Origin: Gammaproteobacteria bacterium
GTDB taxonomy: Bacteria; Pseudomonadota; Gammaproteobacteria; Pseudomonadales; JAUIET01
Reading direction: 5' to 3'
Assembly: GCA_030431775.1 (NCBI GenBank)
Contig: JAUIHW010000025.1
Location: 1-57,102 of the forward strand
Length of the DNA stretch: 57,102 bases
The first letter of the stretch is position 1. The number at the start of each line of letters is the position of its first letter. This document shows, piece by piece, positions 1 to 57,102 of the stretch. The position numbers and the translations under genes were made by a program. The notes beneath the pieces were generated by a model that was given only the letters and a program-made list of their open reading frames with translations, ran no database searches and had not been told where the DNA came from.

Positions 1-806
1 ACTGCAGCCGCTGACTTCGTAACGGATTGCTTACGCACTGCTTTGAACTTCGCACGCGCGAGCTGCTCGAGCTCGCTCAGTGATTGCGGACCCAATACCG
101 CCAGACGCATTGCGCCTGCGTGATAATAGGTGTCGTAGAAATCAATCAGATCACTGCGCAATGCGGCCAATACCGACGCGCGCTGGTGAGTCGAAACCTC
201 TGAACCCTCAGCTTGCGCGCCTCCAAGCAGAGTTTGCAGGTTACCCACTGACAATTTGCTAAACGGGTGTTCCGGGTTGATTATGGCCTTGAACACATCC
301 AATGATCGACGCGCGTCGCTTTTAAGCTTGGCTCGATACTCGGATTCCACGGCTTGTATTTCACGTTCCACATAGTCGGCATTGAATAGCGGCGCGATAA
401 AAAACTGCGCAAAGCGGTCCAGTGCCGGTTCCAGGTAGGCTGCGTCCACATCGAAAAAGTAGTTGGTGTGTTCAAAGCTTGTGTACGCATTATGGCTACC
501 GCCATGGCTATTGATAAATCCCTGGTATGCGCCACTGTCCGGGTATTTCTCGGTTCCCAAAAACAGCATGTGCTCAAGAAAATGAGCCAGACCCTGACGC
601 CCCGTCGGGTCCTGCGCACTGCCCACCCCGACATCCAAGGCGACGGCTGCTCGCCGGGCGTTCGGCTCGGAAACAAGAACAGCCTGCAGGCCATTCTCCA
701 ACTCAATGATCTGATAGTTGCGAGGGTCGTTGGGGCTTTTATGTGGCTGAACCGCCTGCGTCACTGTAGCAGATAAAGCCAGCAGCACAAACCACAGCGG
801 CGCCAT
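1..806 (-). CDS. M16 (insulinase/pitrilysin) family metallopeptidase, 3' end cut by window edge
   Basis: Only the first 268 codons are in the window; the gene runs off the left edge. Residues 1-19 form a signal peptide (MAPLWFVLLALSATVTQA), so the protein is probably periplasmic. The inverted zinc motif HxxEH is present at residues 75-79 (HFLEHMLFLGT), and a downstream Glu-rich helix (AVESEY) fits the third zinc ligand. The family degrades peptides of a few kDa in the periplasm and full-length members have about 900 residues, so most of the protein is missing here. Start choice: ATG at 806 gives a clean signal peptide, but a TTG at 821 sits 5 nt behind an AGGAG and may be the true start. It follows the AI-2E family gene on the same strand at about 40-55 bp and may be co-transcribed. 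Confidence 0.88.
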   Translation of the reverse strand, partial: MAPLWFVLLALSATVTQAVQPHKSPNDPRNYQIIELENGLQAVLVSEPNARRAAVALDVGVGSAQDPTGRQGLAHFLEHMLFLGTEKYPDSGAYQGFINSHGGSHNAYTSFEHTNYFFDVDAAYLEPALDRFAQFFIAPLFNADYVEREIQAVESEYRAKLKSDARRSLDVFKAIINPEHPFSKLSVGNLQTLLGGAQAEGSEVSTHQRASVLAALRSDLIDFYDTYYHAGAMRLAVLGPQSLSELEQLARAKFKAVRKQSVTKSAAA

Positions 807-860
807 CACAAGCGGGTTCAAGCGGACTCCTGAACGTGCGGCTGAACACCCATGGTAAAC

Positions 861-1946
861 CTACTCTGCATCGGCGACCTGGTCCTGCTCAAGATGCCGC
901 TGCGCGGTGGGCCAGGCGTTATACACGGCTTTTATAAGGGTCGCCAGCGGGATAGCAAAAAACACCCCCCAGATACCCCATAGGCCACCAAACACAATCA
1001 CAGCTATCATGATCACAGTTGGGCTCAGGTTTACCGCCTCGGAGAACAACAGAGGTACCAGCACATTGCCATCCAGAAACTGAATAACCAGGTAGGCCAC
1101 CATGACATAGAGAAATTCCGACCCCGCACCCCACTGAAAATAGGCGATCGCAGCAATCGGAATGGTAACTGCCGCCGCCCCAATATACGGAACGACCACG
1201 GACAGTCCAACCATTACCGCGAGCAGCGCCGAATAACGCAGGCCAAGCGCAGCGAAAACAAAGTAGGTTACTGCGCCGACCAGAAATATCTCCACTACTT
1301 TGCCGCGCACATAATTGGCAATCTGATCGTTCATTTCATGCCACACTGCATTCATTAGCGGGCGCTCTGTTGGCAACAGGCGGGAGATGGTGCGAAAGAA
1401 ATCCCAGCGATCGGCCAGCAGAAAAAACGCCAGAATAGGCACCAGAATAAAATACAGCAACACGACCAGCACATTGGGAATAGTAGCGACCGACTGGGAT
1501 ACAATCCACTGCCCCACTTCACCAATCCGCTGTCGAATAAGCTCAATGATTTCGCCGACCTGGGCCTCGCTGAAGAATACTGGGTACTGCTCCGGCAGCA
1601 GCATCAGTAACTCTTGACCCTTGGTCAGCATCGCTGGCAACTCGGCAAATAGAATCTTGAGCTGCCCCCACACCAGTGGTAGCACAATCAACAGACTTGC
1701 CAACGACAAACCCAGAAAGAACAAAACCGTGATCAGCAAGGCAAGCGGCCTTGGAACACGCCAGCGTTCCAAGCGGCTGATCATTCCTTGCAGTAAGAAG
1801 GCCAGTATCAGAGCCGCGATCACTGGGGTGACCACATCGCCCATCGTCAATATAACGGTGAATCCAAGGAACAGTAACAGCAGCAGAATAATCGCCTCTT
1901 CGTCAGCGAAGTGCTCATCCATCCATTTCTTGAAAATATTCAGCAT
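861..1946 (-). CDS. AI-2E/PerM family (UPF0118) membrane transporter
   Basis: A 361-residue integral membrane protein with about eight hydrophobic segments. The layout is typical of the AI-2E transporter/PerM superfamily: a tight pair of helices at the N-terminus (LLLLFLGFTVILTMGDVVTPVIAAL by position 25-50), a long soluble stretch in the middle, and the conserved C-terminal block containing VVPYIG, FLDGNVLVPLLF and LWGIWGVFFAIPLATLIKAV. Members export small molecules or ions; the substrate cannot be read from sequence. The open frame extends upstream to 2063, but the hydrophilic extension looks like non-coding leader, so ATG at 1946 (MLNIFKKWMDEHF) is preferred. It is transcribed divergently from bepA and ahead of the M16 peptidase gene. 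Confidence 0.85.
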   Translation of the reverse strand: MLNIFKKWMDEHFADEEAIILLLLLFLGFTVILTMGDVVTPVIAALILAFLLQGMISRLERWRVPRPLALLITVLFFLGLSLASLLIVLPLVWGQLKILFAELPAMLTKGQELLMLLPEQYPVFFSEAQVGEIIELIRQRIGEVGQWIVSQSVATIPNVLVVLLYFILVPILAFFLLADRWDFFRTISRLLPTERPLMNAVWHEMNDQIANYVRGKVVEIFLVGAVTYFVFAALGLRYSALLAVMVGLSVVVPYIGAAAVTIPIAAIAYFQWGAGSEFLYVMVAYLVIQFLDGNVLVPLLFSEAVNLSPTVIMIAVIVFGGLWGIWGVFFAIPLATLIKAVYNAWPTAQRHLEQDQVADAE

Positions 1947-2130
1947 TGACCGAGTCTGGGGCCGCGTTAATTGACCAAGGCGAAGTATACCGTTGGTCGC
2001 GCTGATTACCGAAGCCAGCAGGGGAATTAATTCACAGCCTGGCGTTCTAAATGATCGAGGCAAACCCCGACGATAGCGGGCGCTCCCGCTGGACGTGAGT
2101 GAATGCAGCCTATAAAGTGATGGGAACAGT

Positions 2131-3591
2131 GTGCGTAGCTTTTGGACAATGACGGCAACGATCAGAGCAATTTGTGCAGCGGCGATAAGCCTGGCGCTGG
2201 TTCATGGCGCTCATTCTGCCAATATCAGCGACTTGCCGGACCTGGGTAACGCCGGTTCCAGCCTGATTTCCAGCGAAAAGGAATATGAGCTTGGACAAGC
2301 CTGGCTGCGCAGTTTTCGAAGCCAGGTGAAAACTGTTTATGACCCTGTGCTCAGCGAGTATCTGGAGAATCTGATCTACCGCCTGGCTGAGCACAGCGAG
2401 CTGGATGATCGGCGCCTCGAGCTGGTGATCGTCAAGAATAAAACCTTAAACGCCTTTGCTGTGCCAGGCGGCGTCATAGGCATTCACGATGGCTTGATGC
2501 TTTACGCTGAAACCGAAGGTGAACTGGCGGCCGTTTTAGGTCACGAACTGGCTCACCTGAGCCAGAAACACTTTGCCCGTGGGGTAGAGGAAGCCCGCAG
2601 GAACGCGATCCCCAATATGCTGGCGCTGCTGGGCAGCATGGTCATTGCCGCCACCGCCGGAGGTGATGCCGGCTTGGCGGCTCTCAGCGCCACCCGGGCG
2701 GCGTCGCTGCAATCCAGGCTGAATTTTAGCCGCCACAATGAACTAGAAGCCGACCGCCTGGGCATGCAAACGCTGGCACGTGCAGGGTTTGACCCAAATG
2801 CCGTGCCAGCCATGTTCGAACGCATGCAGCGCGCGTCGCGCTACCGCCGCCAATTACCGGAATTCCTGCTCACCCACCCGGTCAGCGAAACCCGAATCGC
2901 GGATTCGAAAAATCGAGCACGCGACTATCCAACCAAAATTGTGACCGAAAGCCAGGACTTTCAGCTGATGCGTGCCAGGGTGCTTAACGGCTACGCCAAC
3001 AACCCGGGAGAAGCGATCAAACGCTTTAAGTCGGAACTTGCAGAAGGCAAATCCAACAGCGCAGCCGCTCGCTATGGACTGGTACTGGCCTATACTGCCG
3101 CCAACAAACTGAATTCGGCGCGAGCCGCGTTAAAGCCGCTCTTGATACGCGAGCCGCGCAATATTACCTACCTGCTCGCCCAAAACGATATCGAAATCCG
3201 TGCCGGCCGGGTTGAGGAAGCAACCGAACAGCTCGAACACCACCTGGCAATCAACCCTGGAAACCACCCACTGACGATGGCCTACGCCGAGGCCTTACTG
3301 AAGCAAGGCCGTGCCAGAGAATGTGAGCTTGTGCTGCTGGACCATGTGGAATTACACCCGCACGACGAACACGTCTGGTATCTGCTGGCTGAAACTCATG
3401 GCCTGGCCGGTAATATAGCCGGCGTGCATCAGGCCCGTGCCGAGTATTTCATTCTGAATGGAATATTCGATGAAGCCGAGCGTCAGCTGCGTTACGCTCT
3501 TAAACTGGTGCGGGGAGATTACCTCGCAACCGCGAAGATCAGCGAGCGGATGCGGACGATTGAGCGGATGAAGGAAGCCATTAAAATCTAA
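2131..3591 (+). CDS. bepA: BepA-type M48 metallopeptidase with C-terminal TPR repeats
   Basis: A 486-residue periplasmic zinc protease/chaperone of outer-membrane protein assembly, essentially the length of E. coli BepA (YfgC). A signal peptide is followed by the BepA signature region (DLPDLGNAGSSLIS). The M48 zinc motif HEXXH is HELAH at residues 138-142, and the third ligand lies in NELEADRLGMQTLARAGFDP. The second half (about 300-480) is alpha-solenoid TPR sequence, used in this family to dock on the Bam complex and LptD. In the family it clears stalled LptD and other beta-barrels. The GTG at 2131 gives a signal peptide; ATG at 2149 is an equally plausible start. It is divergent from the AI-2E gene and followed by a long repeat-rich non-coding region. 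Confidence 0.9.
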   Translation: MRSFWTMTATIRAICAAAISLALVHGAHSANISDLPDLGNAGSSLISSEKEYELGQAWLRSFRSQVKTVYDPVLSEYLENLIYRLAEHSELDDRRLELVIVKNKTLNAFAVPGGVIGIHDGLMLYAETEGELAAVLGHELAHLSQKHFARGVEEARRNAIPNMLALLGSMVIAATAGGDAGLAALSATRAASLQSRLNFSRHNELEADRLGMQTLARAGFDPNAVPAMFERMQRASRYRRQLPEFLLTHPVSETRIADSKNRARDYPTKIVTESQDFQLMRARVLNGYANNPGEAIKRFKSELAEGKSNSAAARYGLVLAYTAANKLNSARAALKPLLIREPRNITYLLAQNDIEIRAGRVEEATEQLEHHLAINPGNHPLTMAYAEALLKQGRARECELVLLDHVELHPHDEHVWYLLAETHGLAGNIAGVHQARAEYFILNGIFDEAERQLRYALKLVRGDYLATAKISERMRTIERMKEAIKI

Positions 3592-3615
3592 ACCCATGTG
3601 CCATCGTCACTGGCG

Positions 3616-3641
3616 TTCGGCCAATAATGACTTTCACCGCT
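3616..3641 (-). repeat. Fragment of palindromic element (3' end, copy-B-like)
   Basis: Read on the minus strand this stretch (GCGGTGAAAGTCATTATTGG and onward) matches the 3' end of palindromic copy B at about 4024-4045 with few changes. It has no partner arm of its own nearby, so I read it as a remnant of an element broken up by later insertion or deletion. Confidence 0.5.
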
Positions 3642-3684
3642 TAATTTGGTAGGTATTTTCAAAGTGGTGCCGCTAGCACCGGCA

Positions 3685-3822
3685 GCCGCTCGCGAGGGGG
3701 TTTTGCTACGCGACTTGCCCCCTCCGGGGTGCCCTCCATCAAAAAAATGCCTTTCGTTGAAAGTCATTTTTTCTCCTTCGGCCGGCGTCTTTTACCTTCG
3801 CAAAAGCCCCCCCGCGAGCGGC
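3685..3822 (-). repeat. Structured palindromic element, copy A (138 bp)
   Basis: Terminal arms 3685-3706 and 3800-3822 are reverse complements apart from one substitution and one indel (core GCCGCTCGCG). On the minus strand the element reads, in order: arm, GAAGGTAAAAGACGCCGGCC, a central hairpin flanked by A-run and T-run with CTTTC/GAAAG stem (about 3741-3771), TGATGGAGGG, a small hairpin CCCC-GGA-GGGG (3719-3729), a CGCGTAGC-like segment, arm. The same order is found in the copies at 3905, 48844 and 50213. The element is non-coding; its short frames are not conserved as proteins. Confidence 0.8.
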
Positions 3823-3904
3823 TACCTTAACCCGAAGCAAGTTACAGTTTAGAGCTGAGGGGAGGCGATTGTAGATCTACGAGAACGATGTGCTCTATAA
3901 CTAA

Positions 3905-4052
3905 GGCTTGCAATCAATAACGACTTTCACGGAGGTAAAAGACGCCGGCCGAAAGAGCCAAAATGACTAGCCGCAGGCGACGGCATTTTTGTGAGTGAGG
4001 GCACCGCGGAGCGGCCAAGTCACGCAGTGAAAGTCGTTATTGATTGCAAGCC
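3905..4052 (+). repeat. Structured palindromic element, copy B (148 bp, perfect 26-bp arms)
   Basis: The arms at 3905-3930 and 4027-4052 are perfect 26-bp inverted repeats (start GGCTTGCAATC, inner end GACTTTCAC). The core contains GGAGGTAAAAGACGCCGGCC, GAAAGAGC, a central hairpin with GCCG/CGGC stem between AAAAT and ATTTT, GTGAGTGAGGGCA, the hairpin CCGC-GGA-GCGG (4004-4014), then GGCCAAGTCACGCAGTGAA. It has the same length as copies C and D. The perfection of the arms suggests that it is young or under structural selection. Confidence 0.85.
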
Positions 4053-4149
4053 GATGCTAGTGCACCTACTTTTCATCAGTAACCCTATCACGCAGCAAAA
4101 AACCCTCGCGAGCGGCTGCCGATGCTAATAGCACCACTTTGGATATACC

Positions 4150-4183
4150 TGCCAAGTCACGCAGTGAAAACCACTAATGGCAG
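4150..4183 (+). repeat. Fragment of palindromic element (3' end)
   Basis: GCCAAGTCACGCAGTGAAAA repeats the conserved 3' core end of copy B (GGCCAAGTCACGCAGTGAA) with no complete element attached. It lies directly after the right outer arm and looks like a truncated copy. Confidence 0.5.
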
Positions 4184-4186
4184 TTA

Positions 4187-4248
4187 GGCAACGCCAGTTT
4201 AGAACCATCCCCAGATCACCTGGGAAAACTGCCCACTCAGGCGTTGCC
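4187..4248 (-). terminator. Nested hairpin at the 3' end of nadA, possible terminator
   Basis: GGCAACGCC (4187-4195) pairs with GGCGTTGCC (4240-4248), AGTTT pairs with AAACT inside it, and CCCAG-ATCAC-CTGGG (4210-4224) forms the inner hairpin. The outer strand overlaps the last codons of nadA. There is no clear T-run after the stem on the minus strand, so intrinsic termination is uncertain. Confidence 0.35.
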
Positions 4249-5331
4249 AATCACCGTTTTCTTCATGCTCTTGGCAAAATTCAGCATTCGCTCCAGCGGA
4301 ATTACTGCACGTTTGGCAAGCTCGGGGTCAACGTGAATCTCATTACTGCCTTCCCGCAGGCTTTGTTCCAGGCGCTCCAGTACATTCATTGCCATCCAAG
4401 GGCAATGCGCGCAGCTGCGACAGCTTGCGCCACTGCCCGCGGTAGGTGCAATGATGAACTCCTTGTCCGGCATGCGATGCTGCAGCTGGTAGAAAATACC
4501 CTGGTCAGTAGCGACAATAAACTGCTTGTTGGGAAGCTCTTCGGCTGCATTGATAATCTGTGTGGTCGAACCAACACGATCGGCAATTTCCAGCACCGCG
4601 CGTGGTGATTCCGGGTGGGCCAATACCGCGGCTTCCGGGTAGACTGCTCGCAGGTCTTCAATGCCACGAGCTTTGAATTCTTCATGAACAATGCAAGCGC
4701 CGTCCCAGGCGATCAGGTCAGCCCCTGACTCCCGTCGCACATAATTACCCAGGTGCTTGTCAGGAGCCCAGAGAATTTTTTCGCCCTTGTCGTGCAGGTG
4801 CTCCGCAACATCCAGGGCAATACTTGAAGTGACGACCCAATCGGACAAGGCCTTTACGGCCGCCGAGGTATTGGCGTAAACAACGACGGTGCGATCGGCG
4901 TGTTCTTCACAAAACGCCTTGAATTCGTCGGCTGGGCAACCGACATCAAGCGAACAGGTCGCTTCCAGAGTTGGCATAAGAATACGTTTCTCAGGGTTGA
5001 GAATTTTGGCTGTCTCCCCCATGAACTTCACCCCGGCCACCATCAGAGTTTGGGCGTCATGGTCATTGCCAAAACGAGCCATTTCCAGAGAGTCGGAAAC
5101 ACAACCACCGGTTTCTTCCGCCAAGGACTGGATCTCCGGATCGGTGTAATAGTGTGCCACCAGCACCGCGTCTTCTTCCTTCAGCAGTTGCTTAATGGCC
5201 TCTTTACGGGCATTTTTCTCTTCCTCACTCATCGCTTCAGGCTCATGAATATCGTCCAGATATTGCTTCACCAGCACCTGATCTGCGGCGTAGGAAAAAT
5301 CTTCGTTGTCTAAATCTGCTTCGGAGGCCAT
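4237..5331 (-). CDS. nadA: Quinolinate synthase NadA
   Basis: Catalyses condensation of iminoaspartate with dihydroxyacetone phosphate to quinolinate in de novo NAD synthesis, using an oxygen-sensitive 4Fe-4S cluster. The 364-residue protein has the family features in order: [19 protein letters not shown] followed by [11 protein letters not shown], the [16 protein letters not shown] block, [13 protein letters not shown], and the C-terminal [13 protein letters not shown]. Three conserved cysteines, one in each of the [13 protein letters not shown] and CAHCPWM segments, are the expected cluster ligands. The N-terminal 40 residues are an acidic extension common in gammaproteobacterial NadA. ATG at 5331 follows AAGG by 6 nt. 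Its usual partner nadB is not in the window; dacB is divergent. Confidence 0.96.
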
Positions 5332-5488
5332 AAACTGCCTTAGCCAGTTGATTTTCGGCGCGATAATACCACAAGGTACACCGCTGTAACCGTCCGAGGC
5401 CTTGTACGGCTGTACCTAACCTGGTGCGGTATTTATACACAAGTTGACAGTGGCGTTGCGCCGGCCCAGAGCCTATCTTTAGTGCAAA

Positions 5489-6973
5489 TTGAACCACGGT
5501 GACGTCGCTTTGTTGCGCAAACTACTTAACTCGCTGCTGATCATTGCCTGTTCGGCAAACACTCAGGCCGCAATCGGCGCGGACTCCCCAACTCAGCTGC
5601 CGGCAGCAATGCAACGCAGTCTGAGCGCGTTTGGGCTGGATGGTTCCGGGCTGAGCATTTACGTGCGCGAAGTCCATCAGCAGCAGGCTCTGCTGGAATT
5701 TAATGCCGACCAACCCCGCAACCCTGGCTCAACTGTAAAGTTGTTGACCACGATGGCCGCACTGGAACGACTGACACCCGCCTACCAGTGGTCAACTGAG
5801 ATACATGCGGATGGAGACATTGACTCAGGAATCCTGCACGGTGACCTGTGGTTAAAAGGTGGCGGCGACCCCTACCTGACCATTGAGCGTGTTTGGTTGC
5901 TGGTACACCGCCTGCGCATGACCGGCCTTCAGACGATCCGCGGCGACCTGTACATTGACCAAAGCCTTTTCGCACCGATCAATGAAGACCCGGCAGCCTT
6001 CGATGGCCAGGGTTTGCGGGCCTATAACGTGGTACCCGCTGCACTGGTCAGCAATTTCAATGTCTCCACCTTCCTGTTTCGCCCCGGCTCTGGCAATGGT
6101 GAAGTAGACGTTCAAGTCGTACCCGAGCTGCCGGGATTGGTGGTTAACAACCGTCTTCGGGCGGTTGACCGCCCATGTCGTGGCTATAACCGCGGCATCG
6201 CCATCAATCTCGATCACACTGGCAAAGTCATTCTGGAAGGCAAGTTTCCCAGTCGTTGCAAGCTGTACGGCATGCAACGCAGTGTCATGCCGCGGGACCG
6301 TTATACCGCCGACTTATTCGCCAAATTCTGGCAGGAATCCGGTGGTCGCTGGGAAGGCGAACTGCGCCGTGGCCAGCGTGAATTCACTGAGCCACCAATG
6401 CTCAGCTTTGACTCGGTCCCGCTCGGCGATGCCATCCGCTCAATTAATAAGTACAGCAACAACCTAATGACCCGCATGCTGTTTTTAACGCTCGGGCTTG
6501 AAGAGAAAGGCCCGCCCGCCACGGCCGAAAAAGCACGCAGCACACTGCATGACTGGCTTGGCAGACACGGCATCAACACGGCTGGCCTGCACGTGGACAA
6601 TGGAGCCGGCAGTTCACGCAATACCCGCCTGACCGCCAGGCAAATGGCCGGCATACTGGGACGCGCGTGGCGCAGCCCTTATATGGCCGAGCTTGTTGCA
6701 TCCATGGCAATCACCGGGCAGGACGGAACGTTTTCTCGCCGCTTGACGGACAGCCCCCTGCAAGGCCGTGCTCGTCTGAAGTCGGGCCGACTTGACCATG
6801 TGGTTGCTATGGCCGGTTTCGTTCAGTCCGCCGACGATACCCGATACCTGGTAGTCAGCCTGCATAACGCGGCCGACGTCCACCGGGGCAGTGGGCATGC
6901 AGTTCAGGAGTCCTTGCTGCACTGGATTCACAACCTGGATTTTGCAGGCAAGCAAATGGCTGGCGTCAAATAA
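5489..6973 (+). CDS. dacB: D-alanyl-D-alanine carboxypeptidase/endopeptidase (PBP4, peptidase S13)
   Basis: Periplasmic low-molecular-weight penicillin-binding protein that trims and cleaves peptidoglycan cross-links. In the 494 residues the three S13 active-site motifs are visible: SxxK as STVK (in NPGSTVKLLTTMAALE, about residue 75), SxN as SNN (in NKYSNNLMTRM, about residue 323), and KTG as KSG (in RLKSGRLDHV). The N-terminus is a signal peptide ending near ANTQA. No ATG fits; TTG at 5489 is used here, and TTG codons at 5510 and 5513 are alternatives, so the start is uncertain. It is divergent from nadA, with 157 bp between. Confidence 0.92.
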   Translation: MNHGDVALLRKLLNSLLIIACSANTQAAIGADSPTQLPAAMQRSLSAFGLDGSGLSIYVREVHQQQALLEFNADQPRNPGSTVKLLTTMAALERLTPAYQWSTEIHADGDIDSGILHGDLWLKGGGDPYLTIERVWLLVHRLRMTGLQTIRGDLYIDQSLFAPINEDPAAFDGQGLRAYNVVPAALVSNFNVSTFLFRPGSGNGEVDVQVVPELPGLVVNNRLRAVDRPCRGYNRGIAINLDHTGKVILEGKFPSRCKLYGMQRSVMPRDRYTADLFAKFWQESGGRWEGELRRGQREFTEPPMLSFDSVPLGDAIRSINKYSNNLMTRMLFLTLGLEEKGPPATAEKARSTLHDWLGRHGINTAGLHVDNGAGSSRNTRLTARQMAGILGRAWRSPYMAELVASMAITGQDGTFSRRLTDSPLQGRARLKSGRLDHVVAMAGFVQSADDTRYLVVSLHNAADVHRGSGHAVQESLLHWIHNLDFAGKQMAGVK

Positions 6974-7008
6974 TTGGCGCAAATAACAAATATGTACGTT
7001 TCCTAAAT

Positions 7009-7050
7009 ACAATATATTGTGTGTATATTTTTTAAAACACTATATATTGT
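7009..7050. promoter_or_regulatory. Pair of palindromic operator-like sites upstream of the membrane protein gene
   Basis: Two sites of the form ACAATATATTGT: 7009-7020 is a perfect 12-bp palindrome, and 7039-7050 (ACTATATATTGT, inside ACAC...GTGT) has one mismatched pair. Both continue as GTGTGT, and their centres are 30 bp apart, about three helical turns. A TTGACA hexamer follows at 7072-7077, but the matching -10 17 bp on (CAGGAT) is weak. The tandem phased arrangement suggests a dimeric regulator; none is encoded next to it. Confidence 0.5.
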
Positions 7051-7134
7051 GTGTGCCTCAAAACTGTACAATTGACACCCATGGCTTCACTTAGCAGGAT
7101 TAGCGGATAACAACTCTTCTTAGCTGACACCTGA

Positions 7135-7875
7135 ATGCAGTATCCCAGCGACGCCGAGACTCAGGTTATTTACCGGCGCAAATTAAGTCTGTTGGCCACG
7201 CAGGCGTCGACGGCAGCAGCCGGCAATAGCCTGGGCGCGTTACTGGTGGCCGCTATGGTCTGGCCGCATATTCATGCTGCATTGCTGGGCAGCTGGGTTG
7301 GATTAGTGATGCTGATTGTAACGACCCGTTGGCTGCATGTGCGTCGCTACCTGAAAGCCGAAGAGCCAGGCTCCCTAGCTGCCTGCTTCCGCTATTGCGC
7401 CACCAGCGTAGCTGTTAATGGGCTGGTCTGGGGAGGGCTGTTTTCTTACCTGGCCTATTCCCTCGAAGCGACCAGCCTGGCCCCCCCTTTCAGTGTTGTC
7501 TGCGCACTAGCCGCAGGCACCAGTCTGACCTATAACGCTTACTTCAATCCGTTCAAGAATTTTTCCGTCCCGGCGCTTCTCATGCCCGGAATCGTGCTGC
7601 TCGCATCTGGCCCGGATGAAAAACTGTGGATAGCCATCATCGTTCTGGCCTGGTTTACCCTGATGTACTCAATCTCATCCCAGTTGAGCCGCTATCTCGA
7701 GAGCACCGCCAAATACGAAACCGAAAATGTAGCCCTGATTCGCGACCTCGAATACCAACGCGAACACAGCGAACGGCTCAATGAAGAATTGCAGCTGAAA
7801 ACCGAGATCATAGAACGCTTGGCTCGTCGCCAGCAAACCGACAGTGAGTCCAAGCAGCGCGCTGCAGGCGAGTAA
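7135..7875 (+). CDS. Six-TM membrane protein with C-terminal coiled coil, sensor-module-like
   Basis: 246 residues. About six hydrophobic segments (residues 25-75, 95-115, 122-140, 150-165, 172-190) are followed by a charged helical tail (EYQREHSERLNEELQLKTEIIERLARRQQ) predicted to form a coiled coil. This architecture matches the N-terminal membrane input domain of GGDEF proteins and hybrid histidine kinases, where the coiled coil leads into the output domain. Here the frame ends after the coil with no GGDEF, kinase or other output domain. I do not recognise a named family. ATG at 7135 is the first codon of the frame. The paired palindromes upstream suggest that it is regulated on its own. 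Truncation of a longer ancestor is possible, but the DNA downstream belongs to the convergent DMGDH-type gene. Confidence 0.6.
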   Translation: MQYPSDAETQVIYRRKLSLLATQASTAAAGNSLGALLVAAMVWPHIHAALLGSWVGLVMLIVTTRWLHVRRYLKAEEPGSLAACFRYCATSVAVNGLVWGGLFSYLAYSLEATSLAPPFSVVCALAAGTSLTYNAYFNPFKNFSVPALLMPGIVLLASGPDEKLWIAIIVLAWFTLMYSISSQLSRYLESTAKYETENVALIRDLEYQREHSERLNEELQLKTEIIERLARRQQTDSESKQRAAGE

Positions 7876-7917
7876 GACCGGCGATTGATTTCCTGGCCAG
7901 CCGGCGTTGGCCGTGGG

Positions 7918-10362
7918 CTAGCGCATCCGCTGGCCCTGCGGATCATAGAATGCGCTCAAGCTCGCATCCGCCGGGAAAGCCTCCCCGGCAACTTCAATTG
8001 CAAACTCGGCGTCCGCCACACGCTGCGTGTCCAGCAAAGGCGCGTGCACGTAGCCCATGCCGATGGCCCCGCCGACAGCATGGCCATACATGGCACTGCT
8101 TAAGTAGCCAAGCACCTCACCATCCATCAATATAGGTTCATTATGGTACAGCAGTGGCTCGGGGTTTCTGAGCTTGAACTGCAGCAGTCGCCGCTGCGGC
8201 AAGCCGGCCTCTTTGGCCGCCAGGAATGCGTCGCGACCAATAAAATCACTGGCCTGCGGTCTCGCCGTGAAACTCAGGCCAGCCTCGACCAGGTTGTCCT
8301 CTGCCGCTACGTCATGCCCCCAATGTCGAAAGCCTTTCTCAAGGCGCAGGCTGTTCACAGCATGCAGGCCGACATTGCGGATTGCATACTCTGACCCGGC
8401 CTGTTGAACGGCCAGCAGCACAGCTTGAGCATGCTCGGCCGGGACAAACAGCTCCCACCCGGTTTCACCAACATAGCTGATTCGCTGCATCCAGATGCGG
8501 GCGCCTGCAAGCTCCGCAAATACCCCGCTGGCAAATGGAAAAGCCGTATCGCCAAGGTCCTGGTCAGTCAGTTTTTGCAATGTTGCGCGCGAATTGGGGC
8601 CCTGAACCGCCAGACAGGCCGTGTCTGTGGTGAAGTCAGTCAGCTCTGTATTGGCTTGCAAGTGCTGCTTCAGCCGCCACCAATCACGATACAGCGAACC
8701 GATTCCAGTCACCACGGCAAATTCCTGCTCAGCGGACCGCATGATGGTTAAATCGGCTTCTATCCCGCCACGAGCGTTCAGCCATTGGGTGTACACCACC
8801 TTGCCCACGGCAACATCCACATCGTTGCAGCTGAGCCGCTGCAGGGTCGCCAACGCGCCTGCTCCACTTACCCGAAATTTGCCAAAAGACGAAATATCAT
8901 AGACGCCTACCGATTCTCGGACAGCCATGTGCTCAGCAGCGCTATTTGCAAACCAGTTCTGACGGCGGTAGCTGTATTGGTACTGAGCCGTCTGGCCTGG
9001 CTCAGCAAACCAGTTGGGGCGTTCAAACCCGCCCACTTCGCCAAAACAGGCGCCTTGCTCGGCGAGCAAATCGTGTACTGGCGAACAGAGCTGGTTACGC
9101 GCAGTGTTGTACTGGTAGAAGGGCCAGTGCATCGCGTAGGTATGGCCAAGCGCTTCAGGTATACGCGCTTCAATATACGCCTGACTTCGTTGCACTGAAT
9201 TGTTGCGCGCCACGTCGGTTTCGGTGATTTCACCGGACGGATGACCATCCACAATCCAGTCGGCCATGATTTTGCCCAGCCCCCCGCCGGCACCAATTCC
9301 TTTGCTGTTCATGCCACAGGCAACCCAAAAACGTTCTACTTCAGGCGAAGGGCCCAGCAGGTGCAGGTTGTCGTTAGTGAAGCTCTCCGGGCCATTGAAA
9401 TAGGTTCGTATACCCGCCTCACCAAAAGCCGGAAAGGTCTCCATGGCACCGAGCAAGTAGGGCTCGATATGTTCCATGTCACAGGGAAACTCATCGAAAC
9501 TGAAGTCTTCAGCAATACGGTCCATCGGGCAGCCAATCGCATTGGACTCAAACCAGCCAACCAGTAATTTGCCGGCATCCTCCTTGAAATACAGCCCCTT
9601 GGCAAAATCGCGCATGACCGGGCGTTTGCTGAGGCCAGGCATCTCCTCGGTAACCACATATTGATGCTCACAGGCATACAATGGCAATCGCACACCAATG
9701 TCGGCAGCAATATCACGCGACCACAAACCACCGCACAAAATGACCTGTCGAGCCTTGATGGTGCCTTGACTACCGCCATCACTGTAACGGGCACCCACCG
9801 CCACATCACCATCGGTTAACACCCGCTCTACCTTGACGCCTTCCAATATCTGCACGCCGCCCTTACGCGCCCCCTTGGCCAGAGCCATGGTTGTATCGAT
9901 TGGATTCGTCTGCCCATCTCGCTCGATGTGCATGCAGCCGATCACACCCTCGGTATTGATTCCAGGGTACATCTGCTCAAGCTCGCGGTTGCTAAGCCAG
10001 GTACTGTCGACTCCAAACACCTTGCCCATTGAAGAGCTACGCTGCAGTTCTTCCAGACGCTCTGCATCGCGCGCCAGGCTCAGGCTGCCAATCCGGCGAT
10101 ACCCGGTAGACTGCCCGGTTTCGGCTTCCAAGGCGGCATACAGCTCATGGGTGTATTGCGCGAGCCTGGTCAGCGTGGGTGTTGGCCACAGCATGCTGCA
10201 AAGACCCGCGGCATGCCAGGTCGTACCGCAGGTTAATTGCTTGCGCTCAAGCAAAACCACATCGTTGACGCCCCGTTTACTAAGATGGTAAGCAATAGAG
10301 CACCCAACAATGCCTCCCCCGATGATCAATATTTCCGTGTCGGTCGGAACTCGCCCTGTCAT
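7918..10362 (-). CDS. DMGDH/SARDH-type FAD oxidoreductase with GcvT domain (paralogue 1)
   Basis: Predicted to oxidise an N-methyl group of a secondary or tertiary amine and pass the one-carbon unit to tetrahydrofolate. The 814 residues carry an N-terminal FAD-binding DAO domain (GGGIVG at 15-20), the TWHAAG motif with His50, which in dimethylglycine and sarcosine dehydrogenases holds FAD covalently, then an FAO-type linker and a C-terminal aminomethyltransferase (GcvT) half from about residue 420 with NSLRLEKGFRHWGHD. ATG at 10362 lies one nucleotide after the TGA of the upstream paralogue, with AGAGG just before it, so the two are translationally coupled; the longer frame to 10416 would overlap that gene. 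Third gene of the mttB operon. Confidence 0.87.
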   Translation of the reverse strand: MTGRVPTDTEILIIGGGIVGCSIAYHLSKRGVNDVVLLERKQLTCGTTWHAAGLCSMLWPTPTLTRLAQYTHELYAALEAETGQSTGYRRIGSLSLARDAERLEELQRSSSMGKVFGVDSTWLSNRELEQMYPGINTEGVIGCMHIERDGQTNPIDTTMALAKGARKGGVQILEGVKVERVLTDGDVAVGARYSDGGSQGTIKARQVILCGGLWSRDIAADIGVRLPLYACEHQYVVTEEMPGLSKRPVMRDFAKGLYFKEDAGKLLVGWFESNAIGCPMDRIAEDFSFDEFPCDMEHIEPYLLGAMETFPAFGEAGIRTYFNGPESFTNDNLHLLGPSPEVERFWVACGMNSKGIGAGGGLGKIMADWIVDGHPSGEITETDVARNNSVQRSQAYIEARIPEALGHTYAMHWPFYQYNTARNQLCSPVHDLLAEQGACFGEVGGFERPNWFAEPGQTAQYQYSYRRQNWFANSAAEHMAVRESVGVYDISSFGKFRVSGAGALATLQRLSCNDVDVAVGKVVYTQWLNARGGIEADLTIMRSAEQEFAVVTGIGSLYRDWWRLKQHLQANTELTDFTTDTACLAVQGPNSRATLQKLTDQDLGDTAFPFASGVFAELAGARIWMQRISYVGETGWELFVPAEHAQAVLLAVQQAGSEYAIRNVGLHAVNSLRLEKGFRHWGHDVAAEDNLVEAGLSFTARPQASDFIGRDAFLAAKEAGLPQRRLLQFKLRNPEPLLYHNEPILMDGEVLGYLSSAMYGHAVGGAIGMGYVHAPLLDTQRVADAEFAIEVAGEAFPADASLSAFYDPQGQRMR

Positions 10363-10363
10363 A

Positions 10364-12781
10364 TCAGCCTCTGAGTCTGCTGTTGTCCGGGTCATAGACT
10401 GCATCCAGTTCAACATGCGCGCGCCGCACGCCCAACGAGGTCATAACCTCCAGCGCCTGCCCCTGCTGCACCAGTTCCGGCTCAAGATAGGCAAACGCCA
10501 GACTGCGGCCTACCCGATGGCCATAGGCACCACCAGTGGTAATCCCGACGTGCCGGCCAGCCTGCAATACCGCCTCATTACCGAAGCAGTCACAGGGCAA
10601 CTCATCATCAAACGCCAGGTAGGCTAGCTGAATATTGCCGCCTTCCTCCAAACGCTGTCGAACCACAGACGCCCCGATGAAATCACGCCCGGTATCAATG
10701 AAACGCTGCATGCCGGCTTCGACGGCGGAAATTTCCTCGGTGAATTCGTTGCCCCACGCGCGATACATTTTTTCCATACGAAGCGAATTAAAGGCATAGC
10801 CACCGAAATCCCGCAGCCCGTGCTCACGGCCTACCCGCCACAGTGACTCGTAGATGCTGGGCAGTTGATAATTCGGCATATGCAGCTCATATCCGAGCTC
10901 ACCCGCGTAACTGACTCGTATGGCGCAGACTTCAGCGCTATCGACCGTTATGGTTTGCTGACTCAACCAGGGAAAGGCGGCCGAAGAAAGGTCATTGTTG
11001 GTGAGCGCCTGTAAAATATCCCGGGATCTGGGCCCTGTGATCAGAACCCCGCCGACAAAATCGGTAAAATTGTCAATCTGCACATCGAAGCCGTCCGCAT
11101 GTTGTTGCATCCAGTGCAGGTCGCGCTGCTCACCGGCAATTGGGCCCACCAGGAAATAGTGATCCTCGCTGATACGGGTGATCGACTGCTCGGTCATGAT
11201 GCCGCCATTAGGACCATGAAAGAGCGTCAGCGACAGGCGCCCGTCCTTGCCGGGCAGTTTATTGCAGGAAAGCCGATCCAAGAACTTTGCCGCATCTTTG
11301 CCACGCACGGCGAAGCGGGCCGCTCCGGATATGTCGATGATACCCGCGGCGTTTTGCACAGCGCGACACTCCTCTGCCACAGCGGCGTGCGCTTCGCTGC
11401 GCGCCCAGCCTGGGCTCTCGTGACGTATTGCGTCAGTGGAAAACCAGGTGGGCTTCTCATAGCCCTGAGCAGTTCCATAATGCGCGCCTTTTTCAGCCAG
11501 CATCGCATACAACGCACTGGTCCGCCTGGCTCTGCCGATCGGCCGCGATTCATTGGCCCCCATCGCCGTGTACATAACCTCGTAGCTTTCAATGCCCTTG
11601 GTAATGCAGTATTCGCGATCGGCCCAGTCGCCGAAGCGACGGGTATCCAACGAGACCATGTTCAATTCGGTTTCACCATAAATCATCCATTGCGCCATAA
11701 ATTTACCCAGCGCACCTTGCGCAATTCCAATACTTGAGCCACAGAGGTTCCAGAAATTGCGCAAGCCTGCAACCGGACCGGCCAACACATTGTCATCAGG
11801 CGTGTGAGTGATCGGTCCATTCACAATGGTTCGAACACCCACCTCGCTGAAGGCGGGCGTCAGCTCCATTGTCCTCTCAAGAAAGGGCATGATTCGCTCC
11901 AGATCGCCGTCAAACAATTCACGGTCAAAGGACCAATCCATGCCGTTCAGTGCCCAGGGTTTAGCCCCCCATGTCTCATAAGGGCCAACCAGAAAGCCCT
12001 TACCTTCCTGGCGAATGTAAGCATTGCTGTAGGAATCCCTGCAAACTGGCAGCTCCTTTTCGAGCTTTTCAATGGCTGGATGAGCATCGGTAACCAGATA
12101 CTGATGTTCAAGATTTACAATAGGCAGCTGCACGCCGACCATTGCCCCCACTTCGACCGCAAAGCAACCGGCCGCATTAACGACATGTTCAGCGCGTACT
12201 GTCCCTTTCTCGGTCACCACCTCCCATTCACCGCTGGCTAATGCGTTAATTTCCAGTACCCGATTAAACCGGCTGATCGTTGCGCCGTTTGCACGCGCCA
12301 ATTGGGACATTGGCATCACGACCGACGTGGGGTCCACATGGCCGTCGTTGGGTGTGCTGACAATGATTCGCGCTTTGTCAAAGTTCATCAGTGGATTGAT
12401 GGCTTGTGCTTCGGCCTTACTGACAATGTGAAACTCGCAGGGCACGTTGGGTGCGCGTGCTTCCAGATTACGAAACCATTGCTCCTCAAGCTCGCTGTAA
12501 CCGATTCGTAAACTGCCGCACTTGTGAAACGTCGACGGATCCCCGGTTTCCGCAGGCAGGATTTTGTCATACAACTCAATCGATGCGTTATGGATTTTAG
12601 CCACCGTATGGTTGCCAATGAAATTGGAACACAAACCGGCCGCGTGCCAGGTGGACCCGCTGGTCAGCTCCCCTTTTTCAAGCAGCAGGGTGTCAGTCCA
12701 CCCTTCTTTACTCAAGTGATACAGCAGGCTTACTCCCAGTGAACCACCTCCAATAATGACTACACGCGCATGCTCTAACAT
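10364..12781 (-). CDS. DMGDH/SARDH-type FAD oxidoreductase with GcvT domain (paralogue 2)
   Basis: 805 residues with the same architecture as its downstream neighbour: dinucleotide motif GGGSLG at 11-16, covalent-FAD motif TWHAAG with His46, and a C-terminal GcvT domain containing NSLRMEKMYRAWGNE. The two proteins are clearly diverged along their length, so this is an old duplication or two separate recruits, each probably acting on a different methylation state. ATG at 12781 is preferred over the TTG at 12790. It follows the mttB-family gene by 36 bp. The family uses an ETF or oxygen as electron acceptor; no ETF gene is in the window. Confidence 0.86.
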   Translation of the reverse strand: MLEHARVVIIGGGSLGVSLLYHLSKEGWTDTLLLEKGELTSGSTWHAAGLCSNFIGNHTVAKIHNASIELYDKILPAETGDPSTFHKCGSLRIGYSELEEQWFRNLEARAPNVPCEFHIVSKAEAQAINPLMNFDKARIIVSTPNDGHVDPTSVVMPMSQLARANGATISRFNRVLEINALASGEWEVVTEKGTVRAEHVVNAAGCFAVEVGAMVGVQLPIVNLEHQYLVTDAHPAIEKLEKELPVCRDSYSNAYIRQEGKGFLVGPYETWGAKPWALNGMDWSFDRELFDGDLERIMPFLERTMELTPAFSEVGVRTIVNGPITHTPDDNVLAGPVAGLRNFWNLCGSSIGIAQGALGKFMAQWMIYGETELNMVSLDTRRFGDWADREYCITKGIESYEVMYTAMGANESRPIGRARRTSALYAMLAEKGAHYGTAQGYEKPTWFSTDAIRHESPGWARSEAHAAVAEECRAVQNAAGIIDISGAARFAVRGKDAAKFLDRLSCNKLPGKDGRLSLTLFHGPNGGIMTEQSITRISEDHYFLVGPIAGEQRDLHWMQQHADGFDVQIDNFTDFVGGVLITGPRSRDILQALTNNDLSSAAFPWLSQQTITVDSAEVCAIRVSYAGELGYELHMPNYQLPSIYESLWRVGREHGLRDFGGYAFNSLRMEKMYRAWGNEFTEEISAVEAGMQRFIDTGRDFIGASVVRQRLEEGGNIQLAYLAFDDELPCDCFGNEAVLQAGRHVGITTGGAYGHRVGRSLAFAYLEPELVQQGQALEVMTSLGVRRAHVELDAVYDPDNSRLRG

Positions 12782-12817
12782 AGTGTCCAAATTCCAGCTT
12801 TGTATGGGTTTTGCTTG

Positions 12818-14383
12818 CTACTCACCGCGCCCAATTGCCGAGCGGCTAAGCGCAATTGGAAACTGGGCGCGTATCTGCCGGTCAACCTCGTCACTGACAT
12901 GCGCAGGAAAGTAACTCTGCAATATGTCTTTCTTGCGCTTGATTGCATTGGCGACAGGGTCTGGCCGGCCTGCATCCAGCCAGTCACCCGGGCTCGCGCG
13001 GTTGAACAGCTCAGGATAAAGATACTCGGTCTGCATAACGCCCAGCGTCTGATCAGAGCCCAGGTAATGTCCCTTATTGCCCAGGCAAACATCGCGTAGA
13101 GTGTCAAAACCCAAAGTCTCATCAGTGACAGCTATTCCTTTCACAAGTCGCAGACAGGCACCCAGGAGATCATTATCCATCAGCAGGCTTTCCGGGCATA
13201 CACCCAGCAGGCTTGCATACATACCCGCAGATTCATAAACAATATTGGCACCAGACAACGCAGCCACTGCCGCTGTGTAGGCCCGCTCGGCACCGCCCTG
13301 ATGATCCGGCAGCTTGGAATCGGACATACCAGCCGCGGTTCCGGTCGGCAAATCCAGGTAAGCACCAAGTTGACAACAGGCTGCTGACAACAAGCCCTGC
13401 TCGGGCGAACCGCCGCTCATCGCTCCGGTGCGCAAATCCGAAACGAATGGCCAGGTACCAATAATTGCTGGCGCACCGGGTTTAATGGCATTGACATAAA
13501 CCAGCCCTCCCAGACACTCAGCCCAGGCCTGTGCCACGGCACCCGCGAGACAGGGCGGGGCCGTCGCTCCTGCCTGGCCGGCGGAGAGCAGCAGTACCGG
13601 CATGCCACCCTCCACGGCCACCCGCAAACAGTCCAATGAGTCTTCGGCAAATTTCATGGGCGGCACAACAAAGCAATTGGACTGACTGACGAACGGGCGG
13701 GCTCGCCATGCTTCCTCACTGCCCGCGACCAGATGCAGCATCTTAAGAGTTTCCGCCACATGGCTACCCTGACTCCAGGCAGCGCCCACGTGTTTGGTCG
13801 TTCCCATTACACAGTTGTAAGTCGTGTTCAGCTCCATCTCCGCGGGGTCTTCAATATCCCGGGCCACACAGGTACGCTGGAACATGTGTATGTGCTCGCA
13901 TTGGTCTACGATGCGAGCCATGTCATACAAGTCCTGCGCCAGAGAATCCCGATATGACCGGGTTTCAGCATCGACCACCATCACCGCAGCGCCTGCCGTA
14001 GAAAAATGCACTTTCTGGCCGGAGAGGTCGAGATCGTGTTTGGGATCCTGACCGTGCAGTACCAAATTGCGCTGGCACAAGGACAAGGCCTTGTCGACAA
14101 CATCGCGGGGTATCCTCAATCGACCATCATCCCCAAGGCGGGCCCCAAAGGCGGTGCACACGTCGATGCAGTGCGCGGTCGCATCGGCAAAGCCAACTTC
14201 CTCAAGAATGCGATAGCAGGTATCCAGAACTTTTGGTAAATCGTGCTCGGCCAGCGGCCGGTATTGGCCTCCCACCTCACCGGGCTGTACCGGTTTCAGC
14301 TCCTCCGCCAGCGGTGCGTTGCGAAGAGCAACCCGTGATGCACGCCCCCCAGACCGTCTCGCCATTGCTAACCCCACTGCCAT
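12818..14383 (-). CDS. Trimethylamine methyltransferase (MttB) superfamily protein, non-pyrrolysine
   Basis: 521 residues, uninterrupted by an in-frame TAG, so this is the non-pyrrolysine branch of the MttB superfamily (the branch that includes glycine-betaine methyltransferase MtgB). Recognisable family blocks are LDTCYRILEEVGFADAT, the PRDVVDKALSLC segment, AWAECLGGLVYVNAIKPG and GGSPEQGLLSAACCQLGAYL. Characterised members transfer a methyl group from a quaternary amine to a corrinoid protein. It is the first gene of a three-gene operon with two DMGDH-like flavoproteins, so a quaternary or tertiary methylamine is the likely substrate. No corrinoid protein or corrinoid:folate methyltransferase is encoded in the window. 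ATG at 14383 is used; ATG at 14365 is possible. A palindrome lies 44 bp upstream. Confidence 0.87.
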   Translation of the reverse strand: MAVGLAMARRSGGRASRVALRNAPLAEELKPVQPGEVGGQYRPLAEHDLPKVLDTCYRILEEVGFADATAHCIDVCTAFGARLGDDGRLRIPRDVVDKALSLCQRNLVLHGQDPKHDLDLSGQKVHFSTAGAAVMVVDAETRSYRDSLAQDLYDMARIVDQCEHIHMFQRTCVARDIEDPAEMELNTTYNCVMGTTKHVGAAWSQGSHVAETLKMLHLVAGSEEAWRARPFVSQSNCFVVPPMKFAEDSLDCLRVAVEGGMPVLLLSAGQAGATAPPCLAGAVAQAWAECLGGLVYVNAIKPGAPAIIGTWPFVSDLRTGAMSGGSPEQGLLSAACCQLGAYLDLPTGTAAGMSDSKLPDHQGGAERAYTAAVAALSGANIVYESAGMYASLLGVCPESLLMDNDLLGACLRLVKGIAVTDETLGFDTLRDVCLGNKGHYLGSDQTLGVMQTEYLYPELFNRASPGDWLDAGRPDPVANAIKRKKDILQSYFPAHVSDEVDRQIRAQFPIALSRSAIGRGE

Positions 14384-14426
14384 TCAAACTCTGATTGTGC
14401 TCTGCCCTCAGCAAGAGAGCAACAGA

Positions 14427-14444
14427 GATTTAAGTGCTTAAATC
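14427..14444. promoter_or_regulatory. 18-bp palindromic operator candidate upstream of the mttB operon
   Basis: GATTTAAG-TG-CTTAAATC: two perfect 8-bp half-sites around a 2-bp centre, 44 bp upstream of the methyltransferase start and in the 156-bp divergent interval. The size and symmetry suit a GntR- or TetR-type dimer. No regulator gene of that kind is adjacent. Confidence 0.5.
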
Positions 14445-14539
14445 GACTTTTGCGTACTCCGTATAAGTTGGTGTCGCTCTGAAGACGGGGCATGGCCGTG
14501 CCTGACAACATATGAGATAATCGCCGGATACGAAGTTGT

Positions 14540-15118
14540 TTGTTCGCCCTGCTTACTGCCCGCTTGCCATTGACCGCAGTATCTGGCTTAGAAGTACAAG
14601 AAGTTCTGCCACAAGTGATTGTCCACCAGCCACCAAAGGAATGCCCAAGCTGCCGCTGTCAGCGAATAGAGCAGGTAGCACTGTCCTCTCTGGATAAATT
14701 GCGCGGACGCATCGCCCGCTTCCATTGCCCCAAGTGCTCGGCCAAGGCCTACATTCTTGGCAACTCAGAAAAAAGTCGGCCAGCAAAGCCACCGCCTGCC
14801 CGCGATCCGTTTCTCGCCGGTGGCTACGAATATCTGCTGGGGAACAAATACAGCAAAGGCGCGCAGGTCCCGCAGAATGACGTTTTGGCTTTTGAAAACT
14901 ATCTGGCGTCTGCCAAATTGGGTAACCCGCATGGTCAGTTCCATACCGGCTTGTGCTACCACGAAGGCAAAGGCGTGGCTGCCGACCCCATGCTGGCATA
15001 TTACTGGGTAGGCCGCGCTGCCGAGCAAGGTCAGGGCCAGGCAGTACGCTTGCTGCCGGAACTGGAGCACTTGTTCGAGCATGCGCAAATGGAACATACT
15101 TGCGCTGAACCGTCTTAA
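14540..15118 (+). CDS. Zinc-ribbon protein with Sel1-like repeats
   Basis: 192 residues, not a family I can name. The N-terminal half has a four-cysteine zinc ribbon, CPSC at about 35-38 and CPKC at about 63-66, separated by a basic stretch. After a Pro-rich linker (RPAKPPPARDPF) come Sel1-type solenoid repeats: ALGNPHGQFHTGLCYHEGKG and VAADPMLAYYWVGRAAEQGQ are one repeat and the start of the next. Such repeats mediate protein-protein contacts. No signal peptide or membrane segment is visible, so it is probably cytoplasmic. The start is uncertain: TTG at 14540 is the only reasonable initiation codon in frame. The permease gene follows after 20 bp, so they may share a transcript. Confidence 0.6.
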   Translation: MFALLTARLPLTAVSGLEVQEVLPQVIVHQPPKECPSCRCQRIEQVALSSLDKLRGRIARFHCPKCSAKAYILGNSEKSRPAKPPPARDPFLAGGYEYLLGNKYSKGAQVPQNDVLAFENYLASAKLGNPHGQFHTGLCYHEGKGVAADPMLAYYWVGRAAEQGQGQAVRLLPELEHLFEHAQMEHTCAEPS

Positions 15119-15138
15119 CGCACTTCAGAATAACCAAT

Positions 15139-16488
15139 ATGGCAACTTTCGGACTGCTGGGTAGTGTCGTACTACTGATACTGCTTGCGCTTCGCGGCGT
15201 GAACATCGTGTTTGCCGCGCTTCTGTGTTCATTGTTGGTGGTATTAACCAATGACCTGCCAATGGCCCAGGGTTTAACCGAGTATTTTTCCTTCGGCGCT
15301 CTGGGCGCTTTTACCTTTGCTGGCAAGTTCTTTTTGCTATTTGCGATGGGCGCCGTCTTTGGCCGGGTCATGGGTGAAAGCCACGCAGCTGCCGGCATTG
15401 CGCTTGCCCTGGTACGCAAACTGGGGCCGGAACGGGCCTTATGGATCACGGTGCTGGCGTGCGCCGTGTTGACTTATGGTGGCGTAGTTGTATTCGTGGT
15501 CATTTTTGCAATGTACCCGCTCGGTCTGAAGCTTCTGCAAGAGGCCGATATACCAAAACGCCTTTTCTGTGCTGCGCTAGCACTGGGTTCGGGAACCTTT
15601 ACCCTGACCGCATTGCCCGGTACGCCATCGATTCACAATGTAATTTCGGCGTCTGCTTTGGGCACAGATCTATTTGCCGGGGGCTTGCTGGGAGTATTCG
15701 CCAGTGTTCTGATGTTTGCCGGTGGCATGTGGTATCTGGAGAGGCAACGCATCAAAGCGAAGCAGCAGGGTGAACACTTTGTTGCTGACCCGCTTGATCG
15801 CATCAGCGATATGCATGACAGCGACTATCCTCACTGGAAAACAGCAGCAATTCCCTTAGTGGTGGTACTGGCAATCATTTTACTCCCGCGCCTGCTAATG
15901 GCCACAGGCGCACAGCTTCCCAGCGCCCTGGACGCGCTCTTACAGTTTGCCAATCAACAGGCAATTCTCTGGCCCAGCATCGCACTTGCGATTGGTAGCA
16001 CGGTGGCCATTGGGCTCTTCAGGAATATTCGCGCCAATGCACTGCATATTGCCGGAGAAGGCACCCAGGACTCCATCATGCCTCTGATAAACACAGCGGC
16101 GGTAATTGGTTTCGGCGGTGTGGTTACCCATACCACCGGCTTTTCGGAATTCACGCGGCTGATGCTCGATTCCGGTCTACCCCCGCTGCTCTCTGCATTT
16201 GGATCGGTCAGTCTGGTATCGGCCATTACCGGGTCGGCCTCCGGTGGCTTGCAGATTTTCATGCAAACCATGGCACCGGCCTACCTGGAAATGGGCGTGC
16301 AACCGGCAACGCTCCACCGTATCGTTACTATGGCCAGTGGCGGTTTTGATTCATTGCCCCACTGCGGTGCAGTGGTTGCCATGCTGACCATTACCCGGCT
16401 GACCCATAAGCAGGCGTATCGGGATGTCGGCGTCATCACGGTGGTTATTCCAGTGCTGGCCACTCTTCTGACCATGCTGCTTGTCTAG
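15139..16488 (+). CDS. GntP family permease
   Basis: 449 residues with about twelve hydrophobic segments. The GntP family (gluconate, D-beta-hydroxybutyrate and related organic acids, proton-coupled uptake) is indicated by GALGAFTFAGKFFLLFAMGAVFG, TALPGTPSIHNVISA and the C-terminal SGGFDSLPHCGAVVAMLTI followed by LTHKQAYRDV. The FDSLPHCGAV motif resembles the hydroxybutyrate/organic-acid branch more than gluconate permease, but the substrate is not settled. It begins 20 bp after the zinc-ribbon gene. Its TAG stop shares the tetranucleotide CTAG with the stop of the convergent gene. Confidence 0.85.
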   Translation: MATFGLLGSVVLLILLALRGVNIVFAALLCSLLVVLTNDLPMAQGLTEYFSFGALGAFTFAGKFFLLFAMGAVFGRVMGESHAAAGIALALVRKLGPERALWITVLACAVLTYGGVVVFVVIFAMYPLGLKLLQEADIPKRLFCAALALGSGTFTLTALPGTPSIHNVISASALGTDLFAGGLLGVFASVLMFAGGMWYLERQRIKAKQQGEHFVADPLDRISDMHDSDYPHWKTAAIPLVVVLAIILLPRLLMATGAQLPSALDALLQFANQQAILWPSIALAIGSTVAIGLFRNIRANALHIAGEGTQDSIMPLINTAAVIGFGGVVTHTTGFSEFTRLMLDSGLPPLLSAFGSVSLVSAITGSASGGLQIFMQTMAPAYLEMGVQPATLHRIVTMASGGFDSLPHCGAVVAMLTITRLTHKQAYRDVGVITVVIPVLATLLTMLLV

Positions 16489-17069
16489 GCGCTACGGCGG
16501 CGTCCGCGGCGTTTTCTTGTGTGCTGCAAGCCTTTGCGACACAGCATAAGCGCCGTCTCGGTTTCGTTCAGCGGAGCCAACAAATAGTGCTGCTGCAAGA
16601 GCGCCATGCGATCGCCCGCAATCACCCTGGGACTTAGCAATACGATCATTCCCTGATCTTGCAGCAGGCCTTCCCAGAGGGAAAGGCTTTCAAGCACCAG
16701 AGTACTGACATCAAGCAGTAACAGCTGAAAGCGGTGGTGGGCAATATCGGCGATAAATTCTTCGGCATTCTGAAAATGATGAGCCACTCGAATGTCCTGC
16801 TGCTGTTGTCGCAGCAACAAGGGCTGCAAGTTTTGCTGGTCACTGTTTTGATGAACGATCAAGCGGTTGTTCATCGACATTCCATCGCGCAACCACGGCA
16901 CATAGGGTAAGCAGGCGGGACCGCTGCTCATCAGCAATGTGCAGTCTCCCAAAGTGGCCAGATTACGCAGCAGCGCCGCCAGGCTGGGTTGATACTCTGC
17001 TGCGAGGCCGTGCTCAGCCAACTCTTGCAGCCATTGTTCCTGGCCAGCAGGCGTTTGCGCTAGTAACAT
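16485..17069 (-). CDS. Uncharacterised protein, possibly a degenerate O-methyltransferase-like fold
   Basis: 194 residues. The layout recalls class I O-methyltransferases: an N-terminal helix (EQWLQELAEHG), a strand-helix region, then FQLLLLDVSTLVLESLSLWE, GLLQDQGMIVLLSPRVIAGD and a C-terminal LAPLNETETALMLCRK that looks like the last beta-hairpin of that fold. The glycine-rich SAM-binding motif is absent (TLLMSSGPACLPYVPWL sits where it would be), so it probably does not bind SAM in the usual way. The C-terminus is very basic (HTRKRRGRRRSA). It is convergent with the GntP gene and divergent from the C69 peptidase gene. Confidence 0.5.
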   Translation of the reverse strand: MLLAQTPAGQEQWLQELAEHGLAAEYQPSLAALLRNLATLGDCTLLMSSGPACLPYVPWLRDGMSMNNRLIVHQNSDQQNLQPLLLRQQQQDIRVAHHFQNAEEFIADIAHHRFQLLLLDVSTLVLESLSLWEGLLQDQGMIVLLSPRVIAGDRMALLQQHYLLAPLNETETALMLCRKGLQHTRKRRGRRRSA

Positions 17070-17125
17070 CCCGAGTTCCCGCCATTAAGATGTCGCTAAC
17101 ATAAACCAAAGTAAAAAAATTGACC

Positions 17126-18613
17126 ATGCACAAGAACGACCTGTTATTGACCCTACTGCTTTTCTGCCTTCTGCCCACGCCGGGCTTTGCTTCTTACGCG
17201 ATCTATATTGGCAAGAATCTGACCACCGATGGTAGCGTGCTGATTGGTGGTTCCGGGGATGAGGTTTCCAGCCATTGGCTGGAGATCGTCGCGGAGCAGG
17301 ATCACGGCAAAGACGCAACCATGACTGTAGGCGTTACTGCGGATGCTTTTATGCCAGGCCAGCTGAGTGAGATTCCGCAAGTCAGGCACACTTATCGCTA
17401 CCTGACCATGAACTATTCGGAATACGAGGGCTTCCCACCACCGCTGACCAATGGCGGGCTGAATGAGCACAATGTTGCCGCCCGGGATGTCTGGTCACCA
17501 TCACGCGATGAGCTGATTGCGATGACCCCAAATCCGCAACAGGGGCCTCAATACAGCGACCTCTCAAGAATCGTCATGCAAAGAGCCCGAACCGCCAGGG
17601 AAGCTGTAGAAATTGTCGGCCGCTTGATTGATCAATACGGTTACTCAAGCTATGGCGGGAATTCGCACATGTTTGCCGATGAGAATGAAGGCTGGGTGCT
17701 GATCAACTACGCCGGAGGCCAAGGCTTGTGGATTGCGCAGCGACTTGGGCCGGATGATGTTCGAATATCCTACCCGGGTTATATTTTCGAAGTGCCCGCC
17801 AATTTCCAGAAAAACCCCAATTTTCTCGGCTCAAGCAACTTCATCAGCTTTGCGGTCGAACAAGGTTGGTACGACCCTGACAGCGGAGTAGCTTTTAACG
17901 CCGCTGAGGTCTATGGAAACAACCCTCCGCGCTACCCTCGAGAGGAAATGGAGCAGGAATTACGAGCGGCTGCACCCATTAGCCTGCCTCACATGATGTC
18001 CGCGGTACGCGACGTTCGCCTGTCCAAGGATTCCACCGGCTACGGACAAGTTGCCCAATTGCGCAAGCAGCAGCACTCCGACCTAAACCTGCTGTGGATC
18101 GCACCTACTGGCTCGGTCACCGCACCTTTTGTTCCCTACCGCATCGGTGTGCAATCTATATTGCCGCAATATGGGAAGCATCGGTATCTGACCAAGGGGG
18201 AATCGAGGGGATTTCTCAAACGCGACTGGCAGATTCAGGAAGCCACCGAATTTGCCGGCCGAACCTTCAAACGCCTGATGTATTTCACTTGCGACCGGCC
18301 AGCTGAGTTTCTGCCGGAAGTCACCGAGACCTTAAGCGCGTTTGAGCAACGGCTCATTGGCGAGCAGCAACAGCTTACCGTGACGGCCAATGCGCTTTAC
18401 AAAGCCGGAGAAGCTGAGCTGGCGCGTCAGTTCCTGACGGACTACAGTGCGCAACGTGGTCAACAGGCACTGCAGATTGGCAATGCCCTGCTAAACAGTA
18501 TTGAAACTCGAACGCGCGAGAAGTACGGCTACCGTCGGCCGCAAGGCGACTTGATGAGCGAACTGAGCTACGACCGGATCAGCTGCAAAAAACAGCCAAC
18601 AGACAAGCAATAG
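17126..18613 (+). CDS. Secreted C69-family (dipeptidase/secernin-like) Ntn hydrolase with Ser at the nucleophile position
   Basis: 495 residues with a signal peptide (LLLTLLLFCLLPTPGFA). Cleavage after GFA exposes SYAIYIGKNLTTDGS, which aligns with the N-terminal CTTFLVGKKATADGS-type start of C69 peptidases, whose mature N-terminal Cys is the nucleophile. The codon here is TCT (Ser), one base from TGT (Cys). Other family regions are present: GGLNEHNVAARDVWS, RARTAREAVEIVGRLIDQYG and FADENEGWVLINYAGG. Ser can act as an N-terminal nucleophile in Ntn hydrolases, so activity is possible. ATG at 17126 is chosen over the TTG at 17120. A thioesterase gene follows after 10 bp. Confidence 0.82.
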   Translation: MHKNDLLLTLLLFCLLPTPGFASYAIYIGKNLTTDGSVLIGGSGDEVSSHWLEIVAEQDHGKDATMTVGVTADAFMPGQLSEIPQVRHTYRYLTMNYSEYEGFPPPLTNGGLNEHNVAARDVWSPSRDELIAMTPNPQQGPQYSDLSRIVMQRARTAREAVEIVGRLIDQYGYSSYGGNSHMFADENEGWVLINYAGGQGLWIAQRLGPDDVRISYPGYIFEVPANFQKNPNFLGSSNFISFAVEQGWYDPDSGVAFNAAEVYGNNPPRYPREEMEQELRAAAPISLPHMMSAVRDVRLSKDSTGYGQVAQLRKQQHSDLNLLWIAPTGSVTAPFVPYRIGVQSILPQYGKHRYLTKGESRGFLKRDWQIQEATEFAGRTFKRLMYFTCDRPAEFLPEVTETLSAFEQRLIGEQQQLTVTANALYKAGEAELARQFLTDYSAQRGQQALQIGNALLNSIETRTREKYGYRRPQGDLMSELSYDRISCKKQPTDKQ

Positions 18614-18623
18614 GACACTGTAC

Positions 18624-19073
18624 GTGCCACCTTCCCACACAATTGATTGGCCGGTTAACGACCCGCACATTCTAACGATTACGGTTCAGCCGCAGGATAT
18701 CGATGGCCTGGGTCATGCCAATAACGGTCGATACATCGCGTGGTGTGAGCGAGCCGCCTGGCAGCATTCGGAGCTGCTGGGCCTGAATGTTCGGGATTTT
18801 CAAAACCTTAACCGGGCGATGGCCTTACACCATAGTGAATATGATTATTTGCTGCCGGCAGTGGAGGATGATCAACTGCAGGTTGCCACCTGGCTGAGCC
18901 TTGCGCATGGCTCGCGAATGAGCAGAGAGTTTCGCATTGCCCGAACCACCGATGGAAAAATCATTTTCAGCGCCCTGTGGCAACTGGTGTGCATCGAGCT
19001 GAGTACCCATAAGCCCAAGCGCCTGCCGGCGGAATTTATAAAGGTCTACGGTCCGGCGGTCAAAACCGCCTGA
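18624..19073 (+). CDS. Acyl-CoA thioesterase, 4HBT/YbgC hotdog family
   Basis: 149 residues with a single hotdog domain. The family signature is VQPQDIDGLGHANNGRYIAW: Asp, then His-x-Asn-Asn, followed by the long central helix. The remainder (MALHHSEYDYLLPA, QVATWLSLAHG, FSALWQLVCIELS) are the hotdog beta strands. It should hydrolyse acyl-CoA or a related thioester in the cytoplasm; the substrate is unknown. GTG at 18624 lies 10 bp after the peptidase stop, suggesting an operon. Confidence 0.82.
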   Translation: MPPSHTIDWPVNDPHILTITVQPQDIDGLGHANNGRYIAWCERAAWQHSELLGLNVRDFQNLNRAMALHHSEYDYLLPAVEDDQLQVATWLSLAHGSRMSREFRIARTTDGKIIFSALWQLVCIELSTHKPKRLPAEFIKVYGPAVKTA

Positions 19074-19109
19074 ATTCTGAGCGAATAGAACAATAATTCA
19101 GCAAATATA

Positions 19110-19127
19110 AAAGCCTCAGCCGGCTTT
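19110..19127 (+). terminator. Weak terminator-like hairpin after the thioesterase gene
   Basis: AAAGCC-TCAGCC-GGCTTT forms a 6-bp stem about 40 bp after the thioesterase stop, followed by the A/T-rich stretch GAAAATTTC without a proper T-run. It is the best candidate in the 200-bp gap before the DamX-like gene, but it is weak. Confidence 0.3.
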
Positions 19128-19274
19128 GAAAATTTCATTAGCCGCCGAGCATCACTTTGTATAAAATTACCATTCTTCATAACCTTAGCCTTAGTAGTTA
19201 ACAATTTTTCGAGCCTTAGTGCCGCTTATTGTTGAATAGGTCGGGTTTACCAATAACAAACTTCGAGACCATGT

Positions 19275-20633
19275 ATGAGCCACGCCGCAAAGACCCAAGA
19301 TATTCGACTGCGCGCACGGGATAAAGCCTTCTTCAGTGGCGCAGGAAGACTGGAAAGCCTCGCCGAAGCCAGCCGCCTGCTGCGCCAGCCAACCGCACAA
19401 CTGATCGTGATTGGTGGCCCCGAAGGCATTGGGAAAACCACCATGTTGCAAGAGCTGCGCCGAGAGTTTTTTGCAGCCAGCACCGTGATTTCCGTGCAAG
19501 GCCACTTCGGCACGCTTGAGAAAATGCTTACTGCGTTTGCCGAGCAGTTGGAAATGAACCTGTCATCAACCGAGCAGCCGGATACAGATGTCGCCGGGCA
19601 AATTGCCCGACGCCTGAACGAAATTGGCCGCGAGAAGCCAGTACTGGTCTTGATAGATGACGCCCACGCTCTGCCACTTGCGGTCATACGCACGCTTGCT
19701 GTGCTCTTTCACGAGCGCCTGGACAACGTGCGAATGGCGCTGTTCGTTGATAGCGAAGCGGTTATGGTTGTTGCGGACTATCTGCGCCGGCAGGCCTTCA
19801 GCTCAATAAACATTCGTCGTATCAGTCGCAGCGAAACCAAGGCGTATCTGGCGCACCGCTACGCAGCAACCCCTAAGGTGAGCTTTACCGAGCAGGAGCT
19901 GGAACAGATTCACAGCGCTGGCGACGGCGTGCCGGCCAGAATCAATGTTCAGGCAGAATACTGCTTGAAACAGCGCGCCGCACAAACGGCACACGCAAGA
20001 AGAACCCTGCAATCAGCCAGCGCTGTGCCGGTGCCGCCACGGGCCGTCGCACCATTCGGCCTGGCGGCTGCAGCCTGTCTGATGCTCGCTGTTACGGCGG
20101 TAACCATTGGCACAACCGTCAAGCAAGCGACTGAACACGCCGTGCCAGCGGGTATTGTCGCGCATAACGAGAACACCGAGCTGCTTGAAGAGCCCATCAA
20201 CGATGCAAAAGATGGCTACGACGTTGAGTTGCCCGAAGAGTTCGTCGAGTTCAGCCATCAATTGTCGGAAGATGAACTGGACCTGCTGCAAACGTCACCG
20301 GATCAGTATGTCGTGCAATACCGAGCCGGTGATTCAGAGAGCGATATGCAAGCCTTCGTTGCCGAGTACGATGAACTGGGCGTGAAGATGTACCGCAGTC
20401 TGGTCGACGGAGAGCCCTGGTACAAGGCGGTATCCACCGGGTTTGCCAACCCGGAAATAGCTAACAGCATGATTAAGTTTTTACCCAGCGAGTTGCGCGC
20501 TGAAAAACCCTGGGTGCGAAGCGTGGCCTCCGTTCAGGAAGAAATCCTGCTCATGGGCGAGGCGCAGCTTACCACTGGCACGCAGCCACATCACGAAGGC
20601 TTAGCCATGGAGCGCTGGCTGGCACAGCTCTAA
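19275..20633 (+). CDS. DamX-like protein: AAA ATPase, single TM and SPOR domain
   Basis: 452 residues in three parts. The N-terminal ATPase has Walker A GGPEGIGKT (about 54-62) and Walker B LVLIDDAHAL (about 125-134). One transmembrane helix lies at about 257-275 (LAAAACLMLAVTAVTIG). The C-terminal SPOR-like domain runs from about 345 on (QYVVQYRAGDSESDMQAF, SLVDGEPWYKAVSTGFANPE, PWVRSVASVQEEI). SPOR domains bind denuded peptidoglycan at division sites, and DamX is the classic protein with this order. In many gammaproteobacteria damX follows aroB or precedes dam, but that context is absent here. The stop overlaps the convergent fisR-like stop by 4 bp. Confidence 0.78.
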   Translation: MSHAAKTQDIRLRARDKAFFSGAGRLESLAEASRLLRQPTAQLIVIGGPEGIGKTTMLQELRREFFAASTVISVQGHFGTLEKMLTAFAEQLEMNLSSTEQPDTDVAGQIARRLNEIGREKPVLVLIDDAHALPLAVIRTLAVLFHERLDNVRMALFVDSEAVMVVADYLRRQAFSSINIRRISRSETKAYLAHRYAATPKVSFTEQELEQIHSAGDGVPARINVQAEYCLKQRAAQTAHARRTLQSASAVPVPPRAVAPFGLAAAACLMLAVTAVTIGTTVKQATEHAVPAGIVAHNENTELLEEPINDAKDGYDVELPEEFVEFSHQLSEDELDLLQTSPDQYVVQYRAGDSESDMQAFVAEYDELGVKMYRSLVDGEPWYKAVSTGFANPEIANSMIKFLPSELRAEKPWVRSVASVQEEILLMGEAQLTTGTQPHHEGLAMERWLAQL

Positions 20634-21958
20634 GCACCCGCTGCCTGCAACTTGCGATACAAAGACCGGACACTGATTCCGGCGGTTGAGGCCACCCGGT
20701 GCTTATCGCCATCATAGAGTGCCATTAAACGGGCAAAGTAGTTTCGCTCCAGGTCTTTAAGGCTAAGCGTGTCCGGTTCGGCTGGCAAAAGCCGCTGGTC
20801 GGTATCGAAACAGCGCTTGATCGTATCAGCCTCGATAATATTTGTGTCACTGAGCAATACGGCCCGGGTCAGAATATTGCGAAGTTCCCGAATATTACCT
20901 GGAAAGGGATGCAGTTTTAACCGCGCCATGGCCGTATCGGTCAGATGGTAGCGCTTCTTGGGACTGATGGAGCTGAGCAAGGCTGCACTCAGCAAAGGCA
21001 GGTCAGCAAAGCGCTCTCGCAGCGCCGGCAGCTCGATCGGAAACACATTAATGCGATAGAACAGATCCTCCCTGAACGCTCCATTCTGAATTAATTCGGC
21101 AATGTTCTTGTGCGTGGCACAAATCAAGCGAAAATCGGCTACCCGAACATCCTCGCTACCCACCGGGCGATACATTCGACTTTCCAGAAGGCGCAGCAGC
21201 TTGACCTGCATGGCCAGTGGCACATCACCGATTTCGTCGAGAAACAGGGTTCCGCCCTGAGCCATCTCGACCAGCCCTTTTCGATCACCTTGCGCTCCCG
21301 TGAAGGCGCCACGCACATGGCCAAACAATTCGCTTTCAAACAAGGTTTCACTCAGCCCCGCACATTCCAGGGTAACCATGGGCGCACCGGCTCGCGCACT
21401 GGCATCGTGAATGGCCTGAGCCGCCAACTCCTTGCCCGTACCCGATTCACCATTCAGAAGTATGGCGGCTTCAGACGGGGCTACCCGCGTGATCGCTTCC
21501 AGCATGCGGTTGAAAGCCGGGCTACTGCCCACCATTTTCTGGCTCTGCGCTTTGGTGCTCGCGGTCGGTACCGAGTGCAGCAGTTCCACAAAGAATTCCA
21601 GCTCGCCAGCAGGCGAATAGATCGGCACCATTTCAACATCCACATGCTCCTTACCTCGCGGCGTCTGATGCACATGCAGAACACGTTCCTTATGGCCGGA
21701 CTCTCTTGCGGCATGCAAAGGACAGGCCTCGCCCGCCTGGTCACAAGGGCGGTCGTAACCGTGCGAGACCCGGTAGCAGGAGGGAGAACTGTCGAGGTCA
21801 ATGGCGCCGAACTGTTGTACATACAGAGCATTGGTCGCCAGAATCTGATAATCCACTGTTACCAGAATGGCCGGACTGTCATAGGCCTCCAGCATTGAGG
21901 CCATGCGCACGGGGTCCGGTCGATCGCTGCGAATCAGTTCTACCACTGCTTCCGCCAA
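20630..21958 (-). CDS. fisR: Sigma54-dependent activator of the FisR (sulfane-sulfur sensing) type
   Basis: 442 residues. An N-terminal PAS-like sensor (1-135) carries three cysteines at 61, 72 and 79; their 11- and 7-residue spacing equals that of Cys53/64/71 of Cupriavidus FisR, which react with polysulfide. The AAA+ module has Walker A GESGTGKE, the sigma54-contact loop GAFTGA and Walker [12 protein letters not shown]; a Fis-type HTH ends the protein ([19 protein letters not shown]). FisR activates persulfide dioxygenase and SQR genes, and exactly those genes are divergent here behind a -24/-12 promoter. The start is uncertain: TTG at 21958 is the first possible codon, and GTG at 21946 has a better ribosome site (GGCGG) before it. 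Confidence 0.88.
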
Positions 21959-21961
21959 TTA

Positions 21962-21978
21962 TGACAATATATTTGTCA
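21962..21978. promoter_or_regulatory. Palindromic activator site (UAS candidate) for the FisR-like regulator
   Basis: TGACAA-TATAT-TTGTCA is a perfect 6-bp inverted repeat with 5-bp spacer, about 104 bp upstream of the -24 GG, the usual distance for an enhancer-binding protein. It also abuts the regulator's own start, so it could serve autoregulation. Confidence 0.6.
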
Positions 21979-22043
21979 ATTATGGCAGAACTTGAACTGA
22001 ACGTCTCTCTAAAATATCTGCGCTATTTATTTTTTCCTATATA

Positions 22044-22056
22044 TATCAATGACATA
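22044..22056 (+). promoter_or_regulatory. IHF-like site between UAS and sigma54 promoter
   Basis: TATCAATGACATA matches the IHF consensus WATCAANNNNTTR at all but one defined position and sits between the putative UAS and the -24 element, where DNA bending is typically needed. Confidence 0.4.
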
Positions 22057-22071
22057 AGTAAAAACACAATA

Positions 22072-22088
22072 TTGGCACGTTCCCTGCT
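22072..22088 (+). promoter_or_regulatory. Sigma54 (-24/-12) promoter of the pdo-sqr-sulP operon
   Basis: TTGGCACG-TTCC-CTGCT matches the RpoN consensus YTGGCACGRNNNTTGCW closely. GG at 22074-22075 and GC at 22086-22087 are separated by the required 10 bp. The dioxygenase start codon lies about 42 bp downstream. Confidence 0.85.
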
Positions 22089-22129
22089 TTCGTGGGTAAA
22101 ACGAACAAACAGCAGCAGAGGTGAACACT

Positions 22130-23008
22130 ATGAATGCCGCTCAGCCCGCCGCACACGTTGCAGCATTTTTTGAGCCCGACTCAGCCACTTTTTCCTATGT
22201 TGTGCGCGACCCGGGCTCACAGCACTGCGCCATCGTCGACCCGGTGCTGAATTTTGATTATGCATCCGGCTCGCTCAGCCACGAAAATGCCAATGAAATT
22301 GCGGACTACGTCCGCCGCAACCAGTTAACCGTTGACTGGATCATTGAAACGCATGTCCATGCTGACCACCTGTCAGCCGCCTCTTATCTTAAAGAACAGG
22401 TTGGCGGCCGCCTGGGTATTGGCGAACACGTAGTGACAGTGCAGGAAGTGTTCGCCGGCGTTTACAACGAAGGTGAAAGCTTCCCCCGTGATGGCTCCCA
22501 ATTCGACCATCTGTTCAAGGACCAGGAAAGCTACCAGATTGGCGAACTGCAATGCCGGGCCTTGCATACACCCGGGCACACACCAGCTTGCATGACCCAT
22601 GTGCTCGGCGACGCCGCCTTCGTGGGTGATACGTTATTCATGCCGGACATGGGAACTGCGCGCGCCGACTTCCCGGGTGGTGATGCCAGCCAACTGTGGG
22701 ATTCCATTCAGAAGATTCTGGCTTTGCCAGAAAATACCCGCCTGTACATGTGCCACGACTACCCCGGCGACTCCCGCGAATTGGAATACGAAAGTAGCAT
22801 CAGTGAGCAGCGGGAAAATAATATTCACCTTGGGCTTGAACAGACTCGCGAAGGCTATGTGGCGATGCGCGAAGCGCGCGATAAAACGCTTGATATGCCT
22901 CATTTGATACTGCCCTCATTGCAGGTGAATATCCGGGCAGGCCATTTACCCGCTGCTGATAGCAATGGAAAAGTATTCCTGCGCATTCCGGTCAATGCTT
23001 TTTCCTGA
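22130..23008 (+). CDS. Persulfide dioxygenase-type MBL-fold protein (ETHE1/Blh family)
   Basis: Predicted iron-dependent sulfur dioxygenase oxidising glutathione persulfide to sulfite. In the 292 residues the metallo-beta-lactamase metal site is THVHADHLSAA (HxHxDH), HTPGHTPAC, VGDTLFMPD and CHDYPGD. The motifs GSQFDHLF and MGTARADFPGGDASQLWDSI are shared with persulfide dioxygenases, notably the Blh-like type found next to SQR genes. ATG at 22130 has GAGGTG 6 nt upstream; the GTG at 22121 is part of that ribosome site. First gene of the operon under the sigma54 promoter; sqr follows after 31 bp. Confidence 0.88.
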   Translation: MNAAQPAAHVAAFFEPDSATFSYVVRDPGSQHCAIVDPVLNFDYASGSLSHENANEIADYVRRNQLTVDWIIETHVHADHLSAASYLKEQVGGRLGIGEHVVTVQEVFAGVYNEGESFPRDGSQFDHLFKDQESYQIGELQCRALHTPGHTPACMTHVLGDAAFVGDTLFMPDMGTARADFPGGDASQLWDSIQKILALPENTRLYMCHDYPGDSRELEYESSISEQRENNIHLGLEQTREGYVAMREARDKTLDMPHLILPSLQVNIRAGHLPAADSNGKVFLRIPVNAFS

Positions 23009-23039
23009 ACGAAATTAACGATAACAAACAGGCTGTATT

Positions 23040-24299
23040 ATGAATAACGAATCCATACAATCGGGCAGTAAGCCCTCGCGTCGCTTTGACATTGTTATTG
23101 TAGGTGCTGGCACAGGGGGTATAGCTACCGCAGCCAGCCTGCACAAACGCAAACGCGACCTGAGCATTGCTCTGATTGATCCGGCCAAGGAGCATTTTTA
23201 CCAACCGGGCTGGACAATGGTTGGGGGCGGCGTTTTTGATGCCCAGAGCACACGCCGGGACATGGCCGACGTATTCCCGTCCTTTGCCACATGGATCCAG
23301 CAGGCAGCGAGCGGATTTGAGCCGGACAGCAACTGCGTAGTGCTGGATGATGGCGCCCGCATCGAGTACCAACATCTGGTGGTCGCTCCCGGTCTAAAGC
23401 TTGACTGGGCCGCCGTGGAAGGCCTTGAGGATGCGCTGGGCAAAAATGGCGTGACCTCCAATTATCGCTATGACCTAGCTCCTTACACTTGGCAACTGGT
23501 GCAGCAGCTGAAGTCCGGACGTGCCGTATTTACCCAACCCCCCATGCCCATTAAATGCGCAGGCGCACCGCAAAAGGCCCTGTATCTTTCGTGCGACCAA
23601 TGGGTCCGCTCCGGGGTAAAAAAGTCCGTCGATGTCGAGTTTTACAACGCTGGTGGCGCGCTATTTGGTGTGCCGGACTATGTGCCCGCGCTGCAAAGCT
23701 ACATTGACAAGTACCAGGCAACTGTCAACTACCAGCACAACCTCGTTAAAGTGGATGGCGCGGCCCAAGAAGCGTGGTTCACTCGCACCCTTGACGATGG
23801 CGAATGTGAAACCGTTAGCTGCAAGTACGATATGCTGCACGTATGCCCACCGCAATGCGCGCCGGACTTCATTCAATCCAGCCCTTTTGCGGATGCCAAT
23901 GGTTGGATGGATGTTGAACCACACAGCATGCGTCAGACAAACTTTGAGAACGTCTGGGGCCTGGGTGACTGCACCAATACATCGAACGCAAAAACCATGG
24001 CGGCCGTGCGCAAGCAGGCGCCAGTGGTTGCGCATAACATTTCAGACGTGCTCGACGGACACTCACCCACAGTTTCCTATGATGGGTACGGCTCCTGCCC
24101 GCTAACCGTCGAGCGCGGCAAAATCGTGTTGGCTGAGTTCACTTATGGAGGGGTAGTCTCAGCGACATTCCCGCAGTGGATCAATGACGGTACCAAGCCC
24201 ACCCGTGCAGCCTGGATGCTGAAAGCGCAGATTCTGCCGCCTATCTACTGGCACGCGATGCTGAAGGGTCACGAATGGCTGGTCAAACCAACCGCTTGA
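23040..24299 (+). CDS. sqr: Sulfide:quinone oxidoreductase-like FAD protein
   Basis: Predicted to oxidise sulfide at the membrane, reduce quinone, and hand sulfane sulfur to glutathione, feeding the upstream persulfide dioxygenase. The 419 residues show the FAD motif GAGTGGIATAASL (about 22-34), HFYQPGWTMVGGG, the redox Cys in PIKCAGAPQKALYLSC, the second FAD segment NVWGLGDCTN, and a Cys in YGSCPLTVERGK. Two conserved cysteines of this spacing are typical of type II (SQRDL-like) enzymes. The 3' end overlaps the sulP start by 25 bp. Confidence 0.88.
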   Translation: MNNESIQSGSKPSRRFDIVIVGAGTGGIATAASLHKRKRDLSIALIDPAKEHFYQPGWTMVGGGVFDAQSTRRDMADVFPSFATWIQQAASGFEPDSNCVVLDDGARIEYQHLVVAPGLKLDWAAVEGLEDALGKNGVTSNYRYDLAPYTWQLVQQLKSGRAVFTQPPMPIKCAGAPQKALYLSCDQWVRSGVKKSVDVEFYNAGGALFGVPDYVPALQSYIDKYQATVNYQHNLVKVDGAAQEAWFTRTLDDGECETVSCKYDMLHVCPPQCAPDFIQSSPFADANGWMDVEPHSMRQTNFENVWGLGDCTNTSNAKTMAAVRKQAPVVAHNISDVLDGHSPTVSYDGYGSCPLTVERGKIVLAEFTYGGVVSATFPQWINDGTKPTRAAWMLKAQILPPIYWHAMLKGHEWLVKPTA

Positions 24300-25972
24300 A
24301 ATCATACACGCACACGACGCTTGGTAAAGATTTGACGGCGGCAGGCATTGTTGTCGTATTACTGATTCCTCAATCGCTTGCCTACGCCATGCTGGCAGGC
24401 CTGCCACCGGAAGTCGGCCTGTACGCGAGTGTGCTGCCACTCATAGCCTATGCAATCCTGGGCTCGAGTCGGACCTTGTCGGTTGGCCCGGTAGCCGTTG
24501 TGTCGCTGATGACGGCAAGCGCCCTGGGTGAAGTCGCCGCCCAGGGTTCAGCCAACTACGTGACCGCTGCAGCCACACTGGCTCTGCTGTCCGGGCTGTT
24601 CCTGCTGCTGCTGGGCCTGCTGCGCCTGGGTTTCATTGGCAATTTCCTGTCGCACACCGTGATTTCCGGGTTTATTTCAGCCTCCGGTCTGTTGATTATT
24701 GTCAGCCAGAGTAAGCACTTGCTGGGCATCAATGCACACGGCGACACCCTGCCAGAACTTGGCCAAAGCCTATTGGCAGGGCTACCGGCCAGCAATCTGA
24801 TCACTGCACTCATCGGCGGCGCGATGATTGGCTTTCTGCTTTGGTCACGCCGCTCTCTCATCAAAGTTCTGCAACACACCGGCCTCAGCGCCGGGATGGC
24901 CCAACTGCTTGTAAAAGCCGCGCCGATGCTGGGGGTTTTTCTCAGCATTCTGCTGGTCTGGTCAATGCGGCTTGACCAGACGGGTGTCGGCATCGTTGGC
25001 CATGTGCCTGCCGGCCTGCCGGACTTCAGGCTGCAGTTGCCCGACTGGAGCCTGCTCCAGGCTCTGGCCTGGCCAGCCATAATGATCTCCATCATCGGTT
25101 ATGTTGAGTCCTTGTCGGTTGGTCGTACCCTGGCCGCACGGCGCCGGCAGAAGGTGGACGCCAACAAAGAACTCATCGGTCTTGGAGCCGCCAATATCAG
25201 CGCTGGCTTATCCAGCGCCTTTCCGGTAACCGGAGGGTTCTCCCGATCCATCGTCAATTTTGATGCCGGCGCCGAGACCCAGATGGCCAGCGTGTTTGCC
25301 GCATGCGGCATTGCCCTCGCCGCTGCCTTCTTAACGCCGGTATTTTACTACCTCCCTGAAGCTGTGCTGGGCGCAACCATCATCGTTGCGGTCGCTTCTC
25401 TGATTGACTTTACGGTATTGCGACAAACCTGGCAGTTTTCGCGCACCGATTTCCTTGCCCTGTTTCTGACCTTGCTGCTCACCTTACTGTTTGGGGTTGA
25501 AGTTGGGGTCGCCAGCGGATTGTTAGCCTCTATTGGTTTACATCTGTACCGCACTTCAGAGCCGCACATTGCCGAGGTTGGACTGGTAGAAGGAACCGAA
25601 CACTTCCGCAACCTATTGCGCTTCGATGTTCACACGCAGCCGGGTTTGCTTTCGCTGCGCATCGACGAAAGCCTGTACTTTGCCAATATCAGCTACATAG
25701 AAGACCACATCATGAGTGGTATCCAAAAACGGCCTGATATCAAGCATGTGGTACTGATGTGCAGCGCAGTCAATGACATCGATTTCAGCGCACTGGAAGC
25801 ACTCGAGCAACTGAATCACACGCTGCACCTGTTGGGCGTGAGCCTGCATTTATCTGAAGTAAAAGGCCCGGTGATGGACAAACTCGCCCGGACCGGCTTC
25901 CTCGAGCATCTGCATGGCCAGGTCTACCTCACTCAGTATCACGCCTACCAATCACTATCCAAGACATCGTAA
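24275..25972 (+). CDS. SulP family anion transporter with STAS domain
   Basis: 565 residues: about 10-14 transmembrane segments with the SulP signature near the N-terminus (LIPQSLAYAMLAGLPPEVGLYAS), the GSSRTLSVGPVAVVSL block and FPVTGGFSRSIVNFDAGA, then a C-terminal STAS domain from about residue 440 (LRIDESLYFANISYIEDHI, VVLMCSAVNDIDFSALEALE). The family moves sulfate, bicarbonate and other anions. The overlap with sqr places it in the sulfide-oxidation operon, so export of sulfite or sulfate, or sulfate uptake, is likely. A small DUF2970 gene follows after 16 bp. Confidence 0.87.
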   Translation: MAGQTNRLKSYTHTTLGKDLTAAGIVVVLLIPQSLAYAMLAGLPPEVGLYASVLPLIAYAILGSSRTLSVGPVAVVSLMTASALGEVAAQGSANYVTAAATLALLSGLFLLLLGLLRLGFIGNFLSHTVISGFISASGLLIIVSQSKHLLGINAHGDTLPELGQSLLAGLPASNLITALIGGAMIGFLLWSRRSLIKVLQHTGLSAGMAQLLVKAAPMLGVFLSILLVWSMRLDQTGVGIVGHVPAGLPDFRLQLPDWSLLQALAWPAIMISIIGYVESLSVGRTLAARRRQKVDANKELIGLGAANISAGLSSAFPVTGGFSRSIVNFDAGAETQMASVFAACGIALAAAFLTPVFYYLPEAVLGATIIVAVASLIDFTVLRQTWQFSRTDFLALFLTLLLTLLFGVEVGVASGLLASIGLHLYRTSEPHIAEVGLVEGTEHFRNLLRFDVHTQPGLLSLRIDESLYFANISYIEDHIMSGIQKRPDIKHVVLMCSAVNDIDFSALEALEQLNHTLHLLGVSLHLSEVKGPVMDKLARTGFLEHLHGQVYLTQYHAYQSLSKTS

Positions 25973-25988
25973 TGCGCTGGAGCGAACC

Positions 25989-26207
25989 ATGAATAAACCT
26001 GCAGAAACAACTGAAACAACCGAAAAAGTTGGGTTCTGGGAAGTGTTGGGCAGCACTTTTGCCGGCGCATTGGGGGTACAGAGTTTCAAAAACCGCAAAC
26101 GCGATTTCACCCACGGCAATCCGGTGCATTTCATCATTTCCGGCGTGATCTTCACCGCCTGCTTTGTCATTGCTCTGATCACGCTGGTCGATTATTTGCT
26201 CCCGTAG
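25989..26207 (+). CDS. DUF2970 family small membrane protein
   Basis: 72 residues. It matches the DUF2970 pattern: a short N-terminus, FWEVLGSTFAGALGVQSFKN followed by RKRDFTHGNP, then one transmembrane helix (FIISGVIFTACFVIALITLV). Function is unknown. ATG at 25989 is chosen over the upstream extension of the frame, which overlaps the end of sulP. Probably the last gene of the sulfide operon. Confidence 0.75.
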   Translation: MNKPAETTETTEKVGFWEVLGSTFAGALGVQSFKNRKRDFTHGNPVHFIISGVIFTACFVIALITLVDYLLP

Positions 26208-26383
26208 CACCGATTATGGCACCCGAACTCAGGTTGTTCGCTCAAATTTCGAACAACATCGTAAACTCTCGCTTCATATGGCCACAGCGCGCTTAATTAT
26301 GCCAGTGGGCCATGCTAGCCTGCGTGCCTGTTGAACGTCGCTCCCAACGAAATAATTCACAGAAACGAAGAAGGAAGGATGCA

Positions 26384-27106
26384 ATGAGCAGCTTTTTGTG
26401 TGGCCTCTGGCCAATACTGTTTGGCGGCCTGCTGGGCTGGTTAATATGCGGGCTGATGGCCCACCGTTTGAAGTATGCAAAAGTACGCGAACGCGTGGTC
26501 GAAAAAACCGTAGAGAAGCCAGTGGATCGAGTGCTAGAAAAAGAGGTGACTGTCGAAGTCGACAACCCAGAACACATCCAGCGTATCAGCGAACTGGAGG
26601 CGCAGCTAGAGGATGCTCGCGCAAATTCAAGCTCAAATACACAATCAGCTTCGGGCTCTGGACTTGCGATGGGCATTATGGGCGCTGCTGCCGGTGCAAC
26701 GCTGGGCTCATCAAACAATGCTCAGGAACTGGTTGAGCTGAAAGCCCGCAATGCCGAACTGGAGGCACAGCTGGCCGCGCTTTCCTCGGGTTCAGCAAGT
26801 GCCGCCCCGGAAATTGACCTTACCGCTGCCAAAGCAGCCGGCTTTAAACTCAAAAATGCCAGCGACTTTACAGTTGTCGAGGGAATTGGCCCCAAAATAA
26901 ACGAACTGATTCACGCTGACGGCATCGATACTTTCTTCGAGCTAAGCCAAACATCTGTGGATCGTTTGCAGAGCATTTTAGACCGAGCAGGTAAGAACTT
27001 TGCACTGGCCAAACCAGGCACCTGGCCAAAACAGGCTGGCTATGCCGCGCATAACCGCTGGGAAGAATTGAAACTCTGGCAGGATGAGCTGGATGGTGGC
27101 GTCTGA
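26384..27106 (+). CDS. Membrane-anchored helix-hairpin-helix (H3TH-like) protein
   Basis: 240 residues: an N-terminal transmembrane hairpin (LWPILFGGLLGWLICGLMAH), a long coiled coil with a repetitive VVEKTVEKPVDRVLEKEV tract, a low-complexity Ser/Gly/Ala linker, and a C-terminal domain FTVVEGIGPKINELIHADGI followed by a Trp-rich end. GIGPK is the nucleic-acid-binding HhH turn; such domains have been annotated as predicted flap-endonuclease-1-like 5' DNA nucleases, without activity shown here. ATG at 26384 follows AAGGA. It is paired with the OmpA-like gene 46 bp downstream. Confidence 0.72.
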   Translation: MSSFLCGLWPILFGGLLGWLICGLMAHRLKYAKVRERVVEKTVEKPVDRVLEKEVTVEVDNPEHIQRISELEAQLEDARANSSSNTQSASGSGLAMGIMGAAAGATLGSSNNAQELVELKARNAELEAQLAALSSGSASAAPEIDLTAAKAAGFKLKNASDFTVVEGIGPKINELIHADGIDTFFELSQTSVDRLQSILDRAGKNFALAKPGTWPKQAGYAAHNRWEELKLWQDELDGGV

Positions 27107-27152
27107 GTAGCCGCCGCGCCGCATCACAGAGATAACAACAGGAGATTACCCG

Positions 27153-27737
27153 ATGAATAACGAAACTTACATCGTACCTGAGTGGGATGAATTCAGCCGC
27201 ACCTGGAAGCTGGTTGCCATCGTCCTGGCGATACTACTGCTGTTGCTTTGGCTACTCGGGTTTGGGCCAGGCGGACGACATTGCGACCAAGGAACACCGG
27301 TGGCAGCAGCTGATCCCGCAGAATGTGCCGCTGATGCCACCGGCGCATCGCAAGCAGGCAGCGAAGAGGACTTTCTGAATTACACCGTGCCAGCGTACGA
27401 TTTTCTCGACGATGCTACAGCAGAGCGGCTGTATTTTGCCGTATCCAGTTACGAACTACCCGACAATGCTGGCACGGTACTGAACTCGGTGATTGAAAAC
27501 CTCAACGCCACTGCTGACAGTGTGGCGGTAATTTCCGGCTTTCACGATGCCAGCGGTGACCTGACATTCAACCAGCGCCTCGCCAAAAACAGAGCGATGG
27601 CGGTCAGGGATCAGTTGGTCGCCCTGGGGGCAAACCCCGAAAAGCTGGTGCTGGAGAAGCCTTTTAGCTCCACCGGCAGTGGTTCCGCGGAGGAAGCCCG
27701 GCGGGTTGAAGTAAGGCTGGCCCAGCTCACTGAGTAA
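27153..27737 (+). CDS. OmpA-like peptidoglycan-associated membrane protein
   Basis: 194 residues. One N-terminal transmembrane helix (LVAIVLAILLLLLWLLGFG), a short acidic linker, then an OmpA_2-type domain from about residue 90: LYFAVSSYELPDNAGTVL, SVAVISGFHDASGD, NQRLAKNRAMAVRDQLVALG and EEARRVEVRL. The Asp and Arg expected to bind meso-diaminopimelate are in the HDASGD and AKNRAMAVRD parts. With the HhH protein upstream it forms a conserved-looking inner-membrane pair. Confidence 0.8.
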   Translation: MNNETYIVPEWDEFSRTWKLVAIVLAILLLLLWLLGFGPGGRHCDQGTPVAAADPAECAADATGASQAGSEEDFLNYTVPAYDFLDDATAERLYFAVSSYELPDNAGTVLNSVIENLNATADSVAVISGFHDASGDLTFNQRLAKNRAMAVRDQLVALGANPEKLVLEKPFSSTGSGSAEEARRVEVRLAQLTE

Positions 27738-27788
27738 GCTTCGTTCCGCGGTTTCAACTGCCACCTTCTTTCGGTATGCTTGGGGGTT

Positions 27789-28940
27789 ATGCTGTATCAA
27801 CGCTACCGCGAGACGCGCGCCTACACCGAATCGCTGTGTGAACCGCTCGAAATAGAAGACTACATTCCGCAGGCTGTGGAATTTGCCAGCCCACCCAAGT
27901 GGCACCTGGCACATGTCACCTGGTTTTTCGAGGAAATGATCCTGCGGCCCCATGTGCCGAACTACCCCGTATTTGACCAGGATTTCGCTTTTCTGTTTAA
28001 CAGCTATTACCACGCTATGGGCCCGCGGGCGCTGCGCGCAGAACGCGGGGTGATCACCCGCCCTACCGTGGCGCAGGTTTACCAATATCGCGCTCATGTT
28101 GATGAGCACATGCAACGTTTGCTACAGAGCGATGCCTCAGAGTCGGTGAGCTCATTAGTGGAGCTCGGTATCCAGCATGAACAGCAGCATCAAGAGTTAC
28201 TGCTCACTGACCTCAAGTATGTGCTGGCGCTGAATCCAACTTTCCCTGTATACCGCTCCGATTTCTCGCTGGTATCAAACCACAACCAGGACAATGGCTG
28301 GCTGGAAGTAGCAGCGGGTTTGTACCCGATAGGCTACCGTGGAACGGGCTTCTGTTTTGACAATGAGCTTGCCTCGCATCAGGTTCAGCTTAGCGATGTG
28401 CAGTTGTCCCGAGCGTTGCTAAGCAACGGGGAGTATCTGGCATTTATCGAAGATGGCGGCTATCGGGATTTCCGCCACTGGCTGGACGAAGGTTGGGCCT
28501 GGGTACAAAGGGAAGAAATCGAGGCGCCACTTTACTGGCAACACATTGACGGCGAATGGTTTTACTACACCTTGGGTGGACTACTGCCGGTTGACCCCAA
28601 GGCCATTCTCGCTCATGTGTCTTTTTATGAAGCTAATGCCTTTGCTAACTGGGCCGGCAAACGTCTTCCCACCGAGTTTGAGTGGGAAGTGGCCGCCAGT
28701 CAGCTGGACTGGGGTAAACGTTGGGAGTGGTCCGCTTCAGCGTACCTGCCGTACCCAGGTTTTACGATCAACGAAGGCGCAGTAGGCGAATACAACGGTA
28801 AATTTATGGTGAATCAAATGGTACTTCGCGGCGCTTCCAGCGCCACGTCACCAGGCCACTCGCGGACCACCTATCGCAATTTTTTTCACCCACCAATGCA
28901 ATGGCAGGTATCGGGTATCAGGCTCGCGGCATCTGTATGA
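27789..28940 (+). CDS. egtB: Ergothioneine biosynthesis sulfoxide synthase EgtB
   Basis: Non-haem iron enzyme joining hercynine to a thiol donor (gamma-glutamylcysteine or cysteine) with oxygen to give the sulfoxide precursor of ergothioneine. The 383 residues have an N-terminal DinB-like domain with iron ligands in KWHLAHVTWFFEEM and HEQQHQELLLTDLKY, and a C-terminal FGE-sulfatase-type domain (LSNGEYLAFIEDGGY, FYEANAFANWAGKRLPTEFE, VLRGASSATSPGHSR). ATG at 27789 is used; TTG at 27780 is an alternative. It is coupled to egtD by an ATGA overlap. Confidence 0.92.
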   Translation: MLYQRYRETRAYTESLCEPLEIEDYIPQAVEFASPPKWHLAHVTWFFEEMILRPHVPNYPVFDQDFAFLFNSYYHAMGPRALRAERGVITRPTVAQVYQYRAHVDEHMQRLLQSDASESVSSLVELGIQHEQQHQELLLTDLKYVLALNPTFPVYRSDFSLVSNHNQDNGWLEVAAGLYPIGYRGTGFCFDNELASHQVQLSDVQLSRALLSNGEYLAFIEDGGYRDFRHWLDEGWAWVQREEIEAPLYWQHIDGEWFYYTLGGLLPVDPKAILAHVSFYEANAFANWAGKRLPTEFEWEVAASQLDWGKRWEWSASAYLPYPGFTINEGAVGEYNGKFMVNQMVLRGASSATSPGHSRTTYRNFFHPPMQWQVSGIRLAASV

Positions 28941-29896
28941 CGACACACCTGATGGCTGATGTGGATGCAGGCCTCAGCTCCACACCGAAAACCCTGCCCT
29001 CGAAGTACTTTTATGATGCTGCGGGTGATGAGCTGTTCCAGCGCATCATGCAATTGCCTGAGTACTATCTGACCCGCGCTGAATTGGCCATTTTCCGAGA
29101 CCGGACTGACCCACTGATTGCAGCACTTAAGGTCACCACACAGACGCACTTCGAGTTAATCGAACTGGGCGCAGGAGACGGCACCAAAACACTGCACCTC
29201 TTGCGCCGCCTGCTGGAACGTGGCTTTGATTTCGACTATCTGCCAATCGATATATCGGAGAATGCGCTTGAACAGTTGCAATCCATGCTGAATACCTCAC
29301 TGCCTTCACTGTCGGTTCAACCGCAACACGGCGACTACTTTAAAATTCTGGGCACGCTGAAAAAAGATCACCAACCCAAAGTGGTGCTGTTTTTAGGCTC
29401 AAACATTGGCAATATGCGCGACGAAGTGGCAGCTGACTTCCTGAAGGCCTTATCCGAACAGCTCAATGAGGGCGACAGGCTTTTGCTTGGTGTTGATTTA
29501 ATCAAAGCCGATGAGCTTGTTCTGCCAGCCTACAACGATTCCCGAGGCATCACCTCGCAATTCAATCTGAATTTACTTTGCCGAATCAATGCTGAGTTGG
29601 ATGCCGACTTTCAACTGGATCAGTTCGAGCACCTGCCACAATACGATGAAGCCGAAGGAATTGCGCGGAGCTTCCTGAGAAGCCTCACGCAACAGTCTGT
29701 TACGATTGCTGCACTTGGCAAAACTTATCATTTTGCGGCCGGTGAAACCATACAAACTGAGATCTCTCGTAAGTACAACGATCGAATTATTCAGCAGTTA
29801 ATCGCCGACACTGGTCTGAGGCAGTGCGACAAACTCACCGATCAGGAAGGTTTGTTTGCCGACTACATCCTTGAAAAAAAACCGCCTCAGGATTGA
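28937..29896 (+). CDS. egtD: L-histidine N-alpha-methyltransferase EgtD
   Basis: SAM-dependent trimethylation of histidine to hercynine, the first step of ergothioneine synthesis. 319 residues; the family start (LPSKYFYDAAGDELFQRIMQ followed by LPEYYLTRAE) and SAM site (ELGAGDGTKTLHLL) are clear, as is VVLFLGSNIGNM. ATG at 28937 overlaps the egtB stop (ATGA), so the long frame from 28901 is not used. Only egtB and egtD are present; the other mycobacterial genes (egtA, C, E) are absent from the window, as in many proteobacteria. The 3' end overlaps the convergent metY-like gene by 10 bp. Confidence 0.92.
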   Translation: MTTHLMADVDAGLSSTPKTLPSKYFYDAAGDELFQRIMQLPEYYLTRAELAIFRDRTDPLIAALKVTTQTHFELIELGAGDGTKTLHLLRRLLERGFDFDYLPIDISENALEQLQSMLNTSLPSLSVQPQHGDYFKILGTLKKDHQPKVVLFLGSNIGNMRDEVAADFLKALSEQLNEGDRLLLGVDLIKADELVLPAYNDSRGITSQFNLNLLCRINAELDADFQLDQFEHLPQYDEAEGIARSFLRSLTQQSVTIAALGKTYHFAAGETIQTEISRKYNDRIIQQLIADTGLRQCDKLTDQEGLFADYILEKKPPQD

Positions 29897-31158
29897 TCCA
29901 AGGCCTGCTCCAGATCAGCAATAATGTCGTCAGGGTGCTCAATGCCCACACAAAGACGAATCATGCTTCCGGTCACCCCCGCCTTTGCTTGCTCTTCCGG
30001 CGTTAATTGGCGATGGGTTGTTGAGGCCGGATGACAGGCCAGCGACTTGGCATCACCAATATTGACCAGACGCTTGAACAGATTGAGCGCGTCGTAAAAT
30101 TTCACCGCCTGTTCATAACCACCTTCAATTTCAAAAGTCAGCAGTGACGCCGGCCGCCCAGCACAGTATTTCTGCGCCAGCTCGTAATAACGGTCACCCT
30201 CCAGGCCGCCGTATTGCACACTGGCCACCTTGTTATGGCCAGCCAGATACTGCGCCACGGCTTTTGCGTTATCACAGTGCCGCTCCATTCGTAACGCCAG
30301 GGTTTCCAAGCCTTGTAGAATCAGAAAAGCGTTAAACGGGGACATTGCTGAGCCGGTGTTTCGCAACGGCACGGTTCGAGCACGGCCGATATAGGCAGCC
30401 TCTGCCATGGCTTCGGTGTAGATGACTCCGTGATAAGAGGGTTCAGGCTGGGTCAGGCCCGCATATTTGTCCCCGTGCTCTGCCCACGGGAATTTACCAG
30501 AATCCACAATAACACCGCCAAGCGATGTACCATGTCCCCCCATATACTTGGTTAAGGAATGGACAACAATATCCGCACCATACTCAAACGGTTTGATCAA
30601 CAGCGGGGTTGCTACGGTGTTATCAACGATTAGTGGCACGCCGCGCTTGTGCGCCGCCTGTGCGATCTCTTCAATATCAACAATATTGCCGGCCGGGTTG
30701 CCGATGGTTTCACAGAATACGGCACGGGTATTGTCGTCAATCAGACGATCAATAGCGGCCGCTGAGTCATCTTCAGCAAAGCGCACATCGACACCTTGCC
30801 TGGGCAACATGTGGGCAAATAAGGTATACGTACCACCGTATAATTGCGGCACTGTGACAATATTGTGGCCGGCTTCAGCGATATTCAAAATCGCATAATT
30901 GATCGCCGCGCTTCCGGCGCTGACCGCCAATGCTCCAACACCACCCTCCAGGTCTGCCACCCGGGCCTCCAGCACCCCGGTGGTGGGGTTCATAATGCGG
31001 GTATAAATGTTTCCCGGCACGGCGAGATCAAACAGGTCAGCGCCGTGCTGAGCGCTGTCAAACTCATAAGCAACCGTTTGATAAATAGGTGTGGCCACCG
31101 ATTTGGTGCTTGGGTCTGTTTCATAACCGGAATGAATCAGTTTGGTGTCATCTTTCAT
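29887..31158 (-). CDS. metY: O-acetylhomoserine sulfhydrylase (Cys/Met metabolism PLP enzyme)
   Basis: 423-residue PLP enzyme making homocysteine from O-acetylhomoserine and sulfide. The family start is DTKLIHSGYETDPSTKSVATPIYQTVAYEF, recognised across residues 4-33; PLP contacts are YTRIMNPT, GSAAINYA and the Schiff-base lysine in VHSLTKYMGGHGTSLGG (about residue 208). The length and the LACHPASTTHRQL segment with its following SMIRLCVGIEHPDDI favour MetY over MetZ or MetB. It sits in a region rich in sulfur genes, consistent with use of free sulfide. Confidence 0.88.
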   Translation of the reverse strand: MKDDTKLIHSGYETDPSTKSVATPIYQTVAYEFDSAQHGADLFDLAVPGNIYTRIMNPTTGVLEARVADLEGGVGALAVSAGSAAINYAILNIAEAGHNIVTVPQLYGGTYTLFAHMLPRQGVDVRFAEDDSAAAIDRLIDDNTRAVFCETIGNPAGNIVDIEEIAQAAHKRGVPLIVDNTVATPLLIKPFEYGADIVVHSLTKYMGGHGTSLGGVIVDSGKFPWAEHGDKYAGLTQPEPSYHGVIYTEAMAEAAYIGRARTVPLRNTGSAMSPFNAFLILQGLETLALRMERHCDNAKAVAQYLAGHNKVASVQYGGLEGDRYYELAQKYCAGRPASLLTFEIEGGYEQAVKFYDALNLFKRLVNIGDAKSLACHPASTTHRQLTPEEQAKAGVTGSMIRLCVGIEHPDDIIADLEQALDQS

Positions 31159-31201
31159 GGGAATTTCCAGAGCTACTTCTCTACGTGACTAACAGTTAAC
31201 A

Positions 31202-32044
31202 TTAATCAAGATCGCTGGCATCGTGACGCTCGCGTACCTGCTTATCCTCATCACCCCAGGCGCGGTTGACGCGGCGACCGCGTTTTACTGCGGGGCGTTC
31301 ATCGATCATTTTTGCCCAGCGGACTACGTTTTCGTAGGAATCCACATCGAGGAACTCGCCGCCCTCATATAGACGGTGCAACACCAGCGCACCGTACCAC
31401 GGGTAAATGGCCATATCGGCTATATTGTATTCTTCGCCGCACATGTATGTGCGACCGGCCAGGTTTTGGTCCAGCACATCCAGCTGGCGTTTCACTTCCA
31501 TGGTGTAACGGTTGATCGGGTATTCCCACTTTTCCGGGGCATAGGCATAAAAATGACCAAATCCACCACCGAGGTAGGGTGCACTGCCCATTTGCCACAT
31601 GACCCAGGACAAACACTCCGCCCTCGCTGAGGGTTCTTGCGGGTAGAAAGCGCCAAATTTTTCCGCCAGGTAAATGAGTATTGCCGCAGATTCAAATATA
31701 CGCGTTGGTGGTTCGGTACTGCGATCCAGCATCGCTGGTATTTTTGAGTTCGGATTGATGTCCACGAAACCACTGCTGAACTGCTCGCCTTCGCCGATAT
31801 TAATCAGATAGGCGTCGTACTCGGCCCCGGTTTTGCCGATGGCGAGCAGTTCTTCCAGCATAATGGTGACTTTGACTCCATTGGGTGTCGCCAGAGAGTG
31901 CAACTGCAAAGGGTGCTTACCCACAGGCAAATCCTTCTGATGAGTTGCACCGGCAACCGGGCGGTTTATATTGGCAAACCGGCCTCCGCTGCTTTCATCC
32001 CAGGTCCAGACTTTGGGTGGCGTGTAGACGGATTGTTCGCTCAT
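31202..32044 (-). CDS. yghU: Glutathione-dependent disulfide-bond oxidoreductase, YghU-type GST
   Basis: 280 residues. An N-terminal extension specific to the nu-class YghU/YfcG group (YTPPKVWTWDESSGGRFANI) precedes the thioredoxin-like GST domain (PLQLHSLATPNGVKVTIML, NPNSKIPAML, FESAAILIYLAEKFG). The helical domain contains the group-typical LGGGFGHFYAYAPEKWEYPI. Members bind two glutathione molecules and reduce disulfides. About 40 bp separates it from metY on the same strand. Confidence 0.9.
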   Translation of the reverse strand: MSEQSVYTPPKVWTWDESSGGRFANINRPVAGATHQKDLPVGKHPLQLHSLATPNGVKVTIMLEELLAIGKTGAEYDAYLINIGEGEQFSSGFVDINPNSKIPAMLDRSTEPPTRIFESAAILIYLAEKFGAFYPQEPSARAECLSWVMWQMGSAPYLGGGFGHFYAYAPEKWEYPINRYTMEVKRQLDVLDQNLAGRTYMCGEEYNIADMAIYPWYGALVLHRLYEGGEFLDVDSYENVVRWAKMIDERPAVKRGRRVNRAWGDEDKQVRERHDASDLD

Positions 32045-32126
32045 TCGGAGTTGTCCTTTTTGGTGATTTGCTTAGCGCGGATACAGCATACCAAATGCCA
32101 TGGCGATGCGAACAGTCGGCATACAA

Positions 32127-32909
32127 TCAGTCCCTCTTCGAGTCTTCAAAACTGCCATGCCTCCCGGCACCATTGGCAAAACGCGCTGCGCCAGCCCGAG
32201 TTTCACCACTGTGAATCACCGCCAGGCCGCCTTCATGTTCACTGATAAGCGCACTCGGCAGATCTTTGCCCCATTGCTGATATGACGACCAACGATCAGC
32301 ACGCAAACAACCCTGTGGAAAAGTCGCCAGTTGTTCAGCAAGTTCCAGCGCTGCTGACAGGGCCTTACCAGGTTCCACCAAGCGATTGGCCAGCCCAAAG
32401 CGCAGGGCTTCCTCACCACTGACCGGACGACCGGTCAGAATCATATCCAACGCGTGACTGTGGCCGATGGCACGACTGAGCCTGACAGTGCCGCCATCAA
32501 TTAACGGTACACCCCAGCGCCGGCAAAACACGCCGAAGACCGCGTTCTCCGCGGCCACTCGCATATCACACCACATCGCCAATTCCAGCCCTCCGGCTAC
32601 GGCATGGCCTTCAACAGCGGCAATAACCGGTTTGCTGAGCAGCAAATGGCTGGGCCCCATAGGCCCAAACGGAATGTCTGCGGCTGTGCTCTCCCCACCG
32701 GCCACTGCTTTCAAATCAGCACCAGCGCAAAATGTACCCTCACACCCGGTCAGAATGGCAACCGCCAGCCCGTCATCGGAATCAAAGTCCAGAAAGACAG
32801 TTTTTAGCAAGCGTGCCGTTGCCGGATCGATCGCATTGCGCGCCCATGGTCTGTTTATTGTAATAATGGCAATATTGCCTTCCCGCTCTATTAGGACTGC
32901 ATCTTCCAT
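32127..32909 (-). CDS. Crotonase/enoyl-CoA hydratase family protein
   Basis: 260 residues with a crotonase fold. The oxyanion-hole loops are FCAGADLKAV and VEGHAVAGGLELAM. In the region where hydratases carry a catalytic Glu (usual pattern PE..LG..PG.GGT) this protein reads FGVFCRRWGVPLIDGGTVRL, without the PE, so it may not be a classical hydratase. It belongs to a common actinobacterial/proteobacterial subgroup annotated only as crotonase. It is divergent from the PHB-depolymerase-like gene. Confidence 0.82.
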   Translation of the reverse strand: MEDAVLIEREGNIAIITINRPWARNAIDPATARLLKTVFLDFDSDDGLAVAILTGCEGTFCAGADLKAVAGGESTAADIPFGPMGPSHLLLSKPVIAAVEGHAVAGGLELAMWCDMRVAAENAVFGVFCRRWGVPLIDGGTVRLSRAIGHSHALDMILTGRPVSGEEALRFGLANRLVEPGKALSAALELAEQLATFPQGCLRADRWSSYQQWGKDLPSALISEHEGGLAVIHSGETRAGAARFANGAGRHGSFEDSKRD

Positions 32910-32995
32910 AGGCTTCTCCCGGGTGCTTGCGGCAAGCCCTGTTAAGGGCCAGTGTTTTAGTGTAGATTGCGGCCAAACCCTTGATATTGATTACC

Positions 32996-34006
32996 ATGCT
33001 ACTCAGCAGTTCACGTTTAACCAAGGCAACCACGCCGCTGATCACAACCCTGTTGGCAATTATACTCACCGCCGGCTGCTCTGACGGCAGTGACGAGTTT
33101 TTTGCCGAAGTAGCGGAACCACCGCCGCCCCAACGACAGTTAAGCGGTTGCGCCGATACCGATAGTTGTGCGCCCAATCCGCTATTGGAGATCGGCGGTG
33201 AACGCCCGGCACAAGTGCAGATACCCTCGGACTATGACCCAACAACGCGCTACCCTCTGGTCATCGTATTACACGGTTATGGCGCCTCCGGCCGTCTGCA
33301 GGCGCTTTACCTCGGGCTGATTCCACGGGTTGATGAAAAGCAGTATGTGCTGGTATACCCGAATGGCACTGAAAATGCGGTGGGCAACCGTTTCTGGAAC
33401 GCCACGCCGGCATGCTGTGCAGATGCGGCAGCAGCAGAAGACAATGACGGCGTTGATTACAGTCAGATCGATGACGTAGCCTATATTCGCAGCTTGATTG
33501 AGGAAGCCGCCGCCACCTACAGCATCGACACCAGCCATGTCGGCCTGTTCGGCCATTCCAATGGCGGCTTTATGGCCTTACGCTTGGCCTGCGAAGCGTC
33601 CGACCTGGTCACTTCAGTGGTCAGCCTGGCCGGTTCAACCTTTGCGGATGCAGCCAGCTGCGCTCCGGCAACCTTTCCGGTCAGCGTATTGACCATCCAT
33701 GGCGACCTGGATGAAACCATTCTGTACACGGGAGGAGAAATCCTGGGCGAAGCCTACCCTGGCGCTGTCGAAACTACCGAGCGCTTCGCCTCTCTCGGGG
33801 GTTGTGACGTACCAAACTCCATGATGCAGGCCCAGGTTGATGTGGCTGCCGGAATTGAAGGTGCGGAAACCACCGTATTGGCCTACCCCGATTGCGCAGA
33901 GGGTGTAGAGGTAGAACTGTGGACCATTGTGGATGGGCCGCACGCACCGTTTCCCTGGGAGCCGACGGCGTTGGATGCCTTTGTCGACTGGATGCTCGAG
34001 CATTAA
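32996..34006 (+). CDS. PHB-depolymerase/LpqC-type esterase lipoprotein
   Basis: 336 residues. The N-terminal signal ends in a lipobox (ILTAGC), so it is probably anchored to the outer or inner membrane on the periplasmic side. The alpha/beta hydrolase core has VIVLHGYGASG (oxyanion strand), nucleophile motif GHSNGG, an Asp in IHGDLDETILY, and a His in DGPHAPFPW. These fit the polyhydroxybutyrate depolymerase/feruloyl esterase (LpqC) family. ATG at 32996 is preferred; the TTG at 32981 lacks a ribosome site. Confidence 0.82.
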   Translation: MLLSSSRLTKATTPLITTLLAIILTAGCSDGSDEFFAEVAEPPPPQRQLSGCADTDSCAPNPLLEIGGERPAQVQIPSDYDPTTRYPLVIVLHGYGASGRLQALYLGLIPRVDEKQYVLVYPNGTENAVGNRFWNATPACCADAAAAEDNDGVDYSQIDDVAYIRSLIEEAAATYSIDTSHVGLFGHSNGGFMALRLACEASDLVTSVVSLAGSTFADAASCAPATFPVSVLTIHGDLDETILYTGGEILGEAYPGAVETTERFASLGGCDVPNSMMQAQVDVAAGIEGAETTVLAYPDCAEGVEVELWTIVDGPHAPFPWEPTALDAFVDWMLEH

Positions 34007-34172
34007 AGACTGTCCGTCAAACGAAAGGTTTTAGCAAACCCTGACAAACAGACAGTACCATTCCCGGAGCATCAGCTAGCCGCAGTTTTCACACTACTGA
34101 CACCTTTCACACGTTTTTCATCAAACCGCCATAGGCTGGTCACCATTTTGTCTTGGGGCGCGTTGGACAGCT

Positions 34173-35885
34173 ATGGACTTGTTTATTATTGACGCGATAG
34201 GCCCGTTTTTTCGCGACCTGGACTCCGGGCGCATCAACTGGTCTAAGATTCCGTTTGAACATTTACCGGTTGACGGCAACAAAGCCGATAAGTTCTGGCG
34301 CCGTGTGGGTGAAGATTTCGCGACCGTGGTGAGCCGCACAACCGAGCTCGGCTACAACGCAATCACGCTCGATAATATTGCGCATCTCACGCCTCACCCA
34401 TGGTATGAGCCTGAGGTTCTGGAACGAGTTCAGCGTTTTAATCACGAGTTCAAGCAGCTGCTGCCAGCGCTGGAGAATTCCGGCCAGCGTCTGTTTCTAA
34501 CTTCCGACGTGCTCACTACGACTCCGGCGATCGACCAGCGATTGGGTGACAATAAAGCATCCATGACGGCTTACTACTGTGATTTGGTGGCGCAGTTTTT
34601 CGACGAGTTTCCTACGACCGAAGGCTTGATTCTGCGCATTGGCGAAAGCGATGGCTTGGACATCGGAGACCCATTGCGCAGCCGTCTGCATCTGCGGACC
34701 GCGCGGGAAACCAATGACTTTCTGCGTAAATTGTTGCCCGTTTTCGAAGCCAGAGGCAAGCAGCTGATTCTGCGCACCTGGACGGTCGGGGCGCATCGGG
34801 TAGGCGACCTGATCTGGCATCGCAAGCGCCAGCATGAAGCACTGAATGACCTGGCCTCTGACGCACTGATTCTGTCCATGAAGCCCGGTGAGTCAGATTT
34901 CTTTCGCTACCTGCCGTTGAACAAGGCCTTTTACCGTTATCAGGGCCCGAAAATTCTGGAATTGCAAGCCAGACGCGAATACGAAGGCGCGGGTGAATTT
35001 CCGTCGTTCATCGGCTGGGACTGCGAGCGCTTACGTGAAGAGCTGCATTCGGCCGAAAATCTGCGCGGGATTTCCGTTTGGTGCCAAACCGGTGGTTGGC
35101 ACCACTTTCACCGGCTTACTTTTCTCAAGAACCACAGCCCATGGGTGGAACTGAACTGCCGCTCGGCGATCAGTGTGTTCAAGCACGGTAAAACCGCTGA
35201 GACTGCTATTGAATCAATGGTAGGCAAGACTCAGGCTACGGCCGCCACCGAGCTGCTAAGGCATAGCGAATACGTTATTCACAAGCTGTACTATATCGAG
35301 CCTTTTGCCCGCCAAAAACTCTTCTTCCGCCGGGTGCGGATTCCGCCATTGCTGCACCTTTACTGGGACACGCTATTCATTCACAGCTCGGTACGCCGGA
35401 TTATGCGTCACTTCGTGCAAGATCATGACGACGCCATCAATGAAGGCGAGTCCGCATTGTTGCGCTTCGATCGCATGCTGGAGTTGGTTGAGGACACCGA
35501 TTTACCGCTTGAAGACATTCGCTTTATGCGCGATACCTGCACCTTAATCGCATTGGCCAGGCGTTATTACTTCGAACCGTATAACGAAGACACACTGCAA
35601 CACATTCGCACTGCGAAAAAAGACTACAAAGAGCGCTGGCCAGGCAAAGTGCGGCCTCGTTACCGAATAAAAACCAATTTTCACCTGCCGCCATTCAGCC
35701 CGCGCAGTTTGCGCCTGGCCACCAGAGTTCTTTTGCGACGCAAACGGGGCTATCGCATTATTGACCGGGTGTTTACGCTCAGTCTGCTATCGATAATCTA
35801 CCGATTACTGCGCGAACGCAGCCATAAAGCGCTGCCAAAATTTCTGCGTAAATCCGCGATGGGAGTCGACTCACTGTTCGAATAG
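34173..35885 (+). CDS. Unrecognised protein, possible TIM-barrel glycoside-hydrolase-like fold
   Basis: 570 residues, no signal peptide or membrane segment. I cannot place it in a family with confidence. The first 320 residues alternate strands and helices as in a beta/alpha barrel: GYNAITLDNIAHLTP, GQRLFLTSDVLTTTP, TEGLILRIGESDGLD, GKQLILRTWTVGAHRVGD, KILELQARREYEGAGEFPSF, LRGISVWCQTGGWH. Acidic residues at strand ends (GESDG, QARREYEG) recall the catalytic acids of GH67/GH20-type hydrolases, which is inference. The C-terminal 250 residues are helical and very basic near the end. It has its own intergenic region on both sides. Confidence 0.6.
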   Translation: MDLFIIDAIGPFFRDLDSGRINWSKIPFEHLPVDGNKADKFWRRVGEDFATVVSRTTELGYNAITLDNIAHLTPHPWYEPEVLERVQRFNHEFKQLLPALENSGQRLFLTSDVLTTTPAIDQRLGDNKASMTAYYCDLVAQFFDEFPTTEGLILRIGESDGLDIGDPLRSRLHLRTARETNDFLRKLLPVFEARGKQLILRTWTVGAHRVGDLIWHRKRQHEALNDLASDALILSMKPGESDFFRYLPLNKAFYRYQGPKILELQARREYEGAGEFPSFIGWDCERLREELHSAENLRGISVWCQTGGWHHFHRLTFLKNHSPWVELNCRSAISVFKHGKTAETAIESMVGKTQATAATELLRHSEYVIHKLYYIEPFARQKLFFRRVRIPPLLHLYWDTLFIHSSVRRIMRHFVQDHDDAINEGESALLRFDRMLELVEDTDLPLEDIRFMRDTCTLIALARRYYFEPYNEDTLQHIRTAKKDYKERWPGKVRPRYRIKTNFHLPPFSPRSLRLATRVLLRRKRGYRIIDRVFTLSLLSIIYRLLRERSHKALPKFLRKSAMGVDSLFE

Positions 35886-35958
35886 GCCGCCGGTTCTTGG
35901 CGCGCAAGCACCAGGGTTGCTATAGTGTGCACAATAATAACACTGGAGAGGATTCACC

Positions 35959-37383
35959 TTGAATCACATCAGGGGGTGGTTGGTGACAGCGGTCTCGAGT
36001 GCCCTGTTAGCCGCTTGTTCGGATTACCAGCAATCAACCCCGCAGTTTGAAGAGCTGCCACCACCGCTTACCAATGTATCGCGCTCGCTGGAGGCTGTAC
36101 TTGAGCAAGGCACGCTTGCGGAGGCCTGCAATGAGTACGCAGCATCGCCGAATGACCAGCACCTCAAACTGAAATGCGGCAAATACCAGTTTTTTTATGA
36201 AGGCTTTGATACGCTGGGTGTGCCCGTACCCATCATGCGCCTGCTGATTGAGGACTTCTCTGAATACGTGGGCCCCGGCTTTGTCGGCTTGGGTATGTAC
36301 GAAGACCCTTATTCCGAGCAGCGATTTCCGCTCGGCTTTGGCGAAACCCAAGCTTTATCAGAGGACGTCAACGCCGTTGCGTATACCTGTGCGGCCTGCC
36401 ATTTTTCGCAAACCGACGACGGGCTGTATGTGGTTGGCCTTGCAAACCACAATCTTTTGTACGGTGATACATTAGCTTACATGACGGTCGCGCCGGCCGT
36501 AGCGACCGGTGTGGGAATTGACAGCCACCCCCCTGAGTCGATTGCTCGTGTGTCGCCAGCTGTAGAGCAAGCACTGGCAGAGGGGCGTTTCAATAGCATC
36601 ATCGACAAATTGCTGTCTCTGCGCGACATTGCACTTGACCCGGTACCTTTTGAAACCGAACAGCTGTGGATGAGTTGGCAGCCGGGCGTGCTGGACTTCT
36701 TCACTTTCCCGTTTCCTGAAGACGGCGTGCACATACCCATTCGCATTCCTTCATTGTTCGATATTCCCACCCGCACGGAAACCGCGCAGTTCAATATGCG
36801 CCATGCCCTGCTCACCGCCGCAGGCGGCGGTGGTTCTCTGGAAAGCTTTGTGCGCGGCTTTGTATTGACCAGTGGCGGCGATCTGGAACGCTGGGATGCC
36901 GAGGCACGCTCGCCTCTGGTGGACTACATTTACTCACTGCGCGCCCCACAGAACCGCAACCCACCAGATGCCGCACAGGCCGGGCGCGGCCGGGATCTTT
37001 TTGAGCGCCAGGGCTGCCTGGACTGCCACGACGGCAAGGCCTACTCCGGCCGAGAGCTGTTCAGCTTCGCCGAAATAGGCACGGACGACGCGCTGCGATA
37101 CTTTTCCGACCCCGAGCTGGATGGCACGTTCTGTTGCGGCATTGTTCCCGATGCCGACTCCGAATTGACCCAGGCCTTGAAAGCGCCTCGCCTGACGGGC
37201 ATCTGGGCACACAAACGCTTTTTGCACAACGGTAGCCTGTCTTCGCTGGAGGAGCTACTCTGCCTGAACCCACGAGCGGCCGAAGACCTTCGGCAGGGAA
37301 TGAGTAATCGCGGCCATGAGTACGGCTGTGAACTGAGCCTTGCCGACAAGCAGGATCTGTTGGCCTTTCTGCGCAGCCTGTAA
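35959..37383 (+). CDS. Di-haem c-type cytochrome lipoprotein
   Basis: 474 residues. A lipobox (LLAACSD) at the N-terminus makes it a lipoprotein. Two CxxCH haem sites are present: CAACH near residue 139 and CLDCH near residue 356, and candidate distal Met/His ligands follow (for example RFLHNGSLSSLEELL, as in cytochrome c peroxidase-like C-termini). The overall plan resembles di-haem peroxidase/thiosulfate-dehydrogenase-like electron-transfer proteins; the specific function is unknown. TTG at 35959 has GGAGAGG about 8 nt upstream. Convergent with the DUF1080 gene, 10 bp apart. Confidence 0.78.
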   Translation: MNHIRGWLVTAVSSALLAACSDYQQSTPQFEELPPPLTNVSRSLEAVLEQGTLAEACNEYAASPNDQHLKLKCGKYQFFYEGFDTLGVPVPIMRLLIEDFSEYVGPGFVGLGMYEDPYSEQRFPLGFGETQALSEDVNAVAYTCAACHFSQTDDGLYVVGLANHNLLYGDTLAYMTVAPAVATGVGIDSHPPESIARVSPAVEQALAEGRFNSIIDKLLSLRDIALDPVPFETEQLWMSWQPGVLDFFTFPFPEDGVHIPIRIPSLFDIPTRTETAQFNMRHALLTAAGGGGSLESFVRGFVLTSGGDLERWDAEARSPLVDYIYSLRAPQNRNPPDAAQAGRGRDLFERQGCLDCHDGKAYSGRELFSFAEIGTDDALRYFSDPELDGTFCCGIVPDADSELTQALKAPRLTGIWAHKRFLHNGSLSSLEELLCLNPRAAEDLRQGMSNRGHEYGCELSLADKQDLLAFLRSL

Positions 37384-37393
37384 CAGGATGGCG

Positions 37394-37993
37394 CTAATTA
37401 AACCGTTTGAGGGCAATATTCCTAAAGCGCACCACACCGGCACCCACCGATTGCAGTGCGATATGGCCTTCTGAAAAACGTTCGTCCTGCAAGTCAGCAA
37501 CCTGGATACCATTGATCCAGGCCTGTATGCGCTTACCCTGTGCCTTAATCTCGTATTGGTTCCAGCGATTGACAGTATCGACGTGGGCCAACGGAGATGC
37601 CAGAAACACCACAGCCCCGGTGCGCCATTCCTGCCGCGGGTGCTTGTCCCATATATTCAGCTCATAACAAATATCCGGGTGGATGCCCTGCTGACTGGCA
37701 CAGCGAATGAAAATGCCGCTGTTGATTGTGTCATCCACCCAAAATTCCAGCGTTAGATGAAAGTCTCGATAGCGCGCATCGCTGACCAGAAAAGTATCGC
37801 CTGCATCGGCTGTTTCGGAAATTTCCCCATCGGCAAATTGCCAGCTTTGCTCGCCACTTTGCTGCCAGCCCGCGCCGCTGGCGCCGTCAAACAGCGCCTG
37901 CCAGTTCCCGGAGTTCTGCTCGGGCACCACGCAGGACGACAACACAACAAACGAAGTCAACGCCAGCAAGCGGCTCCAACAAGGAGTTTGCAT
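37394..37993 (-). CDS. DUF1080 (3-keto-disaccharide hydrolase-like) lipoprotein
   Basis: 199 residues with lipobox VVLSSC. The DUF1080 concanavalin-like fold is recognised from WQALFDGASGAGWQ, SQQGIHPDICYELNIWDKHP, RWNQYEIKAQGKRIQAWING and GHIALQSVGAGVVRFRNIAL. Members of this domain act on keto-glycosides in some bacteria, but most are uncharacterised. It overlaps nothing and lies 8 bp after the GST gene on the same strand. Confidence 0.8.
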   Translation of the reverse strand: MQTPCWSRLLALTSFVVLSSCVVPEQNSGNWQALFDGASGAGWQQSGEQSWQFADGEISETADAGDTFLVSDARYRDFHLTLEFWVDDTINSGIFIRCASQQGIHPDICYELNIWDKHPRQEWRTGAVVFLASPLAHVDTVNRWNQYEIKAQGKRIQAWINGIQVADLQDERFSEGHIALQSVGAGVVRFRNIALKRFN

Positions 37994-38001
37994 CAGGCCG
38001 T

Positions 38002-38631
38002 CTACGCCGGTTTTTGTGCCGCTGGCCCGGCCAGGGCCATGGCTTTTTGATACGCCGGGCGTGCCGACACCCGGTCGATATAAGCTTGGATATTCGGGTA
38101 AGCGCTAAGATCAATGCCAAGCATTGGTGTCAGATTGCTCAGCGGAAACATTGCCATGATGTCGGCACAGCTGAATTCACTACCGGCCAGATAATCACAT
38201 TCCCCTAAGCGCTCATTCAAGTACTGGTAGCTGCGCTGCAACCTGGAATCCATCGTCTTCAGCATACTGCTTTCGGGGTCGGCGTTGTCACCCGCTGCCA
38301 TCTTGGCGAAGAACATACTTTGCAGGTTGTGGTTCAGCTGCATCCAGTACAGATAGTCGGGGTAGTTTTCCGCTTCCGGAGCGACGCTCAACCGCCCACT
38401 ACCGTAGCGCTGACTCAGGTATTCAACAATCGCGTTGGACTCGGTGAGCACCAGGTCGCCATCACGTATCGTGGGGGCCGTTGCCGTTGGGTGCAGGGCA
38501 CGATAATCATCCTGCATCAGAAAATCCGGCCCACGGTCAAACCATTCCAGCTGGTAGGGAATGCCCAGTTCTTCCGCCAGCCACACAATCCTATCCGATT
38601 GGGACACCCCCAGGTGATAAATAGTAATCAT
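38002..38631 (-). CDS. Glutathione S-transferase family protein
   Basis: 209 residues. The thioredoxin-like N-domain has ITIYHLGVSQSDRIVWLAEE with Ser in the active-site region, the cis-Pro segment TATAPTIRDGD and the Glu-Ser pair TESNAIVEYLSQRYG; the C-terminal helical domain contains YLAGSEFSCADIMAMFPL. The glutathione-dependent role is open. Probably co-transcribed with the DUF1080 lipoprotein. Confidence 0.86.
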   Translation of the reverse strand: MITIYHLGVSQSDRIVWLAEELGIPYQLEWFDRGPDFLMQDDYRALHPTATAPTIRDGDLVLTESNAIVEYLSQRYGSGRLSVAPEAENYPDYLYWMQLNHNLQSMFFAKMAAGDNADPESSMLKTMDSRLQRSYQYLNERLGECDYLAGSEFSCADIMAMFPLSNLTPMLGIDLSAYPNIQAYIDRVSARPAYQKAMALAGPAAQKPA

Positions 38632-38764
38632 CGTTTCCTGCCTTCGTTCTTACATTGAATGGCGCATATTAGCTTACCTTACGCAGGAAAGGCTGCCTAA
38701 TTCAGCTCACTATGTAAGACGGCGCCCACGGATCTCATCGAAAATCTGTGGCAACCCTCTTTCG

Positions 38765-39838
38765 TTAACGGCGAAGCACGAAACCAAAGTCTTTATTGTT
38801 CGGCGAACAGTTCAGAAACCAGCTGGAAATAAAGCCCCTGTCACGGGCGAGCTGAGCCAATACAGAAAAATTCTCTGGCGAATAGTAGTGCACATGAATC
38901 GAATAATTGCGTTCAATCAGGCTTTGAGGTGTGTTGTACGGTGCCGTGCTTTCGCACCACTTCAGGTACTTCGCCATACTGATCTCAGCAACTTGATCGC
39001 GATATTCTTCCAGCCATTCGCTGCTGCTGCTCGGGCGTTGCCGGCAATCGAAGGTAAAGCGGCAATCCGGCACTACACCGAGAATCAAACCGCCTTCTCG
39101 AAGCTTCCGGCTCCAGTTTTCCAGCACCTGCAGAGGGTTTACCAGGTGCTCAAACACGTGATTGGAAAATACAAAGTCAATACTCTGATCTTCCAGGTGG
39201 TTTAAGTCTCGGGCATCGGCAACCTTGTAGCGCGGCCATAGGTCGCTTGCAATTTCCAGCCCCTGTTTGTTGTACAGTTCATTCCACTTCTCAGCGGGCA
39301 TGGACTCTACGTAGGTAACATCCACATCGTCAGACGGCAAGATTTTGGGGTTGCGCCCTGGGCCGATTTCAACTCCGGTACCACGAACCAGCGGCAACAA
39401 TTTACTGCGAGGGTTAAACGCAAAACAGGTGCACAAATGCAAATACTCATTCGATTTGTTCACTAACTCAAAGTCAAATTCGCTGCTGCTGCAGATGTGC
39501 GCAGGCCAGTCCAGCTCAATATTGGTCACTATTTCGCCCGCCCGCACATGGGTTTTACTCAGCAGCATTCTTTCTGCACCCGCTTCACGTTCTATCAGTT
39601 CTATTTGCAGGCAGACCGCTTGTCCTCCATCACTGTTGTCAATTTTCCAGTCCAGAAAGCGCGGAAAATTACGCAGGCTCTGCAGCTTGTGAGCCTGACT
39701 GATTCGAGCAGATGAAGCAGGCGCCATATGCACAGCGCGCATTTTGCGCCCACTGACGGAGCGAATATCGGTGTCGATAAGACCGTTTATTGGTTGATAG
39801 CAGTAGTCCTTACGGCCTACCAGATCGGCAAGGTTCAT
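38765..39838 (-). CDS. SAM-dependent methyltransferase domain protein
   Basis: 357 residues. The C-terminal half is a class I methyltransferase: motif I GTGVEIGPGRNPKILPSD, KVADARDLNHLEDQSIDFVF with SNHVFEHLVNPLQVLENWS after it, and LREGGLILGVVPDCRF. The N-terminal 160 residues are a beta-rich region with no family I know. Methyltransferases of this GVEIGPGRNP subtype often sit in polysaccharide or rhamnan-type clusters, but no such cluster is present. ATG at 39838 has GGAGGG 7 nt upstream; the GTG at 39844 is part of that spacer. Confidence 0.78.
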   Translation of the reverse strand: MNLADLVGRKDYCYQPINGLIDTDIRSVSGRKMRAVHMAPASSARISQAHKLQSLRNFPRFLDWKIDNSDGGQAVCLQIELIEREAGAERMLLSKTHVRAGEIVTNIELDWPAHICSSSEFDFELVNKSNEYLHLCTCFAFNPRSKLLPLVRGTGVEIGPGRNPKILPSDDVDVTYVESMPAEKWNELYNKQGLEIASDLWPRYKVADARDLNHLEDQSIDFVFSNHVFEHLVNPLQVLENWSRKLREGGLILGVVPDCRFTFDCRQRPSSSSEWLEEYRDQVAEISMAKYLKWCESTAPYNTPQSLIERNYSIHVHYYSPENFSVLAQLARDRGFISSWFLNCSPNNKDFGFVLRR

Positions 39839-39925
39839 TGTCACACCCTCCGTGGTGTTGTTGTTATTTTATTCGCTTAGTGTAGTACAGATTTCATTAC
39901 TGGCTGCGAATCGTATGGTGATTAT

Positions 39926-40363
39926 TCAACTTTTGGCAGGGGCAGTCGGGCTATCCTCAAGTTCATAAAACAGTTCACCCAACATTCGCTGAATGGCTAA
40001 CTCTGACGCATACACGCGCTCGCCGCCCAGGCGGTCACCTTCAACCAGCAGTACTCCCAGTAGTCGATGGGTCTCCCGCTGGCCAGCAAACTCCAGGGTA
40101 ACATCATATTCCTGGGTGACCGAATTGTTGTTCACCCATTGATTCAGTAGAACCGTATCCACCACATGCGGCGAAAACGTTACAAAAAAGTTTTTGTAGA
40201 ACTTCAAGGTGTTGTCCCATCCGCTGAATTGCTTGCCTATGGTCGGGTACTCGTACAGAGGGTTCGGACCCAGCGTTTCCATCAGTTCGTCGAGCCTCTG
40301 CTCGGCCTCCAGCTGGGCATGCCTTGCACCCAGTTCAGCCACTTGCTCTAGCGATAAGGCCAT
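39926..40363 (-). CDS. NTF2/SnoaL-like domain protein
   Basis: 145 residues with a single cystatin-like cone fold: N-terminal helices (LEQVAELGARHAQLEAEQRL), NPLYEYPTIGKQFSGWDNTL and the strand block VNNNSVTQEYDVTLEFAGQ. Such domains bind small hydrophobic ligands or act as isomerases or hydrolases. It lies 40 bp downstream of the DUF1214 gene and probably belongs to the minus-strand run that starts with the OYE-type gene. Confidence 0.72.
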   Translation of the reverse strand: MALSLEQVAELGARHAQLEAEQRLDELMETLGPNPLYEYPTIGKQFSGWDNTLKFYKNFFVTFSPHVVDTVLLNQWVNNNSVTQEYDVTLEFAGQRETHRLLGVLLVEGDRLGGERVYASELAIQRMLGELFYELEDSPTAPAKS

Positions 40364-40403
40364 GGTGATTGCCTCCTTCCCTACGGTTAATTAACAGCCA
40401 GTC

Positions 40404-41639
40404 TCAGCGGTGCGAGCGGATCTGCAGGTGCCGCCGGCGCTGCGCGCGCGTATGCTCACGCTGGCCGGGCGTGGTCACGCTGAATTCCGGTATGTGCTGA
40501 GGCAAGTCCTTAATGGACAGCAATTGCGCACTTGGGTACTGGTCTTTGGGTATCTCGCCGAGCATACCATCCCAGCGTAACAGAAACACACCACGCCGCA
40601 AGGCGCCGGGATCTAACCAGTTTTTATAGCCTGGATCACGAAGACTGATCACATAATAGTAGGCACCATCGGGTGCTAAGCGTGATTGCGCGGCATTCAG
40701 GCTGGAAGTCAGGTTGTCGTGGTCCAGCGAGGCAAACCATAGGTCGGCCAATTGTATGGCTTGATACTGGGCACTGGTATCCGGAATTCGAATCACCAGT
40801 GCCTGCTCATCCGTCAGCTCAAAATGTCCAGCGCTCATCCAACGCCCTTTCGCCCCGCCCTGGCTGTAAGTGTCGTAAGGCGGTAGCACCGTGTTAACCG
40901 GTCGCGCCTGCAGGAAGCGCTTGTGCACGAACTGTGGCCAGGTTTTGGCTGTGGTCGCAAACATGTCAGCCGCCGCACGAATGCGGGCGGCCAGCTCAGC
41001 CTTCGACTCCGGTGGTTTGCGTTTGCCCTCATAACCCACCCGATCAATATGGATCTCACCGGTGGCTTCGTCGTTCCAGTCGGCATAGATGTGGCGCGCA
41101 AATAAGGTGGTCGCATCGGCGGGGTTTTTCAGCCAGTTACCTTTTTGCTCGTTAGCGCTTACCCAGATTTCAAAACTGCCGTCGGCGGCAAACTCAATGT
41201 CTTCAAAGGACATAAAACCCGTGGAGCGCCCTGAGCCATCCCAGGGCCGGCCGGAGTAAATCTGTAGCTCCATGCGCACAGCCGAACCAAGCTTACCCCA
41301 CACCCGATAGCTTTCCCCACCCACAATAGGCGAGAAAGCGTAGCGCTGGTCCGGATTATCACCGCCTTCGCGCAACCAGAAATCCAGAATACGAAAATAC
41401 GGAAAGTCTGCATCCTGCAACACTCCCGCTTCGATGCCTTTCATGAAGGAACGCAATAAATGACGATAAGCACCCACTTGCTCAGCCTCGGATTGAAAGG
41501 ACGGGGACTGCCGGATGACCTGCTCAGATTGTTGCAATGTGTCAAGCAGCTGCTGGTAAGCCGCTTGTAATTCATCGGGCTTTGAAGCCGCCGAAAGCGG
41601 TAGCATTAGACAAGCAGCCAGTAATAATAAAAATCGCAT
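40404..41639 (-). CDS. DUF1214 family secreted protein
   Basis: 411 residues. ATG at 41639 gives a good signal peptide (MRFLLLLAACLMLPLSAASK); the frame continues upstream to 41675 but without a signal. The DUF1214 region is in the C-terminal half (HFELTDEQALVIRIPDTSAQ, IQLADLWFASLDHDN, GAYYYVISLRDPGYKNWLDP). DUF1214 proteins often occur in steroid/hydrocarbon catabolic clusters; their function is unknown. It follows the OYE-type gene by 35 bp. Confidence 0.78.
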   Translation of the reverse strand: MRFLLLLAACLMLPLSAASKPDELQAAYQQLLDTLQQSEQVIRQSPSFQSEAEQVGAYRHLLRSFMKGIEAGVLQDADFPYFRILDFWLREGGDNPDQRYAFSPIVGGESYRVWGKLGSAVRMELQIYSGRPWDGSGRSTGFMSFEDIEFAADGSFEIWVSANEQKGNWLKNPADATTLFARHIYADWNDEATGEIHIDRVGYEGKRKPPESKAELAARIRAAADMFATTAKTWPQFVHKRFLQARPVNTVLPPYDTYSQGGAKGRWMSAGHFELTDEQALVIRIPDTSAQYQAIQLADLWFASLDHDNLTSSLNAAQSRLAPDGAYYYVISLRDPGYKNWLDPGALRRGVFLLRWDGMLGEIPKDQYPSAQLLSIKDLPQHIPEFSVTTPGQREHTRAQRRRHLQIRSHR

Positions 41640-41674
41640 TAAGCACCTCAGCAAGTGGGAACATACAACTATCA

Positions 41675-43738
41675 TCAGGCTTCAGCGCCTAGTTGGGCAA
41701 GCGCCTCGGCGGCAGTTTTTGCAGCGCCGGCAATCAAACCCGGTGCCAGGCTGTCACCAATACAGTGCACAGTAAAGCCGGCTTGTTGCAGTTCCTTTGC
41801 CAGTTCAGGAGCCGGCTCTGGCCTGCCGGCGATGATGACGCTATTGCATGGAATGCGATGTTCATGCTGGTCGCTCCGCACTATTACAGCATCGGCATCG
41901 ATACGCTCCACAAGAACACCGGTGTTCACCGTCACCCGAAGTTCGTCCAGGCGCCCCATGTGTTCATGGCGGCGTTTTTTGCCAAGCTCCGGAGCAATCC
42001 GGTGCTGCTCATCCAGCAGATGCACGCGTCGGCCGCGTCGGGCAAGAAACTCGGCCAGCTCTACCGCAACCACATCAGCCCCAATAATCACCACGCGCCG
42101 GCCAATCATCGGCAGCCAGTAACGGCTCCAACTGCGCAATCGTTTGGGGGTCAGAAATTTCTGGTTCACTGCCGCAAACTTCGCCAGCCAATTCAGCGGC
42201 CAGCGCAATTGCACACTCTGCTCCGCTGAGCCGGTAGCGAAACCCAGCATCTGCCGCAGGCTGGAACCGGTCAGCACATGCGCCTGGTCCATACCTGGTA
42301 TATCCGGCGTGCGCAGGCCAGCGCCAGTCGCCACAAGTACTGCGTCTGCTTGCTCTTTTTGCACCTCGATTGGACCAGCCCTCACGCCCAGGCGCAGCTC
42401 AATCTTAAGGCGCCGCACTTCGTCAAGCAGCCAGCTTAACAGGCGTTCATTATCGGAGTGTACGGTGGCCGCCAGGTTAAGGGAGCCTCCCAGGCGTTTG
42501 TGCTGCTCGAACAATACCACCTGATGACCCTGGTCCGCGGCCAGGCAGGCGGCCTGCAGGCCGGCCGTGCCGCCGCCGATAATGGCCAGTTTCTTGGTAC
42601 CCCGTTGCAACTGCAGTTCGTATTCGCGCCCGGCAAACGGATTAACCGCGCACGCGAGGTTGTCGTGCATCTGCATGGAATCAATACAGTGCTGGCAGGA
42701 AATACAGCGGCGCAACTGCTTAACACGTCCAGTGCTGATCTTATTGGGCAGTTCAGGGTCTGCCAGCAATGGCCGCGCCATGGCCACCAGGTCCGCGCGG
42801 CCATCCGCCAGCACCTGCTCGGCGACTTCCGGGTCGTGCAAGCGGCCAACAACAATCACCGGCACATCGACCACATGCTTGATCGCTTCGGCTTGGGCAA
42901 TATTGTGCGCATCACCGAGTTCCGAACGGCCCACCATCATGGTCACCAGCGAATCCGATATTCCGCCACTGACCCGAAAGGCATCCACACCGGCTGCCAC
43001 CAGCTCCGGTGCCAGGCGCTGTGTATCGTCAATGGCCCGTCCACCCGGCACGCGCTCAAAGCCGGATATACTCAACACAACGGGAAAGTCTGAGCCGGTG
43101 CGCAGTTTTATGGCACCGAGCACTTCTGCAATCAGACGCGTGCGGGTTTCCGCCCGAAAGGCCGAATAATCATCAGTCCGTTTGTTGCGCTGCGGTGACA
43201 AAAAAGACCCCAACAGGTTATAGCAGTGCGCCGCATGCAGCTCGATGCCATCGTAACCCGCTTGCTGAGCACGGTAGGCCGCGTCCGCATACTGCTGAAT
43301 AATCGCCGGCAGCTCCTCCGTCCCAAGCTCGCGGCTGGCCCAGCCCCACACTGGCGCCACGCTAACGGATGGCCCCAGCGGTTGTGGACCACCAAACATA
43401 GGTGCGACGCTTTCCGGCCCGGTATGGCTCAACTGCGGAATCACTTTGGCGCCGTAGCTGTGAACGCGGCTGGTAAGCTGCTCGTGGAATGGAATGTAGC
43501 GGTCTTCCCCAAGCGTCATCGAGCGATGCATATAGCGATGAACCACATCCGTGGTCACCAGCTCGGTAATAATCAGCCCCACGCCCCCTTCCGCACGCGC
43601 TTCGAAGAATCGCATCAGGCGTTCACTGGGGGTTTGGTCCGCATTGCAATACGCCGTGGTCATCGGCGACATGACCATACGGTTGCGCAGAGTCATAGCG
43701 CCAATTTTTTTTGGCGCTGAGAGACAGGGGAAATCCAT
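41675..43738 (-). CDS. 2,4-dienoyl-CoA reductase/BaiCD-like NADH:flavin oxidoreductase
   Basis: 687 residues with two parts. An old-yellow-enzyme FMN barrel (ELHAAHCYNLLGSFLSPQRN, SGFERVPGGRAIDD, VIVVGRLHDPEVAEQVLADG) is followed by an Fe-S linker with cysteines in CISCQHCIDSM and NLACAVNPFAG and an FAD/NAD module (KLAIIGGGTAGLQAACLAAD, RRVVIIGADVVAVELAEFLA). The second dinucleotide motif has GADVVA where GGGxVG is usual. The family reduces enoyl or dienoyl substrates, including bile acid and steroid intermediates (BaiCD, FadH). Head of a minus-strand run with DUF1214 and NTF2-like genes. Confidence 0.86.
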   Translation of the reverse strand: MDFPCLSAPKKIGAMTLRNRMVMSPMTTAYCNADQTPSERLMRFFEARAEGGVGLIITELVTTDVVHRYMHRSMTLGEDRYIPFHEQLTSRVHSYGAKVIPQLSHTGPESVAPMFGGPQPLGPSVSVAPVWGWASRELGTEELPAIIQQYADAAYRAQQAGYDGIELHAAHCYNLLGSFLSPQRNKRTDDYSAFRAETRTRLIAEVLGAIKLRTGSDFPVVLSISGFERVPGGRAIDDTQRLAPELVAAGVDAFRVSGGISDSLVTMMVGRSELGDAHNIAQAEAIKHVVDVPVIVVGRLHDPEVAEQVLADGRADLVAMARPLLADPELPNKISTGRVKQLRRCISCQHCIDSMQMHDNLACAVNPFAGREYELQLQRGTKKLAIIGGGTAGLQAACLAADQGHQVVLFEQHKRLGGSLNLAATVHSDNERLLSWLLDEVRRLKIELRLGVRAGPIEVQKEQADAVLVATGAGLRTPDIPGMDQAHVLTGSSLRQMLGFATGSAEQSVQLRWPLNWLAKFAAVNQKFLTPKRLRSWSRYWLPMIGRRVVIIGADVVAVELAEFLARRGRRVHLLDEQHRIAPELGKKRRHEHMGRLDELRVTVNTGVLVERIDADAVIVRSDQHEHRIPCNSVIIAGRPEPAPELAKELQQAGFTVHCIGDSLAPGLIAGAAKTAAEALAQLGAEA

Positions 43739-43855
43739 AGGCGGCGGAAGGTTTGGTTTTAGCCTATGATAGCGCGTTTAGACGGCCAGCATCTCAAACG
43801 CAAAACCGAACCGCTATCTCCGCCGGCGTCAGTTCAGAGGTGTTTCGGGAGCGCC

Positions 43856-44344
43856 CTAGACCTGCTGCGAAGACATCAAGGGCATTTCCTTCAATATACC
43901 TTTCTCTACGCACTCTTTGATCAAGTTAGTGATATTCGTGTAGTCGTACATGTCCATCTGCTCCGCCCACTGGTAATTGCCGCCGTACTTGAACCAGGAC
44001 GCACCGATCACCTTCATCTCTGAGCCGTCTTCACGTTTTGGCGCGCCGGGCGGGGTCTGCCACCAGGTGGCGAACACTTCGCCTTTGTGCTCGTCGATTA
44101 CTATCTTGTCGTAAGGATAGGTCCAGCCCTGGTATGGGTCCATCGCCGCACCCACGCAGGTTTCACGCACGGTTTCGCGGTCATTAAACTCGTACTTGCC
44201 ATTCGGGGTTTCCCAACCGTACTTGATGTCTTCGGCAAAAAAATCTGCCAACTGGCGCCAGTCGCCTTCGCGCTCGGCTTTATCATTCACGGCCAACCAG
44301 CGGTTGACCATTTCTTCCATTTCTTCGCGGCTGTAAGCAGGCAT
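43856..44344 (-). CDS. NTF2-like (SnoaL) protein
   Basis: 162 residues. Cone-fold sequence with YSREEMEEMVNRWLAVNDKA, DWRQLADFFAEDIKYGWETP and GEVFATWWQTPPGA. Homologues are common in steroid and terpene degradation clusters, without known activity. ATG at 44344 has GGAG 6 nt upstream and is preferred over the start at 44365. It is divergent from the thiolase gene, with a palindrome between them. Confidence 0.75.
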   Translation of the reverse strand: MPAYSREEMEEMVNRWLAVNDKAEREGDWRQLADFFAEDIKYGWETPNGKYEFNDRETVRETCVGAAMDPYQGWTYPYDKIVIDEHKGEVFATWWQTPPGAPKREDGSEMKVIGASWFKYGGNYQWAEQMDMYDYTNITNLIKECVEKGILKEMPLMSSQQV

Positions 44345-44395
44345 GGGAAACTCCGATCCAAACATTCGATGTCGTAACCATACAGAGTATTATTT

Positions 44396-44409
44396 ATAGT
44401 TGCAACTAT
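44396..44409. promoter_or_regulatory. 14-bp perfect palindrome between divergent NTF2-like and thiolase genes
   Basis: ATAGTTG-CAACTAT is a perfect 14-bp palindrome in an A/T-rich stretch. On the minus strand a TTGCAA hexamer within it is followed after 17 bp by TATGGT, a fair -35/-10 pair for the NTF2-like gene, so a bound regulator would block that promoter. A TetR-type dimer site is likely. Confidence 0.5.
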
Positions 44410-44536
44410 TTATTTTAAGTTGCCGGGTCACTTAGTTTAGTGGCAGAAAGGGGACACCAAAGCTGTACTTGCTGTCATCCACACTGGCGCAAATTACCCT
44501 ATGATTGCCCGTTTTCAACTCTCGACGAAATCCGAT

Positions 44537-45736
44537 ATGACCGACGCCTACATACTCGACGCCATACGCACACCCCGTGGCAAGGGTAAACAAGGGGGCA
44601 GCCTGTACGAGGTGAAACCCATTGATCTGCTGGCTAACCTGCTGGAAGCCATGAAAGAGCGCCACCAGCTGGACACCACCAAGGTGGAAGATGTCATTAT
44701 CGCCACCGGCGAGCCGGTCAAAGAGCAGGGCCAGGACATCGCCAAGAGCGCGCTGATCTATTCCAGTTGGGATGACGTGACCACCGGTGCGCAACTGCAC
44801 CGCTACTGCGCGGGCGGGCTGGACGCCGTCAATCTGGCCGCTGCAAAGGTGGCCTCCGGTTTTGAAGATCTGGTGTGTGCCGGCGGTTTGGAATCCATGT
44901 CCCGTTTGGGCATGGGGGCTTCCGGTGGCTCGCAGGGCGACCCCTGGGTCAATATGAAGACCGGTTTTATTTCTCAGGGGCTTGGTGCCGACATGCTGGC
45001 CACATTGGATGGCATCAGCCGCGAAGAACTGGACGCGTATGCACTGATGTCGCAACAGCGAGCTGCGCAGGCGCGCGACAATGGCTATTTCAAATCCATC
45101 GTTCCGGTGGTGGATATGAACGGCGTAACCATCCTCGACCATGACGAGCTGATCCGTCCGGACACCAAAGCCGAAGACCTGGCCAAGCTGCAGCCCTCCT
45201 TTAAAATGTTTAACGACTTCGGTCACGGTGCGGTGGCCAAACTTAAGTACCCGCAGCTGGAGCATATTCGCAACGTGCACACACCGGGCAACAGCTCTGG
45301 TATCGTGGATGGTGCCTCGCTGGTGATGATCGGCAATGAAACCATAGCCAAAGACATCGGTGTGGAGCCCAGAGCGCGCATAGTGTCTACCGCGCTGGTT
45401 GGCACCGAGCCCACCATCATGCTGGCCGGCCCCGGCCCGGCGTCAGAAAAAGCCCTGCGCAAAGCCGGCCTGAGCGTGGACGACATCGACCTGTTTGAAC
45501 TGAACGAGGCCTTTGCTGCCGTAGTGCTGCGTTACCAGCGGCAGTTCAATATTCCGGACGAGAAAATCAATGTCAACGGTGGAGCAATCGCCATGGGTCA
45601 CCCGATCGGAGCGACCGGCGCGATGATTCTCGGCACCCTGCTCGATGAGCTGGAACGCCGCGACCTGAAACGCGGCTTGTGCACCTTGTGTGCCGGCGGC
45701 GGCATTGGTATCGCCACCATCATTGAACGCGTTTGA
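44537..45736 (+). CDS. Acetyl-CoA acetyltransferase / thiolase (FadA-like)
   Basis: 399 residues. The nucleophile Cys is in [15 protein letters not shown], and the second active-site segments are [15 protein letters not shown] and [13 protein letters not shown]. It should cleave 3-ketoacyl-CoA. ATG at 44537 ([16 protein letters not shown]) is chosen; the frame open from 44501 adds 12 unlikely residues. It is followed by a FadB-like gene with 16 bp between, the usual fadA/fadB-type pair of a beta-oxidation unit. Confidence 0.9.
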
Positions 45737-45752
45737 GCCGGAGGAATTAAGC

Positions 45753-47906
45753 ATGTCATACATTAGTTTGAACAAAAATGACGACGGCATTGTCGATTTG
45801 ATCTTTGACCAGGAGGGTCAGAGCGTTAACACCATGGGCAGCGAATACGAAGCCGCGATGGAGCAGGCAATCGCCGACCTGCAGGCCATGATTGCTGACG
45901 GTGGCGTCACTGGTGTGTATGTGAAGAGCGGCAAGCCGGGGCAGTTCTTCGCCGGCGGCGACATCAAAGAAATGCTAACCATGGACCTGAACCCCGACAT
46001 CGAGCGTAAAACCGAGATGTACAACGCCTTAATGGACGGCAAAGCCAAGCTTCGTACCCTGGAAACTCTGGGCGTGCCGGTGGCCGTGGGCATTAATGGC
46101 CCGGCACTGGGCGGCGGTTTTGAAATTGCCTTGTCCTGTCATTACCGCATTGCTCTGCCCGGCGTTGCGATTGGCCTGCCGGAAGCCCAGATCGGCCTGA
46201 TGCCGGGCGCCGGCGGTGTGGTACGCATGACCCGCCTGGTCGGTCTGCAGGAAGCCATTGCTTTGATCAGCCAGGGCAAACGCCTGAAAGCTGAAAAAGC
46301 GCTGGAGAAAGGCCTGATCCACGCAATGGCCGACAGCGAAGAAGCCATGGAAACAGCGGCCAAGCAATGGCTGCGCGACAACCCGGAAACGGTGCAACCC
46401 TGGGACCAGGCGGACTATCAAATGCCTGGCGGCGGGCCGGAAGATGACGCCAACCAGGGCCTGAGCTTTTTCGGGCCGTCCAATGTCATGGCCCAGACCA
46501 AGGGGCTTATGCCGGCACAGCAGGCTATTTTTGCCTGCGTGTTCGATTCAGCACGTGTGGACTTTGACACCGCCCAGAAGATTGAAGGGCGCTACTTTCT
46601 GTCGCTGTTGCTGGATCAAACCGCACGCAACATGATGACCGCGTTTTTTGTGCAAATGGAAGCGCTGAACCGTGGTGCCAGCCGCCCGGCAGGCGTGGCA
46701 AGGCGAACGGTGAACAAACTGGGGCTGCTCGGTGCCGGCCAGATGGGCGCCGGCATTGCAACGGTGGCCGCACAAAAAGGCATCGACGTTGTCCTGAAAG
46801 ACATCAGCCAGGAAAACGCCGACAAGGGCAAGCAATACGCGGTGAAATCCTATGAGAAAAACCGCCGCGTTAGCGAGGAGCAGGCCAGGGAGTACCTGGC
46901 GCGCATTAAGCCAAGCGCTGACTACGCCGACCTGGCGGACTGCGACGTAGTGATTGAAGCGGTGTTTGAAGACCGCCAGGTAAAAGCCAGCGTAACCCGC
47001 GATACGGAGGCTGTTGCCGCTGACAGCCTGGTGTTTGCTTCTAACACCTCGGCCTTGCCTATTACCGAGCTGGCAGAAGCGTCTTCCCGGCCGGCAAATT
47101 TCATCGGCATGCACTTTTTCAGCCCGGCCGAAAAAATGCCTCTTGTGGAGATAATCCGCGGCGCCGACACTTCTGATGAAACCACCGCTCTGGCCTTCGA
47201 CCTGGCACAGCAATTGGGCAAAACCCCGATTGTGGTCAACGACGGGCCAGGCTTTTTCACCACCCGCGTGATCGGCCAGTTTATCTCCCAAAGCAGCGAA
47301 ATGCTGTACGAAGGCGTAAACCCGGTACTGATCGAATCTGCCGCGCGCGACAATGGCTCGCCGATTGGCCCCCTGGCCATCATGGACGAAATGAGTCTGG
47401 CCATGGCCTACAAAAACGGCCAGCAGGCCAAAGCCGATGTGGAAGCCCGCGGCGAAACCTGGGAGCCGAATGGCGCCTCCATCATCCTGGACCGCATGGT
47501 CAATGAGTTCAAACGCTGCGGCAAGAATGAAGGCGGCGGCTATTTTGACTACCCGGAAGACGGAGAAAAGCACATGTGGCCCGGACTTAAAGACGCCTTC
47601 GCGCCAAACGGCTACATAGACATTCCCTATGAAGACATCAAGGACCGGCTGATGATGTCACCGAGCCTGGAAGCGGCGCGCGCCATGGAAGAAGGCATCA
47701 TTAACAGCGTACCGGATGGCAATATTGGCTCCATCATGGGTATTGGGTTTCCGCCGCACACCGGCGGCGTGTTTCAGGCCATTAACGCACGAGGCGTGGC
47801 GGCATTCACCGCCCGGGCCGAGGAGCTGGCCGAGCGCTATGGCGAGGCTTTCCAGCCACCGCAGCTGCTGAAGGACATGGCGGCCAAAGGTGAAACTTTT
47901 GCCTGA
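45753..47906 (+). CDS. 3-hydroxyacyl-CoA dehydrogenase/enoyl-CoA hydratase fusion (FadB/FadJ-like)
   Basis: 717 residues. The N-terminal crotonase half has [26 protein letters not shown] and [20 protein letters not shown]. The 3-hydroxyacyl-CoA dehydrogenase half starts at about 330 ([20 protein letters not shown]) and includes [35 protein letters not shown] and [18 protein letters not shown]. It catalyses hydration and oxidation steps of beta-oxidation. ATG at 45753 follows GGAGG. An SDR gene lies 70 bp downstream. Confidence 0.93.
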
Positions 47907-47976
47907 TGTTTGCAGGCGCGTATTCGGTGTAGACTTCGAAGATTCACCTGAAGACTAACCATGCGGGCCGATACCT

Positions 47977-48798
47977 ATGCAAAACCTACCAGGAAAAGTC
48001 GTTGCCATTACGGGCGCCGCCTCTGGAATTGGCCGCAGCCTGGCCAGACAGCTGGCCGGGTACGGTTGTCACCTGGCCCTGGCGGACTGGGATGAACAAA
48101 GCCTTGAAGATACGGTTAATCTGTTAGGACCTGCCGGCAAGGTAAGCACTCACAAAGTCGACGTGGCCAGCCGCGAGCAGGTTTACCAATGGGCAAATGA
48201 CGTAGTGCAGCAGCATGGGCATGTCGATTGCATCATCAACAATGCGGGCGTTGCCTCTATGAACACCATCGAAGACTTCAGCTATGAAGACTTCAACTGG
48301 GTGTTTGATATCGTGTTTTATGGCGTGCTGTACGGCAGCAAAGCCTTCCTGCCTTATTTGAAGCAACGCCCGGACGCCCACATTGTCAACATTTCCAGTG
48401 TGAATGGCTTTTTTCCGTTTCCCAGAAACGGCCCTTACAACTGCGCCAAGCACGCCGTCAAAGCACTGAACCAAACTTTGATTCAGGAGCTGAAAGACAC
48501 GCCGGTTAAGGTCACCTCAGTCCACCCCGGCGGCATTCGCACCAACATCGTGCGCAACGCCCGGTTTTCCGAGCGCGACACGACTGACGATTCCATCAAG
48601 CAGCGTATTGACGCGTTTGATCGTATGGCCAACACCAGCCCTGACAAAGCCGCGTCGGTCATCATCAAGGGGATGCTTAAAAACCGCAAACGCTTGCTGG
48701 TGGGTATGGATGCGCATGTGATGGATATTTTGTGTCGGTTGATGCCGCAGGGGTTTTCGGACTTTGTCGGGAATCAGCATGCGCGGCGTTTGCAATAA
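47977..48798 (+). CDS. Short-chain dehydrogenase/reductase
   Basis: 273 residues. Cofactor motif TGAASGIG at about 13-20, NNAG at about 89-92, catalytic Ser in NISSVNGF and YNCAK as the Tyr-Lys pair. The Asp at the end of beta2 (LADWDE) favours NAD. The substrate is unknown; the position after the thiolase and FadB-like genes suggests a hydroxyacyl or hydroxysteroid step. Confidence 0.88.
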   Translation: MQNLPGKVVAITGAASGIGRSLARQLAGYGCHLALADWDEQSLEDTVNLLGPAGKVSTHKVDVASREQVYQWANDVVQQHGHVDCIINNAGVASMNTIEDFSYEDFNWVFDIVFYGVLYGSKAFLPYLKQRPDAHIVNISSVNGFFPFPRNGPYNCAKHAVKALNQTLIQELKDTPVKVTSVHPGGIRTNIVRNARFSERDTTDDSIKQRIDAFDRMANTSPDKAASVIIKGMLKNRKRLLVGMDAHVMDILCRLMPQGFSDFVGNQHARRLQ

Positions 48799-48843
48799 AC
48801 CTGCGGTCTGTGCGTTGGGGTTCATGTATCGCGCTTCGTAGCG

Positions 48844-48991
48844 GGCCGTTGGATGGCGGGGCGCTTTCTGCTCGTGGCACGGCCCCTCCGGGGTTCCCTC
48901 CATCATAAAAATGCCTTTTCCAGAAAAGGCATTTTTATTCCTTCGGCCTGCTTTTTTTACCTCCCAGAAAGCGCCCCGCCACCCAACGGCC
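48844..48991 (-). repeat. Structured palindromic element, copy D (148 bp)
   Basis: Arms 48844-48870 and 48965-48991 are 27-bp inverted repeats with one mismatch (start GGCCGTTGG, inner end GCGCTTTCTG). The central hairpin is a perfect 13-bp stem, 48907-48919 with 48924-48936, loop CCAG on the plus strand. The small hairpin reads CCCC-GGA-GGGG (48883-48893, minus strand), where copies B and C have CCGC-GGA-GCGG. Shared core pieces on the minus strand are GGAGGTAAAA, CAGGCCGAAGGA and TGATGGAGGGAACC. It lies between the SDR and the hydrolase gene. Confidence 0.85.
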
Positions 48992-49034
48992 TGTTTGCGG
49001 TAAGGCCAAGCGAGCACAATATCCGAGAGGGCGT

Positions 49035-50132
49035 TTACTGCATTTTCTCCGACAGAAAATCAAGCAATTCCGCATTAGTTGCTTCATACACCGCCTGATG
49101 CCGCCCAACCAGATAACCGATCTTGACGCAACCCTCAAAAAACCGGCCACTCTCCATGCGCATCCTGTAGCGGGTCGCTCGGTCGATGGGGGTGTTTTCC
49201 GCTATCAGCTGCGCATCGTTTACTGAAGGAAAACCCCGCTCGTCAAACACCATCTCACAGCCGCGAACATAGCTTGTTCCGGTGTCTTTAAGGGGGCCGA
49301 GGTTGCCCCAGGAATGCCCGGCCGTGGCGTAAATTCTGGAACCGACTTCGCTACCGGCGGCTCGCAAGCGTTCTTCCTCGATGGTGCAGGCCACCAGTTC
49401 ATTGCTGGCGTCCAGCGCGCCGCGCAAGGTCAGCAATGGCGCGCCCGTTGTGGCTTCGATATTAAAATCCTGGAAGCACGGCCCGTAGAAGTCTACGTGC
49501 AGCGCAAAGGCGGGCACCCGCGGCGCAAGCAGTTTTTTGAGGCGGCTGTCCAGTGCCAGGCGAGTGGCCATACCACCGTAGGAAAAGCCCATCACGCCAA
49601 TACGCGTTTCATCAATAGCCGGGTGACGGTTCAGTGCTTTCAACGCGCTGTAGGCGTCGGTCACCACATCAAACTCCGTCACATTGGTCACCATCACCGG
49701 GTAGGGAATCTTGTCATCGTCGATGCTGCGCGATTCGTAATAGTCGACCACCAGCACCGCATAGCCATTGTTCACCAACAGATCAGCGTACAGCATTTGT
49801 CGGCCAAGCTTCACGCCGCCGCTGCCAGGCAACAGCACCATTGCCGGCGCGGGTGCTCTTGCAGAAGCCGATTCCGGCAAATACAAATGACCCACCGTAG
49901 AGGTCACCGGCAGCTTTTTGTAATGGTTCAGCAGCACGTCAAAATCAAAAGGGCTGCGCGAATCAAACCAGATCGTGCCCTGCGTATCCGCCTTAAGCTC
50001 GGTTTCCTCCACCGCCGCAGGCACCGGAATGGCCTCAAGATAGGCCGAAGGATCCTGCTCTGCTATAGACAATGAGCTAAAAACCAGCGAGACAAACAAC
50101 AAACCGCAGGAGACGTACTTTCGGGCAAACAT
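49035..50132 (-). CDS. Secreted alpha/beta hydrolase, dienelactone-hydrolase-like
   Basis: 365 residues with a signal peptide (LLFVSLVFSSLSIAEQD). The fold is recognised from APAMVLLPGSGGVKLGRQML, AVLVVDYYESRS, the nucleophile in VMGFSYGGMATRLAL and a His in ATAGHSWGNLG. It is probably an esterase or lactonase in the periplasm. It is flanked by inverted copies D and C of the palindromic element, one on each side. A palindromic operator candidate overlaps the promoter region. Confidence 0.83.
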   Translation of the reverse strand: MFARKYVSCGLLFVSLVFSSLSIAEQDPSAYLEAIPVPAAVEETELKADTQGTIWFDSRSPFDFDVLLNHYKKLPVTSTVGHLYLPESASARAPAPAMVLLPGSGGVKLGRQMLYADLLVNNGYAVLVVDYYESRSIDDDKIPYPVMVTNVTEFDVVTDAYSALKALNRHPAIDETRIGVMGFSYGGMATRLALDSRLKKLLAPRVPAFALHVDFYGPCFQDFNIEATTGAPLLTLRGALDASNELVACTIEEERLRAAGSEVGSRIYATAGHSWGNLGPLKDTGTSYVRGCEMVFDERGFPSVNDAQLIAENTPIDRATRYRMRMESGRFFEGCVKIGYLVGRHQAVYEATNAELLDFLSEKMQ

Positions 50133-50160
50133 GGCTTCAACCTGTAATCAGACCAACAGA

Positions 50161-50191
50161 ATGTGGCCATTATAATGCAGTCTGGCCACAT
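50161..50191. promoter_or_regulatory. Operator-like inverted repeat upstream of the hydrolase gene
   Basis: ATGTGGCCA and TGGCCACAT, perfect 9-bp half-sites 13 bp apart, enclose ATTATAAT, which contains a consensus TATAAT -10 hexamer on both strands. No good -35 is visible on the minus strand at 17 bp, so activation or repression by a dimeric factor is plausible. Confidence 0.5.
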
Positions 50192-50212
50192 ATTGCTTTG
50201 CCACCGATGCGA

Positions 50213-50360
50213 GCCAGAGGTGTCGCCAGGGCTTTCGCGAAGATAAAAGAACCAGGCCGAAGGAGCAAAATAGACTCGCCATTGCGAGGCTACTTTTGTG
50301 ATGGAGGGAACCGCGGAGCGGCCAGGTTCACGCAGCGAACGGCCTGGCGACACCTCTGGC
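50213..50360 (+). repeat. Structured palindromic element, copy C (148 bp, perfect 18-bp arms)
   Basis: Arms 50213-50230 and 50343-50360 are perfect 18-bp inverted repeats (GCCAGAGGTGTCGCCAGG). A further TTCGC/GCGAA pair continues inside. The central hairpin has CTCGC/GCGAG with TAG/CTA below it, between A- and T-runs. The small hairpin is CCGC-GGA-GCGG (50311-50321). The rest of the core matches copy B: GGCCGAAGGAGCAAAAT, TGATGGAGGGAACC, CACGCAGCGAA. The 365-bp gap between the hydrolase and Rieske genes holds this element, the operator above and an ordinary leader; a long frame running through it into the Rieske gene is fortuitous. Confidence 0.85.
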
Positions 50361-50497
50361 GTGAACCCCGAGCCAAAGCCGAATGGTGCCTCAAATGCTA
50401 TGGCCGCAAGGCAACACCACCTGTCCTAAGCTTAATTGATTTACCCACGCAAAAAGGTACGCTGAACCCGAGTAGAACAACGAACAGGGAGCGCAGC

Positions 50498-51544
50498 ATG
50501 GCCACCGCCGCCGTTGAACCGTATGTCATCCAATCCACCTTACCCACCCGCTACCCGCGCGGCTGGTTCTGTATTGGCGCCGACTACGAATTCACCACTA
50601 CCCCCAGAAAGCTGGACTACTTCGGCACTTCACTGGTGGCCTACCGGGGCGAAAACAGCGGCGCCGTGCATTTGCTCGACGCTTACTGTCCGCACATGGG
50701 AGCTAACCTGGCCGGTGAAGGCTCCCTGGTCAATGGCGACTCGGTGATCTGCCCGTTTCACGCCTGGAGCTGGGGGCCGGATGGCGTCTGCAATGACATT
50801 CCCTATGCCAAGAAAATTCCGGAGAAAGCCCGCATCCGTTCCTGGCCGGTTATGGAGGAAAACCAACTGGTGTACATGTGGTACGACCCGGATGGCGGCG
50901 AACCCATCGAAGAGCAGCGCATACCGCCCAACCCGCAGGTACAGGAAGACGGCTGGACACCGTGGGTAATCCGCCGTTTCGATGTGCAGAACAATGCCCG
51001 CGAGCTGATCGACAACATGGCCGACAAGGCTCACTTCGGCCCTGTACACGGCACAGGCAACATCACGCACTTCTCCAATATCTGCGAGGGCCATATGTAC
51101 ACCCAGCTGATGCAGGGGAACTCGGAACTTGGAACCATCGATTCAAAAGCCCAGTACTTCGGCCCCGGCTATATGATTCATGAGATGCACATCACCCTGC
51201 CGGATGGTGTGGAAACCAAAATGATGTCGCTGGTGATGAACGTACCCACCGGCATGGAAAGCTTTGAATTTCTGGCCGGGTTCAAATACCCGATTCCGCC
51301 GGGGCTGGAAGGCAACATACTTGCGCAGATTGACTTCGTGAACAGCAAAATTGACGAAGGCGAGCGCGGTGTACAGGCCGACCTGATGATCTGGAAAGAC
51401 AAAGTCGCCATCGACAACCCGATTCTGTGCGACGGTGATGGCCCGGTAACCCGGCTGCGCCAGTGGTACGCGCAGTTTCTGGTGCCACTTGATCAGGTTC
51501 CGGAGAGCCTGAAAGAACGCAAGGTCTACGACAAAAGCAATTAG
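50498..51544 (+). CDS. Rieske non-haem iron oxygenase, KshA-like
   Basis: 348 residues. Rieske cluster ligands are in CPHMGANLAG (CxH) and CPFHAWSWG (CxxH), after GWFCIGADYEF; the mononuclear iron site is in NMADKAHFGPVHGTGN (D..H....H). The overall pattern, including DGVCNDIPYAKKIPEKA, resembles the oxygenase of 3-ketosteroid 9-alpha-hydroxylase (KshA). A reductase partner (KshB-like) is not in the window. ATG at 50498 has AGGGAG 6 nt upstream; the frame open from 50198 crosses the repeat element and is not used. It is followed by the flavoprotein and cytochrome genes. Confidence 0.88.
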   Translation: MATAAVEPYVIQSTLPTRYPRGWFCIGADYEFTTTPRKLDYFGTSLVAYRGENSGAVHLLDAYCPHMGANLAGEGSLVNGDSVICPFHAWSWGPDGVCNDIPYAKKIPEKARIRSWPVMEENQLVYMWYDPDGGEPIEEQRIPPNPQVQEDGWTPWVIRRFDVQNNARELIDNMADKAHFGPVHGTGNITHFSNICEGHMYTQLMQGNSELGTIDSKAQYFGPGYMIHEMHITLPDGVETKMMSLVMNVPTGMESFEFLAGFKYPIPPGLEGNILAQIDFVNSKIDEGERGVQADLMIWKDKVAIDNPILCDGDGPVTRLRQWYAQFLVPLDQVPESLKERKVYDKSN

Positions 51545-51572
51545 GCAGTAAGCACCGTTGGCAAAGAATACA

Positions 51573-53306
51573 ATGAATCGTCGCCGTTTATTGAAAACGG
51601 GCGGTGCCGGGCTGTTGGGTCTGTCTTCATTCAGTGCTGCGACAGAGAGCCGCCACAGCAGCATCAACTGGCACAGCAACACCGATGTGCTGGTATGCGG
51701 TTCTGGAGCAGCAGGCAGCATGGCCGCCCTTGCCGCACACGAACGTGGTGCCAGAGTGCTGCTGATTGAGAAGAACTCAGTCTGGGGAGGCACCTCGGCG
51801 AAATCCGGCTTTCACATCTGGATTCCTAACAACCGCCATATGCGAGCACAAGGTTATCAAGACCCAAAGACAGATTGTTTGCGCTACATGGCTGAGCAAA
51901 GCTATCCTCAGTTATTTGATCCCGCCAGCAATACGCTGGGGTTACCACTTCGTCTCTATCAACTATTGGACACATTTTACGAACAGGCATCGCCCACTCT
52001 GAACGCCATCGCGGATTGGGATGTGTTGAACTTTGCAATTGCCAGGCTTGGCATGCAGCAAATTGCCGCGGTGGATTACAACGACAATTCTCCCTACAAC
52101 AAAGCCATTGTGGGGCGCAGTCTCATGCCCATCAATTCCGAAGGCAGCATGGAGATGGGCCGCTATGCCGCCGAACAGTTTCGCCGCGCAATAGAAAAAC
52201 GCCGCATTCCCATACAAATGGCCACCAGTGCAAAACAGCTGCACCTAAACGACCGGGGTGAGGTCATTGGGGTCGCCGCACAGAATTCCAGTGGCCAGAC
52301 CATCAATATTCGCGCGCGCCGCGCCGTGGTGTTCGGAACCGGTTGCTACACAGCCAACCCGTCAATGCTGCAACAATACCAGATGGTTCCAACCATGGGT
52401 GGTTGCGGCGCACCATCCAATACTGGAGATTTCATCCGCATTGCCGGGTCAGCGGGTGCCCAGCTCGGCAACCTCAGCGGTGCATGGCGGGCACAGATTG
52501 TATTGGAAGACAGCGTTAACTACCGCTCCACACCGGCAGCCGTGTTTTGGCCGATCGGCGACAGCATGTTTATTGTGAACAAGTACGGCAAGCGCTGTGT
52601 GAATGAGAAGCGTAACTATAATGATCGTACCAGGGCACTGATGAACTACGACGCTAACCGTTGCGAATACCCGAATCTGGTCACTTTCATGATCTATGAC
52701 CAACGCTGCGCCGAAATCTATGGTGGCTCCTATCCTTTACCGCCAGAGCCAACGGCCAGCGACTATGTGATTAGAGGGGACACGCTGGAAGGCCTCTCCG
52801 CTGCAATCCGCAACCGGCTCAAGAAATATTCGGCACATGTCGGCAATGTTCAGCTCGCTGAGCAGTTCAATGAAAACCTGCAGCAAAGTTTCGTTCGTTT
52901 CAATGCAATGGCACGCAAAGGTGTTGATGAAGATTTTCAACGCGGCGAGTTCGCTTATGACAAAGCCTGGCACAATATGCAGGCACGCCCTCCACACCCC
53001 CGCTGGCCGCAACAGCACCCGCAGAGCAATTCAACGATGTACCCTCTGCAAGCGACAGGGCCTTACTACGCGATTATTCTGTTACCCGGCTGCCTGGGCA
53101 CCAATGGAGGGCCGCTGATCAATCATCAGGCGCAGATACTGGGCTACGACGAACAGCCTATTGCCGGCCTGTATGGGGCTGGCAACTGCATTGCCAGCCC
53201 TGCAGGTAATGCCTACTGGGGTGGCGGTACTACGATTGGCACCGCCCTAACCTTTGGCCGGATAGCAGGTGAGCGCGCAGCGGCGGAGCAGGAAAAAGCC
53301 TCATGA
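51573..53306 (+). CDS. Tat-exported FAD dehydrogenase, fumarate-reductase/KstD-like
   Basis: 577 residues. The N-terminus MNRRRLLKTGGAGLLGLSS is a twin-arginine signal, so the folded flavoprotein is exported. FAD binding: DVLVCGSGAAGSMAALAAHE and GGTSAKSGFHIW; the C-terminal GNAYWGGGTTIGTALTFGRI matches the flavoprotein family that contains 3-ketosteroid delta1-dehydrogenases and fumarate reductases (KstD has a PGPGGTLGPAM-type motif there). The KstD active-site tyrosines cannot be assigned from sequence alone. ATG at 51573 is chosen over the TTG at 51558. Its stop overlaps the cytochrome start (ATGA). Confidence 0.85.
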   Translation: MNRRRLLKTGGAGLLGLSSFSAATESRHSSINWHSNTDVLVCGSGAAGSMAALAAHERGARVLLIEKNSVWGGTSAKSGFHIWIPNNRHMRAQGYQDPKTDCLRYMAEQSYPQLFDPASNTLGLPLRLYQLLDTFYEQASPTLNAIADWDVLNFAIARLGMQQIAAVDYNDNSPYNKAIVGRSLMPINSEGSMEMGRYAAEQFRRAIEKRRIPIQMATSAKQLHLNDRGEVIGVAAQNSSGQTINIRARRAVVFGTGCYTANPSMLQQYQMVPTMGGCGAPSNTGDFIRIAGSAGAQLGNLSGAWRAQIVLEDSVNYRSTPAAVFWPIGDSMFIVNKYGKRCVNEKRNYNDRTRALMNYDANRCEYPNLVTFMIYDQRCAEIYGGSYPLPPEPTASDYVIRGDTLEGLSAAIRNRLKKYSAHVGNVQLAEQFNENLQQSFVRFNAMARKGVDEDFQRGEFAYDKAWHNMQARPPHPRWPQQHPQSNSTMYPLQATGPYYAIILLPGCLGTNGGPLINHQAQILGYDEQPIAGLYGAGNCIASPAGNAYWGGGTTIGTALTFGRIAGERAAAEQEKAS

Positions 53307-53704
53307 GCAATGAGTTTCTGGCGCGCTGCGGCACAATATTTCTAACTTTGTTTATTAGCGGTATAAGCCTGGCCAGCGAAGAAGTCAGCTTCAAAGACGA
53401 CCTGCTACCGCACTTTGTTTACGAGTGTGCCACCTGCCACCAGGCTTACGACCCGCATGGCGGGCTGGTAATCGATGAAGCCAGCACTTACGTAGCGCTG
53501 GTGGGCGTACCCTCATTGCAACTGCCGGGCATGAAGCGCATTGAGCCCGGCAAGCCCGAACAGAGTTATCTGTACTTGAAAGGTATTAACCGCCATTTGC
53601 AGGCCGGCGGCAGCGGCTGGTTTATGCCATTGGGTACTGGAATGACGCCGGAGCTCGCCGACACATTGCGTCGCTGGATCGAGCAAGGAGCGCCGAATAA
53701 CTGA
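53303..53704 (+). CDS. Small periplasmic mono-haem cytochrome c
   Basis: 133 residues: signal peptide (TIFLTLFISGISLA), one CxxCH haem site (CATCH, in VYECATCHQAYDPHGGL) and an axial Met candidate in GSGWFMPLGTGMTPELADTL. Overlap of 4 bp with the Tat flavoprotein gene suggests that it takes electrons from that enzyme in the periplasm, as small cytochromes do for other exported flavoprotein dehydrogenases. Confidence 0.8.
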   Translation: MSNEFLARCGTIFLTLFISGISLASEEVSFKDDLLPHFVYECATCHQAYDPHGGLVIDEASTYVALVGVPSLQLPGMKRIEPGKPEQSYLYLKGINRHLQAGGSGWFMPLGTGMTPELADTLRRWIEQGAPNN

Positions 53705-53729
53705 CAGCGGTTTGAATCGCTGGTTCAGG

Positions 53730-54494
53730 TTATGGCCGCACTCCACCGTCAATTGTGACACAGGTACCGGTGGTGTAACTGGATGCTTCAGAGGCGAAAT
53801 ATAAAGCCGCACCCACCACCTCAGCCGGCTCGCCTACTCGCTTTAAGGCAATTGGTTCAATCACATGCGGCAAGAGTTCTTCATTGCGCACAAAGCCCGC
53901 TGCGGCATCGGTGTCGAACGTACCGCATACAATGCAGTTCACCCGCACCTTACCGCTGGCGTATTCCTGGGCCGACGCTACCGTCAAGGCGTTCAATCCG
54001 GCCTTGGCGGCGCTGTAAGTTGTAGTTAGAGGGGATGGCTTGAGCGAGGCGATTGAGCTGATATTGATAATGCTACCGCCGCCATGCTCGGCCATATGGC
54101 TGCCCACGAGTGCGGTCAGTCGGGTTGGGCCTTTCAGGTTCACATCAATGATTTTGTTAAACAGGGCTTCGCTGGTTTCCAGTAAGGAAGGAGCAACCGG
54201 AGACATGCCGGCGTTGTTAATAAGCACATCGATTCTTCCATAGTGCTCCACTATCTGATTGACCACCCCATCCAGGGAGTCCCACTGGCCAACATGGCAG
54301 GCAATGGCCAATGCATCGCCTCCAGCATTGCGGATAACATCAGCAACTTTCTCGCATTCGTCCAGTTTGCGGCTGGCAACAACCACTTTGGCGCCGCGTT
54401 GCGCAAATTCCATCGCCATGGCCTTGCCAAGGCCACGGCTGCCGCCGGTGATGAACACTACTTTATTTCTGACGTTGAATAAATTATCTTGCAT
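53730..54494 (-). CDS. Short-chain dehydrogenase/reductase
   Basis: 254 residues. Cofactor motif TGGSRGLG, NNAG, catalytic Ser in INISSIASL and YSAAK; the Arg in ASRKLDE after beta2 favours NADP. It ends with the usual ITIDGG-type C-terminus (VTIDGGVRP). It is the third gene of a minus-strand run with the APH-kinase and acyl-CoA dehydrogenase genes, from which a hairpin element separates it. Confidence 0.9.
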   Translation of the reverse strand: MQDNLFNVRNKVVFITGGSRGLGKAMAMEFAQRGAKVVVASRKLDECEKVADVIRNAGGDALAIACHVGQWDSLDGVVNQIVEHYGRIDVLINNAGMSPVAPSLLETSEALFNKIIDVNLKGPTRLTALVGSHMAEHGGGSIINISSIASLKPSPLTTTYSAAKAGLNALTVASAQEYASGKVRVNCIVCGTFDTDAAAGFVRNEELLPHVIEPIALKRVGEPAEVVGAALYFASEASSYTTGTCVTIDGGVRP

Positions 54495-54524
54495 TGCTTG
54501 TTTCCAAATACTCTGTCACCAAGT

Positions 54525-54630
54525 GTAGAATCGGGCATTGGCTTGCGAGACTGTCTGAGACAGGGATGTCGAAGACAAGCCCCCAGGGATGGGTTTACGG
54601 CGTGTCTCGCAAGCCAATGCCCAATTCTAC
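54525..54630. repeat. Palindromic element of a second family, twin GGGA tetraloops (106 bp)
   Basis: Arms 54525-54551 and 54604-54630 are 27-bp inverted repeats with a single mismatch (core GGGCATTGGCTTGCGAGAC). The 52-nt interior has two small hairpins with the same GGGA loop on different stems: GACA-GGGA-TGTC (54559-54570) and CCCA-GGGA-TGGG (54582-54593). GGGA is a GNRA-type tetraloop. The core (CAGGGATG twice, TTTACGGCG) is unrelated to the 148-bp family. It lies upstream of the SDR gene on the minus strand. Confidence 0.8.
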
Positions 54631-54676
54631 GCGGATGGTGGCACCGCTTTGTAGAACCCTAATTCATCGTGACCAT

Positions 54677-55702
54677 TTACACCGCAAAACGAACTGCCCG
54701 CTCCATCAATTGATCCACCAGAAACCCAAAAAATTCATGATTGGGGTTTTTCGACTCGCCTTTTCGATACTTCGCGTACGAGCCCTCCAGCACAATGCCC
54801 AGCTTCCACGCGGCGAAGGCCTGGTACCACTGGAAGCTGCTCATATCGCAGCCGGTGTGTTCGGCGTAGCGGGCAAGCAAAGTGTCAGGGGTCTGGCAGT
54901 AATCGGCATCCATTCCTCCTTTTGAGCCGGGTGCGGCAATGGCAATGAGGTTGCCGTCTTCCGGCCAGAAGATCATGGCCCAGGCAAGGTCAATCAGCGG
55001 GGCGCCGACGGTAGTCATTTCAAAGTCAACCAGGGTGAGTATGCGCGGCGGCAGGTCGCGGCTGAAAATAGCATTATCGACTTTGTAGTCGCCATGCATG
55101 ACGGTGAGGCCTGTGTCCCCCGGTCGGTTATCGGCCAGCCATTTGGCCACATTGTCTACACCTGGCAGTTCACGGTCGCGGTAGCCGGCCAGTTGGTTCA
55201 TCCAGCGGTCCACCTGGCGTTCCAGAAAGTGCTCAGGTCTGGCAAGCTTTTCGATGTCGGTACCGCGCCAGTCGAAGGCGTGTAACTCCACCAGAGCATC
55301 GATCAACTCGATGCCAATACTGGGCTGGGTATTGGGGGCGTCCAGGTAAGCCTGTGGTAAGTGGCGACGGATCACTTCGCCGTCCACGTAGCGCATTATA
55401 TAGAACGGTGCACCAATGATGGCCGCGTCATCGCAAACGGCCAGCAATTCAGGCACACGCACCGAACTGCCCTGCAAGGCTGAAATCACCTGGTATTCAC
55501 GTACCACGTTGTGTGCCGTATCCGATACGGCGCTGGCCGGGGCACGGCGGATTACCCAGCTCTCATCACCCCGCTGCAAAGCAAACATTTCGCAAGAACC
55601 GCCGCCGCGCATAGTAGAGGCCTGCAGCGGAAGCACCTCACCGGTGACCTCCCCCAGCCACTGCTGTAGGCTGGCGATATCAAAGTCCAGCTCTTCGGCC
55701 AT
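54677..55702 (-). CDS. APH-family phosphotransferase (ACAD10/11- or LvaA-like kinase)
   Basis: 341 residues. Kinase-fold family with catalytic loop VMHGDYKVDNAIF and metal-binding LVDFEMTTVGAPLIDLAW; substrate-side sequence includes FYIMRYVDGEVIRRHL. In this subfamily (LvaA of Pseudomonas, N-terminal part of animal ACAD10/11) the substrate is the hydroxyl of a 4-hydroxyacyl-CoA rather than an aminoglycoside. Three bp separate it from the acyl-CoA dehydrogenase upstream, matching the natural fusion in ACAD10/11. Confidence 0.84.
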   Translation of the reverse strand: MAEELDFDIASLQQWLGEVTGEVLPLQASTMRGGGSCEMFALQRGDESWVIRRAPASAVSDTAHNVVREYQVISALQGSSVRVPELLAVCDDAAIIGAPFYIMRYVDGEVIRRHLPQAYLDAPNTQPSIGIELIDALVELHAFDWRGTDIEKLARPEHFLERQVDRWMNQLAGYRDRELPGVDNVAKWLADNRPGDTGLTVMHGDYKVDNAIFSRDLPPRILTLVDFEMTTVGAPLIDLAWAMIFWPEDGNLIAIAAPGSKGGMDADYCQTPDTLLARYAEHTGCDMSSFQWYQAFAAWKLGIVLEGSYAKYRKGESKNPNHEFFGFLVDQLMERAVRFAV

Positions 55703-55705
55703 TGC

Positions 55706-56995
55706 TCAGCTCGCGGTATCAAGTAAATGGGCGAAGCGTTGCAAAGCGGCTTCGCGGCGACTGGGAATGTGTTCACTGGGCCAGCCTTCCACCGCCTCAT
55801 AACGCTTCAGCTCAGCGCGAGCGATGGAAATTTTATGCACTTCGTTGGCACCATCCACCAGCGGCGCCATGCGCGCTGAGCGGTACATCATTTCCAGCGG
55901 CATGTCACAGCTGTAGCCCAGCGAGCCGTGTACCTGCAGAGCGCGGTCTATCACCTGATACAGTACTTTGGCGTTATAAACCTTGGCCATCGCGATTTCA
56001 GAGCGCGCCCCCAGGTGCCCGAGCTGATCCATGGTCCAGGCGGCTTTCAGCGTCAGCAGCTTGGCAGTCTCCAGTTCAATGCGCGAGTCGGCGATGTACT
56101 CCTGAACCATGCCGTGCTTGGCGTACGCTTTACCGAAGGAGGCGCGCGACAAGGTGCGTTCACACAGCATGTCGTAGGCCCGCTCTGCCTCGCCAATCCA
56201 GCGGGTGGCGTGGTGGATGCGCCCGGGGCCCAGCCTCACCTGCGACAGAATAAAACCGCCACCGCGTTCACCAATCAGGTTTTCCTTGGGCACTCGCACA
56301 TTGTCGAGAATGATTTCCGCGTGATTACCGTGCTCTCCGTATTCGGAGTTGGGGTGATGCATGGTGGGAATATCACGAAAAATATCCATGCCGGGCGTGC
56401 CTTTTTCCACCACAATCATGGAACAGCGCCTGTGCAACTCAGCATCCGGGTCGGTCACCAGCATAAAAATGATGAAGTCGGACCGCGAGGCATTGGTGAT
56501 CATCCACTTGCGCCCGTTGATCACCCATTCGTCGCCATCCAGGACCGCAGTGGATTGAATTTGGGTGGGGTCGGTGCCGGCAACCCAGGGCTCAGTGATC
56601 GCAAAGGAACTGCGGATCTCCCCGCGCAGATTAGGCCATAACCACTTTTCTTTTTGCGCCTCGGTACCGCCTTCGGCCAATAGCTCCGCATTACCGGAAT
56701 CCGGCGCCATATTGCCGAAGATCTCCTGCGCATAGGGGCAGCGCCCGGTAATCAGGTTCATCAGTGCCAGCGGCAGCTGGCCCATGCCCTGGCCACCCAG
56801 TTCTTTTTCCAAATGGCAGGCCCAAAGCCCCTGGTCTTTTACCTGCTGCTTGAGGGGTTCCTGCGCGTCGCGCCACTGCTCGGCACTGAAGTCGCCCATA
56901 ATGGGCTCCAGCGGAATCAGCTCTTCGTCAACGAAACGCCGCACCCAATCCAGCTTCTGCTGGAATTGAGGGTCAGTTTGAAAATCCCAGGCCAT
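55706..56995 (-). CDS. Acyl-CoA dehydrogenase (ACAD10/11-, LvaC-like)
   Basis: 429 residues. FAD/acyl-CoA sites are AITEPWVAGTDPTQIQSTAV and WVINGRKWMITNAS; RLGPGRIHHATRWIGEAERA is the pattern of the ACAD10/11 branch, and the C-terminal HGSLGYSCDMPLEMMYRSAR and DGANEVHKISIARAELKRY complete the family. It probably acts with the adjacent APH kinase on 4-hydroxyacyl-CoA. ATG at 56995; a palindrome upstream may be its operator. Confidence 0.92.
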   Translation of the reverse strand: MAWDFQTDPQFQQKLDWVRRFVDEELIPLEPIMGDFSAEQWRDAQEPLKQQVKDQGLWACHLEKELGGQGMGQLPLALMNLITGRCPYAQEIFGNMAPDSGNAELLAEGGTEAQKEKWLWPNLRGEIRSSFAITEPWVAGTDPTQIQSTAVLDGDEWVINGRKWMITNASRSDFIIFMLVTDPDAELHRRCSMIVVEKGTPGMDIFRDIPTMHHPNSEYGEHGNHAEIILDNVRVPKENLIGERGGGFILSQVRLGPGRIHHATRWIGEAERAYDMLCERTLSRASFGKAYAKHGMVQEYIADSRIELETAKLLTLKAAWTMDQLGHLGARSEIAMAKVYNAKVLYQVIDRALQVHGSLGYSCDMPLEMMYRSARMAPLVDGANEVHKISIARAELKRYEAVEGWPSEHIPSRREAALQRFAHLLDTAS

Positions 56996-57020
56996 GGCTT
57001 ATTCCTTAAACGATAGGGCT

Positions 57021-57043
57021 TGATCAGGATTAAAGCCTGATCA
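57021..57043. promoter_or_regulatory. Operator-like palindrome upstream of the acyl-CoA dehydrogenase
   Basis: TGATCAGG-ATTAAAG-CCTGATCA, perfect 8-bp half-sites with a 7-bp spacer, 25 bp upstream of the acyl-CoA dehydrogenase start. The size and symmetry suit a dimeric repressor. The remaining DNA to the right edge shows no gene. Confidence 0.45.
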
Positions 57044-57102
57044 TGCAGGCGCCGCTCGCCGGCTTCACACAAGCTGTAGCCGGGTGACTCACGCGGGTAA
57101 AA

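Follow-up and report, generated by a model that had tools for sequence, protein, structure and literature searches.

The window, the whole 57,102-nt stretch of a Gammaproteobacteria bacterium that was analysed, carries on its reverse strand a compact operon of three genes, encoding a non-pyrrolysine homologue of the methyltransferase MttB followed by two flavoproteins of the dimethylglycine dehydrogenase (DMGDH) type, DMG_B and DMG_A. We propose, with a probability of about 0.7, that this operon encodes a module which demethylates the nitrogen of one quaternary (trimethylated) amine in three steps, working with MtgC, the corrinoid protein whose gene lies on contig C64 of the same genome. The preliminary description had suggested a new demethylation route. 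The kind of pathway, B12-dependent demethylation, is published (PMC12478193, in excerpts); the unit probably extends it by a branch that has not been charted, with no new chemistry.

The initial open reading frames, all on the (-) strand, span 12818-14383 (521 aa), 10364-12790 (808 aa from the first TTG) and 7918-10416 (832 aa from the first ATG). Based on the DNA and the N-termini of relatives, the likely flavoprotein starts are the ATG codons given in Table 1, which leave 1 nt between DMG_B and DMG_A. The MttB relatives begin at a Met coded at 14365, inside the first-ATG frame. The flanking genes on both sides lie on the opposite strand (14540 + and 7875 +), and by this arrangement the three genes stand as a unit of their own. 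Because scans of the locus for sigma-70 promoters and terminators gave nothing above chance, co-transcription is something we only infer from the sequence.

Table 1. Features of the three-gene operon, in positions of the window
Feature	Position	Strand	Basis
MttB-superfamily methyltransferase, 521 aa from first ATG	12818..14383	(-)	PF06253 match, AlphaFold model, VIA Z
Met353 codon, column of pyrrolysine-334 of M. barkeri MttB	13325..13327	(-)	alignment; codon checked
Gap from MttB stop to likely DMG_B ATG, 36 nt	12782..12817	(-)	sequence
DMG_B, DMGDH-type flavoprotein, 805 aa from ATG 12781	10364..12781	(-)	5l46 match, domains, kept residues
DMG_B His46 codon, aligned with covalent-FAD His of DMGDH	12644..12646	(-)	alignment; codon checked
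DMG_A, second DMGDH-type flavoprotein, 814 aa from ATG 10362	7918..10362	(-)	4pab match, domains, residues
DMG_A His50 codon, aligned with covalent-FAD His of DMGDH	10213..10215	(-)	alignment; codon checked

The first protein belongs to the MttB superfamily. It matches PF06253 (MTTB, Pfam) with 361.7 bits against a cut-off of 25, and its AlphaFold model (pLDDT 91.0) reaches VIA Z scores of 49.2 to 52.2 over 454 to 466 residues against MttB-superfamily entries, MttB 7xcl being the best structural match (Z 52.2) and MtgB 2qne scoring 50.4. As described earlier, it is not a pyrrolysine enzyme: the pyrrolysine column holds Met353, and Met stands there in all 76 distinct close relatives (at least 65% identity, from the best 80 of 137 loci; the active-site alignment has 77 rows with one duplicate, L128 = L040). 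Its score to TIGR02369 (trimethylamine--corrinoid protein Co-methyltransferase), 332 bits, is under the cut-off of 525.

The active site also departs from that of MtgB. At columns 110, 249, 334 and 364, which are candidate determinants of betaine specificity, the window MttB carries G, A, M and Y, whereas 2qne carries Y, L, L and L; the columns are unlike MtgB in 76/76 distinct close relatives (from the best 80 of 137 loci). In the tree, which was rooted at the midpoint for display only and in which L119_wMttB_26 and 7xcl were flagged for long branches, a 100/100 split places the paralogues on C64, C120 (two) and C106 with 2qne and 4yyc, and the window MttB on the opposite side, apart from characterised MtgB. 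Judged by sequence, the window MttB is a branch separate from MtgB. This branch falls with methanogen MttB, which raises the idea of a trimethylamine methyltransferase lacking pyrrolysine. Beyond being the best structural match, the Methanosarcina enzyme (7xcl; excerpts of PMC9842639) shares Gly110 and Tyr364 with the window MttB. However, the window MttB has Met for pyrrolysine and Ala for both Thr111 and Met249, Gly110 also occurs in 3 of the 13 MtgB-type rows, and 7xcl sits on one of the long branches, and we consider such an activity very unlikely. Thr111 and Gly372 touch the corrinoid in MttB (PMC9842639, in excerpts); as discriminators they decide nothing, since they are Ala and Leu in the window MttB, and Gly and Phe in 2qne.

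DMG_B and DMG_A are predicted members of the folate-dependent demethylase family, and their coupling to MttB, put forward earlier, agrees with the reading frames, domains and arrangement. Both contain the Pfam domains DAO, FAO_M, GCV_T and GCV_T_C, that is, the FAD and GcvT-type domains of the DMGDH family. DMG_B scores 562.5 bits to dimethylglycine dehydrogenase 5l46, its closest PDB entry, and DMG_A 455.6 bits to 4pab; the two are 31% identical to each other. Counted from the likely starts, the histidines of the TWHAAGL motif take the numbers given in the preliminary description, His46 and His50. In alignments judged by eye, the column of Asp552 of DMGO holds Asp in DMG_A and Glu in both DMG_B and 5l46; Tyr651 and Glu658 of DMGO are kept in both flavoproteins. 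The two proteins share with DMGDH (5l46, 4pab) and N,N-dimethylglycine oxidase (1pj5) the domain order and what we take to be the covalent-FAD His, the His/Tyr pair and the folate-site residues. In contrast to those enzymes, the window has two diverged copies in one operon with MttB.

A profile search of the whole genome found no match to PF02607 or PF02310 on the operon's contig, in line with the earlier observation that the operon holds no corrinoid protein gene. On contig C64, however, one cluster comprises MtgB, MtgC (PF02310 and PF02607), DUF1638, MtgD (PF00809) and a RamA-like gene with the RACo domains of a RACo/RamA-type activator. The genome search that the preliminary description had called for thus yields the full set of an MtgBCD-type corrinoid methyltransferase system, a finding that, together with co-regulation, that description had named as refuting its idea. 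The MtgB-type protein on C64 scores 763 bits to 4yyc and 458 to 2qne, and the genome encodes five MttB paralogues, the window MttB included. An MtrH-type (PF02007) pterin methyltransferase had no match in this genome, the pterin protein of the C64 cluster being PF00809. Other PF02310 reading frames of the genome, on C18 (132 aa), C57 (143 aa) and C16 (721 aa), all come without PF02607.

The closest known system is MtgBCD of Ruegeria pomeroyi. As in the excerpts of PMC12478193, the window's genome holds a PF06253 methyltransferase, MtgC, MtgD, RamA and DUF1638, together with several PF06253 paralogues. The window MttB differs in that it lies in another branch than the C64 MtgB-type protein, shows a different set of active-site residues, and is encoded together with two DMGDH-type genes away from the corrinoid cluster. 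The same excerpts report B12-dependent glycine betaine demethylation in aerobic marine bacteria, genes for later demethylation steps often near mtgBCD, and up to seven PF06253 genes per genome, possibly for other methylated compounds. Several MttB members using one corrinoid protein are described for Eubacterium limosum (PMC8604678, Fig. 6 legend; PMC12478193, in excerpts), where MtpB, MtcB and MtyB are substrate-specific MttBs working with MtqC and MtqA. Unlike the window's organism, this is an acetogen feeding the Wood-Ljungdahl pathway, and the passages of PMC8604678 mention no DMGDH partners.

Co-occurrence and linkage in relatives would suit a pairing of the window MttB with the C64 MtgC. 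Among 370 class genomes at least 90% complete, MtgC (at least 300 bits) occurs in 22 of 23 MttB-positive but 0 of 347 MttB-negative genomes, with at most four candidates scored per genome, which makes the per-genome MttB counts lower bounds. MtgC is also present in all 13 genomes that encode a window-type MttB of at least 52% identity, one of them being the window's own. Of 50 genomes with close relatives of the window MttB, 47 also encode MtgC (63 to 90% identity); these loci were hand-picked from the best 80 of 137, and the selection left out L078, L087, L102, L104, L105 and L109-L112, which are most of the loci with mtgC, mtgD or ramA beside mttB. A window-type mttB directly adjoins mtgC in L040 (46 nt), L087 (147 nt) and L102 (172 nt). 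In L109 it follows by 34 nt a Vf101-like gene, itself after mtgC, and in L111 it lies 34 nt after ramA; a 43% relative heads an mtgC-DUF1638-Vf101-mtgD-ramA cluster in L118.

Several observations run against the module. MtgC may serve only the other MttB paralogues or methionine synthesis; in genome G002 the ORF before mtgC is putatively mtgE-like, as read from its sequence. A RamA-like protein was found in only two (G413 and G002) of the seven genomes searched, and G015 has MtgC without a RamA-like match. Genome G347 (98% complete) has one 41% MttB relative, and neither MtgC nor RamA was found there. This genome, the three small assemblies among the 50 genomes in which MtgC is absent, and the operon itself, which has no corrinoid gene, would fit an MttB that hands its methyl directly to the flavoproteins or to folate. 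Yet G413, a genus-mate of G347, carries MtgC and RamA on one contig, so the absence in G347 could reflect a missing contig. Given the corrinoid set on C64, the co-occurrence and the linkage with MtgC, MtgD and RamA in relatives, we dropped corrinoid-free transfer as the leading reading and hold it to be extremely improbable. The preliminary description had left the choice between such transfer and partners encoded elsewhere; the C64 cluster and the linkage in relatives favour the latter.

In the corrinoid-dependent module that we prefer, the MttB homologue would first take one methyl off the quaternary nitrogen and place it on the Co(I) of MtgC. MtgD would pass it to tetrahydrofolate, and the RamA-like protein would re-activate the cobalt; the genome's five MttB paralogues would share these partners. 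In the second step DMG_B would act on the dimethylated product, and in the third DMG_A on the monomethylated product; both would oxidise their substrate and deliver the methyl carbon to folate as methylene-THF, and a primary amine would be left. With glycine betaine as substrate, the products would be dimethylglycine, sarcosine and glycine.

The arrangement recurs among related loci, for which we took the best 80 of 137, each with at least 65% identity and including SUP05-cluster and Pseudothioglobus genomes. Four (L090, L107, L108, L113) yielded no window-type MttB ORF in the ORF calling and were dropped. Of the remaining 76, 64 have at least 2,600 nt downstream, and in 42 a same-strand gene of the DMGDH type follows mttB within 600 nt. 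These 42 include 12 with MttB and both flavoproteins in the window order, after removal of L076 (split DMG_B) from 13 rows with two DMGDHs. With such counts, the arrangement is not chance. Ruegeria pomeroyi, Sinorhizobium (K101) and Shinella also have MttB with two DMGDHs, with the genes ordered differently. The recurrence of the trio in such distant lineages supports, as far as gene content can indicate, the earlier idea that the two flavoproteins take successive methyl groups. Among the literature matches listed, no title or abstract start describes an operon of MttB and two DMGDHs.

The substrate is most likely glycine betaine or another carboxylated or acidic betaine. Neighbouring genes give conflicting indications (a GcvA-type regulator, carnitine-type genes, a semialdehyde dehydrogenase, an HD protein and an Xsc-like enzyme), and deriving a single substrate from them was abandoned. 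LysR genes are divergent in 35 of the 76 loci (from the best 80 of 137), the scanned member of the family being GcvA-type, and in L036 carnitine-to-betaine-like genes (beta-keto acid cleavage enzyme, thioesterase) lie between mttB and a DMGDH gene. Together with the match of DMG_B to DMGDH and with G002, whose three MttBs all fall in the window's branch, they would suit an operon that converts betaine to glycine in addition to the MtgB-type one. This assignment is possible but somewhat doubtful: the genome already has the C64 MtgB-type protein, the active-site columns of the close relatives depart from MtgB, and the R. pomeroyi betaine proteomics, in the main-text excerpts of PMC12478193, lists two betaine-induced PF06253 proteins, SPO2108 and SPO2134, and mentions no SPOA gene.

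The R. pomeroyi operon, on a megaplasmid, also speaks against glycine betaine. It encodes MttB, a class III aminotransferase, two DMGDH-type proteins and an Xsc-like TPP enzyme (401 bits, below the cut-off of 620), which suggests the same module acting on another betaine (e.g. taurine betaine, beta-alanine betaine or another acidic quaternary amine), whose freed amine would be transaminated. Two loci point the same way through a methylmalonate-semialdehyde dehydrogenase (TIGR01722, over cut-off): in L109 its gene adjoins two DMGDH genes, and in L055 it lies upstream of mttB. So does the distinct active site of the window MttB. On the other hand, the R. pomeroyi MttB (WP_011242090.1) is just 45-46% identical to the window MttB, the L055 dehydrogenase adjoins putative inositol-type genes, and GcvA-type regulators point to glycine. 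We regard another betaine as a real possibility, short of a firm assignment. At not quite even odds, we further speculate that the window branch has a specificity other than glycine betaine, that its trio strips all three N-methyls from a quaternary amine by borrowing a shared MtgC-MtgD, and that Gamma- and Alphaproteobacteria have put this design together, with differing gene orders, to serve more than one betaine.

Betaines are plentiful in the sea as nitrogen osmolytes. The operon represents a widespread case (best 80 of 137 loci, at least 65% identity) beyond the demonstrated glycine betaine route, in which the two partner enzymes narrow the chemistry to complete N-demethylation. The substrate is accessible to direct experiment, and R. 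pomeroyi DSS-3, a strain for which mutants exist (PMC12478193, in excerpts), carries the related operon.

The three-gene operon in the window is real and conserved, and it is mostly explained. Its genes run head to tail on the minus strand and encode an MttB-family methyltransferase and two DMGDH-type flavoproteins, DMG_B and DMG_A, with intergenic gaps of 36 nt and 1 nt, respectively. Most likely, the operon is part of the B12-dependent route of demethylation described for marine aerobes, its MttB standing in an unassigned branch that brings its own pair of follow-up enzymes.

The three-gene unit and its flanking genes in the window
Feature	Position	Strand	Pfam match or remark
MttB-family methyltransferase	12818-14383	-	PF06253
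DMG_B, DMGDH-type flavoprotein	10364-12781 (from likely ATG)	-	DAO, FAO_M, GCV_T, GCV_T_C
DMG_A, second DMGDH-type flavoprotein	7918-10362	-	DAO, FAO_M, GCV_T, GCV_T_C
Sel1-repeat protein	14540	+	flanking, opposite strand to trio
Protein without Pfam match	ends 7875	+	flanking, opposite strand to trio

DMG_B is closest to DMGDH 5l46 (562.5 bits) and DMG_A to 4pab (455.6 bits), and the two share 31% identity. The preliminary description assigned covalent FAD binding to His46 and His50, which is correct when numbered from the likely starts; in the alignments, both fall on the His that binds FAD in DMGDH. In dimethylglycine oxidase (1pj5), we take His225, Tyr259, Asp552, Tyr651 and Glu658 to be the functional positions. 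By eye, the alignment shows all of them conserved in DMG_A, and His225, Tyr259, Tyr651 and Glu658 kept in DMG_B, where Asp552 is replaced by Glu as in 5l46.

The genome of the window (98.3% complete) contains five PF06253 genes. The one on contig C64 encodes a protein resembling 4yyc of Sinorhizobium (763 bits) and Desulfitobacterium MtgB 2qne (458 bits), and is followed by genes for the corrinoid protein MtgC (PF02310 and PF02607), DUF1638, a PF13769 protein, the PF00809 pterin protein MtgD and a RACo/RamA-type activator. The suggestion that the corrinoid partners lie elsewhere is thus the better supported one, a set being encoded on C64 away from the operon. PF02607 matched only this MtgC and a 1214-aa protein whose length and sequence suggest MetH; a search of the genome for MtrH-type proteins found none. 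One stand-alone two-domain corrinoid protein was found versus five MttB-type proteins. In Eubacterium limosum, one corrinoid protein is described as common to several MttB members (PMC8604678, Fig. 6 legend), and such sharing is also suggested for marine bacteria, which can have as many as seven PF06253 genes (PMC12478193).

Next to the C64 set (L019 13080-13655), and also at L127 12318-12872 and L039 13998-14639, we notice an HD-domain protein with weak likeness to PhnZ/TmpB oxygenases, placed after ramA (4-nt overlap in L127) or after DMG_B. Relatives occur at 14 of 76 loci. Further MttB paralogues of the same genome (L021 9474-18130 on C120; L023 9542-12212 on C106) have as neighbours what we read from sequence as a DMGDH-like gene, an FAD oxidoreductase, a BCCT-like transporter or a Rieske-type oxygenase; on C106, the mttB and Rieske-type ORFs overlap by 20 nt.

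We compared 76 loci with close relatives of the window MttB (at least 65% identity, from the best 80 of 137). A corrinoid-set gene lies within the stretch analysed at 11 of them, in one case 9 kb distant, and an MtgB-type gene at four. The distance from mttB to mtgC is 46 nt in L040, 147 nt in L087 and 172 nt in L102. In L109, mtgC and a Vf101-like gene precede mttB, which begins 34 nt on; in L111, mttB comes 34 nt after mtgD and ramA; in L110 and L112, the genes ahead of it are mtgC-DUF1638-ramA. A 43% relative in L118 heads mtgC-DUF1638-Vf101-mtgD-ramA, at the place held by mtgB on C64. The same series occurs in genome G002, whose three MttB proteins (353, 349 and 312 bits) all fall in the window branch; MtgB-type proteins of other genomes score about 607 to 765 bits in the same table, with two extra lower matches (244 in G048; 161, partial, in G050). 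An mtgE-like ORF, read from sequence, precedes the G002 cluster, so MtgC there may have an additional role in making methionine. Given the MtgC set on C64 and the linkage of some relatives' mttB to mtgC, mtgD or ramA, the novel methyl hand-on route proposed earlier is unsupported. Near mttB or the mtgC cluster, L040 (12452-14449), L118 (2076-4301) and L035 (7593-9599) also encode a HyuA/caprolactamase-alpha-like protein, scanned in L040 (far below cut-off) and judged by sequence in the other two.

The linkage of mttB to the corrinoid set is stronger evidence tying the branch to MtgC than co-occurrence. Among 370 class genomes (at least 90% complete, own genome included; counts from tables), MttB matched in 23 and MtgC in 22 at a threshold of 300 bits, both being present in 22. 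None of the 347 MttB-negative genomes reached that threshold; the next-best match, a short frame, scored 176.6 bits. All 13 genomes with window-type MttB (at least 52% identity) have MtgC. Among 50 genomes picked from the 80 yielding close relatives, 47 hold MtgC (63 to 90% identical), although in two of these it is just a contig-end piece or short frame; the three in which it was not found have small assemblies, 0.8 to 1.3 Mb in size and with no completeness figure. Since the genomes are interrelated and most hold other MttB paralogues, this is correlation only. On the other hand, the single class genome with MttB and without MtgC, G347 (98% complete), yielded neither MtgC nor a RamA-like activator, which counts against MtgC dependence; its genus-mate G413 has both. 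Also on that side, a search for the activator in seven genomes found it in G413 and G002 only, and not in G015, though MtgC-positive. The MttB relative in G347 (L117/L137, contig C27) shares 41% identity with the window protein.

A 48-row tree places the genome's remaining four MttB paralogues with MtgB and 4yyc, and the window protein on the far side of a 100/100 split. Methanogen MttB joins the window side (98/90) on a long branch. The close-relative clade (100/100) includes both DMGDH-linked and mtgC-linked members. In Methanosarcina barkeri columns, whose active-site meanings follow PMC9842639, all 76 distinct close relatives have Gly110, Ala111, Ala249, Met at pyrrolysine-334 and Tyr364. 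The 13 MtgB-type rows have Tyr (10) or Gly (3) at column 110, then in order Gly/Ser, Phe, Leu/Val/Thr and Leu/Met/Asn, so by alignment the predicted pocket residues differ from those of MtgB. The AlphaFold model (pLDDT 91.0) has the family fold, with Z of 52.2 to MttB and 50.4 to MtgB.

At 42 of the 76 loci, mttB has a same-strand DMGDH-type gene no more than 600 nt downstream, matching DMG_B best in 40 and the paralogue on contig C57 in 2; the complete order MttB-DMG_B-DMG_A is found at 12. DMGDH genes converge on mttB at nine further loci and lie upstream on the other strand at five. Beyond the Gammaproteobacteria, the megaplasmid of Ruegeria pomeroyi DSS-3 has a divergent LysR gene beside an operon for MttB (45-46%), a class III aminotransferase, two DMGDH-type flavoproteins, in order DMG_A-like (38%) and C57/DMG_B-like (43/41%), and lastly an Xsc-like TPP enzyme; the junctions measure -4 to +3 nt. 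In Sinorhizobium sp. K101 and Shinella sp. PSBB067, MttB (54 and 53%) stands last, behind a DMGDH-type gene and then a DMG_A-like one (46%); S. meliloti Ak57 has a second flavoprotein frame of just 441 aa. Further alphaproteobacterial relatives have a single DMGDH-type gene, replaced in Leisingera by a ring-hydroxylating dioxygenase gene. As the same three components recur in varied orders, we infer a three-step demethylation, in which MttB would remove one methyl group at the quaternary step and each member of the flavoprotein pair would perform one of two oxidative steps.

The hints on the substrate conflict. Glycine betaine is suggested by a LysR family adjoining 35 of the 76 loci, whose GcvA-type label derives from a single member, that of L039 (339.5 bits against a cut-off of 288), and by two genes that separate mttB from the DMGDH gene in L036, one for a beta-keto acid cleavage enzyme and one for a thioesterase, as in carnitine-to-betaine conversion; both proteins fall under the NCBIfam cut-offs shown, the former over its Pfam cut-off. 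However, the genome already has an MtgB-type protein, the pocket is unlike MtgB, and the R. pomeroyi proteins named as betaine-induced in the main text of PMC12478193 are SPO2108 and SPO2134, with no SPOA gene among them. Another acidic betaine, such as taurine betaine or beta-alanine betaine, would fit the aminotransferase and Xsc-like enzyme of the R. pomeroyi operon, and the methylmalonate-semialdehyde dehydrogenase found with a DMGDH pair in L109. Glycine betaine and a different acidic betaine are therefore both kept as candidate substrates.

Two minor observations concern neighbouring genes. The nearest relative, L035, has a LysR reading frame of only 89 aa (9698-9967) 5' of mttB; in the window, no LysR gene lies between mttB and the neighbouring gene. 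In a SUP05 (L055 4179-9889) and an Oceanospirillaceae genome (L083 3171-8989), the MttB-DMGDH operon adjoins genes for transport and catabolism of the inositol or sugar type; their names come from sequence, apart from that of the scanned L055 semialdehyde dehydrogenase.
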